This document shows positions 1-64,000 of a stretch of 64,000 bases of DNA, one piece after another. The number at the start of each line of letters is the position of its first letter. Positions within the stretch are counted from its first letter, which is position 1. The translations under genes and the position numbers were made by a program. The stretch is from Armatimonadota bacterium (GTDB taxonomy: Bacteria > Armatimonadota > Chthonomonadetes > Chthonomonadales > CAJBBX01), in assembly GCA_026392115.1 (NCBI GenBank), contig JAPLCQ010000098.1, positions 1 to 64,000 on the forward strand, given 5' to 3'. Under the pieces are notes generated by a model. The model was not told where the DNA came from and made no database searches. It saw only the letters and a program-made list of their open reading frames with translations.

Positions 1-1
1 C

Positions 2-1408
2 CTTCAGCGCCGACACCTCCAGTGCGTGCTCCAGCGTCAGCAGCAGCGGAGCCGCCAGGACACGGTACGATGCGAGGTCCGCGTCGCAGCCGATCACGTC
101 CGGCCGCCAACCTCCCGCTACCAAGGGGCGCCACCACCGCTCCTGCAGAGCACCCTCGTAGTCGAACCCCGGCATGATGGGCTGGTGCTGGAGCATCCGC
201 GCCGTGTATTGGCAGTAGAAGAGCCCCAGGCCGCTGGGCGTGGGCCCCGTCGTGCGCAGGAAGTCGCCTCCGCGGCTGAGCCCCTCGCCGATGGCCTGCA
301 CCTCGTTGAAGGCGGGGAGCGGCCGGCCGGCGCTACTGACGACGGCGCCGTGCATCAGTTCCTGCCCTGCCCAGTGCTGGCGCCAGAGCCAGTAGAGGTT
401 CGCCTCGCCTCCCAGGACGATGGGGAGCCAGCTGTTGGCGCGGCACCAGCCCTCGGGCTTCACGCCGCCGTTGATGCAGACGCTGCCGTTCCAGTTGGCC
501 TGCGTCTCGGTGTTCCAGAAGGGCGCCGGCTTCAGCGGCCGGATGAAGTCGAACCAGAAGCCCGCCCGCCAGAGGCTGTCGATGTCGTTGTAGTGGTTGA
601 ACTGCACCATGTCCATCTCGCGGTGCATATCGGTATAGTCGACGCCGCTGAAGGGCATCATGTCCGTGCCGATGGGTTGCGTTACGTGGCGCCGCAGGAC
701 CCGCGCCTGGTGGGTGCAGTACTCGGCATAGGAGTCGCTGGCGAAGTGCGAATAGGCCGCCAGCAGCGACGGGTGGTGCCAGGTGTGGGCCCGGGGCAGG
801 GGGATCTGGCTGAAGGACTGGTACTCCTGGCTCCAGAGGCTGAGGCACCAGGCCTTGTTCAGCGCCTCGATCGATCCGAACTTGCTCTCCATGGCCTGCA
901 CGAACCGCTCGTAGCAGCACGGGCAGCAGCAGGGGCGCGTGGGTCGGAAGCCGATGGGGTAGACCTCGTTGTCGATCTGCCATCCCACGATGCGGTCGTC
1001 CCGGCCGAACTCCCGCGCCATCTTGTCAACGATTCGCTCGCAGAGGTCGCGGTAGACGGGGCTCGTGGGGCAGACGTGGCGGCGAGCGCCGTGCTGCAGC
1101 GGCTTGCCATTGTCGGCGACGGCGAGGACCTCGGGGTACCGCTCCGTCAGCCAGGCCGGCGGAGTGGCCGTGGGCGTGCCCATGATGACGGCGATGCCCG
1201 CCGCCCCCAGCTTCTCGACCGCGGTATGGAGCCAGTCGAAGCGGTGTTCATTCTCGGTCGGCTCCATGGAGCTCCAGGCGAACTCGCCGATCCGCATGCA
1301 GTTCATGCGGGCCTCGAGCATCAACTCGATGTCGCGGTCAATCTGCTCAAGCGGCCAGTCCTCGGGATAGTAGGCGGCGCCAAAGTAGGGCGGTTGCACG
1401 GTCGGCAT
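2..1408 (-). CDS. Beta-galactosidase, glycoside hydrolase family 42 (C-terminus beyond window edge)
   Basis: Cytoplasmic GH42 enzyme hydrolysing terminal beta-galactosides. The first 469 residues are visible; the gene runs off the left edge. The N-terminus (MPTVQPPYFGAAYYPEDWP) is typical of GH42, and the TIM barrel carries WQIDNE with the probable acid/base Glu at about residue 148. A Cys at about 113 plus a Cys-rich CCCPCC stretch near 157-162 resemble the structural zinc site of GH42 enzymes. The likely nucleophile region is WNTETQ. Two in-frame ATGs exist, at 1417 and 1408; a GAGG motif sits 11 bases before 1408 but only 2 before 1417, so 1408 is preferred. No signal peptide. It lies 168 bases downstream of the heparinase-type lyase on the same strand and probably shares its transcript. 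Confidence 0.9.
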   Translation of the reverse strand, partial: MPTVQPPYFGAAYYPEDWPLEQIDRDIELMLEARMNCMRIGEFAWSSMEPTENEHRFDWLHTAVEKLGAAGIAVIMGTPTATPPAWLTERYPEVLAVADNGKPLQHGARRHVCPTSPVYRDLCERIVDKMAREFGRDDRIVGWQIDNEVYPIGFRPTRPCCCPCCYERFVQAMESKFGSIEALNKAWCLSLWSQEYQSFSQIPLPRAHTWHHPSLLAAYSHFASDSYAEYCTHQARVLRRHVTQPIGTDMMPFSGVDYTDMHREMDMVQFNHYNDIDSLWRAGFWFDFIRPLKPAPFWNTETQANWNGSVCINGGVKPEGWCRANSWLPIVLGGEANLYWLWRQHWAGQELMHGAVVSSAGRPLPAFNEVQAIGEGLSRGGDFLRTTGPTPSGLGLFYCQYTARMLQHQPIMPGFDYEGALQERWWRPLVAGGWRPDVIGCDADLASYRVLAAPLLLTLEHALEVSALK

Positions 1409-1576
1409 GGGTGGCATGTCCTCGGCGCCCCCGTCAGCCGGGAGCCGCCATGTGGTGATGGGTTGTTGCGGTCCTGCGGCCCGCCGAGGGCTCGCTTCCC
1501 GGGCGGGTCGGTTTCGCTGAACGTCATACCCCGGTCTCGGCGCGTCTGGATACCCTTTCGCCGCCGTTTCCCGATC

Positions 1577-4345
1577 CTACCGCACGGGAAGGTCCACCAT
1601 CCCCGCTCCGGTCGGGACGCGCCGTCTCAGACCGCCGTTCACCTTGATCCAGCGTGCGCCGAGCGGGTTCACACGGAGAGCGCGGCCCGGCGCGCGGACG
1701 GTGACGTCCAGGCGGTCGCCCTCACGTGTGGCCTCCAGGTGCGCCGTCTCGGTCTCGCAGGAGACCAGCGTCGCGGATCCGTAGCCCAGGCTCGTTCCGC
1801 CGATCATCACGAAGGCGCGGAGCGTCCGCGGATCGGGCGTGCCGACCGGTTCGCCGTCGATGGCCGCGGCCGCGGCTTCGCAGTCCCCTCGGAGGATCGA
1901 TCCCGAGCCCTTCGACCCTGATGCGGCGGCGAAGTAGGTGATGTAGCTCACCGATCCATCCAGCACAGCGATCTGTTGGGCGTCCCCTGGGGCGCCGGCT
2001 GCTCGGTTCCAGGGGATGCCCGACCCCGGTCCTGTCCCTTGCGTGGGCCAGACTACGGCGCCGATCGTTGCACGAGACTCCGGCGGCGTGGTTAGGGTGA
2101 ACACCGGCGTCTGGGCTTTGCGTTCCCAGCCGCCCGCCGCCAACGCGAAGGCGCGCGAACCCGAGACCCCGCTCATACCGGAGATGCGTAACTGCGACGA
2201 GGCCCCCTGCCACACGAAGTCCCGATCAGCGCTATTGGTGATCCCTGAAGCAAGGCGGAAGCGTGTAACCCATTCGTGCGGCTCCGCGTCCCAGCAGTCG
2301 TCCAGCATGATCAGGGTGCTCTTCGACGGATCGGGCTTGAGCAGCAGGGCACGCCGGCGGTGGCGCGCCTGCGGCAGTAGGGAGTAGCCCGCGTTGACGC
2401 CGTCGTAGAAGTCGGCGAAGCCGCCGGAACTGAAGTTGGCCGGCCCGCCATCGTTCACGGTATCGCGTCCGTCCGGCGTCGCCGTGGAGTGCGAGCGGGT
2501 GGCGGTCAGTTCACGGGCTTCTGAGGTGCCGTAGACGAAGATGCCCGGGTCGATGATCATCTGCTCGCCGTAGGCCGTGAGGACCATGGAGTTCTGGTCG
2601 GCGTGGCCGTGCGCGCTGGAGTGGCCGTTGTGGAACATGACGAACCGCGCGTCGGGATCCCAGCCGGTGCGCATGATGAAGTAACCGGCGTTCGGGAACG
2701 CGACCGAAGTCACGGACGGCCGCTTGCCGGCCTTGCCCTTGGTGGCGACCCACTGGAAATCCGGCCGACCGAAGTACCGAGCGCCCCTTGCCAGCAGCGA
2801 GAGGCCGTCGGAGGGTGGATTGCTGTCGCCCCACATGGGAAGCTGCCAGTCGGGCATCGTGGCCGCCATGACGTACTCCAGCATCCTCTCCACACGGGTC
2901 CGCATGGCTTGCGGCGGCTTCAGGCCCACCTTGCCGGCCTGCTCCAGCACCGTCAGGTATCGGTTCAGGCTGAGCAGGTGGTAGTTGACCGTGGCCTCCT
3001 TCAGCGGGCCGTCCGGGGTCGTGTTGTCGAGGCAACTGGCCGCGGCGCCGGCGAACCCGCGCTCGATCCATGACCGGGCCTTGCGCAGCTCGGGGAACTC
3101 CTGCCCGAACTCGAAGAGCGCCGACGTGTTCTGTGCCTCCCAGTTGCCGCCGCCCCTCATTCGCTCCAGCACCTCGGCCATCTCGCCAAGGTTGACGATG
3201 AAGGCGAACCGGGCGTCCAGCGTGAACCTGGGCGAGTCCTTGAACGCGGCGTAGTAGGCGAAGCCGTGGCCCATGCGGGCGCCGATGGAGAGCGATGCCC
3301 ACATGGAGCCGCCGCCAATCCCGGCGGGCATGGTGGGCGACACATCCCTGGCATCCGGCGCCATGGCCCCGGAGCGCAGGGGTGACGGCATGTCGGCGAG
3401 GAAGCACCGGAGCATGGCGTCCCAAGTCCCGGCGTACTTCTCGTCGCCGGTGAGGCGGTAGGCCGTGGCGAGGCATCCGCGGAGCCCTGTGCGCGTCAGG
3501 CCCACTCCGCCTCGTGTGCGCCATGCCGCGAAGTGGTTCCAACGCGGGCCCAGGTCGACCGTCTCGTCTGTGGTGCGCCACTTACCCTGGCAGACCAGGT
3601 CGGCGTCCCGCAGCATCTCCTGCTCGGTGGCCGTCCTCGGGTCGGAACGGGGCGTTGCGGGGCGCCTGGGGAACGTCGACCGACCCTCGAAGTAGGCGAC
3701 CAGCCCTCGCTTTGCCGCCTCCCAGTCGCGCCGGGCGACGGCCGAACGGACGCGCGCCAGTTGCGGCCGCGCCAGGTCGAAGTACGAGAACGCCTGCGCG
3801 AAGAGCGCGTCACGGTCGCATACCCGTTTGACGTGGATTTGATGCCAGACCACCGGGTCGGCGCCCGCGGTGGCCACGCCGTCGAGGATTCCGTCGCCGC
3901 CTTCGGCCGACAGCTCGAAGCGGTATGCGTGGTTCGGCAAGGCGGCGGCATCGAGGTGGAGAAGGTGGACGGCATCCTCCCAGTGGCGGCGGCTCCAGGG
4001 CTCCGTGGCTCGCGCCAGCGCGGCGCCGGCATGGGCGCCCTCGGCGTCGACCAAGGTGCAGACCAGCGTCTTGTCCGGCGTCCACGCCTCGTTCCAGCCC
4101 GCCATCCAGATCGCGACGCGGACGATGCGCGTGACGCCGGGACCGGTGCGAAACGGCTGGACGAGCGGCTTGCCCGGCGCGATAGCCGCCGAAGTGACGT
4201 TGGGCAGGCGCGGCGCCGGACCTGTATGCGCATCGAGCTGCGTCGCATTGAGGATGTCATCCAGCGTGGGGAGGCCATCGGCCCGCGCGGTGGCCGAAAG
4301 GGCCAGGACGGCGACAACCAGCATGCACGCGGCGCTGAGGCGCAT
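1577..4345 (-). CDS. Secreted heparinase II/III-family polysaccharide lyase
   Basis: Exported polysaccharide lyase, probably cleaving uronic-acid-containing glycans by beta-elimination; the exact substrate cannot be read from sequence. The 922-residue protein has a signal peptide (MRLSAACMLVVAVLALSATARA), an N-terminal beta-rich domain (about 45-180), an alpha/alpha-toroid domain (about 190-540, with NWEAQNTSALFEF) and a C-terminal heparinase II/III beta-sandwich with AHGHADQNS at about 577-585 followed by G..MIIDPG, the family hallmark. The start at 4345 is chosen because GGAGGG lies 8 bases upstream; an in-frame ATG at 4402 has no ribosome site and would hide the signal peptide. It is divergent from the secreted unknown at 4495 and precedes the GH42 gene. 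Confidence 0.85.
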   Translation of the reverse strand: MRLSAACMLVVAVLALSATARADGLPTLDDILNATQLDAHTGPAPRLPNVTSAAIAPGKPLVQPFRTGPGVTRIVRVAIWMAGWNEAWTPDKTLVCTLVDAEGAHAGAALARATEPWSRRHWEDAVHLLHLDAAALPNHAYRFELSAEGGDGILDGVATAGADPVVWHQIHVKRVCDRDALFAQAFSYFDLARPQLARVRSAVARRDWEAAKRGLVAYFEGRSTFPRRPATPRSDPRTATEQEMLRDADLVCQGKWRTTDETVDLGPRWNHFAAWRTRGGVGLTRTGLRGCLATAYRLTGDEKYAGTWDAMLRCFLADMPSPLRSGAMAPDARDVSPTMPAGIGGGSMWASLSIGARMGHGFAYYAAFKDSPRFTLDARFAFIVNLGEMAEVLERMRGGGNWEAQNTSALFEFGQEFPELRKARSWIERGFAGAAASCLDNTTPDGPLKEATVNYHLLSLNRYLTVLEQAGKVGLKPPQAMRTRVERMLEYVMAATMPDWQLPMWGDSNPPSDGLSLLARGARYFGRPDFQWVATKGKAGKRPSVTSVAFPNAGYFIMRTGWDPDARFVMFHNGHSSAHGHADQNSMVLTAYGEQMIIDPGIFVYGTSEARELTATRSHSTATPDGRDTVNDGGPANFSSGGFADFYDGVNAGYSLLPQARHRRRALLLKPDPSKSTLIMLDDCWDAEPHEWVTRFRLASGITNSADRDFVWQGASSQLRISGMSGVSGSRAFALAAGGWERKAQTPVFTLTTPPESRATIGAVVWPTQGTGPGSGIPWNRAAGAPGDAQQIAVLDGSVSYITYFAAASGSKGSGSILRGDCEAAAAAIDGEPVGTPDPRTLRAFVMIGGTSLGYGSATLVSCETETAHLEATREGDRLDVTVRAPGRALRVNPLGARWIKVNGGLRRRVPTGAGMVDLPVR

Positions 4346-4494
4346 GGGCCAGACCCTCCCGTGGCGGAACGCGCCGTCGGTGACCAGCGGCGGCTTGACC
4401 ATAGGCTACCATGCGCGAGGGCGTGGTGTATGATCTCGGTGAGCGGCTTCGGACACACGGTCTTGCGTACCGAGGGTTCCGGCGAGGAGGGGAC

Positions 4495-5754
4495 ATGGAT
4501 CGGTCTGTGATCGTCTTGGCGGTGGCAGTCTGCGTCGGCATCGCCGCTGTCGCGGCGGGGCAGTCCGTGCCCGACGGCGTGTTCCGCAAGCCACCTTCGG
4601 TGCCGCTTGCCCGGGCCGCGGCGCGCGTGAACTCGCCGGTGGTCGCCGTGGAGGTGGATGACTTCGCTCCGGGCCGCTACGAAGGCCCCATGGCTCCGAG
4701 CCCGCCGCACGCCGACATGAACGCGCGCAGGGCCGTGGCGGTGCTGTGGAGGGATCGCCCCGAGCGGTTCATCTTCAGCCACGAGGCGAGCTACTGCCCG
4801 CTGCTGGAGCTACCCAGCGGCGCGGCCATGTGCAACCAGTTCTTCGAGGGAAACCTGGGGGACGCGGAGCTCTTCAATGATCCCGGACGCAAGGAGCGGA
4901 ACAGCTTCGTCGACATCGTCGAGGCAGGCGGGCGCCGCGTCTGGGTGCGCTGGACCTACCATTGCGTGAACATGAAGGACGACGCCAGGCCGCGGCTTCG
5001 CGGCACGGAGGACTACTTCGCCTACCCGAACGGGCTGATCTTGCGCCGCATGTCGTACGAGAGCCTCATGCCGGATGAGATCGTCGGGTACAGCACGCAG
5101 CCCGTGGAGCTGTTCGGCGTCGCACCCGTGGGCGCCACCATCGCCGACCTCTTCCCACGCGACCGGAAGCAGGGCGACCGGCGGACCCATACCGCCCTCG
5201 ACCTCTACAGCCCGCGGCGCTACGACCTCTTCTGGGACGACAAGGGGGGCGTGCGGCGCAAGGGCGACGACGCCACGCTGGCGACCATCTCGCGCTCGAG
5301 GGGTTGCGCGCTGATCCTGCCCTTCAAGGAGAAGCTCCTCTTCGCCATCCTGGGGCCCAACAGCGGCTTCGCGGCGGACAGGAACCAACTCATCGACCAC
5401 TGCACCAAGGGCGCCGAAGGTGGCTGCGAGTGGGGCCAGGGCATCTGGGACCACTGGCCCATCGGCTGGCTCAACTCGCAGACCTCCTACTGGAAGCCCG
5501 GATCGCCCTATTCGTACAGCTTCGGCTCCATCGGGCAGTTCTTCGTGCCGCCGGGCAAGCGGATCAAGTCGTTTGGCTCGGACTACCCGGAGACGTGCAG
5601 GGACATGGAGCTGAACCGATGGACCGAACGGCGCGTCTTCGGTGTGCTGCTGGGCTCCGCGGCTACCGAGGCCGAGGTGCGGCGCATCGGCCGCAAGTGG
5701 CTCGGCCAGGGGACGGCATGCCTGTCCCCCGCCGGCGTTCGTGATCTGAGGTAG
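4495..5754 (+). CDS. Secreted protein of unknown function
   Basis: A 419-residue exported protein whose family I do not recognise. The N-terminus (MDRSVIVLAVAVCVGIAAVAAG) is a clear signal peptide, and a GAGGAGGGG ribosome site just upstream supports ATG 4495 over the in-frame ATG at 4411. The mature part is rich in aromatic residues (for example WGQGIWDHWPIGW near the C-terminus) and has several cysteines, which suits a carbohydrate-associated extracellular protein, but no catalytic motif is identifiable. It is divergent from the heparinase-type lyase with about 150 bases between, so the two may be co-regulated. It converges with the redoxin gene, with only 9 bases between stop codons. Confidence 0.75.
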   Translation: MDRSVIVLAVAVCVGIAAVAAGQSVPDGVFRKPPSVPLARAAARVNSPVVAVEVDDFAPGRYEGPMAPSPPHADMNARRAVAVLWRDRPERFIFSHEASYCPLLELPSGAAMCNQFFEGNLGDAELFNDPGRKERNSFVDIVEAGGRRVWVRWTYHCVNMKDDARPRLRGTEDYFAYPNGLILRRMSYESLMPDEIVGYSTQPVELFGVAPVGATIADLFPRDRKQGDRRTHTALDLYSPRRYDLFWDDKGGVRRKGDDATLATISRSRGCALILPFKEKLLFAILGPNSGFAADRNQLIDHCTKGAEGGCEWGQGIWDHWPIGWLNSQTSYWKPGSPYSYSFGSIGQFFVPPGKRIKSFGSDYPETCRDMELNRWTERRVFGVLLGSAATEAEVRRIGRKWLGQGTACLSPAGVRDLR

Positions 5755-5763
5755 CCGCGGGGC

Positions 5764-7020
5764 CTACGGCGCCGCCGTCGGCTTGGGATTCCTGAGCGCC
5801 TTCAGGGCCCTGGCGACGGCCGCCTCGAGGCTCTGGTCATTGAGTTCTGAACCGACGGCCACGATGGTCGATGTGGTCCCGTCGATGAGCACGCGGAAGG
5901 GCGGCTTGGGTGCGCCCAGGAGTTGCGCGGCCTCGGCGTCGGCGCCCTGGCCGTCGTAGATGTGCGGCCACCCCATGGCGTGTTCCTTGCAGAAGGCGCG
6001 GATCGCCTCGGCCTTGCCCATACCGTCCACATTGACCCCGAGCACGGCGAGGCCCTCTCCCTTGTACTTCCGCCAGACGGATGCGGTGGTGGCGCACCAT
6101 GCCTTCGCGTCAGGCATGTCGAGGCTCCAGACCTCCACCAGGACCGCCTGCGACGCATAGTCGCCCGGCATGCGCACCAGCTTCTTGTCCATCGTCTCAA
6201 GGTCGAAGGGAAGCGCCTTCCGGCCGACCCGCGGCGCGAACGGGTTCACGGTCTCCTCAGCGATGCGCTCGCTCTTGCCGATCTCCAGCATGGAGCCGTC
6301 GGCACTGATGGACCTAACCTCGTAGGTCGTGCCGCCGATGTTGAAGGGCTCCTTGCAGGAGAAGGACTCGAAGCCGTTGTCGAAGCGGCCGTCCTGGCTC
6401 ACATCGATGAGCAAGCGAATCGACGGATTGGCGGTCGAGAAGTCGCCGCCGCATGAGTCGTCGATCAGCATGGCCTTGTACGATGCGTTGCCCAGGCGCA
6501 CCTCGCCCGAGGCCGCGAAGTCCGGCTGGACGCCTATCGCGTTCTGGAAGCCCGCATGGGAGGCATCGCCCCTGGCAAAGCGATAGAGGATCACGCCCAG
6601 GGAGCGGGTGTTGGGTCCGAACGGCACCCGCAGCTCGGCGCGAGCCGAATACTGGGTGAGGGGCTCGCCCTGGGAAGTGAATTGCGATGCACGAACCACA
6701 ACCGGGGCGTCGTTGGTCAGGTTGCCGTCAGCGTCGGCGTCCACGTAGAACCTCGCGGGCTTGCCGGCCGGCTCGACGAGCATGACCGTGAAGGCCGTCT
6801 TGGCCGTTGCGGGGCCGAGCCTCAACTGGGCATATCGCGCGCCGGGGATCGCGCCTTTCCGGACCCGAGGCGGCGGCGCGGGGGAGAGGGCGATACGCTG
6901 CAACGAGGCTCGCCCCGCCAGGGCCGCGGCGCCGCCGGGCGCCATCTGCAGCCGGTAGGTATCGGCGCCGGCGCCCAGCGACGCCGCGGCCAGCAGAACC
7001 GGTACGGCCAGAGCTCTCAT
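5764..7020 (-). CDS. Secreted protein with redoxin-like C-terminal domain lacking the CXXC
   Basis: A 418-residue exported protein. It has a signal peptide (MRALAVPVLLAAASLGAGA), a beta-rich middle region of about 250 residues, and a C-terminal thioredoxin-fold domain of the TlpA/AhpC-TSA type (about 270-410: VGRKALPFDLETMD, AVLVEVWSLDMPDAKAW, GLAVLGVNVDG, PPFRVLIDGTTS). Where TlpA proteins have W-C-x-x-C this one reads W-S-L-D-M-P, so redox activity is unlikely and a binding or scaffold role is more plausible (inference). ATG 7020 overlaps the upstream stop by 4 bases (ATGA) and follows GGAGG at 7 bases. It is the last gene of a four-gene operon. Confidence 0.75.
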   Translation of the reverse strand: MRALAVPVLLAAASLGAGADTYRLQMAPGGAAALAGRASLQRIALSPAPPPRVRKGAIPGARYAQLRLGPATAKTAFTVMLVEPAGKPARFYVDADADGNLTNDAPVVVRASQFTSQGEPLTQYSARAELRVPFGPNTRSLGVILYRFARGDASHAGFQNAIGVQPDFAASGEVRLGNASYKAMLIDDSCGGDFSTANPSIRLLIDVSQDGRFDNGFESFSCKEPFNIGGTTYEVRSISADGSMLEIGKSERIAEETVNPFAPRVGRKALPFDLETMDKKLVRMPGDYASQAVLVEVWSLDMPDAKAWCATTASVWRKYKGEGLAVLGVNVDGMGKAEAIRAFCKEHAMGWPHIYDGQGADAEAAQLLGAPKPPFRVLIDGTTSTIVAVGSELNDQSLEAAVARALKALRNPKPTAAP

Positions 7021-8132
7021 GATCTCGCCTCCATTGTCGCGTGGGGACTCCGGTCCCCGATGAGCGCCGAAGCCACGGCGTTGAGCGTCTGTTTGCGTAT
7101 GCGCAGAATGGCGCCGCTGTCGCGGGCATCGATGACGCGATTGGTCAGCAGCGCCACCACGAGTTGCGCCTCGGGGTCAACGGTGAGCAGCGTGCCGGTG
7201 AAGCCCGTATGGCCGAAGGAGGCGTCGCCGAGCAGGTCGCCTCTGGGCAGCATGGGGTTGGGTGATGCGAACCAGCCCACCGTCTGTCCGCCCACCGACG
7301 CGGCGACGCGGCTGGTGGTCGCCAGCCGGCCGGCCGGCGGAGAGAGCAGCGGATGCGCCGCGCCGGGCAAGAGGCTGCAGCCCAGGGCCACGAGCTCCTC
7401 GGCGGCGCCGAAGAGGCCCGCGTGGCCGGAGACGCCGCCCATGTAGTGGGCGTTGGCATCGTGTACCTCGCCGTGGAGCAGGCGCCCGGGACGGCAGGGG
7501 CAGTTGCCGGTGGCGGCGGTGCGTTCGCGCAGGGGCTTGCCGGGCAGGTAGCCCGTATCCCGCCAGCCGAGGCGGCGACCCACGCGCTCGGCGACCAGCC
7601 GATCCAGAGGCATACCGGCGGCCCGGGCGGCGATCTCACCCAGCAGCACATAGTTGAGGTCGCTGTATTCGTAGCCCGCACCGGCGCGCCGCACCAACGG
7701 CGTGCGGAGGATTGCGTCGATGGCCGCCTCGATGCCGTGCCCGTGTTCGTAGAGCGGAATCCACGCCGGGAGACCTGATACATGCGTTGCGAGCTGCATC
7801 AGCGTCACAGCGCCAAGCGCCAAGCGCCGGGCCGCGGGAAGATGGAGCGAGACGGGGTCGGTGAGAAGCAGGGCGCCCTCCTCCACCAGCGTCAGCACGG
7901 CCATGGCGGTCACGGGCTTCGTGAGGCTGGCGAGGTCGAATAGGCTGTCGATCCTGCATGCGGGCCCGCCCGGGTGCAGTTCGCCCAGGACGCATCGATG
8001 GACGGCATGGCCCCTGACGGCCACCAGCAGCACGGCGGCGCCATAGACCCCGTCGTCGAGACCGCGTTTCAGGCAAACATCGGCGGACCTGATCCTGCCC
8101 GCATCCAGCGCGCCGGCCGTCGTCCTTTCCAT
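7017..8132 (-). CDS. Serine hydrolase of the beta-lactamase / class C family
   Basis: A 371-residue penicillin-binding-protein-like hydrolase (beta-lactamase domain, CubicO/esterase type). The catalytic S-x-x-K is SLTK at about residues 69-72, the second motif is YSDLNY at about 156-161 (the YSD variant common in this family in place of YxN), and a HTGFTGT segment lies in the C-terminal part where the third motif is expected. No signal peptide is evident, so the location may be cytoplasmic. AGGAGG lies 8 bases before ATG 8132. It is the third gene of the operon running from 13254 to 5764, translationally coupled to the redoxin gene. The substrate is unknown; peptidoglycan fragments, esters or D-amino peptides are all possible. 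Confidence 0.85.
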   Translation of the reverse strand: MERTTAGALDAGRIRSADVCLKRGLDDGVYGAAVLLVAVRGHAVHRCVLGELHPGGPACRIDSLFDLASLTKPVTAMAVLTLVEEGALLLTDPVSLHLPAARRLALGAVTLMQLATHVSGLPAWIPLYEHGHGIEAAIDAILRTPLVRRAGAGYEYSDLNYVLLGEIAARAAGMPLDRLVAERVGRRLGWRDTGYLPGKPLRERTAATGNCPCRPGRLLHGEVHDANAHYMGGVSGHAGLFGAAEELVALGCSLLPGAAHPLLSPPAGRLATTSRVAASVGGQTVGWFASPNPMLPRGDLLGDASFGHTGFTGTLLTVDPEAQLVVALLTNRVIDARDSGAILRIRKQTLNAVASALIGDRSPHATMEARS

Positions 8133-8150
8133 GGGCTCATCCTCCTGCGG

Positions 8151-10652
8151 TCAGTGCACGATGGTCAGTTGCGCGGAGACGCCCGGGGTCAGGATCGCCT
8201 TGACCCGTGATCGGCCGCGAATCAGCGTCACCTGCCCGCCGGACGCGCTGGTGGCCTGTACCGCGGTTCTTCGAGGCGTCGCCTCGTTGATGATCACCTC
8301 AACCGGTCCCGCCGGGCACTCGATCCGCAACGGGTAGGGCCGTAGCCGCGAACCCGGCGCCGCGACCGTGAACGCGGCCGGTATAGCCGACTGGATCGCG
8401 CGAACGGACGCCGTGTATGCCTCCTGCACATCGCCCTGCTCATACGCCCTCTGGGCCGCGCGGAGCTGCGCCTCGAGGTAGGGCGGCTGATGGTAGGGCG
8501 CCAGGCGCTGCTTGGCGGTGGCGACGGCGTTGGCGGCATCTCGAATGACCTGCAGCGTCAGGCTCCTTCGCCGCTCCGCTTGCAGGTCCATCGTCGCCTC
8601 GAGTGCGGGCAGGCCATCGGCCGCCGCGGCCAGGCGCACGACCTGTGCGCCGGTCCAGTGGATGCGCACGCTGTAGCTCTTCCCCGGCTCCTGGTGGAAC
8701 GGTATGGGCAAATCTGCATCGCACCGGCGCGGGCCGGGCCCCGCCGCCGCGGCGAGCGCCGGGACGGTGACGGATGAGCCGGTCGCGGGATCGGTCACTG
8801 TGACGGCCAGTCCCCGAGGCGGCTCCGTGCCCGCGGCCAGCCAGAACGCGATGCGGTTGATCCCGTATGCCTCAAGCCCGGCGGTGTAGCCGCGCTCATG
8901 CGCGCCGGTGGTCGCCGCGCCCGCCGCGGGGTGCGCGGGGCCGTAGGGAGCCTCGATCCAACGGGTGAGACGCTTCATCACATCGGTGATGCCCGGCCGA
9001 TGCTGCCAGTTGTATAGCGTGCTGAAGCGGGCGCCGGTGCAGTAGGCGGCGGCGAGGCAAGCTGTGATCTGGTCATCGCCCGCCCCGGTGCATTCGAGGT
9101 TGGGCAACGCCGTGCGGCCCGTCTCGCGACTTTTCAGGAGCCACGGCAGCATCTGGGCGCCGCTCCAGTACTCGCCTCCGCTGCGCCCTCCCTCGACGTA
9201 GCCGAGCTCCAGTCCCGGTCGGAAGCGGGAGACGGCCTTCATCGGGTAGAGCGGCATGGCGTAGGGTTCGGTGTAGAGGTTCAGGCGGACCAGGTCGGCG
9301 GCGTAGGTGGTCTCGTCGTTCGTGGCCCGCATGGGCTCGGAGCCCAGAGCGCCCACCATCCAGTCCACGATGGTCTGTTGCCACCGCGCGAGGTTGCCGT
9401 GGAGCCAGAGCTTCTCCGCCTTGCTCAGGCCGTCGCGCGGGTCCAACGTCACGCCGTCGCGGAAGGCGTCGGCGGCTGTGTACGGGTTGAAGTCCGCGGC
9501 GAGCCGGGTTCGCGCCGCCCCGCCGTTGGCCTCCGTGTAGGCGCTGTCGTCCACTCCGGCGGCCCAATACACGGTCTCGTCCCCCGTGGAGAGGTCTCCC
9601 GGCAGCAACCGCGCCCTGCCGGAGAGCGCCAGCCGGAGCCGCTCCTGTTTCCACGCCCGCACGGCGTCGGATAGCCGCGCGCGGCGCAGCTGGTTGAGGC
9701 GTGGATGGTTCATCGTGAGCCAGGGCGTGTCGGACCATCGGTTCGGCACGCTGAGGCCGAACCCGGGCCGGTAGAGGTCGCCGAGCAGCGCCTTCAGGCC
9801 GGGCGCCTCGCGCTTGTCGGCCGGGTCGTAGGTGATCTGCTGGTACGGAAGGTCCATGAAATCGCCGCCGGCCCCGTCCGGGACCCCGATGGGCGCGCCG
9901 GCCCAGTGCATCTGGAACGCGATCCGCAGCGGCACGTTGGCCTGTTCGGCCATGCCGGCGAGACGGGCGATCTCGGCGTTGTTCTGTGCCGTATCCCGGA
10001 TGCAGAAGTTGTACAGCACCGCCGCCTGCGCCCGTAGGTATGGGCTCACGGGCACGCGGCCCAATGCGGCGCGCATCTCCTGTATGGTCGTGCTGTAGCC
10101 CGATCCCTGCGGCGTGAGGAAGCTGACGGCCATGGGCGACAGGGCCTTCGTCAGGTGCGCGTGCAATGGCGCCGCGCACAGGCTTTGCACGGTGATGGGG
10201 CACTCGCTGCCGGTCAGCCGCCGCACCTCGACCGTGGGACGCCGGACGCCGGGCGGTATGTCGAAGAAGGCGCTGCGGAGGACGCCGGCGCCGGGGTCGC
10301 GGTCGCTGATGAGGACTGGCGGGGCGCCGGCCACGGCCACCGACCAACACTGCAGCTTGCCGTAGCGCTCGGGCGGCGTGGCAAGCGTGACGATGATGCA
10401 ACCGGGCCCCTCGCCGTCGTGGACCCTCAGCGTCGCCCGCACCGACCCGCCTTCCTCAAGCGTCAGGCCCGACGCGTCGCGCGTGGTGGCTCCGACGGCC
10501 ACGGCCCGCCGGGTCGGTGCGGAGGCCGTGTAGGTGACCCTGTGCGCCGTTCGCGATGTCCGCGAGACAAGGTCGACGCTGTCGACGGCGGCGCCCGCGC
10601 AGGAGACCGTAATGGACAGAGCCGCCCCGGCCCAGAGGACGGCGCGGCTCAT
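8151..10652 (-). CDS. Large secreted protein, possible TIM-barrel glycan-acting enzyme
   Basis: An 833-residue exported protein with signal peptide MSRAVLWAGAALSITVSCAGA. I cannot place it in a named family. A beta-sandwich-like N-terminal region (to about 190) is followed by a central region containing GDETVYWAAGVDDS and NDETTY acidic clusters and many aromatic motifs, consistent with a barrel-type glycoside hydrolase fold, and a C-terminal helical plus beta segment. ATG 10652 is preferred to upstream in-frame starts, which would lie inside the preceding gene and give an Arg/Ser/Pro-rich non-secretory N-terminus; GGAG lies 11 bases upstream. It starts 34 bases after the lipoprotein gene and 18 bases before the serine hydrolase, so it is in the operon. 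Confidence 0.75.
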   Translation of the reverse strand: MSRAVLWAGAALSITVSCAGAAVDSVDLVSRTSRTAHRVTYTASAPTRRAVAVGATTRDASGLTLEEGGSVRATLRVHDGEGPGCIIVTLATPPERYGKLQCWSVAVAGAPPVLISDRDPGAGVLRSAFFDIPPGVRRPTVEVRRLTGSECPITVQSLCAAPLHAHLTKALSPMAVSFLTPQGSGYSTTIQEMRAALGRVPVSPYLRAQAAVLYNFCIRDTAQNNAEIARLAGMAEQANVPLRIAFQMHWAGAPIGVPDGAGGDFMDLPYQQITYDPADKREAPGLKALLGDLYRPGFGLSVPNRWSDTPWLTMNHPRLNQLRRARLSDAVRAWKQERLRLALSGRARLLPGDLSTGDETVYWAAGVDDSAYTEANGGAARTRLAADFNPYTAADAFRDGVTLDPRDGLSKAEKLWLHGNLARWQQTIVDWMVGALGSEPMRATNDETTYAADLVRLNLYTEPYAMPLYPMKAVSRFRPGLELGYVEGGRSGGEYWSGAQMLPWLLKSRETGRTALPNLECTGAGDDQITACLAAAYCTGARFSTLYNWQHRPGITDVMKRLTRWIEAPYGPAHPAAGAATTGAHERGYTAGLEAYGINRIAFWLAAGTEPPRGLAVTVTDPATGSSVTVPALAAAAGPGPRRCDADLPIPFHQEPGKSYSVRIHWTGAQVVRLAAAADGLPALEATMDLQAERRRSLTLQVIRDAANAVATAKQRLAPYHQPPYLEAQLRAAQRAYEQGDVQEAYTASVRAIQSAIPAAFTVAAPGSRLRPYPLRIECPAGPVEVIINEATPRRTAVQATSASGGQVTLIRGRSRVKAILTPGVSAQLTIVH

Positions 10653-10686
10653 GGGGCGTGCAACTCCGGCATGGCGGATCGTCGCC

Positions 10687-13254
10687 CTAGAGGCCGTCTG
10701 GGCTGGGCTTGGCCGTGCCCCTGGGCGTGAACGCGTGGCGGGTAAGCAGGACGGCGTCCATGGAGAGGAAGTAGCGGTTCGTGGCAGCGGCCCGGTCGGT
10801 GACTCGCAGCGTGATGGTGTGCGGACCGCGCGCCAACTGCGCCTTGCCCAGGTTGAGCCACACGAACCGGTCGCCGAGGTACGACGAGCCGACCGCCGAG
10901 GCATCGGCGCTGGAGCCGGAGACGCGGGTGTCGATGGTCCAGGCGAACCGGCTGGCGTTGGGCGTCTGCGGCGACGCGGCGACCCAGAGCGTGTAGCTGT
11001 CGTCGGCGGGAACGGTGATGCGGTACTGCACCGTGTAGCCCTCGGTGGCCGGCCGGGTATCGGTGTCCAGCGTCAGGAAGGCCTTGCCTGAGGCGCCCTC
11101 CTCGCGTGCGGAATCGCCGAATGTGGAGGAGTCGGCGGTCTCGGCCTCGCGCCACGTGAAGGGCTGCAGCAGGTCCACAACTGCGGCGATGGCCTGCTGG
11201 GCGATGGCCAGCCCGAATGTCAGGTCGCGCACCTTGACCTTGGTCTCGGCGCGTTGGAGCTGGTAGCGTATCTCCTGGATGGGCAGGTGCTGCGCCGCGG
11301 CCTGGTCGACCAGCTGCCGCAACTGCCGGATGGCGTCCTCGGCGGCCTCCACGGGCAGCAGGTCCTGACCGCCGGTCCGGATGATGGTGGGCTGCTCCGT
11401 GATCATCAGTTTGGCCGTGTGGCCCTTCATGTCGATCTTCAGCGCGACGGGGATGCCGTCCGGCGTTGTAGCCGCGAGCTTGCGCGGGTCCGTGACGGCG
11501 AGGCGCGTCTCACGGTCGCCGCGTTGCGACCAGAGCACCAGTGTATCGCCCTCGGGCAGCGATATGGTGTAGCCCGCATAGGCGGCGCCGTAGTCCACCG
11601 CCTGCCCCTTGGCCAGCGAGGGCACCCACCAGACGCCCTTGCTTCCGATGGGCCCGGACTTCACCATGCCTGCCGCGGAGGCGGGGTAGGGGAGCATCTT
11701 GGGCGCGGAGGCGGCGTCGGCGGCTTGCCGGTTCATGCGGTCTGCGAAGGACTTGAGCCAATCCAGCTGGGCGGGTACGTCAAGCAGCGAGTAGTTGCTC
11801 CACCGCTCGCCCGCGGGAGCGCGGAAGGCGTTGACGAAGATGCCGCGCGCGCCCAGGCTGCGGAACCAGTCCAGGTCGTACTGCATCGTGTCCTGCGAGC
11901 CGTACCCGGCCTGGGACTTCGGCGAGGTGGTGATCTCCATGGTCTCGCTGACCAGCACCCAGAGCGTATGCGATGCTTCGGTGGCCTGCCCGTAGGCCGA
12001 GTCGGCGCCCGCGGTTGCCAGGGCCGACCCGCGCCCATAGGCGGCGATGCCCAGGCCGTCGAATCCGCCCGACTTGCCCGGCGTCGAGAAGAGACGGTGC
12101 TGCGCCGTGTGCGTGTGGACTACGGGCACGTTGGCCACTTCGCGCTTCAGCAGGTCCGCGATGCCGTTCATGTAGTAGATGAGCGAGTCGTTGCGGCATT
12201 CGCGCAGGTCCGACCAGAACTTGCTCTCAACCGGGTTCACCTGGTACCGGCGCCCGGTGGTGATGTCCATCAGGAAAGGGATGCCCTTCTGGTCCGCCCA
12301 CATGGGGCAGAGCGAAGCCGCTTCGCGCACGGATCGGAGTTCGCGGTCCACCACGGCCCACCCGGTGAGCAACTCCTCGATGGTTGAGTACCTGCGGCCC
12401 AGGTAGGCTTCCCACTCGGTGCGGAACGCCCGCGAATCCGGGACGAGGTAGTCGGCCTCGCCGGCAACGGAGACGCGCTGCGCCAGCGGGTCCATGAAGA
12501 AGCGCAGTCCCGGTCCGAACTTGACCGACGAGAAGAGCTGGAGCAGCCTGTCTCGGTAGGCGTCGTAGCACGACCAGACATCGGGCATGGCGCCTTCGCG
12601 GCCGGCGTTCATGGTCTTGTGCGGGTAGAGGATCGCCACGGAACCCTCGCCGGCGCGCGGCCCGGCAATGACTGTGAAGGAGCCGTCGCGGGCGCGGAGG
12701 AGGCCGTCCTGCACGACCTGCGTACCGTCGCGATCATCTACGAGGACATACCGGGCCACGTCGGCATCGCGGGCGTCCCACGAGGTATCGGAGCCCTCGC
12801 GTACGCCGGGGATGCGGTATGCCGCGGGCCGAACGACATAGCCGGAGGCGGACTGCGCCACGCCGCCGCCGAAGCCGAGGCCGTAGCGAAAGCCGTCCGC
12901 GTCGAGTTGGTCCACCAGCCGCTGCAGCGCGGCGGGGCTGACATCGGTGATGGGGCGGCCGGGCTCAACGAGCAGGTCGAGCAGGCCCTTGCCCTTGAGC
13001 ACGGCGAGATCGGCCACGTCCCGTTGCCAGGCGGCCTCGTCGGCCTTGTCCGCCAGGCAGGCGGGGCAGAAGATGCCGCCGACCGGCGTCCACGGCTTCC
13101 CGTTCCAGACGAGCATGTTGTTGCCCGCGATGGTCCAGGGCTGCTTGGCGCCCGTACGGTCGGCGTAGGCGCCCGTCGTCTGGGGCCGCTGCGCCGATGC
13201 GGAGCACGCCGCCAGAGCCAGAAGAGCCGTCAGGGTGTACAGCCGGGTCGGCAT
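10687..13254 (-). CDS. Lipoprotein with glycoside-hydrolase-like domain and C-terminal carbohydrate-binding-like module
   Basis: An 855-residue exported protein. The N-terminus MPTRLYTLTALLALAAC ends in a good lipobox (L-A-A-C), so it is probably a lipid-anchored surface protein. The central part (about 40-500) reads like a clan-A beta-glycosidase barrel (GGIFCPACLADKADEAAW, VVHTHTAQHRLFS, LVSETMEITTSPK with a candidate catalytic Glu). A helical linker (about 640-700) is followed by a terminal beta-sandwich (about 705-850) opening with WREAETAD, resembling CBM6/CBM35-type modules. The catalytic assignment is tentative. It is the first gene of the operon ending at 5764. The ribosome site upstream of ATG 13254 is weak. 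Confidence 0.75.
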   Translation of the reverse strand: MPTRLYTLTALLALAACSASAQRPQTTGAYADRTGAKQPWTIAGNNMLVWNGKPWTPVGGIFCPACLADKADEAAWQRDVADLAVLKGKGLLDLLVEPGRPITDVSPAALQRLVDQLDADGFRYGLGFGGGVAQSASGYVVRPAAYRIPGVREGSDTSWDARDADVARYVLVDDRDGTQVVQDGLLRARDGSFTVIAGPRAGEGSVAILYPHKTMNAGREGAMPDVWSCYDAYRDRLLQLFSSVKFGPGLRFFMDPLAQRVSVAGEADYLVPDSRAFRTEWEAYLGRRYSTIEELLTGWAVVDRELRSVREAASLCPMWADQKGIPFLMDITTGRRYQVNPVESKFWSDLRECRNDSLIYYMNGIADLLKREVANVPVVHTHTAQHRLFSTPGKSGGFDGLGIAAYGRGSALATAGADSAYGQATEASHTLWVLVSETMEITTSPKSQAGYGSQDTMQYDLDWFRSLGARGIFVNAFRAPAGERWSNYSLLDVPAQLDWLKSFADRMNRQAADAASAPKMLPYPASAAGMVKSGPIGSKGVWWVPSLAKGQAVDYGAAYAGYTISLPEGDTLVLWSQRGDRETRLAVTDPRKLAATTPDGIPVALKIDMKGHTAKLMITEQPTIIRTGGQDLLPVEAAEDAIRQLRQLVDQAAAQHLPIQEIRYQLQRAETKVKVRDLTFGLAIAQQAIAAVVDLLQPFTWREAETADSSTFGDSAREEGASGKAFLTLDTDTRPATEGYTVQYRITVPADDSYTLWVAASPQTPNASRFAWTIDTRVSGSSADASAVGSSYLGDRFVWLNLGKAQLARGPHTITLRVTDRAAATNRYFLSMDAVLLTRHAFTPRGTAKPSPDGL

Positions 13255-13295
13255 AGGTGCAGCACTCGCTGGTTGATTTGGCCTGCGGGAAGGCG

Positions 13296-13319
13296 CTGCG
13301 CGGTTCGAACTCCGCGCAG
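13296..13319. repeat. Perfect 8-bp inverted repeat upstream of the lipoprotein operon
   Basis: CTGCGCGG and CCGCGCAG flank an 8-base spacer. It lies 42-65 bases upstream of the lipoprotein start at 13254, inside the presumed leader or promoter of that operon. It could be an operator or an mRNA stem-loop. Confidence 0.45.
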
Positions 13320-13464
13320 TGCCAGTGTATCATACGGAGCGAGTGGCGTCAAACCGCACCAGAGGGCGCCGGAGTTCGCTCCAGGGCGGGCAGAGACCAC
13401 CTGCCACTGGCCAGCCAGGCGGAGGGATGAGGCGGAGACGAGGCGAAGAAGGTGGCGGAGCCGT

Positions 13465-13677
13465 CTAGACGGCCCGCGCCACCTTGCCGGCCTTAAGACA
13501 GCGGACGCACACGCGAATCTTGCGGGTGGTGCCGCCGAGGCTGATACGAGCGGTCTGAAGGTTGGGAAGCCAGCGACGCTTGGTCCGCTGGGCCTTCAGC
13601 GCCCACGCCCCAGAGTGGACGTGACGAATGTTCTGGCCAAACTGAGGGCCTTTGCCGCATACTGCACACTGCTGCAT
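13465..13677 (-). CDS. rpmB: 50S ribosomal protein L28 (bL28)
   Basis: A 70-residue ribosomal protein of the large subunit. It begins MQQCAVCGKGPQFGQNIRH and ends CVRCLKAGKVARAV, the standard bL28 pattern with the C-x-x-C pairs of the zinc-binding form. ATG 13677 has AGGAGG about 9 bases upstream; an in-frame start 11 codons earlier would add residues foreign to the family. It is divergent from the CBS-DUF1385 gene. A candidate extended -10 box lies about 60 bases upstream at 13740-13745. A 14-base palindrome overlaps its stop codon. Confidence 0.95.
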   Translation of the reverse strand: MQQCAVCGKGPQFGQNIRHVHSGAWALKAQRTKRRWLPNLQTARISLGGTTRKIRVCVRCLKAGKVARAV

Positions 13678-13739
13678 TGAGACAGCGCCTCCTGCGCGAT
13701 GAACACACACTGCATCCTGCCGGCGTGAACCGGCGCGTC

Positions 13740-13745
13740 AGTATA
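13740..13745 (-). promoter_or_regulatory. Extended -10 box for rpmB
   Basis: On the minus strand the sequence reads TGC-TATACT, an extended -10 element, about 62 bases upstream of the L28 start. No good -35 hexamer is visible at 16-18 bases, which extended -10 promoters tolerate. Confidence 0.45.
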
Positions 13746-13767
13746 GCACAAGCGGACCTGAACCCCT

Positions 13768-14958
13768 ATGGAACCTACTCCGACCCATGAGCCGCAGACC
13801 GCACCCGAGGCGCACCCGCTGATTCGCCCCGTTCCGCCCCTGTCGCCGTACAGCAGCCTCCGACGCGCCGTGGACCTGCTGCGGGCCGCGGGAGCCGCCT
13901 CCGTGGCGGTGGCGGACGCCAACGGGGCCTATCTGGGTGCGGTGACCTCTTCCTCTCTGGCCTCGGCGGCGACGGACCCGGACTTCGACCTCAACGCGCC
14001 GGTCTCAACGGTGATGGAAGGCGGGTCGGAGCCCGTCCGGCTCGCGGGGCGCGCCTCCGACGCCGCGTTGGTCGTTGCGCGATCGGCGGTCACCTCGTCG
14101 GTGATCGTCGTGGACGGCTCGGGCCGGTACGTCGGCATCGCGTACCTGACCGATCAGCTGGCTCCGAGCGACCTGGCGCACCGGCCGGTCGGCGCCGGGG
14201 GCATGGCCACGCCGCGCGGCGTCTACCTGACCACCGGCTCGGCGCGCGGCGGCTCGGGCAACCGGGCCATCTACGCGACCGGTCTGCTGCTGGGCGTGGC
14301 GCTGGGCGTCTCCCACGGCCTCGTGGGACTGGGAGCCTGGGCCGCCGAGAGGGCGACCGCGGCGCCGTGGTTCTCGCTCTGGCTCTCCGTGGAAGCGCCG
14401 AGGGCTTCCGAGGTCCAGTGGCTGGTTGTGCAGGCCGCGGCGGCGCCGGTCTTTCTGCTGCTCCTGCGGTCGTTGCCGCTGGCGGCCTATCACGGCGCCG
14501 AGCACAAGGTGATCAACGCCATGGACCAGGGCGAGCCGCTGGAGATCGACGTGGTCCGCCGGATGCCGCGCGTCCATGCCCGTTGCGGCACCAACCTCAT
14601 CGCGGGTCTCGGCATCTACCTGGCCGTGACGCAGGCCCTGTCGGCGATCAAGCCGGGCGGGCTGGCCGAGGCCGACGGCGCACTCATCGGCGCCGCGGCG
14701 GCATGGCTGCTCTACAGGCGTCTGGGGCCGCTGCTGCAGCGCTGGTTCACCACCCGCGAGCCCAACGATCACCAGCTCCGCGCCGCCATCGATGCGGCCA
14801 ACGATCTGATGCGGGCCGGCTACCTGGCGCCGGCCGCCCCGCCGACGCCCCTTCGGCGCCTCTGGTGCATGGGCGCGCCGCAGACCCTGGCGGGCGTGGT
14901 CACGGGTATCGCGGCGGTGGAGGCCTGCTACTACGCGCTCCGATCGCTCGTTCCCTAG
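13768..14958 (+). CDS. CBS-domain / DUF1385 (YqhQ-like) fusion membrane protein
   Basis: A 396-residue integral membrane protein. Residues about 25-140 form two CBS-type repeats (SLRRAVDLLRAAGAASVAV, then a second with VIVVDGSGRYVGIAYLTD), which usually bind adenine nucleotides. Residues about 150-396 are a DUF1385 domain: TPRGVYLTTGSARGG, several membrane segments, and the family hallmark YHGAEHKVINAMDQ followed by VHARCGTNL. The role of DUF1385 is not established; YqhQ in Bacillus is a membrane protein of unclear function. The fusion suggests nucleotide-dependent control (inference). There is no clear Shine-Dalgarno before ATG 13768, so it may be leaderless. It is divergent from rpmB and upstream of argS. 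Confidence 0.85.
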   Translation: MEPTPTHEPQTAPEAHPLIRPVPPLSPYSSLRRAVDLLRAAGAASVAVADANGAYLGAVTSSSLASAATDPDFDLNAPVSTVMEGGSEPVRLAGRASDAALVVARSAVTSSVIVVDGSGRYVGIAYLTDQLAPSDLAHRPVGAGGMATPRGVYLTTGSARGGSGNRAIYATGLLLGVALGVSHGLVGLGAWAAERATAAPWFSLWLSVEAPRASEVQWLVVQAAAAPVFLLLLRSLPLAAYHGAEHKVINAMDQGEPLEIDVVRRMPRVHARCGTNLIAGLGIYLAVTQALSAIKPGGLAEADGALIGAAAAWLLYRRLGPLLQRWFTTREPNDHQLRAAIDAANDLMRAGYLAPAAPPTPLRRLWCMGAPQTLAGVVTGIAAVEACYYALRSLVP

Positions 14959-15085
14959 CTCGTCGCCCCTCCTCGGCGGCAATATGGCGGGTTGCGGCGC
15001 ATTAGGTGGTAGGCTCTTTCTTTCGTCCTGCGCTTTCCGCGCCGGAATGACTAAGCTCGATACGAGCCGACGCTGGAGTGACCAC

Positions 15086-16819
15086 GTGGTAACCGATAGG
15101 CTGACGACCGTTATCCGCGAAGCCGTCCTGGCCGCTTGCCAGGCAGGCGAACTGCAGTTGGAGGGCCCGCTGCCCGCCGTCGTGCTGGAGCCGCCTCGCC
15201 GAAAACAGTTCGGCGACTACGCCTGCAACCTGCCCATGCTCCTGGCTCGAAGCACGGGGTTGCCCGCTCCGGACGTTGCCGCGCGGATACTCAAGTGGAT
15301 TCCCGCCCCGTCGGGCCTGGTTGAGCGTGCCGAGATCGCGGGACCCGGCTTCCTGAACTTCCACCTGCGTCCGGACTGGCTGCACGACGTCATGGTGGAG
15401 ATCGAGACGAAGGACGAGGCATACGGCTCCAATCGGGCCCATGCCGGCGACCGGGCGCTCATCGAGTTCGTCAGCGCCAACCCCACGGGTCCGATCAGCG
15501 TGGTGAACGGCCGCGCGGCCGCCCTGGGCGACACGCTGCGCCGCCTGCTCCAGGCCTGCGGCGCCGAAGTGAGCACCGAGTTCTACGTGAACGACGCGCT
15601 CAACTCGACGCAGATGGAGCTGCTCGGCGAGTCTCTGGCCTGCCGCTACCTGCAGGAGCTGGGCGAGCCCGTGGCGATGCCGGAGAACGGCTACCAGGGC
15701 GACTACGTCATCGAGATGGCGCGGGAGATCGTCGCGGCCGAGGGCGACGCGCTGGCCGGCCTCGCCGTGGGCGAGCGGAGCCTGAAGTTCCGCCAACTGG
15801 CCACCGAACAGATGATCAACCAGCAGCGCTCGGCGCTGGCGGCCTTCGGCGTGGAGTTCGACCGCTGGTTCTTCGAGAGTTCGCTCTACGACACGGGCGC
15901 CGTTCGGCAGGCCATCGCCGACATGAAGGCCCGGGGCTACGCCTACGAGAAGGACGGCGCGCTCTGGCTCAAGACGACGGTTCTCTCGGGAGACGATCAG
16001 GACCGGGTCCTGGTCCGCTCGAACGAGAAGGAGACCTACGTCGCCGCCGACGCCGCCTACCATCGCGACAAGTTCAGCAGGGGCTTCAACCGGCTGATCA
16101 ACATCTGGGGAGCCGACCACCACGGCTATGTGTCGCGCCTGAAGGCCAGCATCGCGGCGCTGGGCTGCCCGGCCGAGCGGTGCGAGGTGCTGCTGACGCA
16201 GATGGTGCTGCTCATGCGCGACGGAGAGCCCGTCCGCGGGTCCAAGCGCGCGGGGGACATCATCCCGCTGGTCGACCTTGTGAACGAGGTGGGCCGGTCG
16301 GCGGGCCGGTTCTACTTCCTGATGAACTCCTACGAGACCACTTCGGCGTTCGACCTGGAACTGGCCAAGCGGCAGAGCTCCGAGAACCCGGTCTACTACG
16401 CCCAGTACGCCCACGCGCGATGCTGCAGCGTGCTCCAGCGCGCCGAGGACGACGGCGTGGCGATCCCGCCGGCCTCGGAGGCGGCGAGGTCGCTGCTGAC
16501 CCATGAGAAGGAGCTCGACCTCCTGCGCAAGCTGGCCGACTATCCGGGCGAGGTCCGGATGGCCGCCGACCTCCTGGCTCCGCACCGCCTGGCGGGCTTT
16601 GTGCGCGAGATCGGGCAGGCGTTGCACCAGTTCTATGAGGAGTGCCCGGCCCTGAAGGTGAGCGTGCCGGACGACCTGCGCGGCGCCCGCCTCGCGCTCT
16701 TCAGGTCCACCGCCACGGTGGTGCGGAACCTGTTGGCGCTGCTGGGCATCGACGCACCGACGAAGATGGACAGGTCTGCCGCACCCGGCGCATCGTCAGG
16801 CGACGATGCTACGGCTTGA
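15086..16819 (+). CDS. argS: Arginyl-tRNA synthetase
   Basis: Charges tRNA-Arg with arginine; cytoplasmic class I synthetase. Visible are the N-terminal additional domain (about 1-90), the catalytic core with SANPTGP at about 130-136, a KMSKS-equivalent RGSKRAGDIIPL, and the C-terminal DALR anticodon-binding domain (ENPVYYAQYAHARCCS onward). The HIGH-equivalent segment is S138-V-V-N141 where most ArgRS have H-V-G-H (see findings). GTG 15086 is preferred because GGAG lies 7 bases upstream, giving 577 residues; ATG 15047 (13 codons earlier) is a weaker alternative. It lies 127 bases after the DUF1385 fusion gene. Confidence 0.92.
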   Translation: MVTDRLTTVIREAVLAACQAGELQLEGPLPAVVLEPPRRKQFGDYACNLPMLLARSTGLPAPDVAARILKWIPAPSGLVERAEIAGPGFLNFHLRPDWLHDVMVEIETKDEAYGSNRAHAGDRALIEFVSANPTGPISVVNGRAAALGDTLRRLLQACGAEVSTEFYVNDALNSTQMELLGESLACRYLQELGEPVAMPENGYQGDYVIEMAREIVAAEGDALAGLAVGERSLKFRQLATEQMINQQRSALAAFGVEFDRWFFESSLYDTGAVRQAIADMKARGYAYEKDGALWLKTTVLSGDDQDRVLVRSNEKETYVAADAAYHRDKFSRGFNRLINIWGADHHGYVSRLKASIAALGCPAERCEVLLTQMVLLMRDGEPVRGSKRAGDIIPLVDLVNEVGRSAGRFYFLMNSYETTSAFDLELAKRQSSENPVYYAQYAHARCCSVLQRAEDDGVAIPPASEAARSLLTHEKELDLLRKLADYPGEVRMAADLLAPHRLAGFVREIGQALHQFYEECPALKVSVPDDLRGARLALFRSTATVVRNLLALLGIDAPTKMDRSAAPGASSGDDATA

Positions 16820-16937
16820 CATCAAGTACAATATGCGGGCTCGGATCATGCGAGACCGAGAATCGAACTGGACCGTGCCCGGCGTACGCAACAACGGATA
16901 GTGCGCCGGCGCCGGGCCGAACTCAGGAGGGCGAAAC

Positions 16938-17447
16938 GTGAGAAGGTTTGGATGGCTGGTTGGTCTGGCGCTCGTGCTGGGCGTCGGTGTGGCGGCCCAG
17001 GCCCAGACGCTGGATGACTCCGAGCTCACCAAGAACTGGGAACTCCGCGTAGGGTTCTTCCTTCCCGAGCGCGGGTCTGCTCGAGAGGCTAGCCGCGATG
17101 TCTGGTTCTCTCTGGGCGGCGAGCGGACCTTCTATGAGGCCGACCGCTGGAAGGGCACCCTCAGCATCGACTACTACGGTGCGGGCGGCAGCAGCACCAT
17201 CTACAACATCCCGATCTGCCTGAACGCCCGCGGCGCCTCCCAGGGGCTCCGCTACGGCGCCGGCCTCGGCGTCAGCTACGGCCATGACACGAGCCGCGGC
17301 CTTTCGAGCCTCGCTTACAACCTGCTCGTGGGCTACTCGCTGAAGCCGGGCGTCAACCCGATCAACGTGGATGTCCGCTATCTGGGCTGCACCCAGAGCC
17401 ACGGCGAGCTGAACGGCTGGGCGTTCTCCTTGGGGTTCGGCTTCTAG
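16938..17447 (+). CDS. Small secreted outer-membrane-barrel-like protein
   Basis: A 169-residue exported protein with signal peptide MRRFGWLVGLALVLGVGVAAQAQ. The mature part alternates polar and hydrophobic residues in short beta-strands (LRYGAGLGVSYG, SLAYNLLVGYSL, VDVRYLG) and ends in G-F-G-F, the aromatic C-terminus typical of outer-membrane beta-barrels. That suggests a diderm envelope. Start is GTG 16938 with CAGGAGG 7 bases upstream. It stands alone and is followed by a convincing terminator. Specific function unknown. Confidence 0.8.
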   Translation: MRRFGWLVGLALVLGVGVAAQAQTLDDSELTKNWELRVGFFLPERGSAREASRDVWFSLGGERTFYEADRWKGTLSIDYYGAGGSSTIYNIPICLNARGASQGLRYGAGLGVSYGHDTSRGLSSLAYNLLVGYSLKPGVNPINVDVRYLGCTQSHGELNGWAFSLGFGF

Positions 17448-17472
17448 GCCGGATGACCCCAAAACGGGGAGG

Positions 17473-17508
17473 GGGCGTCGTCCGCGGGGCGGACTTCGCC
17501 CTCTTCTT
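17473..17508 (+). terminator. Rho-independent terminator after the small barrel gene
   Basis: GGGCG and CGCCC enclose GTCCGC and GCGGAC (with a TC/TT internal bulge) around a 3-base loop, followed by TCTTCTT. It begins 25 bases after the stop codon at 17447. Confidence 0.7.
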
Positions 17509-17541
17509 GCGTGCTCATGCCCAAGGCGGGCCCGAAAGCTC

Positions 17542-17570
17542 TTGACAGACCGAAGCAGGTGCTGTAACCT
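17542..17570 (+). promoter_or_regulatory. Sigma70-type promoter for the prepilin-like gene
   Basis: A perfect -35 TTGACA, a 17-base spacer and TAACCT as -10. The predicted start is near 17577, leaving a leader of about 284 bases before the ATG at 17861. Confidence 0.65.
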
Positions 17571-17576
17571 AGTGTA

Positions 17577-17860
17577 CGTCGGCTCGTAGCGGCCCTTGTG
17601 TTCCGTGCTGTGGGCGGTGGCCGCCGGCGGTCGTCCCGAAGAATCAGTCCTGAGTTGCGCCCAACCGGGCAACCGCGGAGTGTGAGTTCGGAGCGCCGCA
17701 TGCTGACCAGGCCGTGCGTTCGCGTGGTTCCGGGGAACGGCTCCGGCGACTGCGCCGCACCGGCTTCAGAACTCGTTGCGGTAAGCGCTGAACGTGCAGG
17801 CGCCCTTGGCGGCGAACCGCGCCGCCGGGCGCCAACACTCTGGGAGGGAGGAGCTCTATC
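17577..17860 (+). promoter_or_regulatory. Long 5' leader with a strong stem-loop before the ribosome site
   Basis: No gene is seen in this stretch. It contains a strong stem-loop at 17799-17833: GGCGCCC-TT-GGCGGCG, a 5-base loop, then CGCCGCC-GGGCGCC (14 pairs with a TT bulge). The stem ends about 12 bases before the GGGAGGGAGGAG ribosome site. No T-run follows, so it is more likely to influence translation or mRNA stability than termination. I did not recognise a known riboswitch. Confidence 0.5.
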
Positions 17861-18703
17861 ATGGAGCGGAACAGGCGATCCGGCTTTACCTTGATCGAAC
17901 TGCTGGTCGTGATTGCGATTATCGCGATCCTCGCTGCGATTCTGTTCCCGGTCTTTGCTCAGGCCCGGGAGAAGGCGAGGCAGACGGCCTGCCTTTCGAA
18001 CAGTAAGCAGATTGCGACAGCGGTGCACATGTACCTGCAGGACTATGACGAGACCATGCCCCTGGCCATCACGTGGAACGATCCCCGGGTCAGCAGCCTC
18101 TGGTCTGATCGCGTGCAGCCGTACATCAAGAACTGGGACATGATGTTCTGCCCGTCCGGCGGCCCAAAGCTTCCGTCGTCCTGGCAGGGCGATCCCACGC
18201 GTGAGAACGGCGGCTACTGGAAGTACTCGGTCCAGTACGGCCTCAACGCCACCTACATGAACAAGGGCACGACGCCGGGCTGCTCGGACTTCGGTCCGCT
18301 ACGCAGCGACGGCAACATGTTCGGACCGCCCATGGCCATCGCCGGCATCGCGAAGGTGGGCGAGACCGTCCTCCTGACCGAGACCGGCCAGAGCGCCGGT
18401 AACGACGCCAACATCGGCTCCGCCATCGCCTACGCGCCCGGCGCCATGACTTCGACCGACGGCGCCTGCACCTACGGCGACTGGGGCGTCAACGCCAACC
18501 TGTGGTACGGCCTCAACGGCATCACCAACACCGGGTTCTTCCTGGCCCGCCACTCCGACGGCGGCAATGTCGCGTTCTGCGACGGGCACGTGAAGTTCAT
18601 GCGGCCGGGCGCCCTGGCGGCCGGTACCAACTGGACCGCCACCAAGGCCCTGCGCAGCGTCAACATCATCGACCGCTCGCTGTACATCTGGGATCTCGAC
18701 TAG
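17861..18703 (+). CDS. Prepilin-like protein, DUF1559 type with H-X9-DG signature
   Basis: A 280-residue pseudopilin-like protein. The N-terminus [20 protein letters not shown] is a type IV prepilin leader (cleavage after G, then methylated F) followed by a hydrophobic helix. The C-terminal globular part carries [18 protein letters not shown], which fits the H-X9-DG pattern of the large DUF1559 families of Planctomycetes and Armatimonadota. Presumably processed by a prepilin peptidase and displayed or secreted; specific role unknown. A strong GGAGGGAGGAG ribosome site precedes ATG 17861. Its stop overlaps the GTG of the following small lipoprotein by one base. Confidence 0.9.
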
Positions 18704-18897
18704 TGACGGGCCGGTTCGGCGCGCGGTGGATACTCGCCGCGCTGACGGCGCTGACGCTTTCCGGCTGCGGAGCCCACAAGGCGGCCGAAGACGACAAGGC
18801 GCCGCCGCCGTCGAAGAACGCTGGCAAGCCCGAAGCGAACGCGCCCGTGTCCTTGGCGACGCCGCCTCCGGCCGCACCCGGCGCCCGGACCAAGTAA
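18703..18897 (+). CDS. Small lipoprotein
   Basis: A 64-residue protein starting at GTG 18703, which shares one base with the preceding stop (TAGTG). It has a short basic N-terminus, a hydrophobic stretch and the lipobox LSGC (Cys at about 22), followed by a low-complexity Lys/Pro/Ala tail (EDDKAPPPSKNAGKPEA). The coupling to the prepilin-like gene suggests a partner role in assembly or anchoring (inference). Small lipoproteins next to DUF1559 genes are familiar in related phyla. Confidence 0.7.
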   Translation: MTGRFGARWILAALTALTLSGCGAHKAAEDDKAPPPSKNAGKPEANAPVSLATPPPAAPGARTK

Positions 18898-18926
18898 CGG
18901 CGCACCGGTCTCGTCGGCTAAGAAGG

Positions 18927-18969
18927 ACGGCCCGCATTGCGGTGACTTGCTCACCGTGACGCGGGCCGT
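18927..18969. terminator. Bidirectional terminator between the lipoprotein and DeoR-family genes
   Basis: ACGGCCCGC pairs with GCGGGCCGT (9 bp) and an inner hairpin CGGTGA/TCACCG stacks inside it. It is followed by CTTCGC rather than a T-run. It lies between convergent genes ending at 18897 and 19003 and may serve both. Confidence 0.65.
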
Positions 18970-19002
18970 CTTCGCATTGGCTTTGGGCAGGGCGGTCCGG
19001 CG

Positions 19003-19806
19003 CTATGCGGCCTTCACCACCCGGTAGGGGAGTCCCTGTTCGGCGATCCGGGCCAGCACGTGCGGGGGCGCGCCGTCGTCCGTCATCAGTAGGTGCGCGG
19101 CGCTGACGGGGCCGACCACGGCGAATGCCGAACGCCCGATCTTGCCGCTGTCGGCCACCACCACCACCTCGGCCGCCCGGGCCATCATCTGCCGCTTCAC
19201 CTCCGCCGCGTCGAAGTCCACCACCGTGAAGCCGGCGTCGGGGTGGACCCCGTTGAACGCCAGAAACGCCCGGTCCACATGGATCGACGTGAGGAATCGC
19301 ACGGCCAGCGGGCCCAGTGTGGCGCGCCTCTGCGCCTGCATGGTGCCGCCGACCAGGATCACCTCGATGCCGGGGTTCTCCATCAGGATGGCCGCGTTGG
19401 CCAGCGAGTTGGTAACCACCGTGAGCCGCCGCCGATCCTTCAGGATGCGGGCGATCTCGCAGGTGGTGGTGCCGGCGTCCAGCAGGACGGTCTCATCGTC
19501 CTTGACCGTGTCCGCCGCCATGCGGGCGATGGCGCGCTTCTCGCGGTGGAGCAGCACCTCGCGATGGTCGTAAGGCGGCTCAAACAGAGTGCCGTCGACG
19601 CTGAGGGCTCCGCCGTGGGTGCGCCGCAGGAGGCCCTGCTGCTCGAGGCGTGCCAGGTCGGAGCGAATCGTGGGCGCCGAGACCTGATAGGCTGCGGCCA
19701 ACTCCTCCACCGTCGCCTTGCCGGAGTCGCGCAGCCTTTCAAGGATGGCGCGATGCCGCTCTTCGGCGAACATGGCGTTCTGGTGCGTCATGGGTGCGTG
19801 TGTCAT
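19003..19806 (-). CDS. DeoR-family transcriptional regulator
   Basis: A 267-residue DNA-binding repressor that typically senses a sugar phosphate. The N-terminal HTH reads RHRAILERLRDSGKATVEEL, then VSAPTIRSDLARLEQQGLL and RTHGGA. The C-terminal DeoR sensor domain has LLDAGTTTCEIARIL, VVTNSLANA and EVILVGGT. ATG 19806 has GAGG at 7 bases; an in-frame ATG at 19863 lacks a ribosome site. It is divergent from the glycosyltransferase operon, so it may control that operon, although regulators of this family often control sugar catabolism. Confidence 0.9.
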   Translation of the reverse strand: MTHAPMTHQNAMFAEERHRAILERLRDSGKATVEELAAAYQVSAPTIRSDLARLEQQGLLRRTHGGALSVDGTLFEPPYDHREVLLHREKRAIARMAADTVKDDETVLLDAGTTTCEIARILKDRRRLTVVTNSLANAAILMENPGIEVILVGGTMQAQRRATLGPLAVRFLTSIHVDRAFLAFNGVHPDAGFTVVDFDAAEVKRQMMARAAEVVVVADSGKIGRSAFAVVGPVSAAHLLMTDDGAPPHVLARIAEQGLPYRVVKAA

Positions 19807-19849
19807 CGTGCGACCTCGCCGTCCGCTTTCGTTCTCTTGCGATTGGCCG

Positions 19850-19878
19850 TTGAATCCCTTCACATTTTAGCGTATCAT
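19850..19878 (+). promoter_or_regulatory. Promoter for the glycosyltransferase / amidotransferase / E1 operon
   Basis: TTGAAT, a 17-base spacer and TATCAT on the plus strand in the divergent intergenic region. The predicted transcript start is about 105 bases before ATG 19989. The region also contains the divergent regulator's leader, so it is a plausible place for DeoR-family binding. Confidence 0.6.
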
Positions 19879-19988
19879 GGAGGGTGTTCGCGCGGTCCGC
19901 GCCGGAGTCGGGGCGAAAGATGGCCGCGCGAGGCCCTGAATGGGCCGTTGGGGTACCGTGTGGCATCCCGACGGCAGGAGAGAGATGG

Positions 19989-21356
19989 ATGTCATCAACC
20001 AGTGCCGGCAGCGCGAATCCAGCGGCCCCGAGCGGACCGACGCGCGGCTGGCGGGTTTACGTCAATCAGGTGATCGCCGCCGAACTGGCCGCGTTCAGCC
20101 GGTATTTCGCCCGCGTGGTGCAGTGGCGGCCGCGTCCCGACGACGGCGGCTTGCTGCTGGGCCTGGTCGATTGCGCCGAGAAGCGATGCGTGGACGACGA
20201 GTGCGCCGATGCGCTGTCCCTGGGCGAGCCGGGCCCGACGCTGGTGCTGATGAACGGCAACCTGAACCACGACTTCGATATCCAGCGCGACCTGCTGGAG
20301 CTCCACGCCCGCATGGGCCGCTCCTCGCGCGTGGCGCTGGTCGCGTTCAACCCCTACCTGCGGTGGCTCTATCGCCTGGCCAACGCCCTGGGCATCCGGC
20401 GCGGCGAGATGCCGAGCACCTTCGTTACGCGCACGGACCTGCGCAACATCGCGCGCATCTCGGGTTTCGAGGTGGTTCGTATGCGGCCCGCGGTCTACGT
20501 GCCGTTCGGCCTGCTGGGTCTGGGTGACCTGGTGAACGCCCTGATGCCCGCGGCGCCCCTGTTCCGCTGGCTGAGCCTCGTCACGGTGCTGGTGCTGCGG
20601 CCCGTGAAGCCCGAGGACGGGCGCCCCTCGCTGTCGGTGGTCATTCCGGCGCGCAACGAGCGCGGCAACATCGAGGGCGCCCTGCAGCGCATGCCCGACC
20701 TTGGCGGCGCGCCCATCGAGGTGATCTTCGTGGAGGGCGGCTCTTCCGACGGCACCTGGGAGGAGATTCAGCGCGTCCTGTCCCTCTACGCCGACCGCTT
20801 CAGGCTTGCGGCCTACAAGCAGACCGGCAAAGGCAAGAACGACGCCGTGCGGCTGGGCTTCTCCAAGGCGACGGGCGAACTGCTGACGATCCTCGACGCC
20901 GACCTGACGATGCCGCCGGAGCTGCTCCCGAGGTTCTACGAGGCCTACCGCGCCGGCCTGGCCGACTTCATCAACGGCTCGCGCCTGGTCTATCCCATGG
21001 AGGGGGAGGCCATGCGGTTCCTGAACCACCTTGGCAACCTCTTCTTCGCGCGGGCGCTTTCCGGCGTGCTGGGCGTGCCCATCGGCGATTCGCTCTGCGG
21101 CACGAAGCTGGTCTCGCGCGAGGACTACGCGCGCTTCACGGCGTGGCGCGGCGACTTCGGCGACTTCGACCCGTTCGGCGACTTCGAGCTGATCTTCCCG
21201 GCCGCCACGCTGGGCCTGGGCATCGTGGACGTGCCCATCCGCTACCGCCAGCGCGTCTACGGATCCACCAACATCAGCCGGTTCCGCAACGGCCTCGAGC
21301 TGCTCCGCATGACCGCCGTGGGCTTCTTCCGCCTGAAGCTCGGGAGGGTGCGATGA
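19989..21356 (+). CDS. Family 2 glycosyltransferase with an N-terminal methyltransferase-like region
   Basis: A 455-residue protein. Residues about 85-200 resemble the C-terminal half of a class I methyltransferase (VLMNGNLNHDFDIQRDLLEL, RVALVAFNPYLRWLYRLA, ISGFEVV), but the SAM-binding glycine-rich loop is not visible. Residues about 215-455 are a GT2 domain: LSVVIPARNERGNIEGAL, VIFVEGGSSDGTWEE, the D-x-D motif in ILDADLTMP, and GDSLCGTKLV. It probably transfers a sugar to a lipid or surface glycan. ATG 19989 has AGGAG 8 bases upstream; an earlier in-frame ATG at 19884 lacks one. Its stop overlaps the amidotransferase start (ATGA). Confidence 0.8.
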   Translation: MSSTSAGSANPAAPSGPTRGWRVYVNQVIAAELAAFSRYFARVVQWRPRPDDGGLLLGLVDCAEKRCVDDECADALSLGEPGPTLVLMNGNLNHDFDIQRDLLELHARMGRSSRVALVAFNPYLRWLYRLANALGIRRGEMPSTFVTRTDLRNIARISGFEVVRMRPAVYVPFGLLGLGDLVNALMPAAPLFRWLSLVTVLVLRPVKPEDGRPSLSVVIPARNERGNIEGALQRMPDLGGAPIEVIFVEGGSSDGTWEEIQRVLSLYADRFRLAAYKQTGKGKNDAVRLGFSKATGELLTILDADLTMPPELLPRFYEAYRAGLADFINGSRLVYPMEGEAMRFLNHLGNLFFARALSGVLGVPIGDSLCGTKLVSREDYARFTAWRGDFGDFDPFGDFELIFPAATLGLGIVDVPIRYRQRVYGSTNISRFRNGLELLRMTAVGFFRLKLGRVR

Positions 21357-22108
21357 CGCCGCCCCGGCCGCTGCTCTACGTCGGCTTCGCGCAGCCCGAC
21401 GAGTGGGGCGCCTGGGCGGCGACCTATGCGCGCCACGCCGCCCGCTTCGAGGAGTGCGCCGGCAGGCCCTGCCTCACGGTCTCGTTCCTGCGGGCCGACA
21501 CCGACCTGGTGCGGCGTCTGGAGCCGTCGGCCATCGTGCTGAGCGGCTTCGCGCGGTCGTTCGAGCAATACGCCCCCGCCTCGCTGGAGGCGGTCTGCGG
21601 CATGGTGCTGGAGAACCCGGGCGTGCCCATGCTGGCGATCTGCGGTTCGCACCAGCTTCTGGGCTACCTCTACAGTGGCGAACTGGAGGGCGGAGCGCAG
21701 CCCGTCGACCAGCCCATGCGCCTTCGCAGGCCCGGCGAGCCGGCGCTCAACCCCCACGACCACCCCGACTACTTCATGGAGATCGGCTTCCACGAGTTGG
21801 AGCTCCATGGCCGCGACCCGCTCTTCGCCACGTGCGGCGCTCCGCCCGCCGTCTGCGAGTCGCACTACTGCGAGATCAAGCGCCTTCCCCCGGGCTTCCG
21901 CCTGCTGGCCTCCACGCCGGAGTGTCGCATCCAGGCCATGAGGCACGGAGAGCGGCCCCTTGTGGGCGTGCAGTTCCATCCGGAAGACTGGACCGATCGT
22001 TTCCCCGACGGCCGCGCCGTGCTCCAGGCGTTCTTCGCCCAGGGCCCGGACGCGCCCGACGATGAGTGTACGAGTTCAACCTCACGCAAGGAGCGTACCA
22101 ATGCCTAA
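21353..22108 (+). CDS. Class I glutamine amidotransferase
   Basis: A 251-residue stand-alone glutaminase-fold enzyme that would release ammonia from glutamine for a synthetase partner. The nucleophile elbow is [13 protein letters not shown] (active Cys at about 89), and the His-x-Glu of the triad is in GVQFHPEDW near the C-terminus. Specificity is unknown; there is no companion synthetase domain in the protein. ATG 21353 overlaps the upstream stop by 4 bases and follows GGGAGGG. Its end overlaps the E1 start by 8 bases, so the three genes are tightly coupled, although a shared pathway is not obvious. Confidence 0.85.
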
Positions 22109-24572
22109 GTCGATGCCTATCAACCCATCTGACGTGCGGAAGGCGGGCAAGCTCGAGTTCGAGCCCATCCCGCTCAACGTGTATGATCGCAAGCTCTCGG
22201 ACGAGGTCGCGGCCTACGGCGCCGACGAGGTCCGGGCCGTGTACCATGACATGGTCGCGATCCGCATGTTCGAGACGATGCTCAACGACATCAAGACCAA
22301 GGGCAAGTACGAGGACATCCCGTACGACCACAAGGGGCCCGCGCACCTGAGCATCGGGCAGGAGGCCTCGGCCGTGGGCCAGGCCCTCAACCTGGGCGTC
22401 GACGACCACATCTTCGGCAGCCATCGCAGCCACGGCGAGATCCTGGCCAAGGGCCTCTCCGCCATCCGCAAGCTGGACGAAGCGACGCTCACCGCCATCA
22501 TGAAGACCAACCTGAAGGGCGACACCCTCCGCGTGGTCGATGACGGCTCGCACACCTCGGCCCGGTCCCTGGCCATCGACTTCCTGCTCTACGGCGCGCT
22601 GGCCGAGATCTTCGGTCGCGAGCCCGGCTTCAACCGCGGCATGGGCGGCTCCATGCACGCCTTCTTCGTCCCCTTCGGTATCTACCCGAACAACGCCATC
22701 GTCGGCGGCTCGGCCGACATCAGCGTGGGCGCCGCGCTCTACAAGAAGGTGAACCGGAAGCCGGGCGTCGTGGTCTGCAACATCGGCGACGGCTCGCTGG
22801 GCTGCGGCCCGGTCTGGGAGGCCCTCTGCCTGGCCAACATGGACCAGTTCAAGACCCTCTGGGACCAGGAGCACAAGGGCGGCCTGCCGTTCATTCTGAA
22901 CGTGGTCAACAACTTCTACGGCATGGGCGGCCAGCCCGTGGGCGAGACCATGGGCTTCCAGGTGCTGGCCCGCCTGGGCGCCGGCATCACCCCGGACCAG
23001 ATGCACGCCGAGCGCGTCGACGGCTACAACCCCCTGGCCCTGGCCGATGCCGTCAAGCGCAAGAAGGAGCTGATCGCCGCCGGTGAAGGGCCGATCCTGC
23101 TGGACGTGCTCACCTACCGGTACAGCGGCCATTCGCCCTCCGACGCCTCCTCGTACCGCGAGAAGGCCGAGGTCGAGGCCTGGCAGCATGTGGACTCGAT
23201 CGAAGCCTACGCGGCCGACCTCAAGGCCTCCGGCGTGGCCTCCGACACGGACATGGAAGTCATCGGCGCCGACCTCTCCGCCCGCGTGCTGAAGGCCTAC
23301 AAGAAGGCCATCGACCTCGAGGTCTCGCCCCGCGCCAACCTCTTCGCCGTGGGCAACCTCCTCGAGCGGACCATGTTCTCCAACCAGGTGGTTGAGAGCA
23401 TGGAGCCCGGCCGCGAGCCGGACGTGCTCATGCCCATCGCCGACAACCCGCGCGTGAAGCAGCTCGCCCAGCGGAGCCGCTCCGGCTACGACGAGAACGG
23501 CGCCCCGCTCTCCAAGGCCCGCGTCATCGGCATTCGGGACGCCCTCTTCGAGGCGATCATCGACCGCTTCTACACCGATCCCACCCTCGTGGCCTACGGC
23601 GAGGAGGTGCGCGACTGGGGCGGCGCCTTCGCCGTCTACCGCGGCCTCACCGAGGCGCTCCCGTACCATCGCCTCTTCAACTCGCCCATCTCCGAGGCGG
23701 CCATCGTCGGCTCGGCCTGCGGCTACGCGCTGGAGGGCGGCCGGGCTCTGGTGGAGCTGATGTACTGCGACTTCCTGGGCCGCGCGGGAGACGAGGTCTT
23801 CAACCAGCTGGCCAAGTGGCAGAGCATGTCCGGCGGCGAGCTGAAGATGCCCGTGGTGCTCCGCGTCTCCGTCGGCGCCAAGTACGGCGCCCAGCACAGC
23901 CAGGACTGGTCCAGCATCTGCGCCCACATCCCCGGCCTCAAGGTCGTCTTCCCGGCCACCCCGTACGACGCCAAGGGGCTCATGTACTCGGCGCTGCTGG
24001 GCACCGACCCGGTCATCTTCTGCGAGTCGCAGCGCCTCTATGACCAGTCCGAGATCTTCCACCCCGGCGGCGTACCGGCCGGCGCCTACACCATCCCCAT
24101 CGGCGAGCCCGACATCAAGCGCGCCGGCACGGACCTGACGATCGTCACCATCGGCGCCACCCTCTACCGGGCCATCGACGCCGCCAAGGTGCTGGAGAAG
24201 GAGCACGGCATCTCCTGCGAGATCATCGACGCGCGGTCCATCGTGCCGTTCGACTACAGCCTCGTGCTCGAGTCGGTGAAGAAGACCGGCAAGATCATGC
24301 TGATCTCCGACGCCTGCGAGCGTGGAAGCGCCCTGCAGACCATCGCCGCCAAGGTGGCCATGGCCGCGTTTCACGACCTGGACGCGCCGCCGGTGGTGGT
24401 GGGCGCCCGCAACTGGATCACCCCGCCGGACGAGATCGAGACCTCGTTCTTCCCCTACGTGGACGACATCCTTGACGCCGTCCACACGCACATCCGGCCG
24501 CTGAAGGGCTACACCCCGACCCGCGACTGCAGCACCGAAGACCTGCTGAAGCGGAGCGCAGCCGGCCTGTAG
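22101..24572 (+). CDS. 2-oxoacid dehydrogenase E1 component, fused alpha and beta subunits
   Basis: An 823-residue thiamine-diphosphate enzyme that decarboxylates a 2-oxoacid (pyruvate or branched-chain) and passes the acyl group to E2 lipoate. The alpha half contains [13 protein letters not shown] and the TPP motif GDG (about 229-231) to NN (270-271). The beta half (about 475 onward) contains RIGIRD-type start [28 protein letters not shown], and [20 protein letters not shown]. Single-chain E1 fusions are known in several phyla. AAGGAG lies 7 bases before ATG 22101. No E2 or E3 gene is in the window. The last 144 bases plus the following hairpin are duplicated at 26675-26924. Confidence 0.9.
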
Positions 24573-24678
24573 TACGAACCCGCTCCGACCCGGTCGAAGC
24601 AAGAGGTCCAAGGGGATCACTTTCCTGCCATGGGAAAGTGATCCCCTTGGCTTGTCGGGGCGGCTTCGGGCGGGCCGC
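24429..24678 (+). repeat. Direct repeat copy A: E1 3' end plus hairpin
   Basis: This 250-base segment covers the last 144 bases of the E1 gene and 106 bases downstream. It recurs at 26675-26924 in the same orientation and at the same length, with about nine base differences by eye (about 96% identity). Together the copies bracket the HAF and ankyrin genes. Confidence 0.9.
24608..24650 (+). terminator. Long palindromic hairpin after the E1 gene
   Basis: CCAAGGGGATCACTTTCC pairs with GGAAAGTGATCCCCTTGG around a short loop, an 18-bp stem about 35 bases after the E1 stop. No T-run follows, so it may be a bidirectional or Rho-assisted terminator, or a dispersed palindromic repeat. A second copy lies at 26855-26896. 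Confidence 0.6.
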
Positions 24679-24872
24679 AGGGGCCATGGGCACGGACTCT
24701 CTCGGACCACCACAGACGACCGGACCCAGACGGAACGAAGCTGTCGCCGGGGCTCGACCAAACCGGGCATGTATGCCATGCTGTATCTGTTCGTGTCGCG
24801 GGTACGGTCGCGCGGGCGTCGTCTGGAGGCGAGGCCGATGCTCATCCCCTGAGCGCACGGAGGAGGTCGGGC

Positions 24873-26018
24873 ATGCACGAAGGACTGGGCAGATATCGAG
24901 GCCTCTGTGGCTTCCGAGTGCCGCGGCTGCCGGCACTAGTCTCACGTTCGGCGCAGGCCCGGCGCACCACTCCGCAGGTCCTCCTCTGCCTCATCGCATT
25001 GAGTTCTCCCCCGGGGCGCGCCGACGCCGCCCCGCCCGGCGACGTGGTGGTCCTGCCCGGCATTGGCCGATACAGGGCTCGGGTCTTGCCCAATCCACCT
25101 GGGTATATCTGCTCCGCGGCCGCGATCAGCGATACCGGCACTGTGTGCGGCACGGCTAGCCCGGGCCCGCCTCGCCGCACCTTGCTTCGGCGTCCTGTGG
25201 TGTGGAGTCCGGCTGGAGTGCCGCGCTTGCTCCTCGATGTGGGCGCGTCCAGCGATGGACTGGGTACCGGCCCTCATGGACCTGTGGTGGGCGCCGGCGG
25301 GTACGGCTGCCGTATGTCTTCTGCGTTCGCAACGGTCGGTGCGAGGACGCGGGCGTTACCCCTGCCGTGGCCGTGGCCCGGGGCCGCGACAGACGCGAAT
25401 GCGTCGGGTGTCATCGTCGGGCACTACACCGAACCCGGGCACGAGGAGCAGCCGTGCGTGTGGCGTTCACACCGCGTTGGCCGGCGGCTGCCGGTGCTCC
25501 ATTTGTATGGCAAGGCGAACGGCATCAGTGCCAGAGGGCAGATCGTGGGCGAGGCTTGGACCAAGGACGGGGCAATGCACGCGGTGTCCTGGAGCAGGGG
25601 CATGCTGACGGACCTCGGTGCGCCCAAGGGCGGCGGCGCTCGCGCGGTCGGCGTGAACAGCGCTGGATGCATCGTGGGATCGACCCATTGGCCCGACGGC
25701 AGTTGGCGGGCGACAACCTGGCTCGCCGGCAGCGCGCACTACCTGAGCACGCCCGTGGACGCAGACAGCTACGCTAACGCCATCGGTTGGCGTGGCGTTG
25801 TTGCCGGGGAGGTGGAGCAGCGCAATCCGCCGGATGGGTACGCATGCCTCTGGGTGAGCGGCAAGGCGGTATCCGTGCGAGTAGTGCGGCACGGCGCTCT
25901 GGTCCTCAAAATCGACTCTGCGGTCGACATCAACAGCCGCGGCGACGTGCTCTGCAGCGCCGGCTACGCTGGTGACCTTGGCCGTGGGGCCTATCTGGTC
26001 TTGGAACGCATCCGGTGA
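24873..26018 (+). CDS. HAF-repeat protein, probably exported
   Basis: A 381-residue protein made of tandem HAF-type repeats, each with a G-I/V-N-x-x-G-x-I-V-G core followed by a W or F strand: ANGISARGQIVGEAW, AVGVNSAGCIVGSTHW, AVDINSRGDVLCSAGY and others. Such proteins are usually extracellular with a propeller-like fold and no known catalysis. The N-terminus has a long basic lead before a hydrophobic stretch (QVLLCLIALSS), so export is plausible but atypical. ATG 24873 follows GGAGGAGG. Codon choice looks less biased than in neighbours. It lies inside the segment bracketed by the 250-bp direct repeats. Confidence 0.7.
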   Translation: MHEGLGRYRGLCGFRVPRLPALVSRSAQARRTTPQVLLCLIALSSPPGRADAAPPGDVVVLPGIGRYRARVLPNPPGYICSAAAISDTGTVCGTASPGPPRRTLLRRPVVWSPAGVPRLLLDVGASSDGLGTGPHGPVVGAGGYGCRMSSAFATVGARTRALPLPWPWPGAATDANASGVIVGHYTEPGHEEQPCVWRSHRVGRRLPVLHLYGKANGISARGQIVGEAWTKDGAMHAVSWSRGMLTDLGAPKGGGARAVGVNSAGCIVGSTHWPDGSWRATTWLAGSAHYLSTPVDADSYANAIGWRGVVAGEVEQRNPPDGYACLWVSGKAVSVRVVRHGALVLKIDSAVDINSRGDVLCSAGYAGDLGRGAYLVLERIR

Positions 26019-26108
26019 AGTGCCACGGCGCCGGACTGCCCTCATGCCCTGTAGTTGCGGTATCGCCGTCGTGAGCTCGCCATCGGAGGTGCCGAGTTGC
26101 CATCGGCG

Positions 26109-26582
26109 ATGAGCCGGGAGATGGAGCATGCCCTCCTCTACGGGGATGTTGCGGCCGCGATAGCGCTTCTTGCGGCGGGAGAGCCACCGGATGGCCTCGC
26201 ATCCCTGGCGGGGACGGGGTGCACCGCTCTGCACATCGCCGCCGCCATGGGCAGCGTGGAGCTGACGTCGGCGCTCCTGGCCGCCGGCGCCGACCCCAAC
26301 GCCGCCGACACCGACACCGAGACCGTGCTGATGTGGGCTGCCGGACGCGGTCATGGGCACATTGTGGAGATTCTGCTTGCTGCCGGCGCCAGGCACGACG
26401 CCGTCACCGATCTGGACGGCACCGCGCTCCGTTGGGCGGTCAAGTCCGGCGACGCACCGACCGTACACGTCCTGCTCGGCAGCGGCGCAGATCCGCATGC
26501 GCCGGGGGTCATGGATGCCGCAGAGTATGGCGGCAATGCCGAGATTACCGCCATGGTGCGCGAGGCGACGGCAGCAGTGTAG
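26109..26582 (+). CDS. Ankyrin-repeat protein
   Basis: A 157-residue protein with about four ankyrin repeats: MEHALLYGDVAAAIALLAAG, GCTALHIAAAMGSVELTSAL, ETVLMWAAGRGHGHIVEILL and TALRWAVKSGDAPTVHVLL, each followed by GAD or similar. Ankyrin repeats mediate protein binding; no catalytic domain is present and no signal peptide is visible. The start is uncertain: ATG 26109 or ATG 26121, neither with a strong ribosome site, and a TTG at 26055 is in frame. It follows the HAF gene by 90 bases and is the second gene in the repeat-bracketed insert. Confidence 0.75.
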   Translation: MSREMEHALLYGDVAAAIALLAAGEPPDGLASLAGTGCTALHIAAAMGSVELTSALLAAGADPNAADTDTETVLMWAAGRGHGHIVEILLAAGARHDAVTDLDGTALRWAVKSGDAPTVHVLLGSGADPHAPGVMDAAEYGGNAEITAMVREATAAV

Positions 26583-26674
26583 GGAGGCCTCGTGCATCCG
26601 CCCTATGCCGGCGGCGAGGTCGGCGCCGCACTGAAGGATCGGAGATGCGCCACGATGCGAGTTAGGCCCGGACC
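26583..26674. other. Short spacer between the ankyrin gene and repeat copy B
   Basis: A GTG at 26591 preceded by GGAGGC could open a short reading frame running out of frame into the repeat, but its product is Arg/Ser/Pro-rich and matches nothing I recognise. I see no confident gene here. Confidence 0.3.
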
Positions 26675-26758
26675 GACGAGATCGAGACCTCGTTCTTCCC
26701 CTACGTGGACGACATCCTGGACGCCGTCCACACGCACATCCGGCCGCTGAAGGGCTAA
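26675..26758 (+). pseudogene. Fragment of the E1 gene 3' end, ended by a premature stop
   Basis: In the frame of the intact gene this reads [18 protein letters not shown] and on to RPLKG, then TAA at 26756-26758 where the intact gene has TAC (Tyr). It has no upstream coding region or ribosome site and is a remnant of duplication. Confidence 0.85.
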
Positions 26759-26924
26759 ACCCCGACCCGCGACTGCAGCACCGAAGACCCGCTGAAGCGG
26801 AGCGCCGCCGGCCTGTAGTCCGAACCCGCTCCGACCCGGTCGACGCAAGAGGTTCAAGGGGATCACTTTCCTGCCATGGGAAAGTGATCCCCTTGGCGTG
26901 TCGGGGCGGCTTCGGACGGGCCGC
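26675..26924 (+). repeat. Direct repeat copy B: E1 3' end plus hairpin
   Basis: The partner of 24429-24678, with the same length and orientation. It includes the degenerate E1 tail, the ancestral stop context and the long hairpin at 26855-26896. Differences include a Tyr-to-stop change and a Leu-to-Pro change, so this copy is not under coding constraint. Confidence 0.9.
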
Positions 26925-27133
26925 CCTCTTGCACTCCCGCGGCGCCTCGGCGCCTGATCGTCCAGGGTGACCAGCGAGAACCCGCCGCCGCCGTCCAGTC
27001 GCCGAAGGGCGACTTCCCGCCTTTCGTTGCAGCGGTTTCAACCGCCCGCACTCCGGGCAAGCCACCCCACCGATGGAGTCGGGGCGCTTCCCTTCGCTCA
27101 GCACGACCGTCAAGGGCGCCCCCCGTTTGACCG
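26925..27133. other. Non-coding stretch after repeat copy B
   Basis: GC-rich sequence with small local inverted repeats such as GGCGCCTCGGCGCC. No gene, promoter or convincing terminator is seen. It lies downstream of the convergent phosphodiesterase-like gene. Confidence 0.4.
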
Positions 27134-28591
27134 CTACAGGTAGCCCAGGTCCGACAGGCGGCGGGCGATCTCGGCCTCTTCGTCCTCGGTGTAGACCGAC
27201 GGGTTCTCCGCGGCGGATACCGAGCGGCGGCCCATGCCGGCGGGTACCTCGATGCCGAAGGCGCCCAGGATGGTCGGCGCGATGTCGTAGATCGACATGC
27301 CCTCGGTCAGGACCCCGGCGGGGCCGCCCAGGCCGGTGAGGATCGCTATGCCCTGCTGCGCGTGGTTGGCGTCGTCCGGGCCGGTGTCGTTTTCGCGGGT
27401 CCAGACCGAGCCGTGGCCCACGCTCCCCACGGACCGCCAGCGCAGGTCGCCGAAGTAGGCGATCAGGTCCGGCGCGACGCCGTTCACGGTCTGGTAGACC
27501 TCTTCGGGTCGGTAGATGCGCGTGCCGATGGGCGCCCCGCCCTCGTCGCCCAGCGCCTCCAACTGCTCCACGAGCCACGTTCGGGCGTCCTCGTAGTCGC
27601 CCTGCGGGATGACGCCCTGCGGCTCGCGCCCCTCCACGTTGAGGAAGATGCGCCCGTAGTAGCCGCCGTCGCCCCAGGCCCGGGTGCGGCTCCAGTCCAC
27701 CAGGTCGGGGCCGAAGCGCGTCACGCCGGAGGGCGCCTCTTTCAGTGTGAGCCATCCCTGCTGGATCAGCCACTCGTTCAGGCAGACGCCGCCGTCCATG
27801 CGTTTGGCGCCATGGTCGCTCACCACCAGCACGGCCGTGTCCGGCGGAAGCAGGGCCAGCAGGTCGCCGATATGCGCGTCGAGCTGCACGTAGTGGTCGT
27901 GGATGGCGTTGACGAAGGGCGAGGCGGGGTCGTAGGCCGGGTGCTCGGGGTCCATGTAGCGCCAGAAGCCGTGCTGGATGCGGTCCGGACCCATCTCCAC
28001 CGCAATGAGCAGGACCCACTCGTGCGCCGTGGCGAGGTGCTTCACCAGCTCGAAGCGGCGGTCGGCCATGGTGCGAATCTCGGCGAGCAGGCGCTCCTTG
28101 TCGTGGGTGCGGAAGTCGCGGACGTCGATGATGTAGTCGCCCACGGCCTGGCGGATCTCGTCCTTGAGGCTCGAGGGGAAGGTGTAGTCGGCGTCGGTGC
28201 TGGGGCTCAGGAAGTCGCCCACGAGCAGGCCGTTGATCGGCTTGGGCGGGTAGGTGAGTGGAACGCCGACGAGGATGCTCCGCTTGCCGTACCGCGCGAC
28301 GACGTCCCACACGGCCTCTTCGCGCACCATGCGGCTGGAGGCGAAGCCGAGCTTGTCGTAGGAGTGGTCGACCCGGTTCCGGAAGCCGTAGATGCCCAGC
28401 GTGCCGGGATCCTTGCCCGTGAACATGCTCATCCATGCCGGCACGGTGATGGGCGGGATGGTGCTGGCCAGGGGACCGTAGAGGCCCGAAGCCATGAGCC
28501 GCCGCAGGTTCGGCAGGTCACCGATCCAGCGGTCCAGCACGAGCTCGGGCGGGGCGCAGTCCAGACCGATCACGCAAACTCGGGTAGCCAT
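27134..28591 (-). CDS. Alkaline-phosphatase-superfamily phosphodiesterase / nucleotide pyrophosphatase-like protein
   Basis: A 485-residue metal-dependent hydrolase of the type I phosphodiesterase family. Landmarks are VIGLDCAPPELVLDRW (first metal Asp), IPPITVPAWMSM with the Thr nucleophile, VVSDHGAKRMDGG (Asp and His ligands) and a late VGHGSVW His. It lacks a signal peptide, so it is probably cytoplasmic, and its substrate is unknown; this group includes enzymes with phosphodiester, phosphoglycerol or sulfate substrates. ATG 28591 starts the conserved N-terminus; upstream in-frame starts would add unrelated residues. It is divergent from the lasso-type cassette with about 180 bases between. 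Confidence 0.85.
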   Translation of the reverse strand: MATRVCVIGLDCAPPELVLDRWIGDLPNLRRLMASGLYGPLASTIPPITVPAWMSMFTGKDPGTLGIYGFRNRVDHSYDKLGFASSRMVREEAVWDVVARYGKRSILVGVPLTYPPKPINGLLVGDFLSPSTDADYTFPSSLKDEIRQAVGDYIIDVRDFRTHDKERLLAEIRTMADRRFELVKHLATAHEWVLLIAVEMGPDRIQHGFWRYMDPEHPAYDPASPFVNAIHDHYVQLDAHIGDLLALLPPDTAVLVVSDHGAKRMDGGVCLNEWLIQQGWLTLKEAPSGVTRFGPDLVDWSRTRAWGDGGYYGRIFLNVEGREPQGVIPQGDYEDARTWLVEQLEALGDEGGAPIGTRIYRPEEVYQTVNGVAPDLIAYFGDLRWRSVGSVGHGSVWTRENDTGPDDANHAQQGIAILTGLGGPAGVLTEGMSIYDIAPTILGAFGIEVPAGMGRRSVSAAENPSVYTEDEEAEIARRLSDLGYL

Positions 28592-28770
28592 GTTGCTCTT
28601 ACCTCGCAAGACGAAAGGCCCGCCGCCGGGCCGCAAGCCGCAACAGATTACCACCCGCCCGTCGGCTCGGCCGGGCTCCCGCGCGCCGATCTTGCGGGAC
28701 GGCGCGTGCGCGGGGTATGGTGAACCACCCGTACCCTGGTGCGCGCCGCCCGGTGCGCGAGGAGGATCGA

Positions 28771-29079
28771 TTGCTGGAGCCCTGCGTGTCCCTAGCCTCA
28801 TGCGTCCGGCCCGCCGAGGGCATCCTCGTCACCGTGGCCCAGGACGAAGCCGTGATCCTCGATTCGAACTCCAACCACTACTACGGGCTCAACAAGTCCG
28901 GGACGCGGATGTGGCAGGCGGCCGCGGAGGCCGACACGCTGGCGGCGGCCCTGGACCGGCTGGCCGGCGTCTACTCGGTGGAGCGCGAGCGCCTCCAGAC
29001 CGGGCTGCTGGGGCTGATCTCGGACCTCGTGAGCAAGGGCCTCATGGCGCTGCAGCCGTCGCCCCCGCCGACCGCCTGA
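28771..29079 (+). CDS. PqqD-family protein (RiPP recognition element, lasso B1-like)
   Basis: A 102-residue winged-helix protein of the PqqD family, whose members bind the leader of a ribosomally made peptide and present it to modifying enzymes. The pattern is VRPAEGILVTVAQDEAVILD, then HYYGLNKSGTRMW, and a C-terminal GLISDLVSKGLM. The start chosen is TTG 28771 with GGAGG 5 bases upstream; ATG 28717 and GTG 28753 are in frame but would extend past the family's usual N-terminus. It is followed 8 bases later by a lasso B2-type protease and then an asparagine-synthase-like gene, which points to a B1 role. Confidence 0.8.
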   Translation: MLEPCVSLASCVRPAEGILVTVAQDEAVILDSNSNHYYGLNKSGTRMWQAAAEADTLAAALDRLAGVYSVERERLQTGLLGLISDLVSKGLMALQPSPPPTA

Positions 29080-29087
29080 GCGTGACC

Positions 29088-29555
29088 ATGCACCACCCGG
29101 CCGAGCCGGTAGGGAGGGCGTCCGGTCTCCTTGGAGCGCTGGTTCGCGACCGAGGCTTGCTGCCGCGCGCGTGGCGCCTCCTGGGCCGTTACCAGCGCGA
29201 GCTCGGCTGCGACATGCCCTTGAGCGCCGAGGCCGTCTGGGAGGCCCCCGAGGGCGCGTCCGGCTACTCCGGCGAGGAGCAGCGGCGGCGCGCGGGCGAG
29301 CTTTTCCGGCTGGTCTTCTGGATGGCCCGCCTCCAGTCGCCGCGCCCGCTCTGCCTGCCTCGCGCCCTGACGCTCCTGCGCCTGCTGGAGGAGGATGGCG
29401 TACACGCGTGCCTCCGCATCGGGGTGAACCGGGCAGCCGGGGCGCCGCCGCGCTTCCACGCCTGGGTCGAGGTCGGCGGCGCGCCGGTGGGTGAACGGCC
29501 GGAGGGCCTCGCGGGCTTCCAGCCGCTGCGTCCCGCCGCGCCCGGAGGGGTCTGA
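29088..29555 (+). CDS. Lasso-peptide B2-type leader peptidase (transglutaminase-like)
   Basis: A 155-residue protein of the McjB C-terminal family, cysteine proteases that remove the leader of lasso-peptide precursors. The catalytic Cys lies in RPLCLPRALTLLRLLEEDG, followed by RIGVN and the His in FHAWVEVGGAPV. The third triad residue is not obvious, since GERPEG stands where an Asp is usual. It lies between the PqqD-like gene and the cyclase-like gene in the order B1-B2-C. ATG 29088 is preceded by a weak GAG; GTG 29082 is in frame. Confidence 0.8.
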   Translation: MHHPAEPVGRASGLLGALVRDRGLLPRAWRLLGRYQRELGCDMPLSAEAVWEAPEGASGYSGEEQRRRAGELFRLVFWMARLQSPRPLCLPRALTLLRLLEEDGVHACLRIGVNRAAGAPPRFHAWVEVGGAPVGERPEGLAGFQPLRPAAPGGV

Positions 29556-29558
29556 GGC

Positions 29559-31385
29559 ATGGCCCGCATCTGCGGCTTCGTGGAGCTCGGCCTGCGGTCG
29601 CCGGACCCGGCTCTGGCGCTTGAGATGGTGCGCGGCATGGCGCTGCCGGACGGCGCGCCGCCGGCCGCGCTGATCTGCGGCTCGGCCGTCGTCTGCCGGG
29701 CCTCGGCCCATCCGGCCGGCGGCGAGGCCATCGTCGAGGGAGCGAATGGCTGCGTCCTCGTGGCCGATGCCGTTCTGGACAACCGTCCCGAGCTTCTCGC
29801 CCGGTTGCGCGCCGCCGCTCCGCACCTCTCGTCGGCGTCCACGGACGAGCAGGTCCTGCTGGCGGCCTATCTTCACTGGGGCGACGACTTTGTCCGGCGC
29901 CTGCTGGGCGACTTCGCGGTGGCCGTCCACGACCCGTCTCGGGGCCTGACGCTCCTCGCCCGCGACCCCATGGGCATGCGGCCCCTGTACTACGGCGGCG
30001 GCACGCACGTGGCCCTCTTCGCCTCCGAGGCGGCCTCCATGCTGCGCCACCCGGCGGTGCGTCCGGCCCTGGACCTGTCCGAGGCCGCCGACTTCCTGGT
30101 GGGCCGCTGCGGGGGGCGAACCACGCTTTTCCGCGACCTTCGCCCAGTGCCGCCGGGAGGCCTGGTGATCCTGCGGGAGGAGGGTGATCCCGAGCGCATC
30201 GCGCCGTCGCGGGCCGATCTCCGGCCGCCGCCGGGCGGCCCCGCCGGCCTCGCCGACGCCTTCCGCCGCCTGCTGGAGGAGGCGGTCGCGGAGCGAATCC
30301 CCTCGGGCGGCAAGGCTGCCGTCCTTGTCAGCGGCGGACTCGACTCGTCATCGATCGCGGTGGTGGCCCACGGCCTCGCCCGCAAAGGGCAGGCGACCGC
30401 GCCCGCCGGCATCCAGAACGTGTTCCGCGGCCTGCCCGCCTGCGACGAGCGCGCCTGGACCCAACCGCTGGTGGACATGGGCCTATCGCTTCAGCATGTC
30501 GAGGCTTGTGATCAGCTCCTGCCCGGTTCGCCGGAGTTGGAGCAGGGCCTGGAAGGCCCGTGCCTCGGCTGGGAGGGCATCGCCCGGGCGCAGTGCGAGC
30601 ATGTGCTGCGCTGCGGCGCCGAAGTGGTTCTGACAGGCGACTGCGCGGCGCATCACTGGGTCGCCGCCCGCGACGCCGCCGCCCGCGCCCTGGTCGAGGG
30701 TCGCCTCGGCGCCCTGTCATGGCAGGTGCGGGACCTACCCAGCCTTGCCGGCCTCCTGGGGCCGGGCCTGGTGGAGCCGCTGATGCACGACCTTCGGCTG
30801 GCAGTCGGACGGGCCGGCGTCTCGTTGCCCTCGTGGCTGGACCGGGGCTTCGCCGAGCAGTCGGGCCTCATTGATCGGCTTCGGGAGGACCAGCGCCCCC
30901 GCGTGATCGGCCGCCGACCCGAGCACGTTGCCGGTCTGACGGGCTCCGTGGGGCGCGCGATCACCTGGCGCAACCGTCAGTTCTCGCGCCTGGGCGTCGA
31001 CCTCCGGTGCCCGCTCATGGATGTCCGGTTGGTCGACTTCCTCCACTCGCTGCCGGTCACGGATGTGCATGCGGCATGCGAGGACCGCGTCATCCTCCGC
31101 CGCGCCATGGCGGGACTGCTGCCCGACAGCCTCCGCACGCGCACGGCCAAGGCCGTCTTCCTTCCCTACATCGAGCATGGCCTGCGCGTGCACGGCGACG
31201 CCATGCTGGAAGCCTTCCGTGCGCCCCTGCTGGCCGACCTGGGCGCGGTGGACGCGCGGCGCCTCACGGCGGCCGCGGAGGCCTTCCTGGCCGGCTCGCG
31301 CAAGGGCTACGACCTCTGGATGCCCCTGACGCTGGAGCGCTGGCTGCGCCGCCACGGCGACGACCTGCGCCACATCACGCTGTAG
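29559..31385 (+). CDS. Asparagine-synthase-like lasso-peptide cyclase (C protein)
   Basis: A 608-residue AsnB-type protein. The N-terminal glutaminase-like domain begins MARICGFVEL, with the Cys at position 5 rather than directly after Met, so glutaminase activity is doubtful; this is expected of lasso cyclases, which need no ammonia. DEQVLLAAYLHWGDDF and LLGDFAVAVHD follow. The C-terminal ATP-pyrophosphatase domain has the PP-loop LVSGGLDSSSIAVV at about 255-268. The likely reaction is ATP-dependent activation of an Asp/Glu side chain to form a macrolactam. It is the third gene of the B1-B2-C cassette and overlaps the convergent metallo-hydrolase gene by 11 bases. Confidence 0.8.
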   Translation: MARICGFVELGLRSPDPALALEMVRGMALPDGAPPAALICGSAVVCRASAHPAGGEAIVEGANGCVLVADAVLDNRPELLARLRAAAPHLSSASTDEQVLLAAYLHWGDDFVRRLLGDFAVAVHDPSRGLTLLARDPMGMRPLYYGGGTHVALFASEAASMLRHPAVRPALDLSEAADFLVGRCGGRTTLFRDLRPVPPGGLVILREEGDPERIAPSRADLRPPPGGPAGLADAFRRLLEEAVAERIPSGGKAAVLVSGGLDSSSIAVVAHGLARKGQATAPAGIQNVFRGLPACDERAWTQPLVDMGLSLQHVEACDQLLPGSPELEQGLEGPCLGWEGIARAQCEHVLRCGAEVVLTGDCAAHHWVAARDAAARALVEGRLGALSWQVRDLPSLAGLLGPGLVEPLMHDLRLAVGRAGVSLPSWLDRGFAEQSGLIDRLREDQRPRVIGRRPEHVAGLTGSVGRAITWRNRQFSRLGVDLRCPLMDVRLVDFLHSLPVTDVHAACEDRVILRRAMAGLLPDSLRTRTAKAVFLPYIEHGLRVHGDAMLEAFRAPLLADLGAVDARRLTAAAEAFLAGSRKGYDLWMPLTLERWLRRHGDDLRHITL

Positions 31386-33216
31386 GCTCTACCTCGACGA
31401 TCGCCTCGGCCACGGCGGGAAGGTAGCGGCCGTTCCAGACGACGTCGATCACCACGCACTGCACGCCTCGATCCCACGGCGCCGGGCCGGACAGGGTCGC
31501 GGTGATTTCCCGGCCCGCCTCGGCGGAAGGCAGGTCGGCCCAATCGCCGATGATGCTCCAGCGGACGGCGCCCCGCACGGCGCGTGGGCCGTGGTTGGTC
31601 GCCTCAACCGTCCACTCGAGCGGCTCGCCAGGCTGCGCCCGCCTGTAGTAGGGGCGCAACCGGACCCAGGCGGGGTCCAGCCCGTAGTTGGGGTCGTCCC
31701 AGGCCAGCAGCTCGCGGAACCGGGCCCGCCGCGCCCGCAGCCCCGCCCGCAGGCGGCGTATGTCGGACTGGCTGAAGACGAACGCGCCGGGGCAGTGCTG
31801 GTTCACAAGGAGCGTGGGGAAGGGGAGTGAGGCGACGGTCTGGAGGCAGGCGTCCATGCCCCGGCCCGGGCCGAGGTGGTTGCGGTTCGGGGCGCAGTAG
31901 TCGTCCAGCCCGCCCGGCGTCAGGCTGTCGCCCACGAAGAGGACGCGCTCGCCGTCGCGCTCGACCAGCAGCGCGGCGTCCAGCGCGGTCTGTCCGGGGA
32001 AGTCCAGGGCGGTCAGCCGGAACCCGCGCCACTCCCACGTCTCGCCGTGGCTCGTCACCCGGTCCACCGGGATCGGCGTCGGGTCGAGGCACGGCATCAG
32101 ATAGGCCTCCGGCGCCTCCAGGATGCCCTGGAGCGTCTGGTGGGCCGCGACCGCGCATCCGAACCGGTTCCGGGCCTCGTTGACCCTCTCCACGTGATCG
32201 TCGTGATAATGCGTGACCCAGAGAGCCTCCACGCCGCGGATCGCGCCCTCGGCCTGCAGCGCCGCCACCGTGTCGGCGGCCTCGCCGGCGCAGTCGATCA
32301 GCAGCGCCTCGCCTCCCGGCGCCACGACGAGCCGCGACGTGGGCGAGACCTCGCGGACCCAGCCCGGCAGCGTGCGAAGCCGCGCCTCGCCCTCCGAGCG
32401 GTCGGCGGGCCACTCCGGCCGCACCCCCGCGAAGTACCAGCGGGCCGAGGCGGTGGCGTGGTAGGCCGCCATGGCGGCCTCGATGCGCCGCCGCAGCGTC
32501 GCGACGGCCTCTTTCGGGCGCGTCACCAGCGGACCGTAGGAGCCGACCATCAGGTCGGGCTTCCGTTCCAGCACGGCCTCCAGCGCGGCGAGGAGCCGCT
32601 CGGCTCGTTCGCCGAAGCCGTGGTACTCCATCATCTCGCCGCCGCCGGGCAGCGGGCGCGAGCCCTGCAGCGTATGGAACTCGCGGAGCCTGCCGTGGCC
32701 GCACATCAGGTCGCCCACGAAGGCCACGCGCGGGCCGCCCGCTTCCAGCAGATACGAAACGCCCCCATCCGTCGGACCGTCGCCGGGCAGGACGCTCAGC
32801 GTCGCGCCGCGCCACTCCACCACGTCGCCTGGAACGACGCCGTCGCTGACGGGCAGCCCGTAACCGGGTGAGCGGTTGGATGGGTGGAACCGATAGTTGT
32901 GCAGGCGTCCGGCGCCGTCATCCCGAAACTGCCACGAGCCGCAGAAGAGGGCGGCCTCGGTCCTCGGCGCGGCAAAGGCCCCCTCAGAGTTGATGAGGTA
33001 GCTCAAACCCGGGCACGCGGTTCGGTCGGCGTGAGTCCAGTAGGCTCCGTCGATGGCCTCGGGGTGCAGCCCCGCACGTTCCAGAACCAGCGGGTCCGGA
33101 GCCCCGATGAGAAGGGCCACCCCATCGCGGCGAAGCAGACCCGCGTTGCAGCCGTGCCGCCAGACCTCGAGGCCGCCCGGCAGCCGCACGCAACGCGGGC
33201 GCACTTCCTGCCTCAT
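31375..33216 (-). CDS. Metallo-beta-lactamase-fold hydrolase, two-lobed
   Basis: A 613-residue cytoplasmic protein with a metallo-beta-lactamase domain. The metal motif H-x-H-x-D-H is visible as VTHYHDDHVERVN, followed by DFPGQTALDAALLV and RVLFVGDSLTPGG. The N-terminal half (about 1-300) also looks MBL-derived (SYLLEAGGPRVAFVGDLMCGHG) but lacks the full motif, suggesting an internal duplication with one inactive copy. The C-terminal part (about 520-613) is a beta-sandwich. ATG 33216 lies 14 bases after the upstream barrel gene. Substrate unknown. Confidence 0.8.
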   Translation of the reverse strand: MRQEVRPRCVRLPGGLEVWRHGCNAGLLRRDGVALLIGAPDPLVLERAGLHPEAIDGAYWTHADRTACPGLSYLINSEGAFAAPRTEAALFCGSWQFRDDGAGRLHNYRFHPSNRSPGYGLPVSDGVVPGDVVEWRGATLSVLPGDGPTDGGVSYLLEAGGPRVAFVGDLMCGHGRLREFHTLQGSRPLPGGGEMMEYHGFGERAERLLAALEAVLERKPDLMVGSYGPLVTRPKEAVATLRRRIEAAMAAYHATASARWYFAGVRPEWPADRSEGEARLRTLPGWVREVSPTSRLVVAPGGEALLIDCAGEAADTVAALQAEGAIRGVEALWVTHYHDDHVERVNEARNRFGCAVAAHQTLQGILEAPEAYLMPCLDPTPIPVDRVTSHGETWEWRGFRLTALDFPGQTALDAALLVERDGERVLFVGDSLTPGGLDDYCAPNRNHLGPGRGMDACLQTVASLPFPTLLVNQHCPGAFVFSQSDIRRLRAGLRARRARFRELLAWDDPNYGLDPAWVRLRPYYRRAQPGEPLEWTVEATNHGPRAVRGAVRWSIIGDWADLPSAEAGREITATLSGPAPWDRGVQCVVIDVVWNGRYLPAVAEAIVEVEPTA

Positions 33217-33230
33217 CGCGATGGCCCTGG

Positions 33231-33917
33231 TTACAGCGCCATCCGGTAGGCCGCGCCGTACCAGCTGTGGTCGCCGTACGTGCCCAGCTTCAGGGTGATG
33301 CCGCTCTTCGGAGGCATGTAGGTCAGGCCGGTGATCCAGTCCTGGCCGTCGTGCTGCACCACGGCGCCCACGGTGGGGGTGAACAGGCACTGGATGCCGC
33401 CGAAGGCGCCCTCGTGGCGCGGCTCGTTCATCAGGGTGTAGTCGCGGCTGCCGATGCCCGTGTGGAGGCGGATCAGTGGCGGGCCCTGCACGCCCTTGCG
33501 CACGAACCAGGTCTTGGCGGTGGCAAGGTATACGGACCGCTCGCGGCTGTAGGAGCGGAGCGGCGAGTTGGTCGTGGCCACGCCGGTCAGGTTGCGGACG
33601 CCAACCACGAGGTCGGGAGTATCCGGGCCCTCGGAGAGGAGCTTGTACTGGCCCACCACGACGACGGACTTGGCGTCATTGTCTACCGCCGCGCGGTGCA
33701 GGTCCAGCTCGAGCCGGTCCGTCAGCCCCAGATAGAGGGTCTGGTACTGAACGTACTGCGGGGCTCCGGCCGGCATGCTAAGGCTGATGTAGTAGACGGC
33801 GGCGTCGAACTCCCTGGCCTTCAGCTGGTTCGCCGTCGGCATGGTGACGATGTCGTCCGCCAGAGCGGCCGTGCCCAACAGGGCGGCGCAGAGGGCGAAG
33901 ATGCGGGTGGGTCTCAC
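33231..33917 (-). CDS. Secreted beta-barrel-like protein
   Basis: A 228-residue exported protein with signal peptide MRPTRIFALCAALLGTAALA and alternating beta-strands (YVQYQTLYLGLTDRLELDL, SVVVVGQYKLL, ITLKLGTYG). The C-terminus (WYGAAYRMAL) suits an outer-membrane barrel. Function unknown. Start is GTG 33917 with GGAGG 7 bases upstream. It precedes the MBL-fold gene by 14 bases on the same strand and is probably co-transcribed with it. Confidence 0.7.
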   Translation of the reverse strand: MRPTRIFALCAALLGTAALADDIVTMPTANQLKAREFDAAVYYISLSMPAGAPQYVQYQTLYLGLTDRLELDLHRAAVDNDAKSVVVVGQYKLLSEGPDTPDLVVGVRNLTGVATTNSPLRSYSRERSVYLATAKTWFVRKGVQGPPLIRLHTGIGSRDYTLMNEPRHEGAFGGIQCLFTPTVGAVVQHDGQDWITGLTYMPPKSGITLKLGTYGDHSWYGAAYRMAL

Positions 33918-34037
33918 GCGGGTTCCTCCGTGGCGTTGGGTCGCACGGACATACCGTGCGCCGCCGGTCTGTTCACCCGCAGAAGGGCCGTTTCCTGCCG
34001 AACCTCGGCATGGTTGCTCGCGCCGACCGCGAAATAG

Positions 34038-34067
34038 GGCGGCCCCACCCCCGCGGGTAGGGCCGCC
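34038..34067 (-). terminator. Hairpin terminator after the secreted gene at 34094
   Basis: GGCGGCCC/GGGCCGCC plus ACCC/GGGT with one mismatch around a CCGC loop. On the minus strand it follows the stop at 34094 by about 27 bases and is followed by CTATTTCG, a partial T-run. Confidence 0.65.
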
Positions 34068-34093
34068 ACACTAGGTTCGACGAGAGACGGGCG

Positions 34094-34861
34094 CTATTTG
34101 CCGGGGGCCGGGGCCGCGGGCTTGTCCGAGGCCTTCTCGGTCTCCACGCGGGTGATCGTGTACTTGAGCGGTCCGTCGCCGAGCATGGGGATGACCAGGC
34201 CGGTGATGGCGCCGTCGGAGCGGACCAGCCGGGTGGTCTCTTCGCTCACAAAGCTCTTGCCCTCGACCTTCAGCTTCATGTCGCCCTGCGGACCGTTGAC
34301 GAGCCCTTCGGCCACGGTCTTGATCTCGATGCAGTCTACGGGCAGCTTGTCGCCCTTCTTGGCGCGGCCGACGAGGGTCAGTACGCCGGCCATCTTGCCC
34401 TTGCCGTTCTTACCTCCGGGCACCTCGAACTTGGCCTCCTCGCCGATCTTCAGCGGCTTGGTGGGCATCTGGCTCTGCCGGGCCATGAGCAGAATCTGGC
34501 CCATGGGGTTTCCGGTGGTCTCCTGCCGGGTGACCTTGCCGTCCTTGTCCAGCTCGATCGCGATCTCGCCGCTGCCCGCCGGCACCGGGAACTCCTGCCC
34601 GCCGAACTTGCCGACGGCGCTCTCCACGGTCATTCCCAGCACGGTGGCCCCGTCGGCCTTGATCTCCTTGACCTTGTCGACGGTCACAAAGGTCATCTCG
34701 ATGGGGCTGTTGTCGGCGCTCGCGACCTGAATCACCGTCTTGTATCGGTCGGTGTCGCCTACCTTGTAGGCCCTGCGTAGGTTGAACGTGTCCTGGGCCG
34801 AAGCCGCCGATACGGCCGCTACGGCAATCAGCGCACACGCCAGTCGGCTCATTCGAAGCAT
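34094..34861 (-). CDS. Secreted protein of unknown function
   Basis: A 255-residue exported protein with signal peptide MLRMSRLACALIAVAAVSAASAQ. The mature part is beta-rich and Lys-rich (YKVGDTDRYKTVIQVASAD, EIAIELDKDGKVTRQETTG, GKNGKGKMAGVLTLVGRAKK), like periplasmic proteins of the DUF6263 kind, but I do not assign a family. GGAG lies 10 bases before ATG 34861; longer in-frame starts would bury the signal peptide. It is followed by a hairpin terminator. The region upstream holds two putative small RNAs read the other way. Confidence 0.7.
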   Translation of the reverse strand: MLRMSRLACALIAVAAVSAASAQDTFNLRRAYKVGDTDRYKTVIQVASADNSPIEMTFVTVDKVKEIKADGATVLGMTVESAVGKFGGQEFPVPAGSGEIAIELDKDGKVTRQETTGNPMGQILLMARQSQMPTKPLKIGEEAKFEVPGGKNGKGKMAGVLTLVGRAKKGDKLPVDCIEIKTVAEGLVNGPQGDMKLKVEGKSFVSEETTRLVRSDGAITGLVIPMLGDGPLKYTITRVETEKASDKPAAPAPGK

Positions 34862-35074
34862 CCGAGAGTAGCTCCTTCGTTTCGGCAGGGCGGCCCATGG
34901 CTCGCTTCGCCGCCGGTTGATGATCAGTAAGACGCAGCGATCGGCCTCAGGGTGTCCGTTAACGGCCATATCCGTCCCGATGGACGCCGGATGCGTACCA
35001 ATGCGCGTGGCTGGCCGCGTCGTCCGGGCGAAAGCGCCTAGCTTGCCGGCCCGCCGTCGGGATACAGTATTCGT
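34862..35074. other. Intergenic region without visible gene
   Basis: About 210 bases holding the leader of the minus-strand secreted gene and, at its right end, the promoter-like TTGCCG...TACAGTATT of the first putative small RNA. No coding sequence is supported here. Confidence 0.4.
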
Positions 35075-35174
35075 GAACATGTGAGGCAGTGGTGTGGGGT
35101 AACCCGCATTACAGCCAACTGGCTCTCTCAAGCCCGGCTCTGGAATGGTGTGCCGCCTTCCAGGGCCTTTTTTT
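35075..35174 (+). ncRNA. Putative small RNA, copy 1
   Basis: About 100 nucleotides from GAACATGTGAGGCAG to a T7 run. It contains a GGGTAACCC hairpin, a second hairpin GGCT-CTCTCA-AGCC with a C/U-rich loop, and a 10-bp terminator stem GGCTCTGGAA/TTCCAGGGCC followed by seven T. Upstream are TTGCCG and TACAGTATT. A homologous unit lies at 35338-35438. No coding frame follows on this strand, so a free-standing RNA is more likely than a leader. It matches no RNA family I know. Confidence 0.6.
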
Positions 35175-35302
35175 GCCTCAGGCGTGCCGCACCCCTCGCC
35201 GCGTCGGCTCTCGTTACTGCTCCATGCCCCGTATCCTGGTTCGGGTCAGACCAGATGAATACCAGAGCATCGGGGTTCTGCGCCATCTTGGGCCGCAAGG
35301 TC

Positions 35303-35331
35303 TTGCGTCGTCGGCGAGTCCGGGATATATT
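35303..35331 (+). promoter_or_regulatory. Promoter of small RNA copy 2
   Basis: TTGCGT, a 17-base spacer and TATATT, positioned so that transcription would begin about 7 bases later, at the conserved GAACATGTGAGG segment. Confidence 0.65.
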
Positions 35332-35337
35332 ATCTGC

Positions 35338-35438
35338 GAACATGTGAGGCAGAGGTGCGGGGCATCCCCTGTACCGCTACCTATGGCTCTCTCAAGCCCG
35401 GCCCTGGTATGGTGTGCCGCCTGCCAGGGCCTTTTTTT
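35338..35438 (+). ncRNA. Putative small RNA, copy 2
   Basis: About 101 nucleotides, homologous to copy 1. It begins with the same GAACATGTGAGGCAG and has a GGGG-CAT-CCCC hairpin in place of GGGTAACCC, the identical GGCT-CTCTCA-AGCC hairpin, and a terminator stem GGCCCTGG/CCAGGGCC with seven T. A T-to-C change in the terminator stem (a T-G pair in copy 1 becomes C-G) keeps the pairing. The C/U-rich loop could pair with GGAGAG-like ribosome sites (inference). Its terminator lies just past the stop of the convergent barrel gene at 35446. Confidence 0.65.
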
Positions 35439-35445
35439 GTCTGGC

Positions 35446-36342
35446 CTACAGCCGCACCCGGCACTGCATCCACCAGACCCCCTTGCCGTTCACCACTCCG
35501 GCGCCGGGCTCCACCGTCAGCGTCTTGCTCGCGCCGATGATCACGCCGCCCGTGGCGCTCCGCAGGTTGGTGTTGTCACCGCTGGCGTCGTTGCCGTAAA
35601 TCCACGAGAGATAGGGCGCGTACCGGGTCCGCGTGTCGAACTCCGCGGTCACGGCGGCGAACCGGAAGCTGCCCTGGCTCGACATCGCCTCCAGGGCCTC
35701 GCCCACGAGCGTGCAGCGCCCGAGGCGCCGGGTTGCGTCGGCGCCGATGGCCAGGTCATGAACGCTGCCGAACAGCAGGCCGCGCCCGGCTCCAATGGAG
35801 AGACCCGCCGCGCTGCCGTTCTCCCACTTCTTGCCCAGCCGCGCGTAGGCGTTGCCGCGGCGGACGCCGTCATCGTAGGCGGCGGCGCTGCTCAGGCTGA
35901 GGCCGCCAACGGTCGTATCTGCCGCCACGCCCCACTTCGCCTCGTACTCCCACGCCTGCGCGGCGAAGGGCACATAGCGCTTGCCCACCCAGACGCGTCC
36001 ATCGTGGGGTAACCGACCCGACCAATAGGCTTCCTCCGGCTGTTGGCAGCACCGATCGGCGCCGTTTTGGATGTCGCCGAGACCCAGGGAGACCCGGGCG
36101 CTGGAGCCGTCGGCCATGTTCCAGTCGAGCCCGGCCTTGGAGGGGTAGGCGACCATGGCGCCGGCCCACTGGCCGTCAATGTGCCTGCGCACGGCGCCCG
36201 TCATGTTGCTCAGGCCCCAGTAGGCATCGAGGTGGAACACGGGGCCCATCGGCGGCGTTTCCGGCTCTGGTCCGGCGACTGCCGCCAGGGGTGCGAGGCC
36301 CACGAACGTCGCGACCGCAAGGGGCAGCATCCGTCTGCTCAT
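35446..36342 (-). CDS. Secreted beta-barrel-like protein, paralogue 1
   Basis: A 298-residue exported protein with signal peptide MSRRMLPLAVATFVGLAPLAAVAG, then PETPPMGPVFHLDAYWGLSNM and repeated beta-strands (GRVWVGKRYVPFAAQAWEYE, GLSIGAGRGLLFGSVHDL), ending in WWMQCRVRL. It looks like an outer-membrane or surface barrel of unknown function. AAGGAG lies 8 bases before ATG 36342. The neighbouring gene at 36535 is a close paralogue in the same orientation, so the pair arose by tandem duplication. A hairpin follows both stops. Confidence 0.75.
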   Translation of the reverse strand: MSRRMLPLAVATFVGLAPLAAVAGPEPETPPMGPVFHLDAYWGLSNMTGAVRRHIDGQWAGAMVAYPSKAGLDWNMADGSSARVSLGLGDIQNGADRCCQQPEEAYWSGRLPHDGRVWVGKRYVPFAAQAWEYEAKWGVAADTTVGGLSLSSAAAYDDGVRRGNAYARLGKKWENGSAAGLSIGAGRGLLFGSVHDLAIGADATRRLGRCTLVGEALEAMSSQGSFRFAAVTAEFDTRTRYAPYLSWIYGNDASGDNTNLRSATGGVIIGASKTLTVEPGAGVVNGKGVWWMQCRVRL

Positions 36343-36488
36343 AGGGCGAACTCCTTCATCCTCGCGAAGGCGCCGAGCGCCTGCGTATCGTTGCCACGAG
36401 GCCGCTCAGATGTCCGCCGCACGCCGCGTCGGCGCGTGAACGGTCCAGGACGACACCAGCGGCCGCTGGATGTGGCGGCAGACGAGGC

Positions 36489-36520
36489 GGCCCTGGCAAG
36501 GCTGACCGCCTTCCAGGGCA
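36489..36520 (-). terminator. Hairpin after barrel paralogue 2
   Basis: GCCCTGG/CCAGGGC with an inner AAGGC/GCCTT stem, located about 15 bases after the stop at 36535 on the minus strand. It corresponds in position to the terminator hairpin after paralogue 1 but has lost the T-run. Confidence 0.5.
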
Positions 36521-36534
36521 TCTGTGCGCCTGGG

Positions 36535-37431
36535 CTACAGCCGTACGCGGCCCTGAAGCCACCAGACCCCCTTGCCGTTCACTACTCCGGCGCCGGGTTC
36601 CACCGTCAGCGTCTTGCTCGCGCCGATGATGACGCCGCCGATCGCGCTCCGCAGGTTGGTGTTGTCCTCGCTGTTGTCGTGCGAGTAGAGCCACGAGACA
36701 TACGGCGTGTACCGGGTGCATGTGTCAAACTCCGCAGAGAGGGACGCGAAACGGAAGCCGCCCTTGCTCGACATCGCCTCCATGGCCTCGCCCACGAGCT
36801 TGCACCGTCCCAGGCGCCGCGTGGCATCCGCGGCGATCGCCAGGTCGTGCGCGCTGCCGAACAGCAGTCCGCGCCCGGCTCCGACGGAGATGCCCGCCGC
36901 GCTGCCGTTCTCCCACTGCTTGCCCAGCCGGGTGTAGGCGTTGCCGCGTCGGGTCCGCTCGTCGAACGCCGCGGTGCTGCTCAGGCTGAGATCACCGACG
37001 CGCGTATCGGCCGCCACGCCCCATTTCGCCTCGTACTCCCAGGCCTGCGCGGCGAAGGGCACGTACCGCTTGCCGACCCAGACGCGCCCGTCGTTGGCGA
37101 GCTTGCCGGACCAGTACGCCTCGTTCGGCTGGTGGAAGACATGGGCGCTGCCGTTGTGCATGTCGCCGAGCCCCACGGTGACGCGGGCGTTGGATCCGTC
37201 CGCCATGTTCCAGTCGAGGCCGGCGTATGAGGGGTAGCTCACCATGGCTCCGGCCCACTGACCGTCGATATGGCGGCGCAGCGAGCCGGTCATGTTGCTG
37301 AGGCCCCAGTAGGCATCCAGGAGGAAGACGGGGCCCATCGGCGGCGTTTTTGGCTCTTGTTCGGCCGCGGTCGCCAGGGGCGCAAGGCCCAGGAGGGTCG
37401 CGGCAACCAGGGACAGCATGGATCGGCTCAT
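36535..37431 (-). CDS. Secreted beta-barrel-like protein, paralogue 2
   Basis: A 298-residue exported protein closely similar along its whole length to paralogue 1: signal peptide MSRSMLSLVAATLLGLAPLA, KTPPMGPVFLLDAYWGLSNM, GRVWVGKRYVPFAAQAWEYE, and the C-terminus WWLQGRVRL. Function unknown. ATG 37431 has AAGGAG at 8 bases, in the same leader context as paralogue 1, which supports this start over an in-frame ATG at 37473. It is divergent from the hybrid cluster protein gene. Confidence 0.75.
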   Translation of the reverse strand: MSRSMLSLVAATLLGLAPLATAAEQEPKTPPMGPVFLLDAYWGLSNMTGSLRRHIDGQWAGAMVSYPSYAGLDWNMADGSNARVTVGLGDMHNGSAHVFHQPNEAYWSGKLANDGRVWVGKRYVPFAAQAWEYEAKWGVAADTRVGDLSLSSTAAFDERTRRGNAYTRLGKQWENGSAAGISVGAGRGLLFGSAHDLAIAADATRRLGRCKLVGEAMEAMSSKGGFRFASLSAEFDTCTRYTPYVSWLYSHDNSEDNTNLRSAIGGVIIGASKTLTVEPGAGVVNGKGVWWLQGRVRL

Positions 37432-37523
37432 CGGGCGGACTCCTTCATCAGCGGCTCTGGATTTGGCGCTCAAGTACCGTCGGCGCTAAGCCGCAGTACC
37501 AATATACCGCCGACGCAGGCCCG

Positions 37524-37553
37524 TTGACTCGTGCCCGGAGGCTGGGGTATTCT
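37524..37553 (+). promoter_or_regulatory. Promoter of the hybrid cluster protein gene
   Basis: TTGACT, an 18-base spacer and TATTCT. The predicted start is near 37560, about 77 bases before ATG 37637 and immediately before the palindrome at 37565-37590. Confidence 0.65.
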
Positions 37554-37564
37554 GGGATCAGGAA

Positions 37565-37590
37565 GACGATAAGCCGATCCGGTTATCGTC
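37565..37590 (+). promoter_or_regulatory. Palindromic candidate operator upstream of hcp
   Basis: GACGATAA and TTATCGTC are perfect inverted 8-mers separated by 10 bases, placed just downstream of the predicted transcription start. This position fits a repressor site; an mRNA hairpin is the alternative. It does not match the FNR/HcpR-type consensus I know. Confidence 0.55.
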
Positions 37591-37636
37591 AGATTGTCCG
37601 CCGCACGACCTGCGGCCACCAAAGGAGTTCAGCGTC

Positions 37637-39274
37637 ATGTTCTGTTACCAGTGTGAGCAGACCCTCAAGGGGACGGGTTGCACCGATCAGGGCGTCTGCG
37701 GCAAGGACGCCACCACGGCGGCCCTCCAGGACCTTCTGCTCTTCGCGTGCCGGGGCATCGCCACCTACGCGCATCATTCGCGCCTGCTGGGTGTGGTGGA
37801 CCGCGAGGCCGACCAGGCCGTCATCGAGGGGCTCTTCACGACGGTCACCAACGTCAACTTCCACCCGATCCTGCTTGAGCGCCAGGTGCGCGAGGCCGCC
37901 CAGGTCCGCGACCGCGCCAGGGCGCGCTACGAAGCCGCCGCCGGCGCCGCCGCTCAGAGCTTCAACGGCCCCTGTAGCTGGGTTCCGGCTGACGATACGG
38001 ACATGCTGGTGGCGCAGGGGCGGTTCGCGGCCATCACCGGGCGCCGAGCGGCGCTGGGCGACGACTACGTGGGCCTGCAGGAGCTGCTGACCTACGGTCT
38101 CAAGGGCGCTGCGGCCTACTACGAGCACGCCGTGAAGCTGGGTGTGACCGACGACGCCGTGGCCGCCCAGTTCAACGAGCTGGTCTGGTGCCTCAGCCGC
38201 ACCGACCTGAGCGCCGACGAGCTGCTGGGCAAGTGTCTGGAGACCGGCACGCTGAACCTCCGCGTCATGGAGCTGCTGGACGAGGCCCATACCAACACAT
38301 TCGGCCATCCCGAGCCCACGCAGGTCCGCGTCGAGCCGCTGAAGGGCAAGGCCATCGTCGTCTCAGGTCACGACCTGCCCGACCTCTACGCACTCCTGCA
38401 GCAGACCGAGGGCAAGGGCATCAACGTCTACACCCACGGCGAGATGCTCCCGGCGCACGGCTACCCCGAGCTCAAGAAGTTCAAGCACCTAGTCGGCAAC
38501 TTCGGCGGGCCCTGGCAGAACCAGGTCGCCGAGTTCAACGACCTCCCCGGCGCCGTGCTGATGACGACCAACTGCATCCAGCGCCCGACGGACGAGTACA
38601 TCGACCGCATCTTCACCTCGGGCCTCGTGGCCTGGCCCGGCGTCCTGCATATCAGCGACCAGGACTTCACCCCGGTCATCGAGGCCGCCCTGGCCGCACC
38701 CGGCTTCACCGAGGACGGTCCCGAGCGCTTCACCATGGTGGGCTTCGGCCACAACGCGGTCCTGAGCGTGGCCGACAAGGTCATCGGCGCCGTCAAGAGC
38801 GGCGAGATCAAGCACTTCTTCCTCATCGGCGGGTGCGACGGCGGCAAGCCGGGCCGCAACTACTACACCAAGCTGGCCCAGGCCGCGCCCAAGGACACGG
38901 TGATCCTCACCCTGGCCTGCGGCAAGTACCGCTTCAACAAGCTGGAGTTCGGCACGGTCGCCGGCCTGCCCCGCATGCTCGACATCGGCCAGTGCAACGA
39001 CACCTACTCGGCCATCAAGATCGCCTCGGCCCTGGCCGGCGCGTTCGAGTGCGGCGTGAACGACCTGCCGCTCTCGATCATCCTATCCTGGTACGAGCAG
39101 AAGGCCGTGGCGGTGCTCCTCACCCTCCTCAGCCTGGGCATCAAGGGCATGCGCATCGGCCCGTCGCTGCCGGCGTTCCTCACGCCCAACCTGGTGAGCA
39201 AGATCGTCGAGGCCTACGACCTGAAGCCCATCGGCACCGTCGAGGGCGACATGGCGGCCATGCTGTCGGCGTAG
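37637..39274 (+). CDS. hcp: Hybrid cluster protein (hydroxylamine reductase)
   Basis: A 545-residue iron-sulfur protein linked to nitric oxide and hydroxylamine detoxification in anaerobic or microaerobic metabolism. The N-terminus MFCYQCEQTLKGTGCTDQG gives Cys 3, 6, 15 and 21 for the proximal cluster, the C-x2-C-x8-C-x5-C arrangement. Hybrid-cluster ligands are visible in GGCDGGKPGRNYYT, TLACGKYRFN and IGQCNDTYSA. AAAGGAG lies 9 bases before ATG 37637. No hcr reductase gene is adjacent. It has its own promoter and palindrome and is followed by a strong hairpin. Confidence 0.93.
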   Translation: MFCYQCEQTLKGTGCTDQGVCGKDATTAALQDLLLFACRGIATYAHHSRLLGVVDREADQAVIEGLFTTVTNVNFHPILLERQVREAAQVRDRARARYEAAAGAAAQSFNGPCSWVPADDTDMLVAQGRFAAITGRRAALGDDYVGLQELLTYGLKGAAAYYEHAVKLGVTDDAVAAQFNELVWCLSRTDLSADELLGKCLETGTLNLRVMELLDEAHTNTFGHPEPTQVRVEPLKGKAIVVSGHDLPDLYALLQQTEGKGINVYTHGEMLPAHGYPELKKFKHLVGNFGGPWQNQVAEFNDLPGAVLMTTNCIQRPTDEYIDRIFTSGLVAWPGVLHISDQDFTPVIEAALAAPGFTEDGPERFTMVGFGHNAVLSVADKVIGAVKSGEIKHFFLIGGCDGGKPGRNYYTKLAQAAPKDTVILTLACGKYRFNKLEFGTVAGLPRMLDIGQCNDTYSAIKIASALAGAFECGVNDLPLSIILSWYEQKAVAVLLTLLSLGIKGMRIGPSLPAFLTPNLVSKIVEAYDLKPIGTVEGDMAAMLSA

Positions 39275-39303
39275 GCTGCTGCAATCCAACCGAAGCCGGC
39301 CTG

Positions 39304-39332
39304 GAGGCGTCCCGCATCGTGCGGGGCGCCTC
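39304..39332. terminator. Bidirectional terminator between hcp and the S9 peptidase gene
   Basis: GAGGCGTCCCGCA and TGCGGGGCGCCTC pair over 13 positions (one T-G) around a TCG loop. It sits directly between the two convergent stop codons. No T-run follows on either side. Confidence 0.6.
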
Positions 39333-41855
39333 TCAGCGTCGCGGCTCCACTCCCCAGAGCGCTCGCACGAAGAAGTCCCGGAGCCGCCGCGTGCCGTAGG
39401 GGGTGCCGCTTGGGCAGTGGCCGCCGTTGGGCACCACTAGCAGGTCGAAGTCCTTGTCCGCCTTGATGAGCGCGTCGACCACCTGCATGGTGCTTGCCGG
39501 GTCGACGTTGGTGTCCATCTCCCCGACGATGAGCAGCAGCTTGCCCTTGATGCTCTTGGCGTTGGTGACGTTGGACTGCTCGGCGTAGTGCGGGCCCACG
39601 GGCCAGCCCATCCAGAGTTCGTTCCACCAGACCTTGTCCATGCGGTTGTCATGGCAGCCGCAGTCGGCCACGGCCGCTTTGTAGAAGTCCGGGTAGGCCT
39701 CCAGCCCGCGCAGCGCGTTCTGCCCGCCCGCCGATCCGCCGTAGATGCCCACGCGAGTCAGGTCCATCCACGGGCGCGTCCTGGCCGCCGACTGCATCCA
39801 TAGGATGCGGTCAGGGAAGCCCGCGTCGCCCAGGTTCCGGGCGCAGACATCGTGGAACGCCTTGGATCGGCCCGACGTGCCCATGCCGTCCATCTGCACG
39901 ACGATGAAGCCCAGCTCGGCCAGCTCCTGCATCCCGTTCCACGCCGACCAGCCCTTGGGCGTGAAGAAGCCCTGCGGACCGGCGTAGATGCTCTCGATGA
40001 CCGGATAGCGCTTGCCCGGCCTGAAGTTCGAGGGCCGGTAGATGACCCCGTAGATATCGGTCAACCCGTCGCGGCCCTTGGCGGCGAACCGCTCGGGCAT
40101 CTTCCAGCCCGCCTTCACCAGCGCCGAGGCGTCGCCCCGCTCCAGCAGGCAGAGCGGCGAGCCGTCCCGCGCGCGCCGGAGTTCGGTGACCGGCGGCATG
40201 TCGGTCCGCGAGTAGGCGTCCAGGTAGAGCTCCCCGTCCGGCGAATAGGTGAGGGCGTGGTTACCGTCGCCGCCGGTCAGCCGCACCAACCCCTTGCCGT
40301 CGAAGCCCACCCGGCACTGGTGGAGGTAGTAGGGGTCCTGGCCGGCGTCGATGCCTCCGCAACTGAACCAGACCGCCCGCTTCGTCTCATCCACGCGCTC
40401 CACGCTCCGCACCACCCATGCGCCCTGCGTCACGCGGCTCTTCACGGCGCCTGTGCGGCTGTCGATGAGGTAGAGGTGGTTCCAGCCGTCCCGCTCCGAC
40501 ATCCAGAGAATCTCGTTCGTTGCATCCAGATACCGGCAGAAGTACTTGCCCGCGTAGTCGATGAAGGTCTTGCTGGTCTCGTCCACGACGGCCGTGGCGG
40601 CGCCTGATGCGGCGTCCACCGCGATGATACGAAGGACCTGATGCCCGCGCTGGTTGTAGAGGAACGTGAAGCGCGACGAGTCTGCGTCCCACCGAATATC
40701 GGAGACCGACCAGGCGTGCGGGAAGAGCGTGTTCGCCACCGGGACTTCGCGCCGCGCCGCCACGTCGAAGAGGTGCGGCGTGGGGACGGGGAGCTTGTCG
40801 CCGGGCTTGTTGTAGTCCAGCGTCAGGAGCTTGGGCTGCACCTGGTCTGGTGGCGAGGATTGCACGATGTAGACCTTGTGCTCCTCTCCCGCCAGCGTCC
40901 GCACCGCCACCAGCCGCTGTGAGTCGGGCGCCCAGACGATCTCGCCGTAGGCGTCGCCGGGCTTGCCGTCGGCGCTCAGGGCCGTCTCGGCTCCCGTGGC
41001 CGCGTCGCGGAGCCAGACGTTGGCGGCTCGCAGGAAGGCGACCCACTTGCCGTCGGGCGAGCGCCCCGGCTCACCCTGTCGCGTCTGCTCCCCGCGCCCC
41101 CGTGGCCGGCCGCTGGTCCGCTGCGGCGCGCTGCCGTCGATGACGGCCGTCCCCGGGCTGTCCGCCGCCTCGTAGACGCCCAGCGTCTTGCCTGCGGCAT
41201 CGGTGGCGAGCCATACGTGGCCCGCGAACGAGTGCTGTTCGCGGCTCTCGCCGGTGGCCAGCGTGCCGTAGGCCTTGCGTCCGCCCTCGCTGTCGATCCA
41301 GAAGAGGCTGATGGGCCCGCCAGTGCGGTTCTGGAAGAGGATGGCCGACTCCTCGCCTGTGCGGCTGGAAGGCCTGACCTGCATCGAGCGCGGCAGCGTG
41401 GCCTGCTCCGGCGCCGTCCCGGTCGCCGGCGCGATGGCGTAGTCGGTCAGGGAACAGCGCCACGCCTTGCCGCCCGCGCCGAAGGTGACGGCGGTGCAGG
41501 CATCATCCAGCGCGATGGCGTCGAACGGCAGCTTGGCGCCGTCCACGGGTTTGCCGAGGGCCGTCGCCAGCGCCGCCGCGAGTCGCTTGTGGTCGAAGGC
41601 CAGCGCCCGGCGGCCTGCCTGCGCATCGACGAGGACGAACTCCTTGCGCCCCTCCGCCAGGTCGTTGCGGTACCAGAACCGGCGCCCGCCGGCGAACCAG
41701 TGCGGCTGCACCCGGGTGCGGAACACAGAGGCCCGCGCCGCGGCGCGCATCGTCTCGATGCGGGCGTAGTCCTCCTTGGCGCCCTGGCCCAGGGCGGGGT
41801 ACGTCAAGAGCAGTGCGGCAAGGGCGAGGGCAGGCGAGCAACGAAGCTCCGGCAT
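39333..41855 (-). CDS. Secreted S9-family prolyl oligopeptidase / dipeptidyl-peptidase IV-like protease
   Basis: An 840-residue exported serine peptidase. Signal peptide MPELRCSPALALAALLLTYPALG, then a DPP IV-type beta-propeller (about 40-590), then the alpha/beta-hydrolase domain with nucleophile YGGSAGG (Ser at about 708), Asp in GEMDTNVDP (about 781) and His in NGGHCP (about 813). It probably releases dipeptides from imported or periplasmic peptides. GAGG lies 9 bases before ATG 41855. A symmetric array of ATGTCA/TGACAT hexamers lies about 80-130 bases upstream. Confidence 0.9.
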   Translation of the reverse strand: MPELRCSPALALAALLLTYPALGQGAKEDYARIETMRAAARASVFRTRVQPHWFAGGRRFWYRNDLAEGRKEFVLVDAQAGRRALAFDHKRLAAALATALGKPVDGAKLPFDAIALDDACTAVTFGAGGKAWRCSLTDYAIAPATGTAPEQATLPRSMQVRPSSRTGEESAILFQNRTGGPISLFWIDSEGGRKAYGTLATGESREQHSFAGHVWLATDAAGKTLGVYEAADSPGTAVIDGSAPQRTSGRPRGRGEQTRQGEPGRSPDGKWVAFLRAANVWLRDAATGAETALSADGKPGDAYGEIVWAPDSQRLVAVRTLAGEEHKVYIVQSSPPDQVQPKLLTLDYNKPGDKLPVPTPHLFDVAARREVPVANTLFPHAWSVSDIRWDADSSRFTFLYNQRGHQVLRIIAVDAASGAATAVVDETSKTFIDYAGKYFCRYLDATNEILWMSERDGWNHLYLIDSRTGAVKSRVTQGAWVVRSVERVDETKRAVWFSCGGIDAGQDPYYLHQCRVGFDGKGLVRLTGGDGNHALTYSPDGELYLDAYSRTDMPPVTELRRARDGSPLCLLERGDASALVKAGWKMPERFAAKGRDGLTDIYGVIYRPSNFRPGKRYPVIESIYAGPQGFFTPKGWSAWNGMQELAELGFIVVQMDGMGTSGRSKAFHDVCARNLGDAGFPDRILWMQSAARTRPWMDLTRVGIYGGSAGGQNALRGLEAYPDFYKAAVADCGCHDNRMDKVWWNELWMGWPVGPHYAEQSNVTNAKSIKGKLLLIVGEMDTNVDPASTMQVVDALIKADKDFDLLVVPNGGHCPSGTPYGTRRLRDFFVRALWGVEPRR

Positions 41856-41936
41856 GACGGCAAACCTCAGTGGTTGGGGTGGCTCCATTCTACTTCGAGC
41901 AGGCAAGCGGCCCGGCGCCGGCCCTGATAGACCGTC

Positions 41937-41987
41937 ATGTCATCCGGTCAGTAATGTCACGACTTCAACGCATGACATCACTGACAT
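41937..41987. repeat. Symmetric array of ATGTCA / TGACAT hexamers
   Basis: ATGTCA occurs at 41937 and 41954, and TGACAT at 41973 and 41982. The inner pair lies in a longer dyad, GTCAGT-A-ATGTCA against TGACAT-C-ACTGAC (41947-41985). It is upstream of the S9 peptidase and just after the stop of the HEAT-like gene, so it may be an operator for the former or a terminator for the latter. Confidence 0.55.
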
Positions 41988-42001
41988 GACTGACAGCCGA
42001 A

Positions 42002-42850
42002 TCACCCCTTCGCTTCCTCACCAGCCGGCGCCTCCGCCGCCCGCACCAGCCGGTCCGCATCGGTGGCGAAGACGCCCGCCGCGGCGGGGCGGACCAGTCT
42101 GTCGCCCAGCGCCGATGCGTCGGCCGGGCGCAGGAGGGTGCCGTACTGGGTCAGCCGCACGGCCGCCGCCTCGGCTCCGGGCAGCACCTCGGCGGCGAGC
42201 TTGCGGATCGCCGGGTCGGCTCCGGCCTTGTGCTCTCCGGCGGCCACCTCGCGGATCGCTTTCACAGCGGCCTCATCGGCCACCTGCTCGTAGCCCTTCA
42301 GGATCGCCGCGCTCAGCCTGGGGTTCTTGTGGGCCAGCAGCCGCTTGGTCAGCGCCTTGCGGTGCGCCTCCTCCAGCAGGTCGTGGTCGCTGGCCTTGAG
42401 GCGCGGCAGCAGCTCCACCAGCGTGGGCTCGACGGCTGCGGTCGTCTCCTTGTCTTGGAACTCCAGCGCCTCGGTCAGTGGGCCCACGCCGCGCACGTCG
42501 TCGTACTTGGCCAGCTCCTTGGCGGCGTTGCGCTGGGCCTGGCTCGCGGCAAAGAGCGTGGCAAGAACTCCGGTCATGCCGCCGAAGCTACCCATGCTCT
42601 TGCCGTGGTCGGTAGCGACCATGATGATAACGAGTAGCGCGTAGAAGCAGAGGATGCCGATGCCCACCTTGCGCCGCTTGGCCCGCCGCACGCCCTCGGC
42701 GCGCACGGTCGCCAGCAGGGCATCGACGCCCGCCTGGTCCACCACCTGGCGCGCCTGCTCGCGGACCTGCACCTTCTTGCTGCTCAGGGCCTCTAGGGTC
42801 TTCGAGTCGATGGCCTGGCCTTGCGGCTCCTCGTGTATGAGACTGCCCAC
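42002..42850 (-). CDS. Membrane-anchored HEAT-like repeat protein
   Basis: A 282-residue protein with an N-terminal helical part, one or two membrane segments (about 63-105: VGIGILCFYALLVIIMVAT, then GGMTGVLATLFAAS) and a C-terminal helical solenoid of HEAT-like repeats (GVGPLTEALEFQDKETTAAV, PTLVELLPRLKASD). Function unknown; such proteins usually act by protein binding. Start is GTG 42850 with AGGAG 6 bases upstream. It follows the DUF6785-like membrane protein gene by 78 bases and may be in its operon. Confidence 0.7.
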   Translation of the reverse strand: MGSLIHEEPQGQAIDSKTLEALSSKKVQVREQARQVVDQAGVDALLATVRAEGVRRAKRRKVGIGILCFYALLVIIMVATDHGKSMGSFGGMTGVLATLFAASQAQRNAAKELAKYDDVRGVGPLTEALEFQDKETTAAVEPTLVELLPRLKASDHDLLEEAHRKALTKRLLAHKNPRLSAAILKGYEQVADEAAVKAIREVAAGEHKAGADPAIRKLAAEVLPGAEAAAVRLTQYGTLLRPADASALGDRLVRPAAAGVFATDADRLVRAAEAPAGEEAKG

Positions 42851-42928
42851 TCTATGCTCCTGTCGGCGGCGGCCTTGGCGGCGCCGCTGACGAATCTGAC
42901 GGACCGGGCCTCCCTCTCGTTTCGCGCC

Positions 42929-44899
42929 TCAGCCGTAGGGCCAGACGATGAAGGTCTTCGTGCCCAGCAAGGCGCTGAGCGCCATCCATGCGGTTCCCGC
43001 GGCGCACTCGCCCAGGACGATGCCCAGGAAGAGCGGCAGCGCCTGCCGGTAGAGCCGCAGGCCGCCCGCCTTGAGCAGCGACACCTTGATGACCCACGCC
43101 GCCAGCAACGAGAGCCACATGAGCGACATGCACCAGTTGCTCGAGATCGCATATCCCACGGGGTGGAACGGGAAGCCTACCGCTCCCATCCGCACCGCGC
43201 CCAGCGCAGCCGCCACGGCGAAGCCCACGCCCACCGCCGCCACGGCCGGCCGCCGCTGCAGCGCCGTGATGCCGCCCTGCATCAGGTTCGTGATGTGGTC
43301 GTACGGCTCCTTGCCGAAGATCGCGCTGACGTAGGGAGGGTCGCAGTGCGAGATGGCGCCCCAGCGGTAGTTCAGCGCCACATCCGCCGCGAAGCCGCAG
43401 AGCGCGCCCCAGCAGGCGAACGCCACCAGCGCCCAGAAGATGCCCCGCAGGCTGACGCCGGACCTGGCCTGCGCCTGCAGGCCCTCGGCGTGGACCGCCA
43501 TGGGGCAGGCGCGGTAGTTGCGGTTGAACCCGTGGCTCAGGGCCAGCGCCACCAGATCCTGGTCGCGGAACGCCTCCTTGCCGAAGGCCAGCGGCAGCAG
43601 GCGCATGGGGCCCATCTGGCCCAGGTCGTGGGCAGGCGTGCCCATCTCCGCCCGGAGCCGGGTGATGGCGACGGCGGCCATGAGGTAGATGAAGAGCGTG
43701 CCGCAGGCCACCCATGCCGCCATGCCCATCTTCGTGAGGAACCAGAGCGCCGCGGACAGCGCCGCCAGCACGCCCAGCGAGGCCGTGCGCGGGTGGAGCG
43801 GGTCGCCGGCGGTGACCTCCACGTCGCGCGTCCAGAGCGCCGAGAAGCCGCGCCGGAGCGCCTTGCGGGCCGTGTAGAGCGTGAACACCGCGATGGCCAT
43901 GTAGGCCCCGAACGACTGCTCGAAGACGAACGGGAAGCCGGGGATATCCGTGTAGCCGTTGGCCGCCGCCACCACGGGCTGCAGCTTCCAGATGATGAAG
44001 AAGAACCAGCAGGAGAAGAGCAGGTCGGTGGGCAGCATCACGCCGAGCCCCATGATCCACGGGAAGAAGGCCACGGGCAGCCACGCGATGGCGTTCCATG
44101 GCGGCGCGGTGAGGAGCTGCTGCGCCGTCTGGAACCGGATGTAGGGCTCCGCGATGGTCGGCCAGAGCGTGTGGAGCCCGAACCAGGTGTCATGCGCCAC
44201 GGCAGCCGCGAAGCCGAGCAGGAAGAGGCGATTGGTCCAGAGCGGCTGACGGGGCTGCACCAGGTCCAGCGGCAGCTGAGCCAGCGGGAATGCCAGCCGC
44301 TCGTTCTCGGCCCACTGCCGCCGCAAGAGCGAGTTGAGGCAGGCCCCGCAGAAGACCAGCGCGCCCAGGAAGGCCGCCCAGCAGAGCGCAGGCCCCAGCC
44401 AGACGCCCGCCTCGCCGGAGCGCCACAGGTCCGCGCCGCCCAGCCAGTAGTGCTCCACCGCCGAGGGATCGCTCACCGTGAGCCGGCGCGGGAGGAGCGG
44501 CAGGATCGCGCTCTCCCACTTGTTGCCCGCGTTGGCGTACCTGAAGGGGTAGGTTAGGATCGGAACCAACACCTCCATGGTGTCGTGCGCCGACATGACG
44601 GCGGCCATGAAGACCAGGAAGTAGACGGTCACCATCTCCGCCGGGCTGAGCCGCCAGGATGCGCGTATCCGGCCGGCCGCGCCGCTGCCCGCCACCAACA
44701 GCAGAAGCAGGGCCATCATGTGCGGGTAGACCGAGACCGTCGTGGGCTGACCCGCGTACCGAATGGCCTCCACCGAGACGTTGACCCACGCCGCCACAGG
44801 CGCCAGCAGGGCCGCCAGAACGATGGAGCGGAGGGTGATCCGGCCGAAGGGTGTGGGGGTATTGGAGGGGGTCATGAGACAGGGCGCCGTTACGGCCAT
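42929..44899 (-). CDS. Polytopic membrane protein, DUF6785/DUF6784-like
   Basis: A 656-residue integral membrane protein with about a dozen hydrophobic segments spread along its length (for example MMALLLLLVAGSGAAG, MVTVYFLVFMAAVMSAHDTM, IVLGECAAGTAWMALSAL). The order of segments and the motifs LSPAEMVTVYFLVFM and DLGQMGPMRLLPLAFG match proteins annotated as DUF6785, often OPT-transporter-like; the substrate is unknown. ATG 44899 is preferred (AGGAG and GGGG upstream); ATG 44875 is 8 codons downstream. It is divergent from the secreted clan-A glycosidase, which suggests a link to glycan uptake (inference). Confidence 0.75.
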   Translation of the reverse strand: MAVTAPCLMTPSNTPTPFGRITLRSIVLAALLAPVAAWVNVSVEAIRYAGQPTTVSVYPHMMALLLLLVAGSGAAGRIRASWRLSPAEMVTVYFLVFMAAVMSAHDTMEVLVPILTYPFRYANAGNKWESAILPLLPRRLTVSDPSAVEHYWLGGADLWRSGEAGVWLGPALCWAAFLGALVFCGACLNSLLRRQWAENERLAFPLAQLPLDLVQPRQPLWTNRLFLLGFAAAVAHDTWFGLHTLWPTIAEPYIRFQTAQQLLTAPPWNAIAWLPVAFFPWIMGLGVMLPTDLLFSCWFFFIIWKLQPVVAAANGYTDIPGFPFVFEQSFGAYMAIAVFTLYTARKALRRGFSALWTRDVEVTAGDPLHPRTASLGVLAALSAALWFLTKMGMAAWVACGTLFIYLMAAVAITRLRAEMGTPAHDLGQMGPMRLLPLAFGKEAFRDQDLVALALSHGFNRNYRACPMAVHAEGLQAQARSGVSLRGIFWALVAFACWGALCGFAADVALNYRWGAISHCDPPYVSAIFGKEPYDHITNLMQGGITALQRRPAVAAVGVGFAVAAALGAVRMGAVGFPFHPVGYAISSNWCMSLMWLSLLAAWVIKVSLLKAGGLRLYRQALPLFLGIVLGECAAGTAWMALSALLGTKTFIVWPYG

Positions 44900-44935
44900 A
44901 GGGTACCCCAAGGCTCCTGACGCGCACCGACGTGG

Positions 44936-44965
44936 TTGACGGGATGGCCGTCTGTTCCGCATAAT
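44936..44965 (+). promoter_or_regulatory. Promoter of the secreted clan-A glycosidase
   Basis: TTGACG, an 18-base spacer and CATAAT (five of six to consensus). The predicted start is near 44972, about 45 bases before ATG 45017. Confidence 0.65.
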
Positions 44966-45016
44966 CGGGCCGTGCGGCGCACCCCAGTCAGGGGTCTGCG
45001 CCCGAGGAGTACTACG

Positions 45017-46798
45017 ATGCAATCGGGCCTGTGGGCATGGGTGGCCGCCCTGTGTGCCGCCTCGGCGGCGATGGGGGCGCCTTCGGTGGTGACCATCGAG
45101 AAGCAGGGGCAGGGCTGGGCGCTGAAGCGCAACGGCGAGGCTTACGCCGTCAAAGGCGCAGGCGGCGACGGATCGCTGGAACTGCTCGCACGTCTGGGCG
45201 GCAACTCGGTTCGCACGTGGGGCGCGGAGTCGGCCCAGGCCACCCTCGATGCCGCCCAGAAGCTGGGCCTCAGCGTCACGCTGGGCATCTGGCTCGGCCA
45301 CCCGCGGCACGGCTTCGACTACAACAACGTCGACCAGGTGGCCAAACAGCTCGACGAGGTCCGCAAGGCCGTCCTCCAGTTCAAGGACCATCCCGCCCTG
45401 CTCATGTGGGGCCTCGGCAACGAGATGGAGGGCGACGGGGCCAACGCGGCCGTCTGGAGCGCGCTGGAGGGCGCCGCGGCCATGGTGAAGCGCCTCGACC
45501 CCAACCATCCGACCATGACGGTCGTCGCCGAGTTGGGCGGACCCAAGGTCGGCGCCATCCACAAGCTCTGCCCCAGCATCGATGTTGTGGGCATCAACAG
45601 CTACGCCGGCGCCGTCTCCGTGGCCGAGCGCTACGCCAAGGCCGGCGGCACGAAGCCCTACATCCTCACCGAGTTCGGCCCGCCCGGCACCTGGGAGGTG
45701 GAGAAGACCGCCTGGGGCGCGGTCATCGAGCCCACCAGCGAGGCCAAAGCGGGCTGGTACCGCCGCGCCTACGCCGAGGCCATCGTGGGCAGGCCGCTCT
45801 GCCTTGGCTCGTACGCCTTCACCTGGGGGCACAAGCAGGAGGCCACCACCACCTGGTTCGGTATGCTGCTGGCCGACGGCTGCCGCGTGGCCGCCGCCGA
45901 TGTTGCCCAGGAGGTCTGGTCCGGCAAGCCCCCGGCCAACCGGTGCCCCGTCATCGGTTCGCTGAAGGTCTCCCCGTCCGATGCGCTGGACCCCGGCGCG
46001 TCCCTCTCCGCCACGCTGGCCGCCTCGGACCCCGAGGGCGACAAGCTGGCCGTGGAGTGGGTGTTGCAGGCCGAAGCCGAGCGCTACTTCACGGGCGGCG
46101 ACGCCGAGGCGGCTCCGCCGGTCGTCGCAGGCGCCCTGATCCGCTCGTCGCTTGCAGGCGCGGATCTGAAGGTGCCCGCCGAGCCGGGCCAGTACCGCCT
46201 CTATGCCACCGTGCGCGACGGCAAGGGCGGCGCCGCCACGGCCAACGTTCCGTTGTTGGTGAAGGGTGAGCGCAAGGTCCCGCCCGCCGCCAGAGCCGCC
46301 CTGCCGCTGGTGGTCTACGAGGAGCGCGACCGCAAGTCGGCGCCCTACGTGCCCACGGGCTGGATGGGCAACCGCACCGCCGTGAAGATGGACGAAGCCT
46401 GCACCGTTAAGCCGTTCGCCGGCGCCACCTGCATCCGGTGCGAGTACACCGCGACGGCGGACTGGGCCGGCGTGGTCTGGCAGAGCCCGCCCGACGACTG
46501 GGGCGACCAGCCCGGCGGCTGGAACCTGACCGGGGCCAAGCGCCTCACGTTTCGCGTGCGCGGCGAGAAGGGCGGCGAGGTCGCGAGCTTCATGTTCGGC
46601 GTGTTGGGGCGGGACAAGAAGTACTTCGACTCCGCCGACGCCAAGAAGGCCGACGTCAAGCTGACGCAGGAGTGGACCGAGGTGACCATCGACCTGGCGG
46701 GTAAGGACCTGAGCCGCATCAAGACCGGATTCGCCTGGACGGTTGCGGGGCAGGGCGCGCCCGTGGTCTTCTACCTCGACGACATCCGGTACGAGTAG
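45017..46798 (+). CDS. Secreted clan GH-A glycoside hydrolase with C-terminal sugar-binding-like domains
   Basis: A 593-residue exported enzyme: signal peptide MQSGLWAWVAALCAASAAMG, then a TIM barrel (about 30-320) with the acid/base Glu136 in MWGLGNEMEG and the nucleophile Glu219 in YILTEFGPPG, the GH2/GH5-type clan-A layout. An Ig-like domain (about 335-440, PSDALDPGASLSATLAASDP) and a terminal beta-sandwich (about 450-593, FAGATCIRCEYTATADWAG and VVFYLDDIRYE) resembling a carbohydrate-binding module follow. Substrate not determinable. GAGGAG lies about 7 bases before ATG 45017; an in-frame ATG at 44936 would lose the signal peptide. Confidence 0.85.
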   Translation: MQSGLWAWVAALCAASAAMGAPSVVTIEKQGQGWALKRNGEAYAVKGAGGDGSLELLARLGGNSVRTWGAESAQATLDAAQKLGLSVTLGIWLGHPRHGFDYNNVDQVAKQLDEVRKAVLQFKDHPALLMWGLGNEMEGDGANAAVWSALEGAAAMVKRLDPNHPTMTVVAELGGPKVGAIHKLCPSIDVVGINSYAGAVSVAERYAKAGGTKPYILTEFGPPGTWEVEKTAWGAVIEPTSEAKAGWYRRAYAEAIVGRPLCLGSYAFTWGHKQEATTTWFGMLLADGCRVAAADVAQEVWSGKPPANRCPVIGSLKVSPSDALDPGASLSATLAASDPEGDKLAVEWVLQAEAERYFTGGDAEAAPPVVAGALIRSSLAGADLKVPAEPGQYRLYATVRDGKGGAATANVPLLVKGERKVPPAARAALPLVVYEERDRKSAPYVPTGWMGNRTAVKMDEACTVKPFAGATCIRCEYTATADWAGVVWQSPPDDWGDQPGGWNLTGAKRLTFRVRGEKGGEVASFMFGVLGRDKKYFDSADAKKADVKLTQEWTEVTIDLAGKDLSRIKTGFAWTVAGQGAPVVFYLDDIRYE

Positions 46799-46838
46799 GC
46801 GGTGCGCCGACGGAGCGGCCGGCGCACCGCCGCTCCGT
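46799..46838. terminator. Interlocked bidirectional terminator
   Basis: Two overlapping stems. GCGGTGCGCCG (46799-46809) pairs with 46820-46830, and ACGGAGCGGC (46810-46819) pairs with 46829-46838. The plus-strand transcript would fold the first stem first and the minus-strand transcript the second. It lies between the convergent stops of the glycosidase and URO-D-family genes. Confidence 0.6.
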
Positions 46839-47815
46839 CAGGCCTTGGCCAGACTCCGTGAGAGCTCGTAGGCCGTGTCGAACGCCACCTTCAGCTCCTC
46901 GATGGAGCAGTGGTCCTGCACGAAGTGGGTAGTGCAGAAGAGCAGGCCGCCGTCGGCGAAGAGCCGCATCACGCGCTCGATCTCGCTCTTCAGCTTCGCC
47001 AGATCGCCGAAGCCGATGGTGGTCTGCACGTCCAGCCCGCCCATCACCGAGAACTCGTGGCTCCAGTTGGCCTTCTGGTCGGCAAGGCTCATGCCCGCCG
47101 ACTCCTGCCACGGGTGCACCACGTTGTAACCCAGCTTCACGATGCCGTCGATGACCGAGTTATTGTTACCGTCCGTATGGAGGCTGAGGGTGCATCCCCG
47201 GGCGCGGACGGCGTCGCATGTGGGCTTGTGCGCCGGGTACATGAGCTTCCACCAGGTCTTCGGCGAGAAGAGCAATCCGCGCTCTGCGCCCCAGTCGTCG
47301 CTGATGTGGACCATATCCACGCCCAGGTCGATGCAGTTCATGGCGAAGCGCCGGTTCCACTCGGCCTGACGCGCATAGACCCGCGCCAGCACGTCGGGGT
47401 ACATGGCCAGGTACATCAGGTGGTTCTCGATGCCGAGGACCCCGTTCAGGCACTCGAAGATGCCCGGCGTCTGCACGTAGACGAAGCGCCCGCGCTCGGT
47501 CTGGTGGTGCTTGATGGCCGCCGCGATGTCGTCGTAGTCCGACGTGCGGTCGGGATCGGTCATCGGCAGCTCGAGGGCGACCTCGGGCAGGATCGGCCCG
47601 CTGGCCGCGGCCTGCTGCAGCGCGGCGCCCTCATACGAGGCGGGTCCGCCGAAGATGTGGGCCAGGTCGAACTCGTAGTGGTCCTCGAAGGCGTCGCACG
47701 AGCCGAACGCCTGGCTGATCGGCCCGTCCATGTTGGCCCGGACCCAGCCATAGATCGGGATGCGGTCCGGCTTGCCGTGCTCGATGACGGTCCGAACTCT
47801 TTCACGTGATGTCAT
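46838..47815 (-). CDS. Uroporphyrinogen-decarboxylase-family protein (not HemE)
   Basis: A 325-residue URO-D-fold protein. The start SRERVRTVIEHGKPDRIP, then HISDDWGAERGLLFSPKTWW, HTDGNNNSVIDGIVKLGY, and VMGGLDVQTTIGFGD are typical of the URO-D superfamily branch that includes corrinoid-dependent methyltransferases (MtaA/CmuA-like) and many uncharacterised members next to sugar genes. Heme synthesis is unlikely. ATG 47815 has GAGGAG 9 bases upstream, while ATG 47824 has none at a usable distance. It lies 72 bases after the GH116 pair on the same strand, so a link to glycoside or methylated-sugar metabolism is possible. Confidence 0.8.
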   Translation of the reverse strand: MTSRERVRTVIEHGKPDRIPIYGWVRANMDGPISQAFGSCDAFEDHYEFDLAHIFGGPASYEGAALQQAAASGPILPEVALELPMTDPDRTSDYDDIAAAIKHHQTERGRFVYVQTPGIFECLNGVLGIENHLMYLAMYPDVLARVYARQAEWNRRFAMNCIDLGVDMVHISDDWGAERGLLFSPKTWWKLMYPAHKPTCDAVRARGCTLSLHTDGNNNSVIDGIVKLGYNVVHPWQESAGMSLADQKANWSHEFSVMGGLDVQTTIGFGDLAKLKSEIERVMRLFADGGLLFCTTHFVQDHCSIEELKVAFDTAYELSRSLAKA

Positions 47816-47887
47816 AGGTAGCATCTCCTCGCGCCGGGGGCGCCTCTGGGGCCTGGGCCCTTGCGCCGAGAGTATAGCCGCACGCCG

Positions 47888-50428
47888 CTACGCCCAGCAT
47901 GAGTACTCCGAGCCGGCAACCAGGGTCATGCCGTCTTCCTCCGTCACCGCCCTGTGCGCGGCCTCATCGACTCTGGCCGTCGTCGCATCGAACCAGATTC
48001 CGAGTGACTTCAGCTTCAGTGCGCCGCTCAGTACCCTCAGGAGGCAGGAGGTAGGCGTCGCCTCAATCTCGCCCCAGGCGCCGTCCACCGACCAGAAGCA
48101 GCGGAAGCGACCATTGACCCACCGTTTCGGCGCGAAGCCCAGCGCCCTGCGTCTCGCGTCGAAGGTGAAGCCGCTGTAGGTGAGCAGGAGGCCGTACGAG
48201 GCCATGGAGCGCGCGTAGTTGCTGCCGCACTCGATCTCGTTCCACGGGTTCCGGGCCTCGCCGTCGTACCGGGCGCGCACGGCCTCGACCACGCGCTCGC
48301 CCTCGGCCACCAGGCCGCGCGAGATCATCAGCCCGGCGGCGGCGTACTCGAAGCCGTGCATGGTCTCCTGCGCATACGTGAGCGGAATGCGCGGCTTCCG
48401 GGCGCCTTCGGGCCAGTCGCACATCACCAGCCCGGCCTCGTCGTTCAGGCAGAAGAGGCGCCAGGGGTTGTAGTGGTTGCGGATGGGGTCCTTGAAGTTG
48501 TGCGCGTAGAGCGACGCCAGCGCCGACCGCACATGGTTCGGGTCCAGCAGGTCGTCCAGGCCGTAGAGGTCCGCGTGCCATTGCGCCAGCACCTGGTCGA
48601 TGCCGCAGCCTTCGCCCACCTGGTACTTGATCTCGCCATGCTCCTCGGACCAGTACTCCAGCGCGCCGAAGGCCTCCAGCGTGGCCCTGTCGGTCAGGTC
48701 CACCCACTGGCCGTAGTAGCTGCCGTTGTAGACATTGGCGTCGATCCACCCACGTCCGCGTCTTGCCAGGGCCCGGTAGCTCGCGGCAGTGGCGGGATCG
48801 CCGAGGGCGTCCGCCATCTCGGCTCCGGCCCGTAGCGCGCCCAGGTAGAAGCCGGTGAGCCACGCATTGGGCCCGAAGAGCTCCATGTCGAGCGTGTGGT
48901 GCTGGCGGCCCCAGAGCACGCCGGTCTTGTCGGGGTCCCAGCGGTCTGGGTTCTCGGGGCTCCAGGCGAACTCGATGGAGGCCTTCACCGCGGGCCAGAG
49001 CCGCCGGAGCCACTCGGTATCACCGCAGATCCTCCAGTCCCGGTACGTCTTCATCACGCCGCCGAACTGGCCGTCGGCGCAGGGCCGGAAGCCAGAGGGC
49101 TCCACGCCCAGGGGTAGCTGGATGCGGAACGGCATGGCGCCTGAGGGCCGTAGGTTGTGCCGGTAGTCTGCCTCGCGCATGGAGCGCTCGAGGTCGGGGA
49201 AGAGGAAGGGCAACGCCTGCGCGTAGTTCCAGACGTGCGTGCAGGAGCCCTCGCAGCAGCCCGAATCCGGGTGGCAGCCTTCGAACCCATAGAAGGTGCC
49301 GTCCTCCAGCCGCATCACGGTGGGCGACTTGAGGATGCTCAGGTTGGCCGAGATCGCGTCGAGCGCGGGCTCGGGCAGCGTGGAGGCGAAAAGCGCATCG
49401 CGGAAGGCCCGGGTCTCGTCCGCGAAACATTGCCACCGGTACAGCGCATAGGAGGCGCTCTGGCGCGATGTGGGCCAGACCTTGGCGTACCAGTTGCGCC
49501 AGGTGCGCGGCACGCCCGCCCTGGCGCAGGCGTCGCCGCTGCCTGCGTTCCAGTGGTTGGTCCGGTTGGGGAAGCACCAGCTGATGACGAACCTGACCTT
49601 GCCCGCCTTGCCCGGCGGCACGCTGATGCGTGCGGCGAGCGTGGCGTGGTTGTCGCGCCCGACCTCGTCGACCGCGTAGGTCCGGTCCTTCGGCAGGCCC
49701 GGCTCCGTGAAGTCGCGCCAGTAGACCTCCAGGTTGTCGTTCCAGCCTCCTCGGTACCAGTAGGACTGAACGGCCCAATCCGAGGCGTCGGTAGCCAGCG
49801 TCAGGTCGCCGTAGCCGGGGTCATCGGCGGCCAGACCCGTCGTGCCCAGCGTCACGGCGCGTTCTTTCGCGGCAACCGTATGAACGTTGGGCGCCGGCAA
49901 CGGGTTGGCCAGCGTCCCGGCGAAGGTGTAGGTTAGGGGCTCGCTTCCGGTGTTGCGGACCTCGAACTCGAACATAGCCACCGGCATGCCTGAGGCGTGC
50001 GCGTCGCCGGGCACGAAGGGGTTGAGCGCCGTCATCCGCACGCGCCCGGGGAAGCTCGAGTCGACGAAGCGCACGCAGGCGATGGGGAACCGGCCGTCGA
50101 ACTCCGTCGACCGGAAGTGCGGCATTCCCGCCATCGTCTGCCGGGGCGCGCCGAAGCCGAACGAGCCAAAGTCGCCCAGCCCGAACTGGCCGGAGTAGGG
50201 CGGCGGAAGGTCGCCGTTGAGCACCCGGGCGTCCAGCACCCGCCCGCCCGCCTCGGCCTTGACGGCGAAGTGCGAGAAGCCGTTGAAGCTCCCCTTGTTC
50301 GGCCGGTTGTAAATCTCCCAGTCCAGCAGCCGGCCGTTGCCGCCCAGCCCGATGCACCCGGTACCGATGCCGCCCAGCGGGAAGGATATCTGCGCCGTCT
50401 TGCGACCCTTGTAGGTGAAGCGTGACAT
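47888..50428 (-). CDS. GH116-family beta-glycosidase, paralogue 1
   Basis: An 846-residue cytoplasmic enzyme of glycoside hydrolase family 116 (non-lysosomal glucosylceramidase type; bacterial members cleave beta-glucosides or beta-xylosides). The N-terminal domain opens [19 protein letters not shown] and [13 protein letters not shown], hallmarks of the family; the catalytic (alpha/alpha)6 domain contains [20 protein letters not shown] and [20 protein letters not shown]. No signal peptide. It starts 4 bases after the stop of its paralogue, so they are translationally linked. The ribosome site is weak, consistent with coupling. Confidence 0.88.
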
Positions 50429-50432
50429 GGGC

Positions 50433-52991
50433 CTAAGCCACCGTCAGCGTGAGGGCGTCGCCCGCGCACAGCTGCACGCCGCCCTCAAGAAGGAAGGAGC
50501 CGCCGTCGGTCCTGCGCGCCGCCACGGTCGCTCCGTTCAGCCTGGCCACGACGTGGCCCGACGGCGACTGCGGCAGGACGATCTCGGCCAGCGTCACCTC
50601 GCCCCACTCGATCGTCAACGCGGCAACGTAAGCCCGGCCGCCGACCTGTTCGAAGACGCCCCACGCGGTGCCGGCCGTGAAGAAGCAGGTGAAGGCATCG
50701 CGTCGGATGCGTGGCTCGAAGCGGATTAGCTGCCTCGGCGCCCTGTAGACGCACCCGGAGAGCGCCGTGATCAGGCTCCAGGAGGCCATGGCGCGTGCAT
50801 AGTGGTGGCCGCACTCGAACTCGTTCCAAGGGTTGCGCTTCAGTCCGTCGTGCCGGTTTCGCACGGCCCGCACGATCGAGAGACCTTCCTCGATGAGTCC
50901 CTCGTAGAGCAGGTGCGCGGCGACCTGGTACTCGATGCCGGTCCAGACCTCGTCGGCGTAGGGGAAGGGATAGGTGGGCCTGCCGCCGTTGGGCCACGAG
51001 CAGAGCAGTAGCCCCGCCTCGTCGTTCAGGGCGTAGACCCGCTGCACCGAGGCGTGGGCGCTCAGGTCGGGCCGGAAGTTGTGAGTATGGATGGCCTTCA
51101 GCGCCGAGCGGACCTTGTCGCCCGGCAGCACGTGGCCCAGCCCCACGACCTCGGCGAACCACTGGCCCAGCAGGTGGTCGCTGAGGCATCCGGCGCCGTA
51201 CTGGTACCGCGGCTCCTCGGTGGCGCCCTCTGGCCGGATCACGGTCTGCGTGAAGTACTCGCCGTTCCAGAGCCGGTCCGTGGTCGCCTCGGAGCCGCGT
51301 GCGCAGAGATCGCGGAAGCGGGCGGCGCGGTCCGGCTCGCCCATGGCCTCGGCCATCTCGGCCCCGGCCTTCAGCGCCGCCAGGTAGAGCGTGCCCATCA
51401 TGGTGTTGGGGCCGTAGAACTCGATGTCGTAGGTGTTGTGCTGCTCGCCCTCCATCACGCCGTCGCCGTCGGCATCCCAGCTGCCTGGCCGCCATGCGTA
51501 CTCCAGGGCGCGCACGATCCCCGGCCAGAGCGACTGTAGGAAGTCGTCGCCGGCGCCCTGCTGCCACTCGCGATAGGCCTTCAGCACGGTGCCCATCTGG
51601 CCGTCGGCCGCAGGCTTGAACTCCCACAGCTGGTCGACAAGCGGCAGGAGCGTGCGGAAGGCCATGTTGCCGTCGGGACGCGTGTTGTGTGCGAAGTCGG
51701 TATACCGGACCGTGCGCTCTAGCGCCGGGAAGAGGTGCGCCACGGCCTGCTCGTAGTTCCAGACGTGGGTGCAGTTCATGGGGCAACAGCCGCAGTTGTC
51801 GCCGCATCCCTCGAAGGCGTTCAGGCGGCCGTCGCCGGTCCGCATGCAGGTGGTGGTGCGCAGGATGGAGGCGTTGGCGGACGCGGCGTCGAGCACCTCG
51901 TCGGGCAGCGTGCTGCCGAAGAGGGCCCTGCGGTACGCATCGGTGCCGGCCTCTAGCTCGGGGAGGCGGTCCAGCGCCTCGCGGGCGACCGACCAGGCGT
52001 CCGGCCAGAGGCTGGCGTAGTAGGTGGTGAGCGGTCTGCCCTTCACGGCCTCTTCGTTGTTCCAGTGGTTCGACAGGTTCGGAACGTGCCAGGCGATGAT
52101 GAAGGGGATGCGCACGGTCTGCCCTGGCGCGACATCGACGAGCGCGGCCACCGAGCCCACGTCGGTCTGTCCGTCGGGCGTGGGATCGGCGGGGCGCTCG
52201 TCGGTGAGCCGGCCGTCCGACGCGAAGTCGTCCCAGAAGCTCTGCACGTCGTCCCACCAGCCGGCGCGCTCCCAGCGCGTGGCGACGGAGACGTCGGGCC
52301 AGGGCGTAACGAGGGCCATGGTTGCGTGCCGCGGGCTGTCGGCCTCGTACTTGCCGGTGGTCATGGCCAGTCCCGCCATGCCCGCCTCGCGGCGGAAGGC
52401 GTTCTGGTTCTGGCCGAAGCCCGCGCAGTGGCGGTTGCTCAGCTTATCGACCCCGTCGTAGCCGCATGCGTTGAGGAGGCTCAGGCAGAGGCTGGCCGAG
52501 ACTGCCTCGGCGCCGGTGTTGGTGAGCGACCAGGTGAAGAGCGCCATGGGCATGCCGCTGGACCGGTCATCCATGGGGATGAAGGGGTTCAAGGCCTCCA
52601 GGCTGACCTCCAGCGGGAGCGCCGGGTCGGAGAAGCTCAGCTCGGCCGTAGGGTAGCCGCCCACGAACTCGCACTCGGCCAGCCGCGGCAGGCCGCTCAC
52701 CGCTCCGGTGGGCAGGCCGAAGCCGGAGTCGTAGGGCGGCAGAATGCGCCGTTCCAGCACGCGCGCAACGGGCTCCTTGCCGGCCGCCTTGGCCCAGAGC
52801 GCGAAGAACGTATAAGGCAGGTCGCGGCCCTTGGCCGGCCGGTTGAAGATTTCCCAGTCGCAGAGCTGGCCCCGGCCGCCCAGCGACACGGTTCCCGTGC
52901 CGATGCCGCCAAGGGGGAAGGCGATCCTCGCCAGGCTCGGGCCGGTGAATCGGCGCAATCGGTCGGACGTCTTGTCGTGTGTCGGCATCAT
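50433..52991 (-). CDS. GH116-family beta-glycosidase, paralogue 2
   Basis: An 852-residue cytoplasmic GH116 enzyme: [52 protein letters not shown] and [20 protein letters not shown]. It is a diverged paralogue of the next gene rather than a recent copy, which suggests different substrate preference. Two adjacent ATGs (52991 and 52988) follow GGGAG at 4 and 7 bases; either is possible. It is divergent from the moxR operon, with about 150 bases between. With the downstream genes it forms a GH116-GH116-URO-D operon. Confidence 0.88.
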
Positions 52992-53140
52992 GGGGCTCCC
53001 TGATCGCGTATATCGGTCCTATGGGTTTGGCCGCGCGGCTTCCGGAATCCTGCTTGGGCGCACCGATGTCCCTGCGCATGGCTACCGAACCGCATTACCT
53101 GCCCGCTGACGCGAGCGTCAAACATCTACGGAGGTGGCCA

Positions 53141-54094
53141 TTGGAACCTATCAACGTGGCGGCTAGCGTCAACCGCATCGTGGACTCGGTGGAGTTGGCC
53201 ATCAAGGGCAAACGGGGCGCCATCGAGGCCTGCGTCGCGACACTGCTCTCGGGAGGCCACCTGCTGATCGAGGATATCCCCGGCGTCGGCAAGACCACGC
53301 TGGCGAAGGCTCTTGCTCGAGCGCTGGGCTGCTCCTTCAAGCGGCTGCAGTTCACTCCGGACCTGCTCCCGTCGGACGTCACGGGCACGGCGGTCTTCAA
53401 CCAGAAGACGGCCGAGTTCGACTTCCGCCCAGGGCCCGTCTTCGCACACATCGTGCTGGCGGATGAGATCAACCGAACCACTCCCAAGACGCAGTCCGCC
53501 CTGCTGGAGTGTATGGAGGAGCGGCAGGTCACGGTGGACGGCGCCACGCGGCAGCTACCCGCGCCCTTCTTCGTTATCGCCACCCAGAACAACCTGGAGC
53601 ACGCGGGCACCTATCCGCTGCCCGAGGCGCAGTTGGACCGTTTCGCGGCGCGCCTGGCCGTGGGCTACCCGTCGGTGGAGGACGAGATCGCCATTCTCAA
53701 GTCTCAGCGCCTGTCCGGCTTTGTCGACGAAATCCAGCCCGTCATGTCCCCGGAGACCGTGACGCAGGCACAGGAGGCGGTTCGCGCCGTCTACGTGTCG
53801 GATGAGCTCTACAGTTACGTCTTGAGCCTCGTCAGCGCCACGAGGGCCCATTCGGCGCTTTCGTTGGGGGCGAGCCCGCGGGCCTCGCTCTCGCTGCTCC
53901 ACATCGCCCAGGCCGTGGCCGCCATGGACGGTCGCACCTTCGTGAAGCCCGATGACGTGAAGCGCAGCGCCGTCTCGGCGTTGGGCCATCGTGTGATCGT
54001 GCGCCCGGAGCATCGAATCCGCGGCGTGAGCGGGGCCCAGTGCGTGGCCGAGGCCGTGGAGCGGACACTGGTGCCTTTGGAGCCCCAGAAGTGA
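53141..54094 (+). CDS. MoxR-family AAA+ ATPase
   Basis: A 317-residue chaperone-like AAA+ ATPase. Walker A is GVGKTTLAKA, Walker B VLADEINRTTPKTQSALLE, followed by sensor ATQNNLEHAGTYPLPEAQLD. MoxR proteins usually work with DUF58/von Willebrand-type partners in envelope or enzyme maturation, and here DUF58 and transglutaminase genes follow. The start chosen is TTG 53141 with GGAGG 6 bases upstream; earlier in-frame ATGs (for example 53078) lack one. Its stop overlaps the next start (GTGA). Confidence 0.9.
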   Translation: MEPINVAASVNRIVDSVELAIKGKRGAIEACVATLLSGGHLLIEDIPGVGKTTLAKALARALGCSFKRLQFTPDLLPSDVTGTAVFNQKTAEFDFRPGPVFAHIVLADEINRTTPKTQSALLECMEERQVTVDGATRQLPAPFFVIATQNNLEHAGTYPLPEAQLDRFAARLAVGYPSVEDEIAILKSQRLSGFVDEIQPVMSPETVTQAQEAVRAVYVSDELYSYVLSLVSATRAHSALSLGASPRASLSLLHIAQAVAAMDGRTFVKPDDVKRSAVSALGHRVIVRPEHRIRGVSGAQCVAEAVERTLVPLEPQK

Positions 54095-55350
54095 GCGAGA
54101 CCGCCACGACCGCCGCCATGCGGGTGACCCCGGGCGGCGTGTCCGGCATCAAGCGCCTATTCATCGTCTTCGCCGTGGGCTTTCTAGCGGCCACGGGCGC
54201 CGCCGCCAACAGCTTCCTGCTCTGCTACATGGCGGCCATGTTGCTCCTGCTGCCAGCCGTCTCCTTCCTCATGGGACGGCGGGCTGTGCGCGGCATTCGG
54301 GTCACGCGGACCGCGCCGGAATCGGTCTGGACGGGCGACGCCGTGGAGATCACGCTCAGTGTTCAGGGCGGCTCAGGCATGCTCTACCCGCTGCTTCGTG
54401 TGAGGGACGAACTGCCGACCGCACTGCAGCCTGACGGCGACCTGGAGGCGCAGGTCACAGCAGGCGCCGACGGCGCTCGCGCCACCTATTCCGCTCTGGT
54501 TCGGCGGCGTGGCGTGCATCGGTTTGATCGCGCCGTCGCCATGGCTTCGGATCCGCTGGGTGTGGTCGATTTCCACCTCTCGCTGCCTGCCGAGACATTG
54601 ATCGTGGCCTATCCGCGCCCGGAACCCATCCAGTGGCTCTCGCTACCGGGCGCGGAGCGGTACGGCGCCGTGGACATGGCACGGGCGACTGCCAGGGGCG
54701 CCGGCGTCGATCCCGACGGCGCCCGGCCCTACGAGCCCGGCGATCCCCTGCGTCGCATGCACTGGCGGGCCACGGCGCGCACCGGCGTCCTCAACGTCAA
54801 GGAGTTCGAGGAGGCCCGCTCCCTATCCGCCCTGCTTGTGCTCGATTGCTGGAGCGGCGTGCCCGGCGGCGAGGCCGAAGATGGTCCGTTCGAGGTGATG
54901 GTCCGCGCGGCCGCCTCGCTGGCCTCCATGTGGCTCGCATCCGGCGCGGCCGTGGGACTGGCGTGCGGCCTGGAGCTCGGTCCGGCTTTCGGGGTGGCTC
55001 GCGGCTCAGCGCACCTGCTGGCCCAGTTGGATGCCCTGGCCCACGCCGCACCGAAGGACCCGCGTCGCCTCGCCGATGCGCTGCCCGCCGTGGCCGGGCT
55101 CACCCACCCGGGCGTCACATTGGTGGCGCTCACGGCAGACCCTTCGCCTGACCTGGTCCGGACATGCACTCAGCTGGCTTCGGCCGGCGTCGGGCTGCAG
55201 ATGATCTACGCAACCACCGGTGCGGCGCTTGCCGCAGCCCCGGCGGCCTGGCTCGGCTCCGTCACCGAGGCTCCGCCACTGGTGGTCTCTTCGGGGCCGG
55301 GCCTTCCGTTGCAGCTTCAGGGGGTGGGCGGTGTCCTTCGTGCAGCCTGA
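54091..55350 (+). CDS. DUF58-domain membrane protein
   Basis: A 419-residue protein with two N-terminal membrane segments (about 20-65: LFIVFAVGFLAATGAAA, then FLLCYMAAMLLLLPAVS) and a beta domain followed by the DUF58 motif ARPYEPGDPLRRMHWRATAR and a von Willebrand-like fold. DUF58 proteins pair with MoxR ATPases. Start is GTG 54091, overlapping the moxR stop by 4 bases. Its end overlaps the transglutaminase gene by 20 bases. Role in envelope biogenesis is an inference from the family. Confidence 0.88.
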   Translation: MSETATTAAMRVTPGGVSGIKRLFIVFAVGFLAATGAAANSFLLCYMAAMLLLLPAVSFLMGRRAVRGIRVTRTAPESVWTGDAVEITLSVQGGSGMLYPLLRVRDELPTALQPDGDLEAQVTAGADGARATYSALVRRRGVHRFDRAVAMASDPLGVVDFHLSLPAETLIVAYPRPEPIQWLSLPGAERYGAVDMARATARGAGVDPDGARPYEPGDPLRRMHWRATARTGVLNVKEFEEARSLSALLVLDCWSGVPGGEAEDGPFEVMVRAAASLASMWLASGAAVGLACGLELGPAFGVARGSAHLLAQLDALAHAAPKDPRRLADALPAVAGLTHPGVTLVALTADPSPDLVRTCTQLASAGVGLQMIYATTGAALAAAPAAWLGSVTEAPPLVVSSGPGLPLQLQGVGGVLRAA

Positions 55351-57514
55351 GGGGACCGGCGCGCGCGCCGCGGCCGGGCTCGGTCCGATCGTGTTCGCGG
55401 CCTCGTTCACTGCGGCGGCCTGCGCGCTGCTCTCCCTGCGCATCGGTCTCGATGCGGCCCAGGCGGACGCGCCGCTGCTGTTGATCTGCCTGACGGCGAC
55501 CGGTTGCCTGGTCAGCCTGGCGGCCAGGTCGCGCCCAGCCCTGGCCGCGGCCGCGGAGATCGGCGCCACCGTGGTCTTTGCGCTCATGGCGGCGGGATTG
55601 GTAGCCGACGTGGGCCCGTTCCGCGGCCTCGTGGCCTCCGGCGCGTTCGCGGATCGGCAGCAGGGCATGGCCCTCTTCCTCGGCTGGTTGCTGGTCTACC
55701 TATCGTTCACGCAGTCCTCCGGACCCCGTATGCTGTTCATGACGGTTCCGTCGCTGAGCCTATTCGGTGTTGTCGGCACCATGACCGTGGAGCCCGAGTT
55801 GATGTACCTGTTCGTGGGGTTCACGTGCGCGACGGTGTTCTTCGTACTCCATGAGCATCGCGGCGCCGGTCGTGCGCCCGAACGAACGGCCTCGGGCCGC
55901 GTGGCGGCGGGGCACGTCACGCTCACCGTCGTCTGCGTGGCGGCGGCGATGGCCGGCGGACGGCTGTTGGCCGTGCCCATCCACTACGTCGGCTCCGAGG
56001 TGCTCTTCCCCATGGGGCTGATGCCCATGAACCGGGGCGGCGACCGTATCGGCCGCGGTCCGGTCGTCACCATGGGCGAGGCCAACAACGTCGATGTCGG
56101 CACCGGGCCTGTCACCAAGACCGACACGGTGCTTCTGCGCGTCCGTTCGCCGGAGCCGGCCCTCTGGCGCGGAGCCACCTATGATGCCTACACGGGCCAT
56201 GGCTGGCGGAATACGCTCAGCCACGACAGTGTCCCGCGTGTGCAGGCGCAGGCCCCGTTCGCCTGGGGCGCCGACGAGAGGCTTCAGGACCGCGGCGTGA
56301 CGGTCTTACCCGAGCGCACCGCCATCACGGCTACGCCCGGCACCCCGCGAACGCTGCGCCACGCCGTCTCCGTGGCACAGAACGCCGTGGTGACGCAGCT
56401 GTACGGCGCCGGCGAGATGCGTTCGGTGCGGCTGATTCCGCCCTACCGCTCGTGGCGCGTCGGGATCGTCATGCAGGATGCGGGCGGCGCGTTGAGTCTG
56501 GCCACACCGCTGCCGGGGCTCGTGTACATCATCGAGTCGGAGATGCCGCAGACCGACCCGGTGGCGCTGCGGACCGAGGCCGGGCCGACGCCGGACGAGG
56601 TGTCCAGCCGCTACATCGCTCTCGATGACATGGCTCCGGACGCGCTGGCGGGCGTGCGTGCGGAGGCTGAGAAGGCGACTGCCGGCCGGCGCACGAAGTA
56701 CGACCGCGTCGAGGCCCTGCGGATGTGGGTGGCGTCGCGCTGCAAGTACAACCTCGCCGCTGCGGCCGCCCCGACCGATCAGGACATCGTGCGACACTTC
56801 CTGTTCGAGAGCCGCGAGGGATACTGCGACTCGTTCGCCACATCGCTGGCGGTCCTCTGCCGCTCACTGGGCATACCCGCCCGCGTCGCTTCAGGCTTTG
56901 CGACGGGCGACTACGAGAGTTCCAGCCGCCTCTACCTGGTGCGCGACCGTGACAAGCATATGTGGACCGAGGTCTACTTTGCGGGCTTCGGCTGGGTCCC
57001 CTTCGACGCCACCTCCGACGCCGAGGATGTGACGCCGCGCCCCGGAGCCGCCGTGGCCGCCGCGGGCCGGTCGCTCTGGCAACGGCTGCGCGCGGGCGGG
57101 CCTCTGCCGATCCTCATGCTGCTGGTGGGCTTCGCGGCGCTGGCCTACGTTCTGAAGAGCGAAGTCTTCGACCGCCGCCGTGCCCTCCGCGGGGCACCCG
57201 CACTGTCGCCGGAGGTGCGCCGCATCATGCGAAGCTACGCCTGCGCGTGTGCCGCTCTGGCCCGGCTGGGGTTGCGCAGGTCGCCGTCGGAGACAGCCGA
57301 CGAGTTTGCGGCCCGGGCCGTGGCGCAGGGGGGGCTGGGAGCGGCCGCGGCGCCCATGAGAAGCCTGACCGCGCTGGTGGTGTCCGCGAGGTACGCTGTA
57401 GCGCCGGCGCCCGAGGGCTCGGTCGCGCGCGCCGAGGCCGACGCGGCCGAACTCCGACGTTCGGCGGCCGACCTGCGCAGGCAACGCGGGCGATCGCGGC
57501 GAGGTGGCGTTTGA
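55331..57514 (+). CDS. Transglutaminase-like membrane protein (DUF3488/TgpA type)
   Basis: A 727-residue membrane protein: about six N-terminal membrane helices (to about 230), an extracytoplasmic domain, and a transglutaminase-like core with the catalytic Cys in EGYCDSFATSLAVLCRSLG, His in DKHMWTEVYF and Asp in VPFDATSD. A further membrane helix (about 590-610) and a cytoplasmic DUF4129-like tail follow. The moxR-DUF58-transglutaminase arrangement is conserved widely; substrates are mostly unknown. GTG 55331 is chosen because it overlaps the DUF58 stop and follows a GGGGG-rich site. Confidence 0.85.
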   Translation: MSFVQPEGTGARAAAGLGPIVFAASFTAAACALLSLRIGLDAAQADAPLLLICLTATGCLVSLAARSRPALAAAAEIGATVVFALMAAGLVADVGPFRGLVASGAFADRQQGMALFLGWLLVYLSFTQSSGPRMLFMTVPSLSLFGVVGTMTVEPELMYLFVGFTCATVFFVLHEHRGAGRAPERTASGRVAAGHVTLTVVCVAAAMAGGRLLAVPIHYVGSEVLFPMGLMPMNRGGDRIGRGPVVTMGEANNVDVGTGPVTKTDTVLLRVRSPEPALWRGATYDAYTGHGWRNTLSHDSVPRVQAQAPFAWGADERLQDRGVTVLPERTAITATPGTPRTLRHAVSVAQNAVVTQLYGAGEMRSVRLIPPYRSWRVGIVMQDAGGALSLATPLPGLVYIIESEMPQTDPVALRTEAGPTPDEVSSRYIALDDMAPDALAGVRAEAEKATAGRRTKYDRVEALRMWVASRCKYNLAAAAAPTDQDIVRHFLFESREGYCDSFATSLAVLCRSLGIPARVASGFATGDYESSSRLYLVRDRDKHMWTEVYFAGFGWVPFDATSDAEDVTPRPGAAVAAAGRSLWQRLRAGGPLPILMLLVGFAALAYVLKSEVFDRRRALRGAPALSPEVRRIMRSYACACAALARLGLRRSPSETADEFAARAVAQGGLGAAAAPMRSLTALVVSARYAVAPAPEGSVARAEADAAELRRSAADLRRQRGRSRRGGV

Positions 57515-58608
57515 ACAAGCAGACCGGTCGCCGCTCGGGCGACCCGCTGGACCCCATACGGCCCATCTACCTGATCCACGGCGACGACGACCTGGCCGCG
57601 CAGCAGTTCATCGACGAACTCCGCGGGCGCACGGCGGACGAGTCATTCGTGGAGTTCGACTGGCAAGAGGTCGACGCCTCGGTCCTGAGCGTCTCGGCTC
57701 TGCTCGCCGGGATAGGCCAGTTGCCCTTCGGCTCCCCCTACCGCACGACGGTGGTACGCGGCGCAGAGGTCTTCAAGTCAAAGGGCCGCGCCGACGATGC
57801 CGATGCCTTCGTTTCGGGCCTGACCAAGCTCGGCGCGGCTGCCTGCGTGGCTTTGGTGGTTGGACCTTCCGACGAGCGGGGACGCGGGAAAGCCAGTGTG
57901 GCGGGCCCCAGGCTGGACGCTTACGCGGAGGAGCGGGGGATTATCCTCCGTTTCGCCGCGCCCAGCGCCGCCGACTTGGCCGAGCGCGCCGTGGCGCTGG
58001 CTCGCGCCGACGGCTACCAGCTCTCTGCCGATGCGGCGGAGCGCCTGGTACAGGCGGCGCACGGCGATCCGCGCGCCCTGCGCAACGAACTCGCCAAGGT
58101 GCTCGCGTACGCCGGCGAGGCGAAGCGGCTGAACCTCGCGCACGTGGAGGCCGTCTGCAGCGTCGATCCCGAGGATGTGATGTTCAGGCTGGTCGACGCC
58201 ATCGGCCATCGGCTGGCCCACCGGGCCCTGACGCTGCTGCGCGAGGCTTGCCGATACGAGACGAAGCCCCACGCGGTGGCGGGGAAGCTCTTGGCGCTGG
58301 TGAACAGGCAACTCAAGCTCCTATGGCAGTGCAGGAGCCTGATCGATCAGGGCGTGCGTTCGCGGGATCTTCAGACGCTGCCGCCCCATATCGCGTCGGA
58401 ACTGCCAGCGGAGGCATCCGTGCTGAGCATGGCGTTCAAGATACGCGACCTGTACACCATGGCGCAGAAGTGGGATGCCAACGCCCTGGCTGCCGGCTAC
58501 GACGCCCTGGCCGCGTGTGACGTGGCCAACAAGGGAGGCGACGAGGGCAGTCAGGACGTGCTGGTGAACCTGGAGGTCCTGATCGTGCGGTTGTGTACCG
58601 CCGGGTAG
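57511..58608 (+). CDS. holA: DNA polymerase III delta subunit
   Basis: A 365-residue clamp-loader subunit that opens the beta clamp during replication. Landmarks are YLIHGDDDLAAQQFIDELR at the N-terminus, PYRTTVVRGAEVF, a degenerate AAA+ core, HGDPRALRNELAKVLAYAG, and the C-terminal collar domain (VNRQLKLLWQCRSLIDQG). Start is TTG 57511, which overlaps the transglutaminase stop by 4 bases and has GAGG at 6 bases. Its placement at the end of an envelope operon may set its expression. It converges on rpsT. Confidence 0.88.
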   Translation: MNKQTGRRSGDPLDPIRPIYLIHGDDDLAAQQFIDELRGRTADESFVEFDWQEVDASVLSVSALLAGIGQLPFGSPYRTTVVRGAEVFKSKGRADDADAFVSGLTKLGAAACVALVVGPSDERGRGKASVAGPRLDAYAEERGIILRFAAPSAADLAERAVALARADGYQLSADAAERLVQAAHGDPRALRNELAKVLAYAGEAKRLNLAHVEAVCSVDPEDVMFRLVDAIGHRLAHRALTLLREACRYETKPHAVAGKLLALVNRQLKLLWQCRSLIDQGVRSRDLQTLPPHIASELPAEASVLSMAFKIRDLYTMAQKWDANALAAGYDALAACDVANKGGDEGSQDVLVNLEVLIVRLCTAG

Positions 58609-58633
58609 GTCCGATTGGCGGAGCAGGGGGGTA

Positions 58634-58651
58634 GGGCGGCTTGCGCCGCCC
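58634..58651. terminator. Hairpin between holA and rpsT
   Basis: GGGCGGC-TTGC-GCCGCCC, a perfect 7-bp stem that abuts the rpsT stop codon and lies 26 bases after the holA stop. No T-run; probably bidirectional. Confidence 0.5.
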
Positions 58652-58924
58652 CTAGGCCTGGGCTGCCGACTTGGCCGCGCGCTTCATCATCCGGGACTTG
58701 CGGCGGGCCGCCGCGTTCGGGTGGATGATGCCGCGCTGGGCGGTCTTATCGATGATGCTGAGGGCCTTGCGGACCACGTCATCACTTACGGTGGCGGTTC
58801 CCGCGTCAATCGCGGTGCGCGCCTTCTTGATGTAGGTCTTCATCGCCGACTTGGCAGAGACGTTGCGCAGATGGTTCTGGCGCGACTTCTTCACGTCCTT
58901 CACGACAGACTTAATGTTGGGCAC
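58652..58924 (-). CDS. rpsT: 30S ribosomal protein S20 (bS20)
   Basis: A 90-residue small-subunit protein that binds 16S rRNA early in assembly. It reads MPNIKSVVKDVKKSRQNHLR, then KTYIKKARTAID and GIIHPNAAARRKSRMMKR, the standard S20 pattern. Start is GTG 58924 with a near-perfect AGGAGGTGA 7-8 bases upstream, consistent with high expression. It converges with holA, the classic replication neighbour of rpsT. Confidence 0.95.
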   Translation of the reverse strand: MPNIKSVVKDVKKSRQNHLRNVSAKSAMKTYIKKARTAIDAGTATVSDDVVRKALSIIDKTAQRGIIHPNAAARRKSRMMKRAAKSAAQA

Positions 58925-58978
58925 AGGCGTGTCACCTCCTCAGAGCGCCGTTCAGTATACCTGCAAGGCGTCCGATCA

Positions 58979-59479
58979 CTACAACTCGAGTTTGTCGAAC
59001 CGGCCGGCGGCCGGGTCCAGCGCTTCAGCCAAGGCCTTGTATGCGTCCTCGACGCGCTTCAGGATATCCCTGGCGTTCGCTTCGTCGGCCGAGCCGGGCT
59101 CGAACCGTGTGGGGTCGGAGCGAGCGGCCAGCTCCTTGTAACGGACCTCGACCTCCGGCAGCGGCGCGCCGTCGGATAGGCCAAGAATGCGGTATGAGCG
59201 GGAGAGCGGGGTCTGCGCCGCGGCCGCGGTCTGCGCCGTCGGCCGCGCACCGGTCTGGACCGGACGTGCTTGAGCGCCGGTCGCGATCTCGGCAGGGGAC
59301 CGGAGTGGGCGCGGCGCGGTCTCGTGCAGGGCGTCGGAGAGCTCCTGCTCCGCGGCCGCCCGCGCGCCGACGCGCTCCAACGTCTCCATCGCCGATTCTT
59401 CGTCGATGCGGTCCAGCCGATCCTTGATCGCGTTCAGCTGCGATGCCGCTATGTTGCGAATCCGTTTGGGCCAGCTCAT
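58979..59479 (-). CDS. DnaJ-like (J-domain-related) protein without HPD
   Basis: A 166-residue protein. The N-terminal half is helical with a Pro/Ala-rich linker; the C-terminal half (about 90-155) resembles a J-domain: SYRILGLSDGAPLPEVEVRY, then KELAARSDPTRF, then ILKRVEDAYKALAEA. The essential H-P-D of helix II-III is replaced by R-S-D-P, so stimulation of DnaK is doubtful. It follows the membrane coiled-coil gene by 22 bases, in a run from pspA to rpsT. GAGG lies 9 bases before ATG 59479. Confidence 0.65.
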   Translation of the reverse strand: MSWPKRIRNIAASQLNAIKDRLDRIDEESAMETLERVGARAAAEQELSDALHETAPRPLRSPAEIATGAQARPVQTGARPTAQTAAAAQTPLSRSYRILGLSDGAPLPEVEVRYKELAARSDPTRFEPGSADEANARDILKRVEDAYKALAEALDPAAGRFDKLEL

Positions 59480-59501
59480 CGTCGGGGGCCTCGTATGCCG
59501 G

Positions 59502-60344
59502 TCATACGCTCTGCCTCAGCGGCGCCGGCTCGTCGCCCGACAGCGCCTCGGTCACGCTGCTGTCCAGTAGCTCGATATCGTGGCTCAGGCCGTCCAGCTC
59601 CAGGTTCAGGTTCTCGCTGAGCGATGCCGCGCTACTGATGTCCAGCGTCTTGATGCGGATCACCTTGGCCTTCCAACTGGCGAAGGTCGCCTCCACGTTC
59701 TCCAACTGGCTGTCGATCCGCCCGCAGGCCTTCTTGATCGACGCATAGGTCTGCAACTCGGTCTCCCGTGCTTTCAGGGCCTGCTCGTACTGCGTTCGCG
59801 AGACGTCGTCGGCGGTCGATGCGATCTTCTGGCGTAGCCCGGAGCAATAGGAGGCCAGCGAGCGCTCGTCCACCTGCGCCAGGTAGCGCGCCAGTTGCTG
59901 CTTCCGGGTGCCGATGCGGATGGCCCGTTGCAGAAGGGCCGGCAGGCGCGAAGCGATCTGGTCGAGGTCCTTCTGGGCGTATTCGGCCACGTCCGACCCG
60001 CGCGCCTCCCGCAGGATCTCCTTCTGGAGTTGCAGGATGTAGCGGACGCGCTGGCGGGTCTCGAAGTCCATCTGGTCGAGCACATCCTCCACCTGCTCGT
60101 CGGTGAGATCGTACGCCTTCTCTTCACGCTCGGCGAAGGTCTTGCGGAGGTAGTCCTCGTCGCGCAGACGGCGGGCGAGCATGACGAGGTCAACGGCCAG
60201 GGCGACACCGAACGTGGCCTCGGGTGGCGCTCCCGCAGCCAGCCAGGCCGCCGTAGCGGCGGCCCACGCCGCCAGCGAAACCGGCGACAGGACCACCTTC
60301 CGGGCGATGTAGCCGAGCTTGGCCCCTGTGCTCAGATGGGACAT
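59502..60344 (-). CDS. Membrane-anchored coiled-coil protein
   Basis: A 280-residue protein with two closely spaced N-terminal hydrophobic segments (about 17-55: LSPVSLAAWAAATAAWLAAG, then FGVALAVDLVMLARRL) and a long charged helical C-terminus (about 60-270) with coiled-coil character. I do not recognise the family. Start is uncertain: ATG 60344, or GTG 60377 which lies only 10 bases after the pspA stop. Its position next to pspA suggests a partner in envelope-stress response (inference). Confidence 0.65.
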   Translation of the reverse strand: MSHLSTGAKLGYIARKVVLSPVSLAAWAAATAAWLAAGAPPEATFGVALAVDLVMLARRLRDEDYLRKTFAEREEKAYDLTDEQVEDVLDQMDFETRQRVRYILQLQKEILREARGSDVAEYAQKDLDQIASRLPALLQRAIRIGTRKQQLARYLAQVDERSLASYCSGLRQKIASTADDVSRTQYEQALKARETELQTYASIKKACGRIDSQLENVEATFASWKAKVIRIKTLDISSAASLSENLNLELDGLSHDIELLDSSVTEALSGDEPAPLRQSV

Positions 60345-60387
60345 GCCGTCACTGCGCCGCGCTTGACCGTGAACCACGTTGCCCGGA

Positions 60388-61155
60388 TCACGATCGGCTC
60401 AGCTTCTGCTCCAGTTCGCGTAGCTGCCGGTCCACGTCGTCTTCCTGGGCGCCCGACGCCGCGACCGGAGCCGCCACGGTGGCTGTGGCGGTGGAGAGGC
60501 CGAGCTTGGCCTCCAGCGCCGCCAGGGCGTTGTCGGTCTCCACGTCGATCTGCTGGTCCTGCAACTGGTCGAGCTTGGCGTTGATGTTCGTTGATGCGAC
60601 TTCGGCCCGTGCGGCGGCCTCGGACTGCATGTTGCGGATGCGCTCTTCGGCGCGGTCCCAGCTCTGGGTGGCGTCGCTCATCTGCAAGCCGTCCAGAGCC
60701 TTGTTGATCCGAATCTGAATCTCGGCCTGCTTCATGTTGGCCTTCAGGGCCAGCGCCTCGGCGGTCTTCTGGCGAACCCGCTCCTCGTCGCGCTGGATCG
60801 CGACCTTCACGGCCTGTGCCGTCTCCTCGGCCTGCTTCAGGGATACGCGGAGTTGCTCAAGAGCCTTGTCGTGGGCGCCCTTCTCGCGCAAGAGGCCGCG
60901 GGCGAGTTCCTTGTTTCCCTGCTGCAGGGCCAGGCCGGCCTTGGCCTCCAGGTTCTGACAGAGGCGCTCTTCCTTGGTGACCAGGTCGAGCAGGTTGTTC
61001 TTGGCCGTGATGGCCTGCACAGCCCGCTCGCGGTTCTTGGCCTGGGACTCCTTCATCTCCCTGACGGCGTCGTCCAAGATGATCTGCGGATCCTCGAGCT
61101 CATCGAGCTTGCCCAGGATCAGCGCGCGCAGGTAACGGAACAGGCGTTTGAACAT
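60388..61155 (-). CDS. pspA: Phage shock protein A / IM30 family protein
   Basis: A 255-residue ESCRT-III-like membrane-remodelling protein. It begins MFKRLFRYLRALILGKLDEL with the amphipathic helix, followed by EDPQIILDDAVREMKESQ and long coiled-coil helices (about 30-220: AKNNLLDLVTKEERLCQNL, SLKQAEETAQAVKVAIQRDE). A variable acidic tail follows. ATG 61155 has GAGG 6 bases upstream; earlier in-frame starts would add unrelated residues. It has its own good promoter at 61228-61256 and heads a run of genes toward rpsT. Confidence 0.9.
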   Translation of the reverse strand: MFKRLFRYLRALILGKLDELEDPQIILDDAVREMKESQAKNRERAVQAITAKNNLLDLVTKEERLCQNLEAKAGLALQQGNKELARGLLREKGAHDKALEQLRVSLKQAEETAQAVKVAIQRDEERVRQKTAEALALKANMKQAEIQIRINKALDGLQMSDATQSWDRAEERIRNMQSEAAARAEVASTNINAKLDQLQDQQIDVETDNALAALEAKLGLSTATATVAAPVAASGAQEDDVDRQLRELEQKLSRS

Positions 61156-61227
61156 AGCGGTCCTCACAGAGGAAGTAGGAAGGCAAGCCAATGGGCGGGC
61201 CGGTCCCATTGACCGACTCTGGCAATC

Positions 61228-61256
61228 ATTATCCCATGTAGGCAGACGTAAGTCAA
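61228..61256 (-). promoter_or_regulatory. Promoter of pspA
   Basis: On the minus strand: TTGACT (61256-61251), a 17-base spacer, then GATAAT (61233-61228). The predicted start leaves a leader of about 65 bases. It resembles a housekeeping-sigma promoter; no sigma54-type GG/GC pair is seen. Confidence 0.7.
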
Positions 61257-61289
61257 CGCGGCGCGGTGTCGATGCCGGCGCCAAAGCGC

Positions 61290-62000
61290 CTAGTCGCTAC
61301 CCCAGCAGAGCATTCGACCGCAGTTATCGCAGGTGCGAAGGCCCATGTCGTGCTTGACGCAGTGGATCGTCTGCGCCGGGAGGTTGGTGTGGCAGGCTCC
61401 GCAGCGGCCTGCGTCGATCCTGCCCACAGCCACGCCATGGGCGTGTGAGCGGATGCTGTCGTACCGACGCAGCAGCTCGGCGGAGACGGCAGGCAGCCGC
61501 TCCGCGCGCCGGCGGTACAACTCCTCCAGCTTGGCGTTCAGCAGACCGGTCCGTTTGGCGTGCGCGGCGACCTTGGCTTCGTGCGCCAGGCGGGCTTTCG
61601 TCTTCACGGCTCGGGCCGCGGTGTCCAGTGGCTTGAGCCGCTCAATATCGTCCATCAGGGTGAGAATCCGGACATCGAGATCGCCCCGGCGCTTGTCGAG
61701 AGCCGCGATCTCCTGCTGCAACGCCTCCAGTTCCTTGAAGGCCGTGACCCGACCGCCGTAGAGCTTGTCCTCGCACAGCTTCTTCTTGGTCTCGACGGTC
61801 TTTTGCTCCAGCTCCGAGTCCGCCAGGTCCCGTGTGGCCTGCTGCAAGGCCTTGTGGGCCTCTGTGTGCTTCTCGGTCGCCTCTTGCAGCGCGGCAAGTT
61901 CGGCGTGGCCCTTGTCAAGCCCGTGCAGAGCGCGCTGCACCAGCATGATCTCGCTGTCCGCTTCCTGAACCTTGTAGAGCGCTTGGAGATCCTCGTGCAT
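61290..62000 (-). CDS. Coiled-coil protein with C-terminal C4 zinc ribbon
   Basis: A 236-residue protein of the C4-type zinc-ribbon family (zf-RING_7, formerly DUF164). Residues about 1-175 are a long coiled coil (LYKVQEADSEIMLVQRALHG, LEALQQEIAALDKRRGDL), and the end holds CGACHTNLPAQ, then CVKHDMGLRTCDNCGRMLCW, giving C-x2-C pairs for zinc. Members are widespread and linked to nucleic acid or translation functions without a firm role. A purine-rich GGGGGAAA site precedes ATG 62000. It is divergent from the hydrolase gene. Confidence 0.8.
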   Translation of the reverse strand: MHEDLQALYKVQEADSEIMLVQRALHGLDKGHAELAALQEATEKHTEAHKALQQATRDLADSELEQKTVETKKKLCEDKLYGGRVTAFKELEALQQEIAALDKRRGDLDVRILTLMDDIERLKPLDTAARAVKTKARLAHEAKVAAHAKRTGLLNAKLEELYRRRAERLPAVSAELLRRYDSIRSHAHGVAVGRIDAGRCGACHTNLPAQTIHCVKHDMGLRTCDNCGRMLCWGSD

Positions 62001-62094
62001 GCGGCGTTTCCCCCTTGTGGCATTCTAGCACCGCCTGTCGCGCGATTCCTACATCCGCGGCGCCCGGACGGTAGACTGAACCGAGGCAACGACC

Positions 62095-62814
62095 GTGTTC
62101 ACACTGACCCGATATACCATCGCCGTATCCGACGCCGTCCTGAGCGCCGTACTCTATCAGCCGCAGAGGCCGCGGCGGAAGGGCTGCGTTCTCCTGACCC
62201 ACGGCCTCACCGCGTCGCGGTCGGGCATGGACTTGCTGGCGGCCTACCTGGCGGGGAAGGGGTTGCCGTGCGTGACCCACGACCTGCGCGGCCATGTCCT
62301 GGGCGCCTCCACGGGCCGGCTGGAGAGCGTTCAGGATGCGGTGGATGATCTGCTGATCCTCTGCCGCTGGCGCCTGCGTGAGAGCGGCGAGGCGCCGCTC
62401 GCGCTGGTCGGCCACTCGCTGGGCGGACTGCTCAGCATCGCGGCCGCCGCGCGCTGCGCGAACGTCTGCGCCGTTGCCTGCTTGGCCTCCAGCGCAGACC
62501 CCGACCGTTCCTTCCAGGGCCCTGCGGGCGACGCGCTGCTGCGGCAGCGAGGCGGCTATCTCGATGGCGCGCCGGCCCTCGAACTGCTGCGCCAGGCGGC
62601 CGGCCTGGCGCGTCATGCCGACGAACTCGGAGCCATACCGGCGCTCTTCGTCGCGGGAAAGACGGACATCCTGGTGTCGCCAGAATCCGTGCGGGCGCTG
62701 GCCCTGCGCGTGGGACCCCATGCCGAATACGCGGAAGTCCCGGCCAGCCACCAGCACCTCCCCGACCATGCTCGTGGGCTGGTCGGCGGCTGGCTCCTGA
62801 GCCGCGTCGGCTAG
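62095..62814 (+). CDS. Alpha/beta hydrolase
   Basis: A 239-residue cytoplasmic serine hydrolase. Motifs are LLTHGLTASRSGMD (oxyanion region), the nucleophile elbow VGHSLGGLLS, the acid in VAGKTDILVSPES and the His in PASHQHLPDHA. Likely an esterase or acyl hydrolase; substrate unknown. Start is GTG 62095 with GAGG 8 bases upstream. Its stop codon overlaps the stop of greA on the other strand (CTAG), leaving no space for a terminator. Confidence 0.8.
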   Translation: MFTLTRYTIAVSDAVLSAVLYQPQRPRRKGCVLLTHGLTASRSGMDLLAAYLAGKGLPCVTHDLRGHVLGASTGRLESVQDAVDDLLILCRWRLRESGEAPLALVGHSLGGLLSIAAAARCANVCAVACLASSADPDRSFQGPAGDALLRQRGGYLDGAPALELLRQAAGLARHADELGAIPALFVAGKTDILVSPESVRALALRVGPHAEYAEVPASHQHLPDHARGLVGGWLLSRVG

Positions 62815-63290
62815 GTCCGGCTGATCGCCGTGATCTTCAGGCGTGCGATGCCGGCCGGGATAGGCACCTCGATGGTCTCGCCCACGCGCTTGCCGGTCAG
62901 CGCGCGGCCCACGGGCGACTGGATGCTGATCATATCCTTGAGCGGATCGGCCTGTACAGGGTCTACGAGGCGGTAGCAGACTTCCTCGTCGTAGACCAGA
63001 TCCCAGACCGTCACCGTCATGCCGAGTCCGGCCGCGGTGTCGTCAGCGTGTGAATCGTCCGCGACTATGACCGCCTGCTCCAGCAGGGCCTCCAGGTCGG
63101 TGATACGCCCGTTCAGCATCCCCTGGTCGCGGCGGGCGGCGTGGTATTCGAAGTTCTCGGAGAGATCGCCGAACGCCCGCGCCTTGCGGATCGCCTCGGC
63201 AATCTCCTGCCTCTTGGTGGTCTTCAGGTGGTTGAGCTCGGCCTCGATCTTGGCGCGGCTGGACTCAGTGAGGACGATTTGGTCCGTCAT
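62811..63290 (-). CDS. greA: Transcription elongation factor GreA
   Basis: A 159-residue factor that rescues stalled RNA polymerase by stimulating transcript cleavage. The N-terminal coiled coil has ESSRAKIEAELNHLKTTKR and the signature AFGDLSENFEYHAARRDQG with its acidic tip; the C-terminal FKBP-like domain has SIQSPVGRALTGKRVGE. ATG 63290 has AGGAG 11 bases upstream and starts at the conserved MTDQIVLT. Confidence 0.95.
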   Translation of the reverse strand: MTDQIVLTESSRAKIEAELNHLKTTKRQEIAEAIRKARAFGDLSENFEYHAARRDQGMLNGRITDLEALLEQAVIVADDSHADDTAAGLGMTVTVWDLVYDEEVCYRLVDPVQADPLKDMISIQSPVGRALTGKRVGETIEVPIPAGIARLKITAISRT

Positions 63291-63322
63291 GCGGTCGGGA
63301 ACTCCTGATGGATGGATCGGGT

Positions 63323-63352
63323 ACCTTACCACAGCCGTTTCTGCCTCGTCAA
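63323..63352 (-). promoter_or_regulatory. Candidate greA promoter
   Basis: On the minus strand: TTGACG (63352-63347), an 18-base spacer, then TAAGGT (63328-63323). The -10 is weak. Its -35 faces the plus-strand TTGACT at 63359-63364, the two forming GTCAAC-ACCG-GTTGAC. Confidence 0.45.
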
Positions 63353-63358
63353 CACCGG

Positions 63359-63388
63359 TTGACTCCCCGCACTGCCGCAGGGTACACA
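63359..63388 (+). promoter_or_regulatory. Candidate ftsE promoter
   Basis: TTGACT, an 18-base spacer and TACACA. The -10 is weak. The predicted start is about 47 bases before ATG 63442. Confidence 0.35.
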
Positions 63389-63441
63389 AGCCGAACTAAG
63401 CCACGTCGGCTCGAGCCGGCCCCAGAGAGCAACCTGCACGC

Positions 63442-64000
63442 ATGATTGACCTCCACGATGTCTCCGTTGAGTATGACCAGGGCCACCGTGCGCTTCGTGG
63501 CGTCACCCTGCACGTCGAGGACGGGGAATTCGTGTTCATCATCGGCGCCACGGGAGCGGGAAAGACGATGCTGCTGAAGCTCCTCTACCGAGAGGAGACG
63601 CCGACAAGCGGCCGCGTGGTGGTCAACGGCTGCGATGTCGCCGCCATGCGCCCCGGCGACGTTCCGAGGTTCCGCCGGCGTATGGGAGTGGTGTTCCAGG
63701 ATTTCGGCCTCCTGCCCGGTCTCACGGTCTTCGAGAATGTTGCATTCGCACTCCGGGTGACCGGGGCCAGGCGCCGCGCGATCCGGGCGCGCGTGCCCGA
63801 ATGCTTGGAGACAGTAGGCCTGATGGCGCGTTGCGACGCATTCCCGGGCCAGCTATCCGGCGGCGAGCAACAGCGCGTCGCCATCGCACGGGCCCTGGCG
63901 AACCATCCGGCGCTTCTGGTGGCCGACGAGCCCACAGGCAACCTCGATCCCACCACGTCGCTGGGGATCGCCGAGGTGCTGTACCGAATCAACGAGGCAG
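63442..64000 (+). CDS. ftsE: Cell-division ATP-binding protein FtsE (C-terminus beyond window edge)
   Basis: The first 186 codons of an ABC ATPase that, with FtsX, controls septal peptidoglycan hydrolysis. It begins [20 protein letters not shown]; Walker A is GATGAGKT (about 35-42), the Q-loop [10 protein letters not shown], the ABC signature [16 protein letters not shown] and Walker [13 protein letters not shown]. These fit FtsE rather than a nutrient importer. ftsX is expected just outside the window. The ribosome site is weak. Confidence 0.9.

Follow-up and report, generated by a model that had tools for sequence, protein, structure and literature searches.

Two homologous units of about 100 nucleotides follow each other in the 64,000-nucleotide stretch of Armatimonadota DNA analyzed here (the window; contig JAPLCQ010000098.1), between a divergent gene for a secreted-type protein and a convergent gene for an exported-type protein. 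A sequence-only reading had described them as two promoter-RNA-terminator units with a C/U-rich loop suited to pairing with ribosome sites. The locus raises two questions: whether the units are genes for RNAs, and what such RNAs would do.

The tandem units and their conserved structure

As judged by a DNA search, units 1 and 2 (Table 1) are 85% identical over 104 nt (E=6e-26), which excludes chance likeness. Direct reading agrees with the sequence-only description: both units begin with the same 15 bases, GAACATGTGAGGCAG, contain the identical GGCT-CTCTCA-AGCC hairpin and close with a terminator carrying seven T, and one terminator stem pair is T-G in unit 1 and C-G in unit 2. In the 5.7 Mb of the genome, the 14-mer of the hairpin 2 loop has three occurrences, each inside a copy of the RNA, and its reversed control is absent. 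Folding of the two units beats all 200 shuffles, with z values of -4.4 and -3.7. A simple consensus scanner reported neither promoter nor terminator at either unit, because its rules ask for 9/12 promoter matches and pass over terminator stems that are interrupted by an internal loop.

Table 1. Positions of the RNA units, their elements and the flanking genes in the window
Feature	Position	Strand	Basis or remark
Divergent gene, secreted-type protein, family not recognised	34094..34861	-	gene calls, Pfam, orthologue search
Upstream box of unit 1, CCGGATGCGTACCAA	34987..35001	+	2 mismatches to CCAGATRNRTACCAG; centre about -81
-10 box of unit 1, TACAGT	35063..35068	+	6 nt before RNA start; -35 weak
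Small RNA unit 1 (copy A1)	35075..35174	+	about 100 nt; homology, folding, alignment, covariance model
Invariant 5' leader of unit 1, GAACAUGUGAGG	35075..35086	+	first bases unpaired in 8/8 copies
Hairpin 1 of unit 1	35085..35116	+	sequence variable, pairing kept
Hairpin 2 of unit 1, GGCU-CUCUCA-AGCC	35121..35134	+	read in sequence, motif count, fold
Terminator hairpin of unit 1, invariant GGUGUGCCGCC apex, then U7	35136..35174	+	sequence, alignment, fold
Upstream box of unit 2, CCAGATGAATACCAG	35251..35265	+	centre -80
Promoter of unit 2, TTGCGT-17-TATATT	35303..35331	+	6 nt before RNA start
Small RNA unit 2 (copy A2)	35338..35438	+	about 101 nt; homology, folding, alignment, covariance model
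Hairpin 1 of unit 2	35347..35382	+	predicted fold
Hairpin 2 of unit 2, GGCU-CUCUCA-AGCC	35385..35398	+	sequence, motif count, fold
Terminator of unit 2, with U7	35400..35438	+	sequence, fold
Convergent gene, exported-type protein, no Pfam match	35446..36342	-	stop codon starts 8 nt after the seven T of unit 2

A third copy lies on another contig of the same genome (C65:5215-5326). Among 60 relatives, the RNA was found only in G001 and G002, the two that share the genus of our species. Named records, the MAGs CAISJD01 and CAJBBX01, show this genus to be uncultured Chthonomonas of the Armatimonadota; from isolate names, we infer a freshwater origin. This gives eight copies in three species (3 in our genome, 3 in G001 and 2 in G002), all from draft genomes. 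A covariance model (R1) built from these eight sequences was run over 291 genomes of the phylum and recovered the eight copies at 98-121 bits, the next match scoring 26 bits. The matches at or below 26 bits in these 291 genomes were read and contain none of the motifs of the family; many fall in apparent genes, and a few coincide with terminators of no relation to it. Relaxing the filters in a search of 33 near genomes added nothing to the eight copies. Apart from the copies in the Chthonomonas MAGs with named records, a 17-mer scan of the genome collection returned only some 30 chance places, which score at most 20 bits with the covariance model. Viral contigs gave no match, and homologues of the divergent gene in other genera have no RNA at the same place. 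Homologues with conserved pairing in relatives, on which the sequence-only reading had made its proposal depend, were thus recovered, and the family is so far known from three draft genomes in one genus of uncultured bacteria.

Alignment of the copies separates fixed from variable parts. The 12-nt leader is the same in all eight copies, and the exact 12-mer is present only at the copies themselves; the terminator apex is the same throughout, and UGGCUCUCUCAAGCCCGG is shared by all copies except one with CUUUC, so that the loop reads CUCUCA in 7/8 copies and CUUUCA in the remaining one. Every terminator carries 6-8 T. Identity between copies is 100% in the leader, 94-100% in the hairpin 2 region and 39-71% in the upstream flank, and hairpin 1 retains its pairing at identities of 34-91%, as the sequence-only reading had observed for two copies. 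Ensemble folding of all eight copies leaves the CUCUCA loop entirely, and the leader for the most part, unpaired. The contrast between a variable hairpin 1 and an unchanging leader and loop points to the parts worth mutating.

Selection on RNA structure, proposed earlier from two copies, is supported by all eight: standard pairs occupy 98.2% of pair cells in the RNAalifold structure, and six pairs are altered on both sides and still paired, where slid structures yield 0-1. In a shuffle control, each covariation measure was reached by 0-1 of 500 shuffles; as the sequences are only eight, all of them related, and also supplied the structure, these controls are supportive rather than conclusive. 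The covariation supports the predicted hairpin 1 and terminator; the pairing of hairpin 2 is predicted only, because hairpin 2 never varies. Protein coding was considered and rejected, since the leader-to-loop offsets (38, 38, 39, 39, 40, 44, 44 and 45 nt) fall in all three frames and a frame is not kept. Overall, it is very probable that the eight copies are genes for RNAs of about 100 nt.

Promoters, upstream box and genomic neighbourhood

The promoter-like boxes noted in the sequence-only reading (Table 1) belong to a general pattern. In 8/8 copies, a spacing of exactly 6 nt separates a -10-like hexamer (TATATT, TATAGT, TATGAT, TATCAT or TACAGT) from the invariant 5' end, which puts the predicted start at the G of GAACAUG. 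The copies occupy two kinds of locus: type A, the locus in the window, with five copies, tandem in two species and single in the third; and type B, with one copy per species and another gene, of about 1000 aa, in the divergent position. The -35 boxes of type B are TTG-type, at 18 nt. Those of type A are mostly weak, but its five copies share the upstream box CCAGATRNRTACCAG, located 61 bp from the -10 box in unit 1 and 60 bp in the other four. This box accompanies the RNA even where a divergent gene is not adjacent, as in the second copies of the tandems, and is lacking in type B; elsewhere, as a regulon motif, it occurs only at control level. We consider it a likely activator site and, because it is kept at a fixed distance in type A and absent from type B, propose that siblings with the same seed probably respond to different signals.

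On the plus strand, neither unit leads into a gene, as had been stated. Orthologues of the divergent gene, 92% and 88% identical, adjoin the type A copies in the two other species. The convergent gene is the first of two adjacent homologous genes (35446-36342 and 36535-37431) for exported proteins of about 298 aa; a Pfam search of both gave no match, and their C-termini, viewed by eye, are perhaps those of outer-membrane barrels. In G001, an apparent broken copy of the convergent gene lies between the tandem RNA copies (L013:8464-8975), which suggests that RNA and gene were duplicated together there. Elsewhere in the window, two small genes and, after them, an asparagine-synthase-like gene (29559-31385; the whole spanning 28771-31385) have, by eye, the look of a lasso-peptide-type cluster.

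Hfq, candidate targets and possible modes of action

Hfq is encoded in the genome (98 bits against a cut-off of 27). The RNA has a U-tail and, judged from its sequence, lacks the A/U-rich stretch before the terminator that would form an Hfq site. We surveyed ribosome sites in 317 genes called in 464 kb of the genome. The main Shine-Dalgarno sequence is GGAGG (95/317), which fits CUCUC poorly; GAGAG is found in 28/317 Shine-Dalgarno regions (9%), against 5/317 just inside genes. Pairing of the loop with ribosome sites was slightly above that of shuffled loops, with z of -1.8 for the 10-nt core (30 shuffles) and -1.2 for the 14-mer. For the proposed targeting of ribosome sites by the CUCUCUC loop there is this slight excess, but long complementarity is not enriched, as the complement of the hairpin 2 14-mer, with two mismatches, occurs genome-wide at control level, and no target conserved in all three species was found. 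Such pairing is plausible but weakly supported. A preference for exported-protein genes was not significant.

For the leader, exact complements occur only at the RNA copies, with no enrichment beyond them, and near matches lie mostly in coding sequence. The pattern TGAGAGAG-N-ATG exceeds its reversed control (15/2, 11/1 and 7/2), but it resembles a Shine-Dalgarno sequence; among start sites of clear genes, a single one with this pattern, that of a pyrE-like gene, is common to two species. Two conserved stretches were observed alongside. One, shared by the three genomes (L188, L189 and L193, position 1500), is an open frame that contains VNMGEGPPMVDPHLFAAP and matches 11/12 of the leader complement. 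The other looks non-coding (1425-1700 in each of L133, L112 and L111; contigs C135 of our genome, C39 of G001 and C67 of G002), and combines strong hairpins with an invariant CGCTCACGTGAGAGAG that is complementary over 8 nt to CUCUCUCA of the RNA. It has no match in Rfam and is possibly a structured leader, a non-coding RNA or a sponge.

Based on these observations, we propose, with a probability of roughly 0.6, that both units belong, as sibling genes, to a single family of regulatory RNAs of about 100 nt, each with its own putative sigma-70-type promoter and intrinsic terminator, whose products would be loaded with Hfq and carry seeds for ribosome sites of mRNAs. The RNA is predicted to fold into hairpin 1, a small hairpin presenting CUCUCA and the terminator. 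Its U-tail would most likely load Hfq, and (i) the unpaired leader, (ii) the CUCUCA loop or both would act as seeds on purine-rich mRNA stretches at or near the ribosome site and thereby lower translation. Trans-acting base pairing as such we hold to be rather probable, because of the architecture, Hfq and precedent rather than a target.

Other roles were weighed against this model. The RNA could be a decoy that sequesters a protein, as CsrB/RsmZ do for CsrA, with the leader, loop and terminator apex as binding sites; that three separate unpaired or apical elements are so strongly invariant fits such a role, and RNAs of this kind are often multi-copy (CsrB and RsmX/Y/Z as cited in PMC4132741). 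However, the repeated GGA of such decoys is missing, no loop in any of the eight copies having even one, so the RNA is not of the CsrA type and the binding protein would have no candidate, which makes a decoy unlikely. We regard as unlikely to the same degree a pseudoknot in which UGAGG of the leader pairs with UCUCA of the loop in the same molecule, leaving the loop no free seed, and targets would be reached through rearrangement or another site. Each of the eight copies is predicted to form the leader-loop duplex, at -4.4 kcal/mol in seven of them and at -2.5 in the CUUUCA copy, where G-U can keep the pairing, but its energy is weak and both sides are nearly invariant, so covariation gives no test. 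Still less probable is that the RNA forms one arm of an RNA-RNA circuit with the same three invariant elements as contacts, the partner being the conserved GUGAGAGAG stretch of the three genomes as sponge or structured leader; Armatimonadota would then have evolved, on their own, a circuit of the CrfA-SisA type.

A role in cis, as attenuator or leader or by antisense control of the convergent gene, is suggested by the 8 nt between the end of unit 2 and the stop codon of that gene and by type A neighbours that are the same in all three species. Against it, no gene follows units 1 and 2 on their strand, and the downstream neighbours of type B differ (one species has a convergent gene, the two others a codirectional one at a distance of about 0.3-0.5 kb), with leader and loop unchanged; nor would control by antisense pairing keep loop and structure conserved, and we consider a role in cis very improbable. 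Least probable of all is a mobile or repeated DNA element instead of an RNA gene. There are indeed several copies per genome, two of them in tandem, but they number merely 2-3 per genome at corresponding places in three species, have a promoter at fixed spacing and match no viral contig, and their double changes keep pairing, a covariation that contradicts this explanation.

Relation to known sibling small RNAs

None of the families of Rfam 15 scored above its gathering threshold, the best reaching 19.7 bits where 80 are required, and the literature searched yielded no study of small RNAs in Armatimonadota. The Chthonomonas RNA nevertheless has the traits of sibling small RNAs, a class reviewed for tandem arrangements in PMC4211561: at least two homologous intergenic RNA genes per genome (3, 3 and 2), a conserved structure with a conserved short candidate seed and, as far as the DNA itself tells, an own promoter with fixed -10 box and an intrinsic terminator in 8/8 copies. 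Closest in design are NmsRA and NmsRB of Neisseria, tandem siblings of about 70% identity, each with its own promoter and terminator, which form three stem-loops with a UC-rich loop in the second and, like the Chthonomonas RNA, lack an A/U-rich stretch before the terminator (PMC5362039). The anti-Shine-Dalgarno motif in their seeds is UCC, and the segment separating stem-loops 1 and 2 has it too (PMC5362039), whereas our loop is CUCUCA; they belong to another phylum, and Rfam gives no sequence relation. SisA-D of Caulobacter (alpha-r8 family) are likewise several homologous RNAs with a shared short pyrimidine-rich seed, an Hfq context and promoters unrelated among siblings, but they are dispersed rather than in tandem and have their seed UUUCCUCCCU in a single-stranded stretch and not in a hairpin loop (PMC12559287). 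LhrC1-5 of Listeria are multi-copy, 111-114 nt long and use CU-rich motifs on ribosome sites, with three UCCC motifs per RNA and almost identical copies (PMC4132741), in contrast to the one CUCUCA loop and freely varying hairpin 1 described here. The UCC, UCCC and UUUCCUCCCU or CCUCC-type motifs of NmsR, LhrC and alpha-r8 are absent from the unpaired parts of all eight copies.

By this comparison, the RNA appears to resemble sibling small RNAs in its workings and is not a member of the NmsR, LhrC or alpha-r8 families. The covariance model is a ready search tool for it. A tandem sibling RNA beside Hfq in Armatimonadota would carry over to this phylum what has been known from Proteobacteria and Firmicutes. 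The copies described here very probably represent a new, genus-restricted family of sibling small RNAs, most likely acting in trans.
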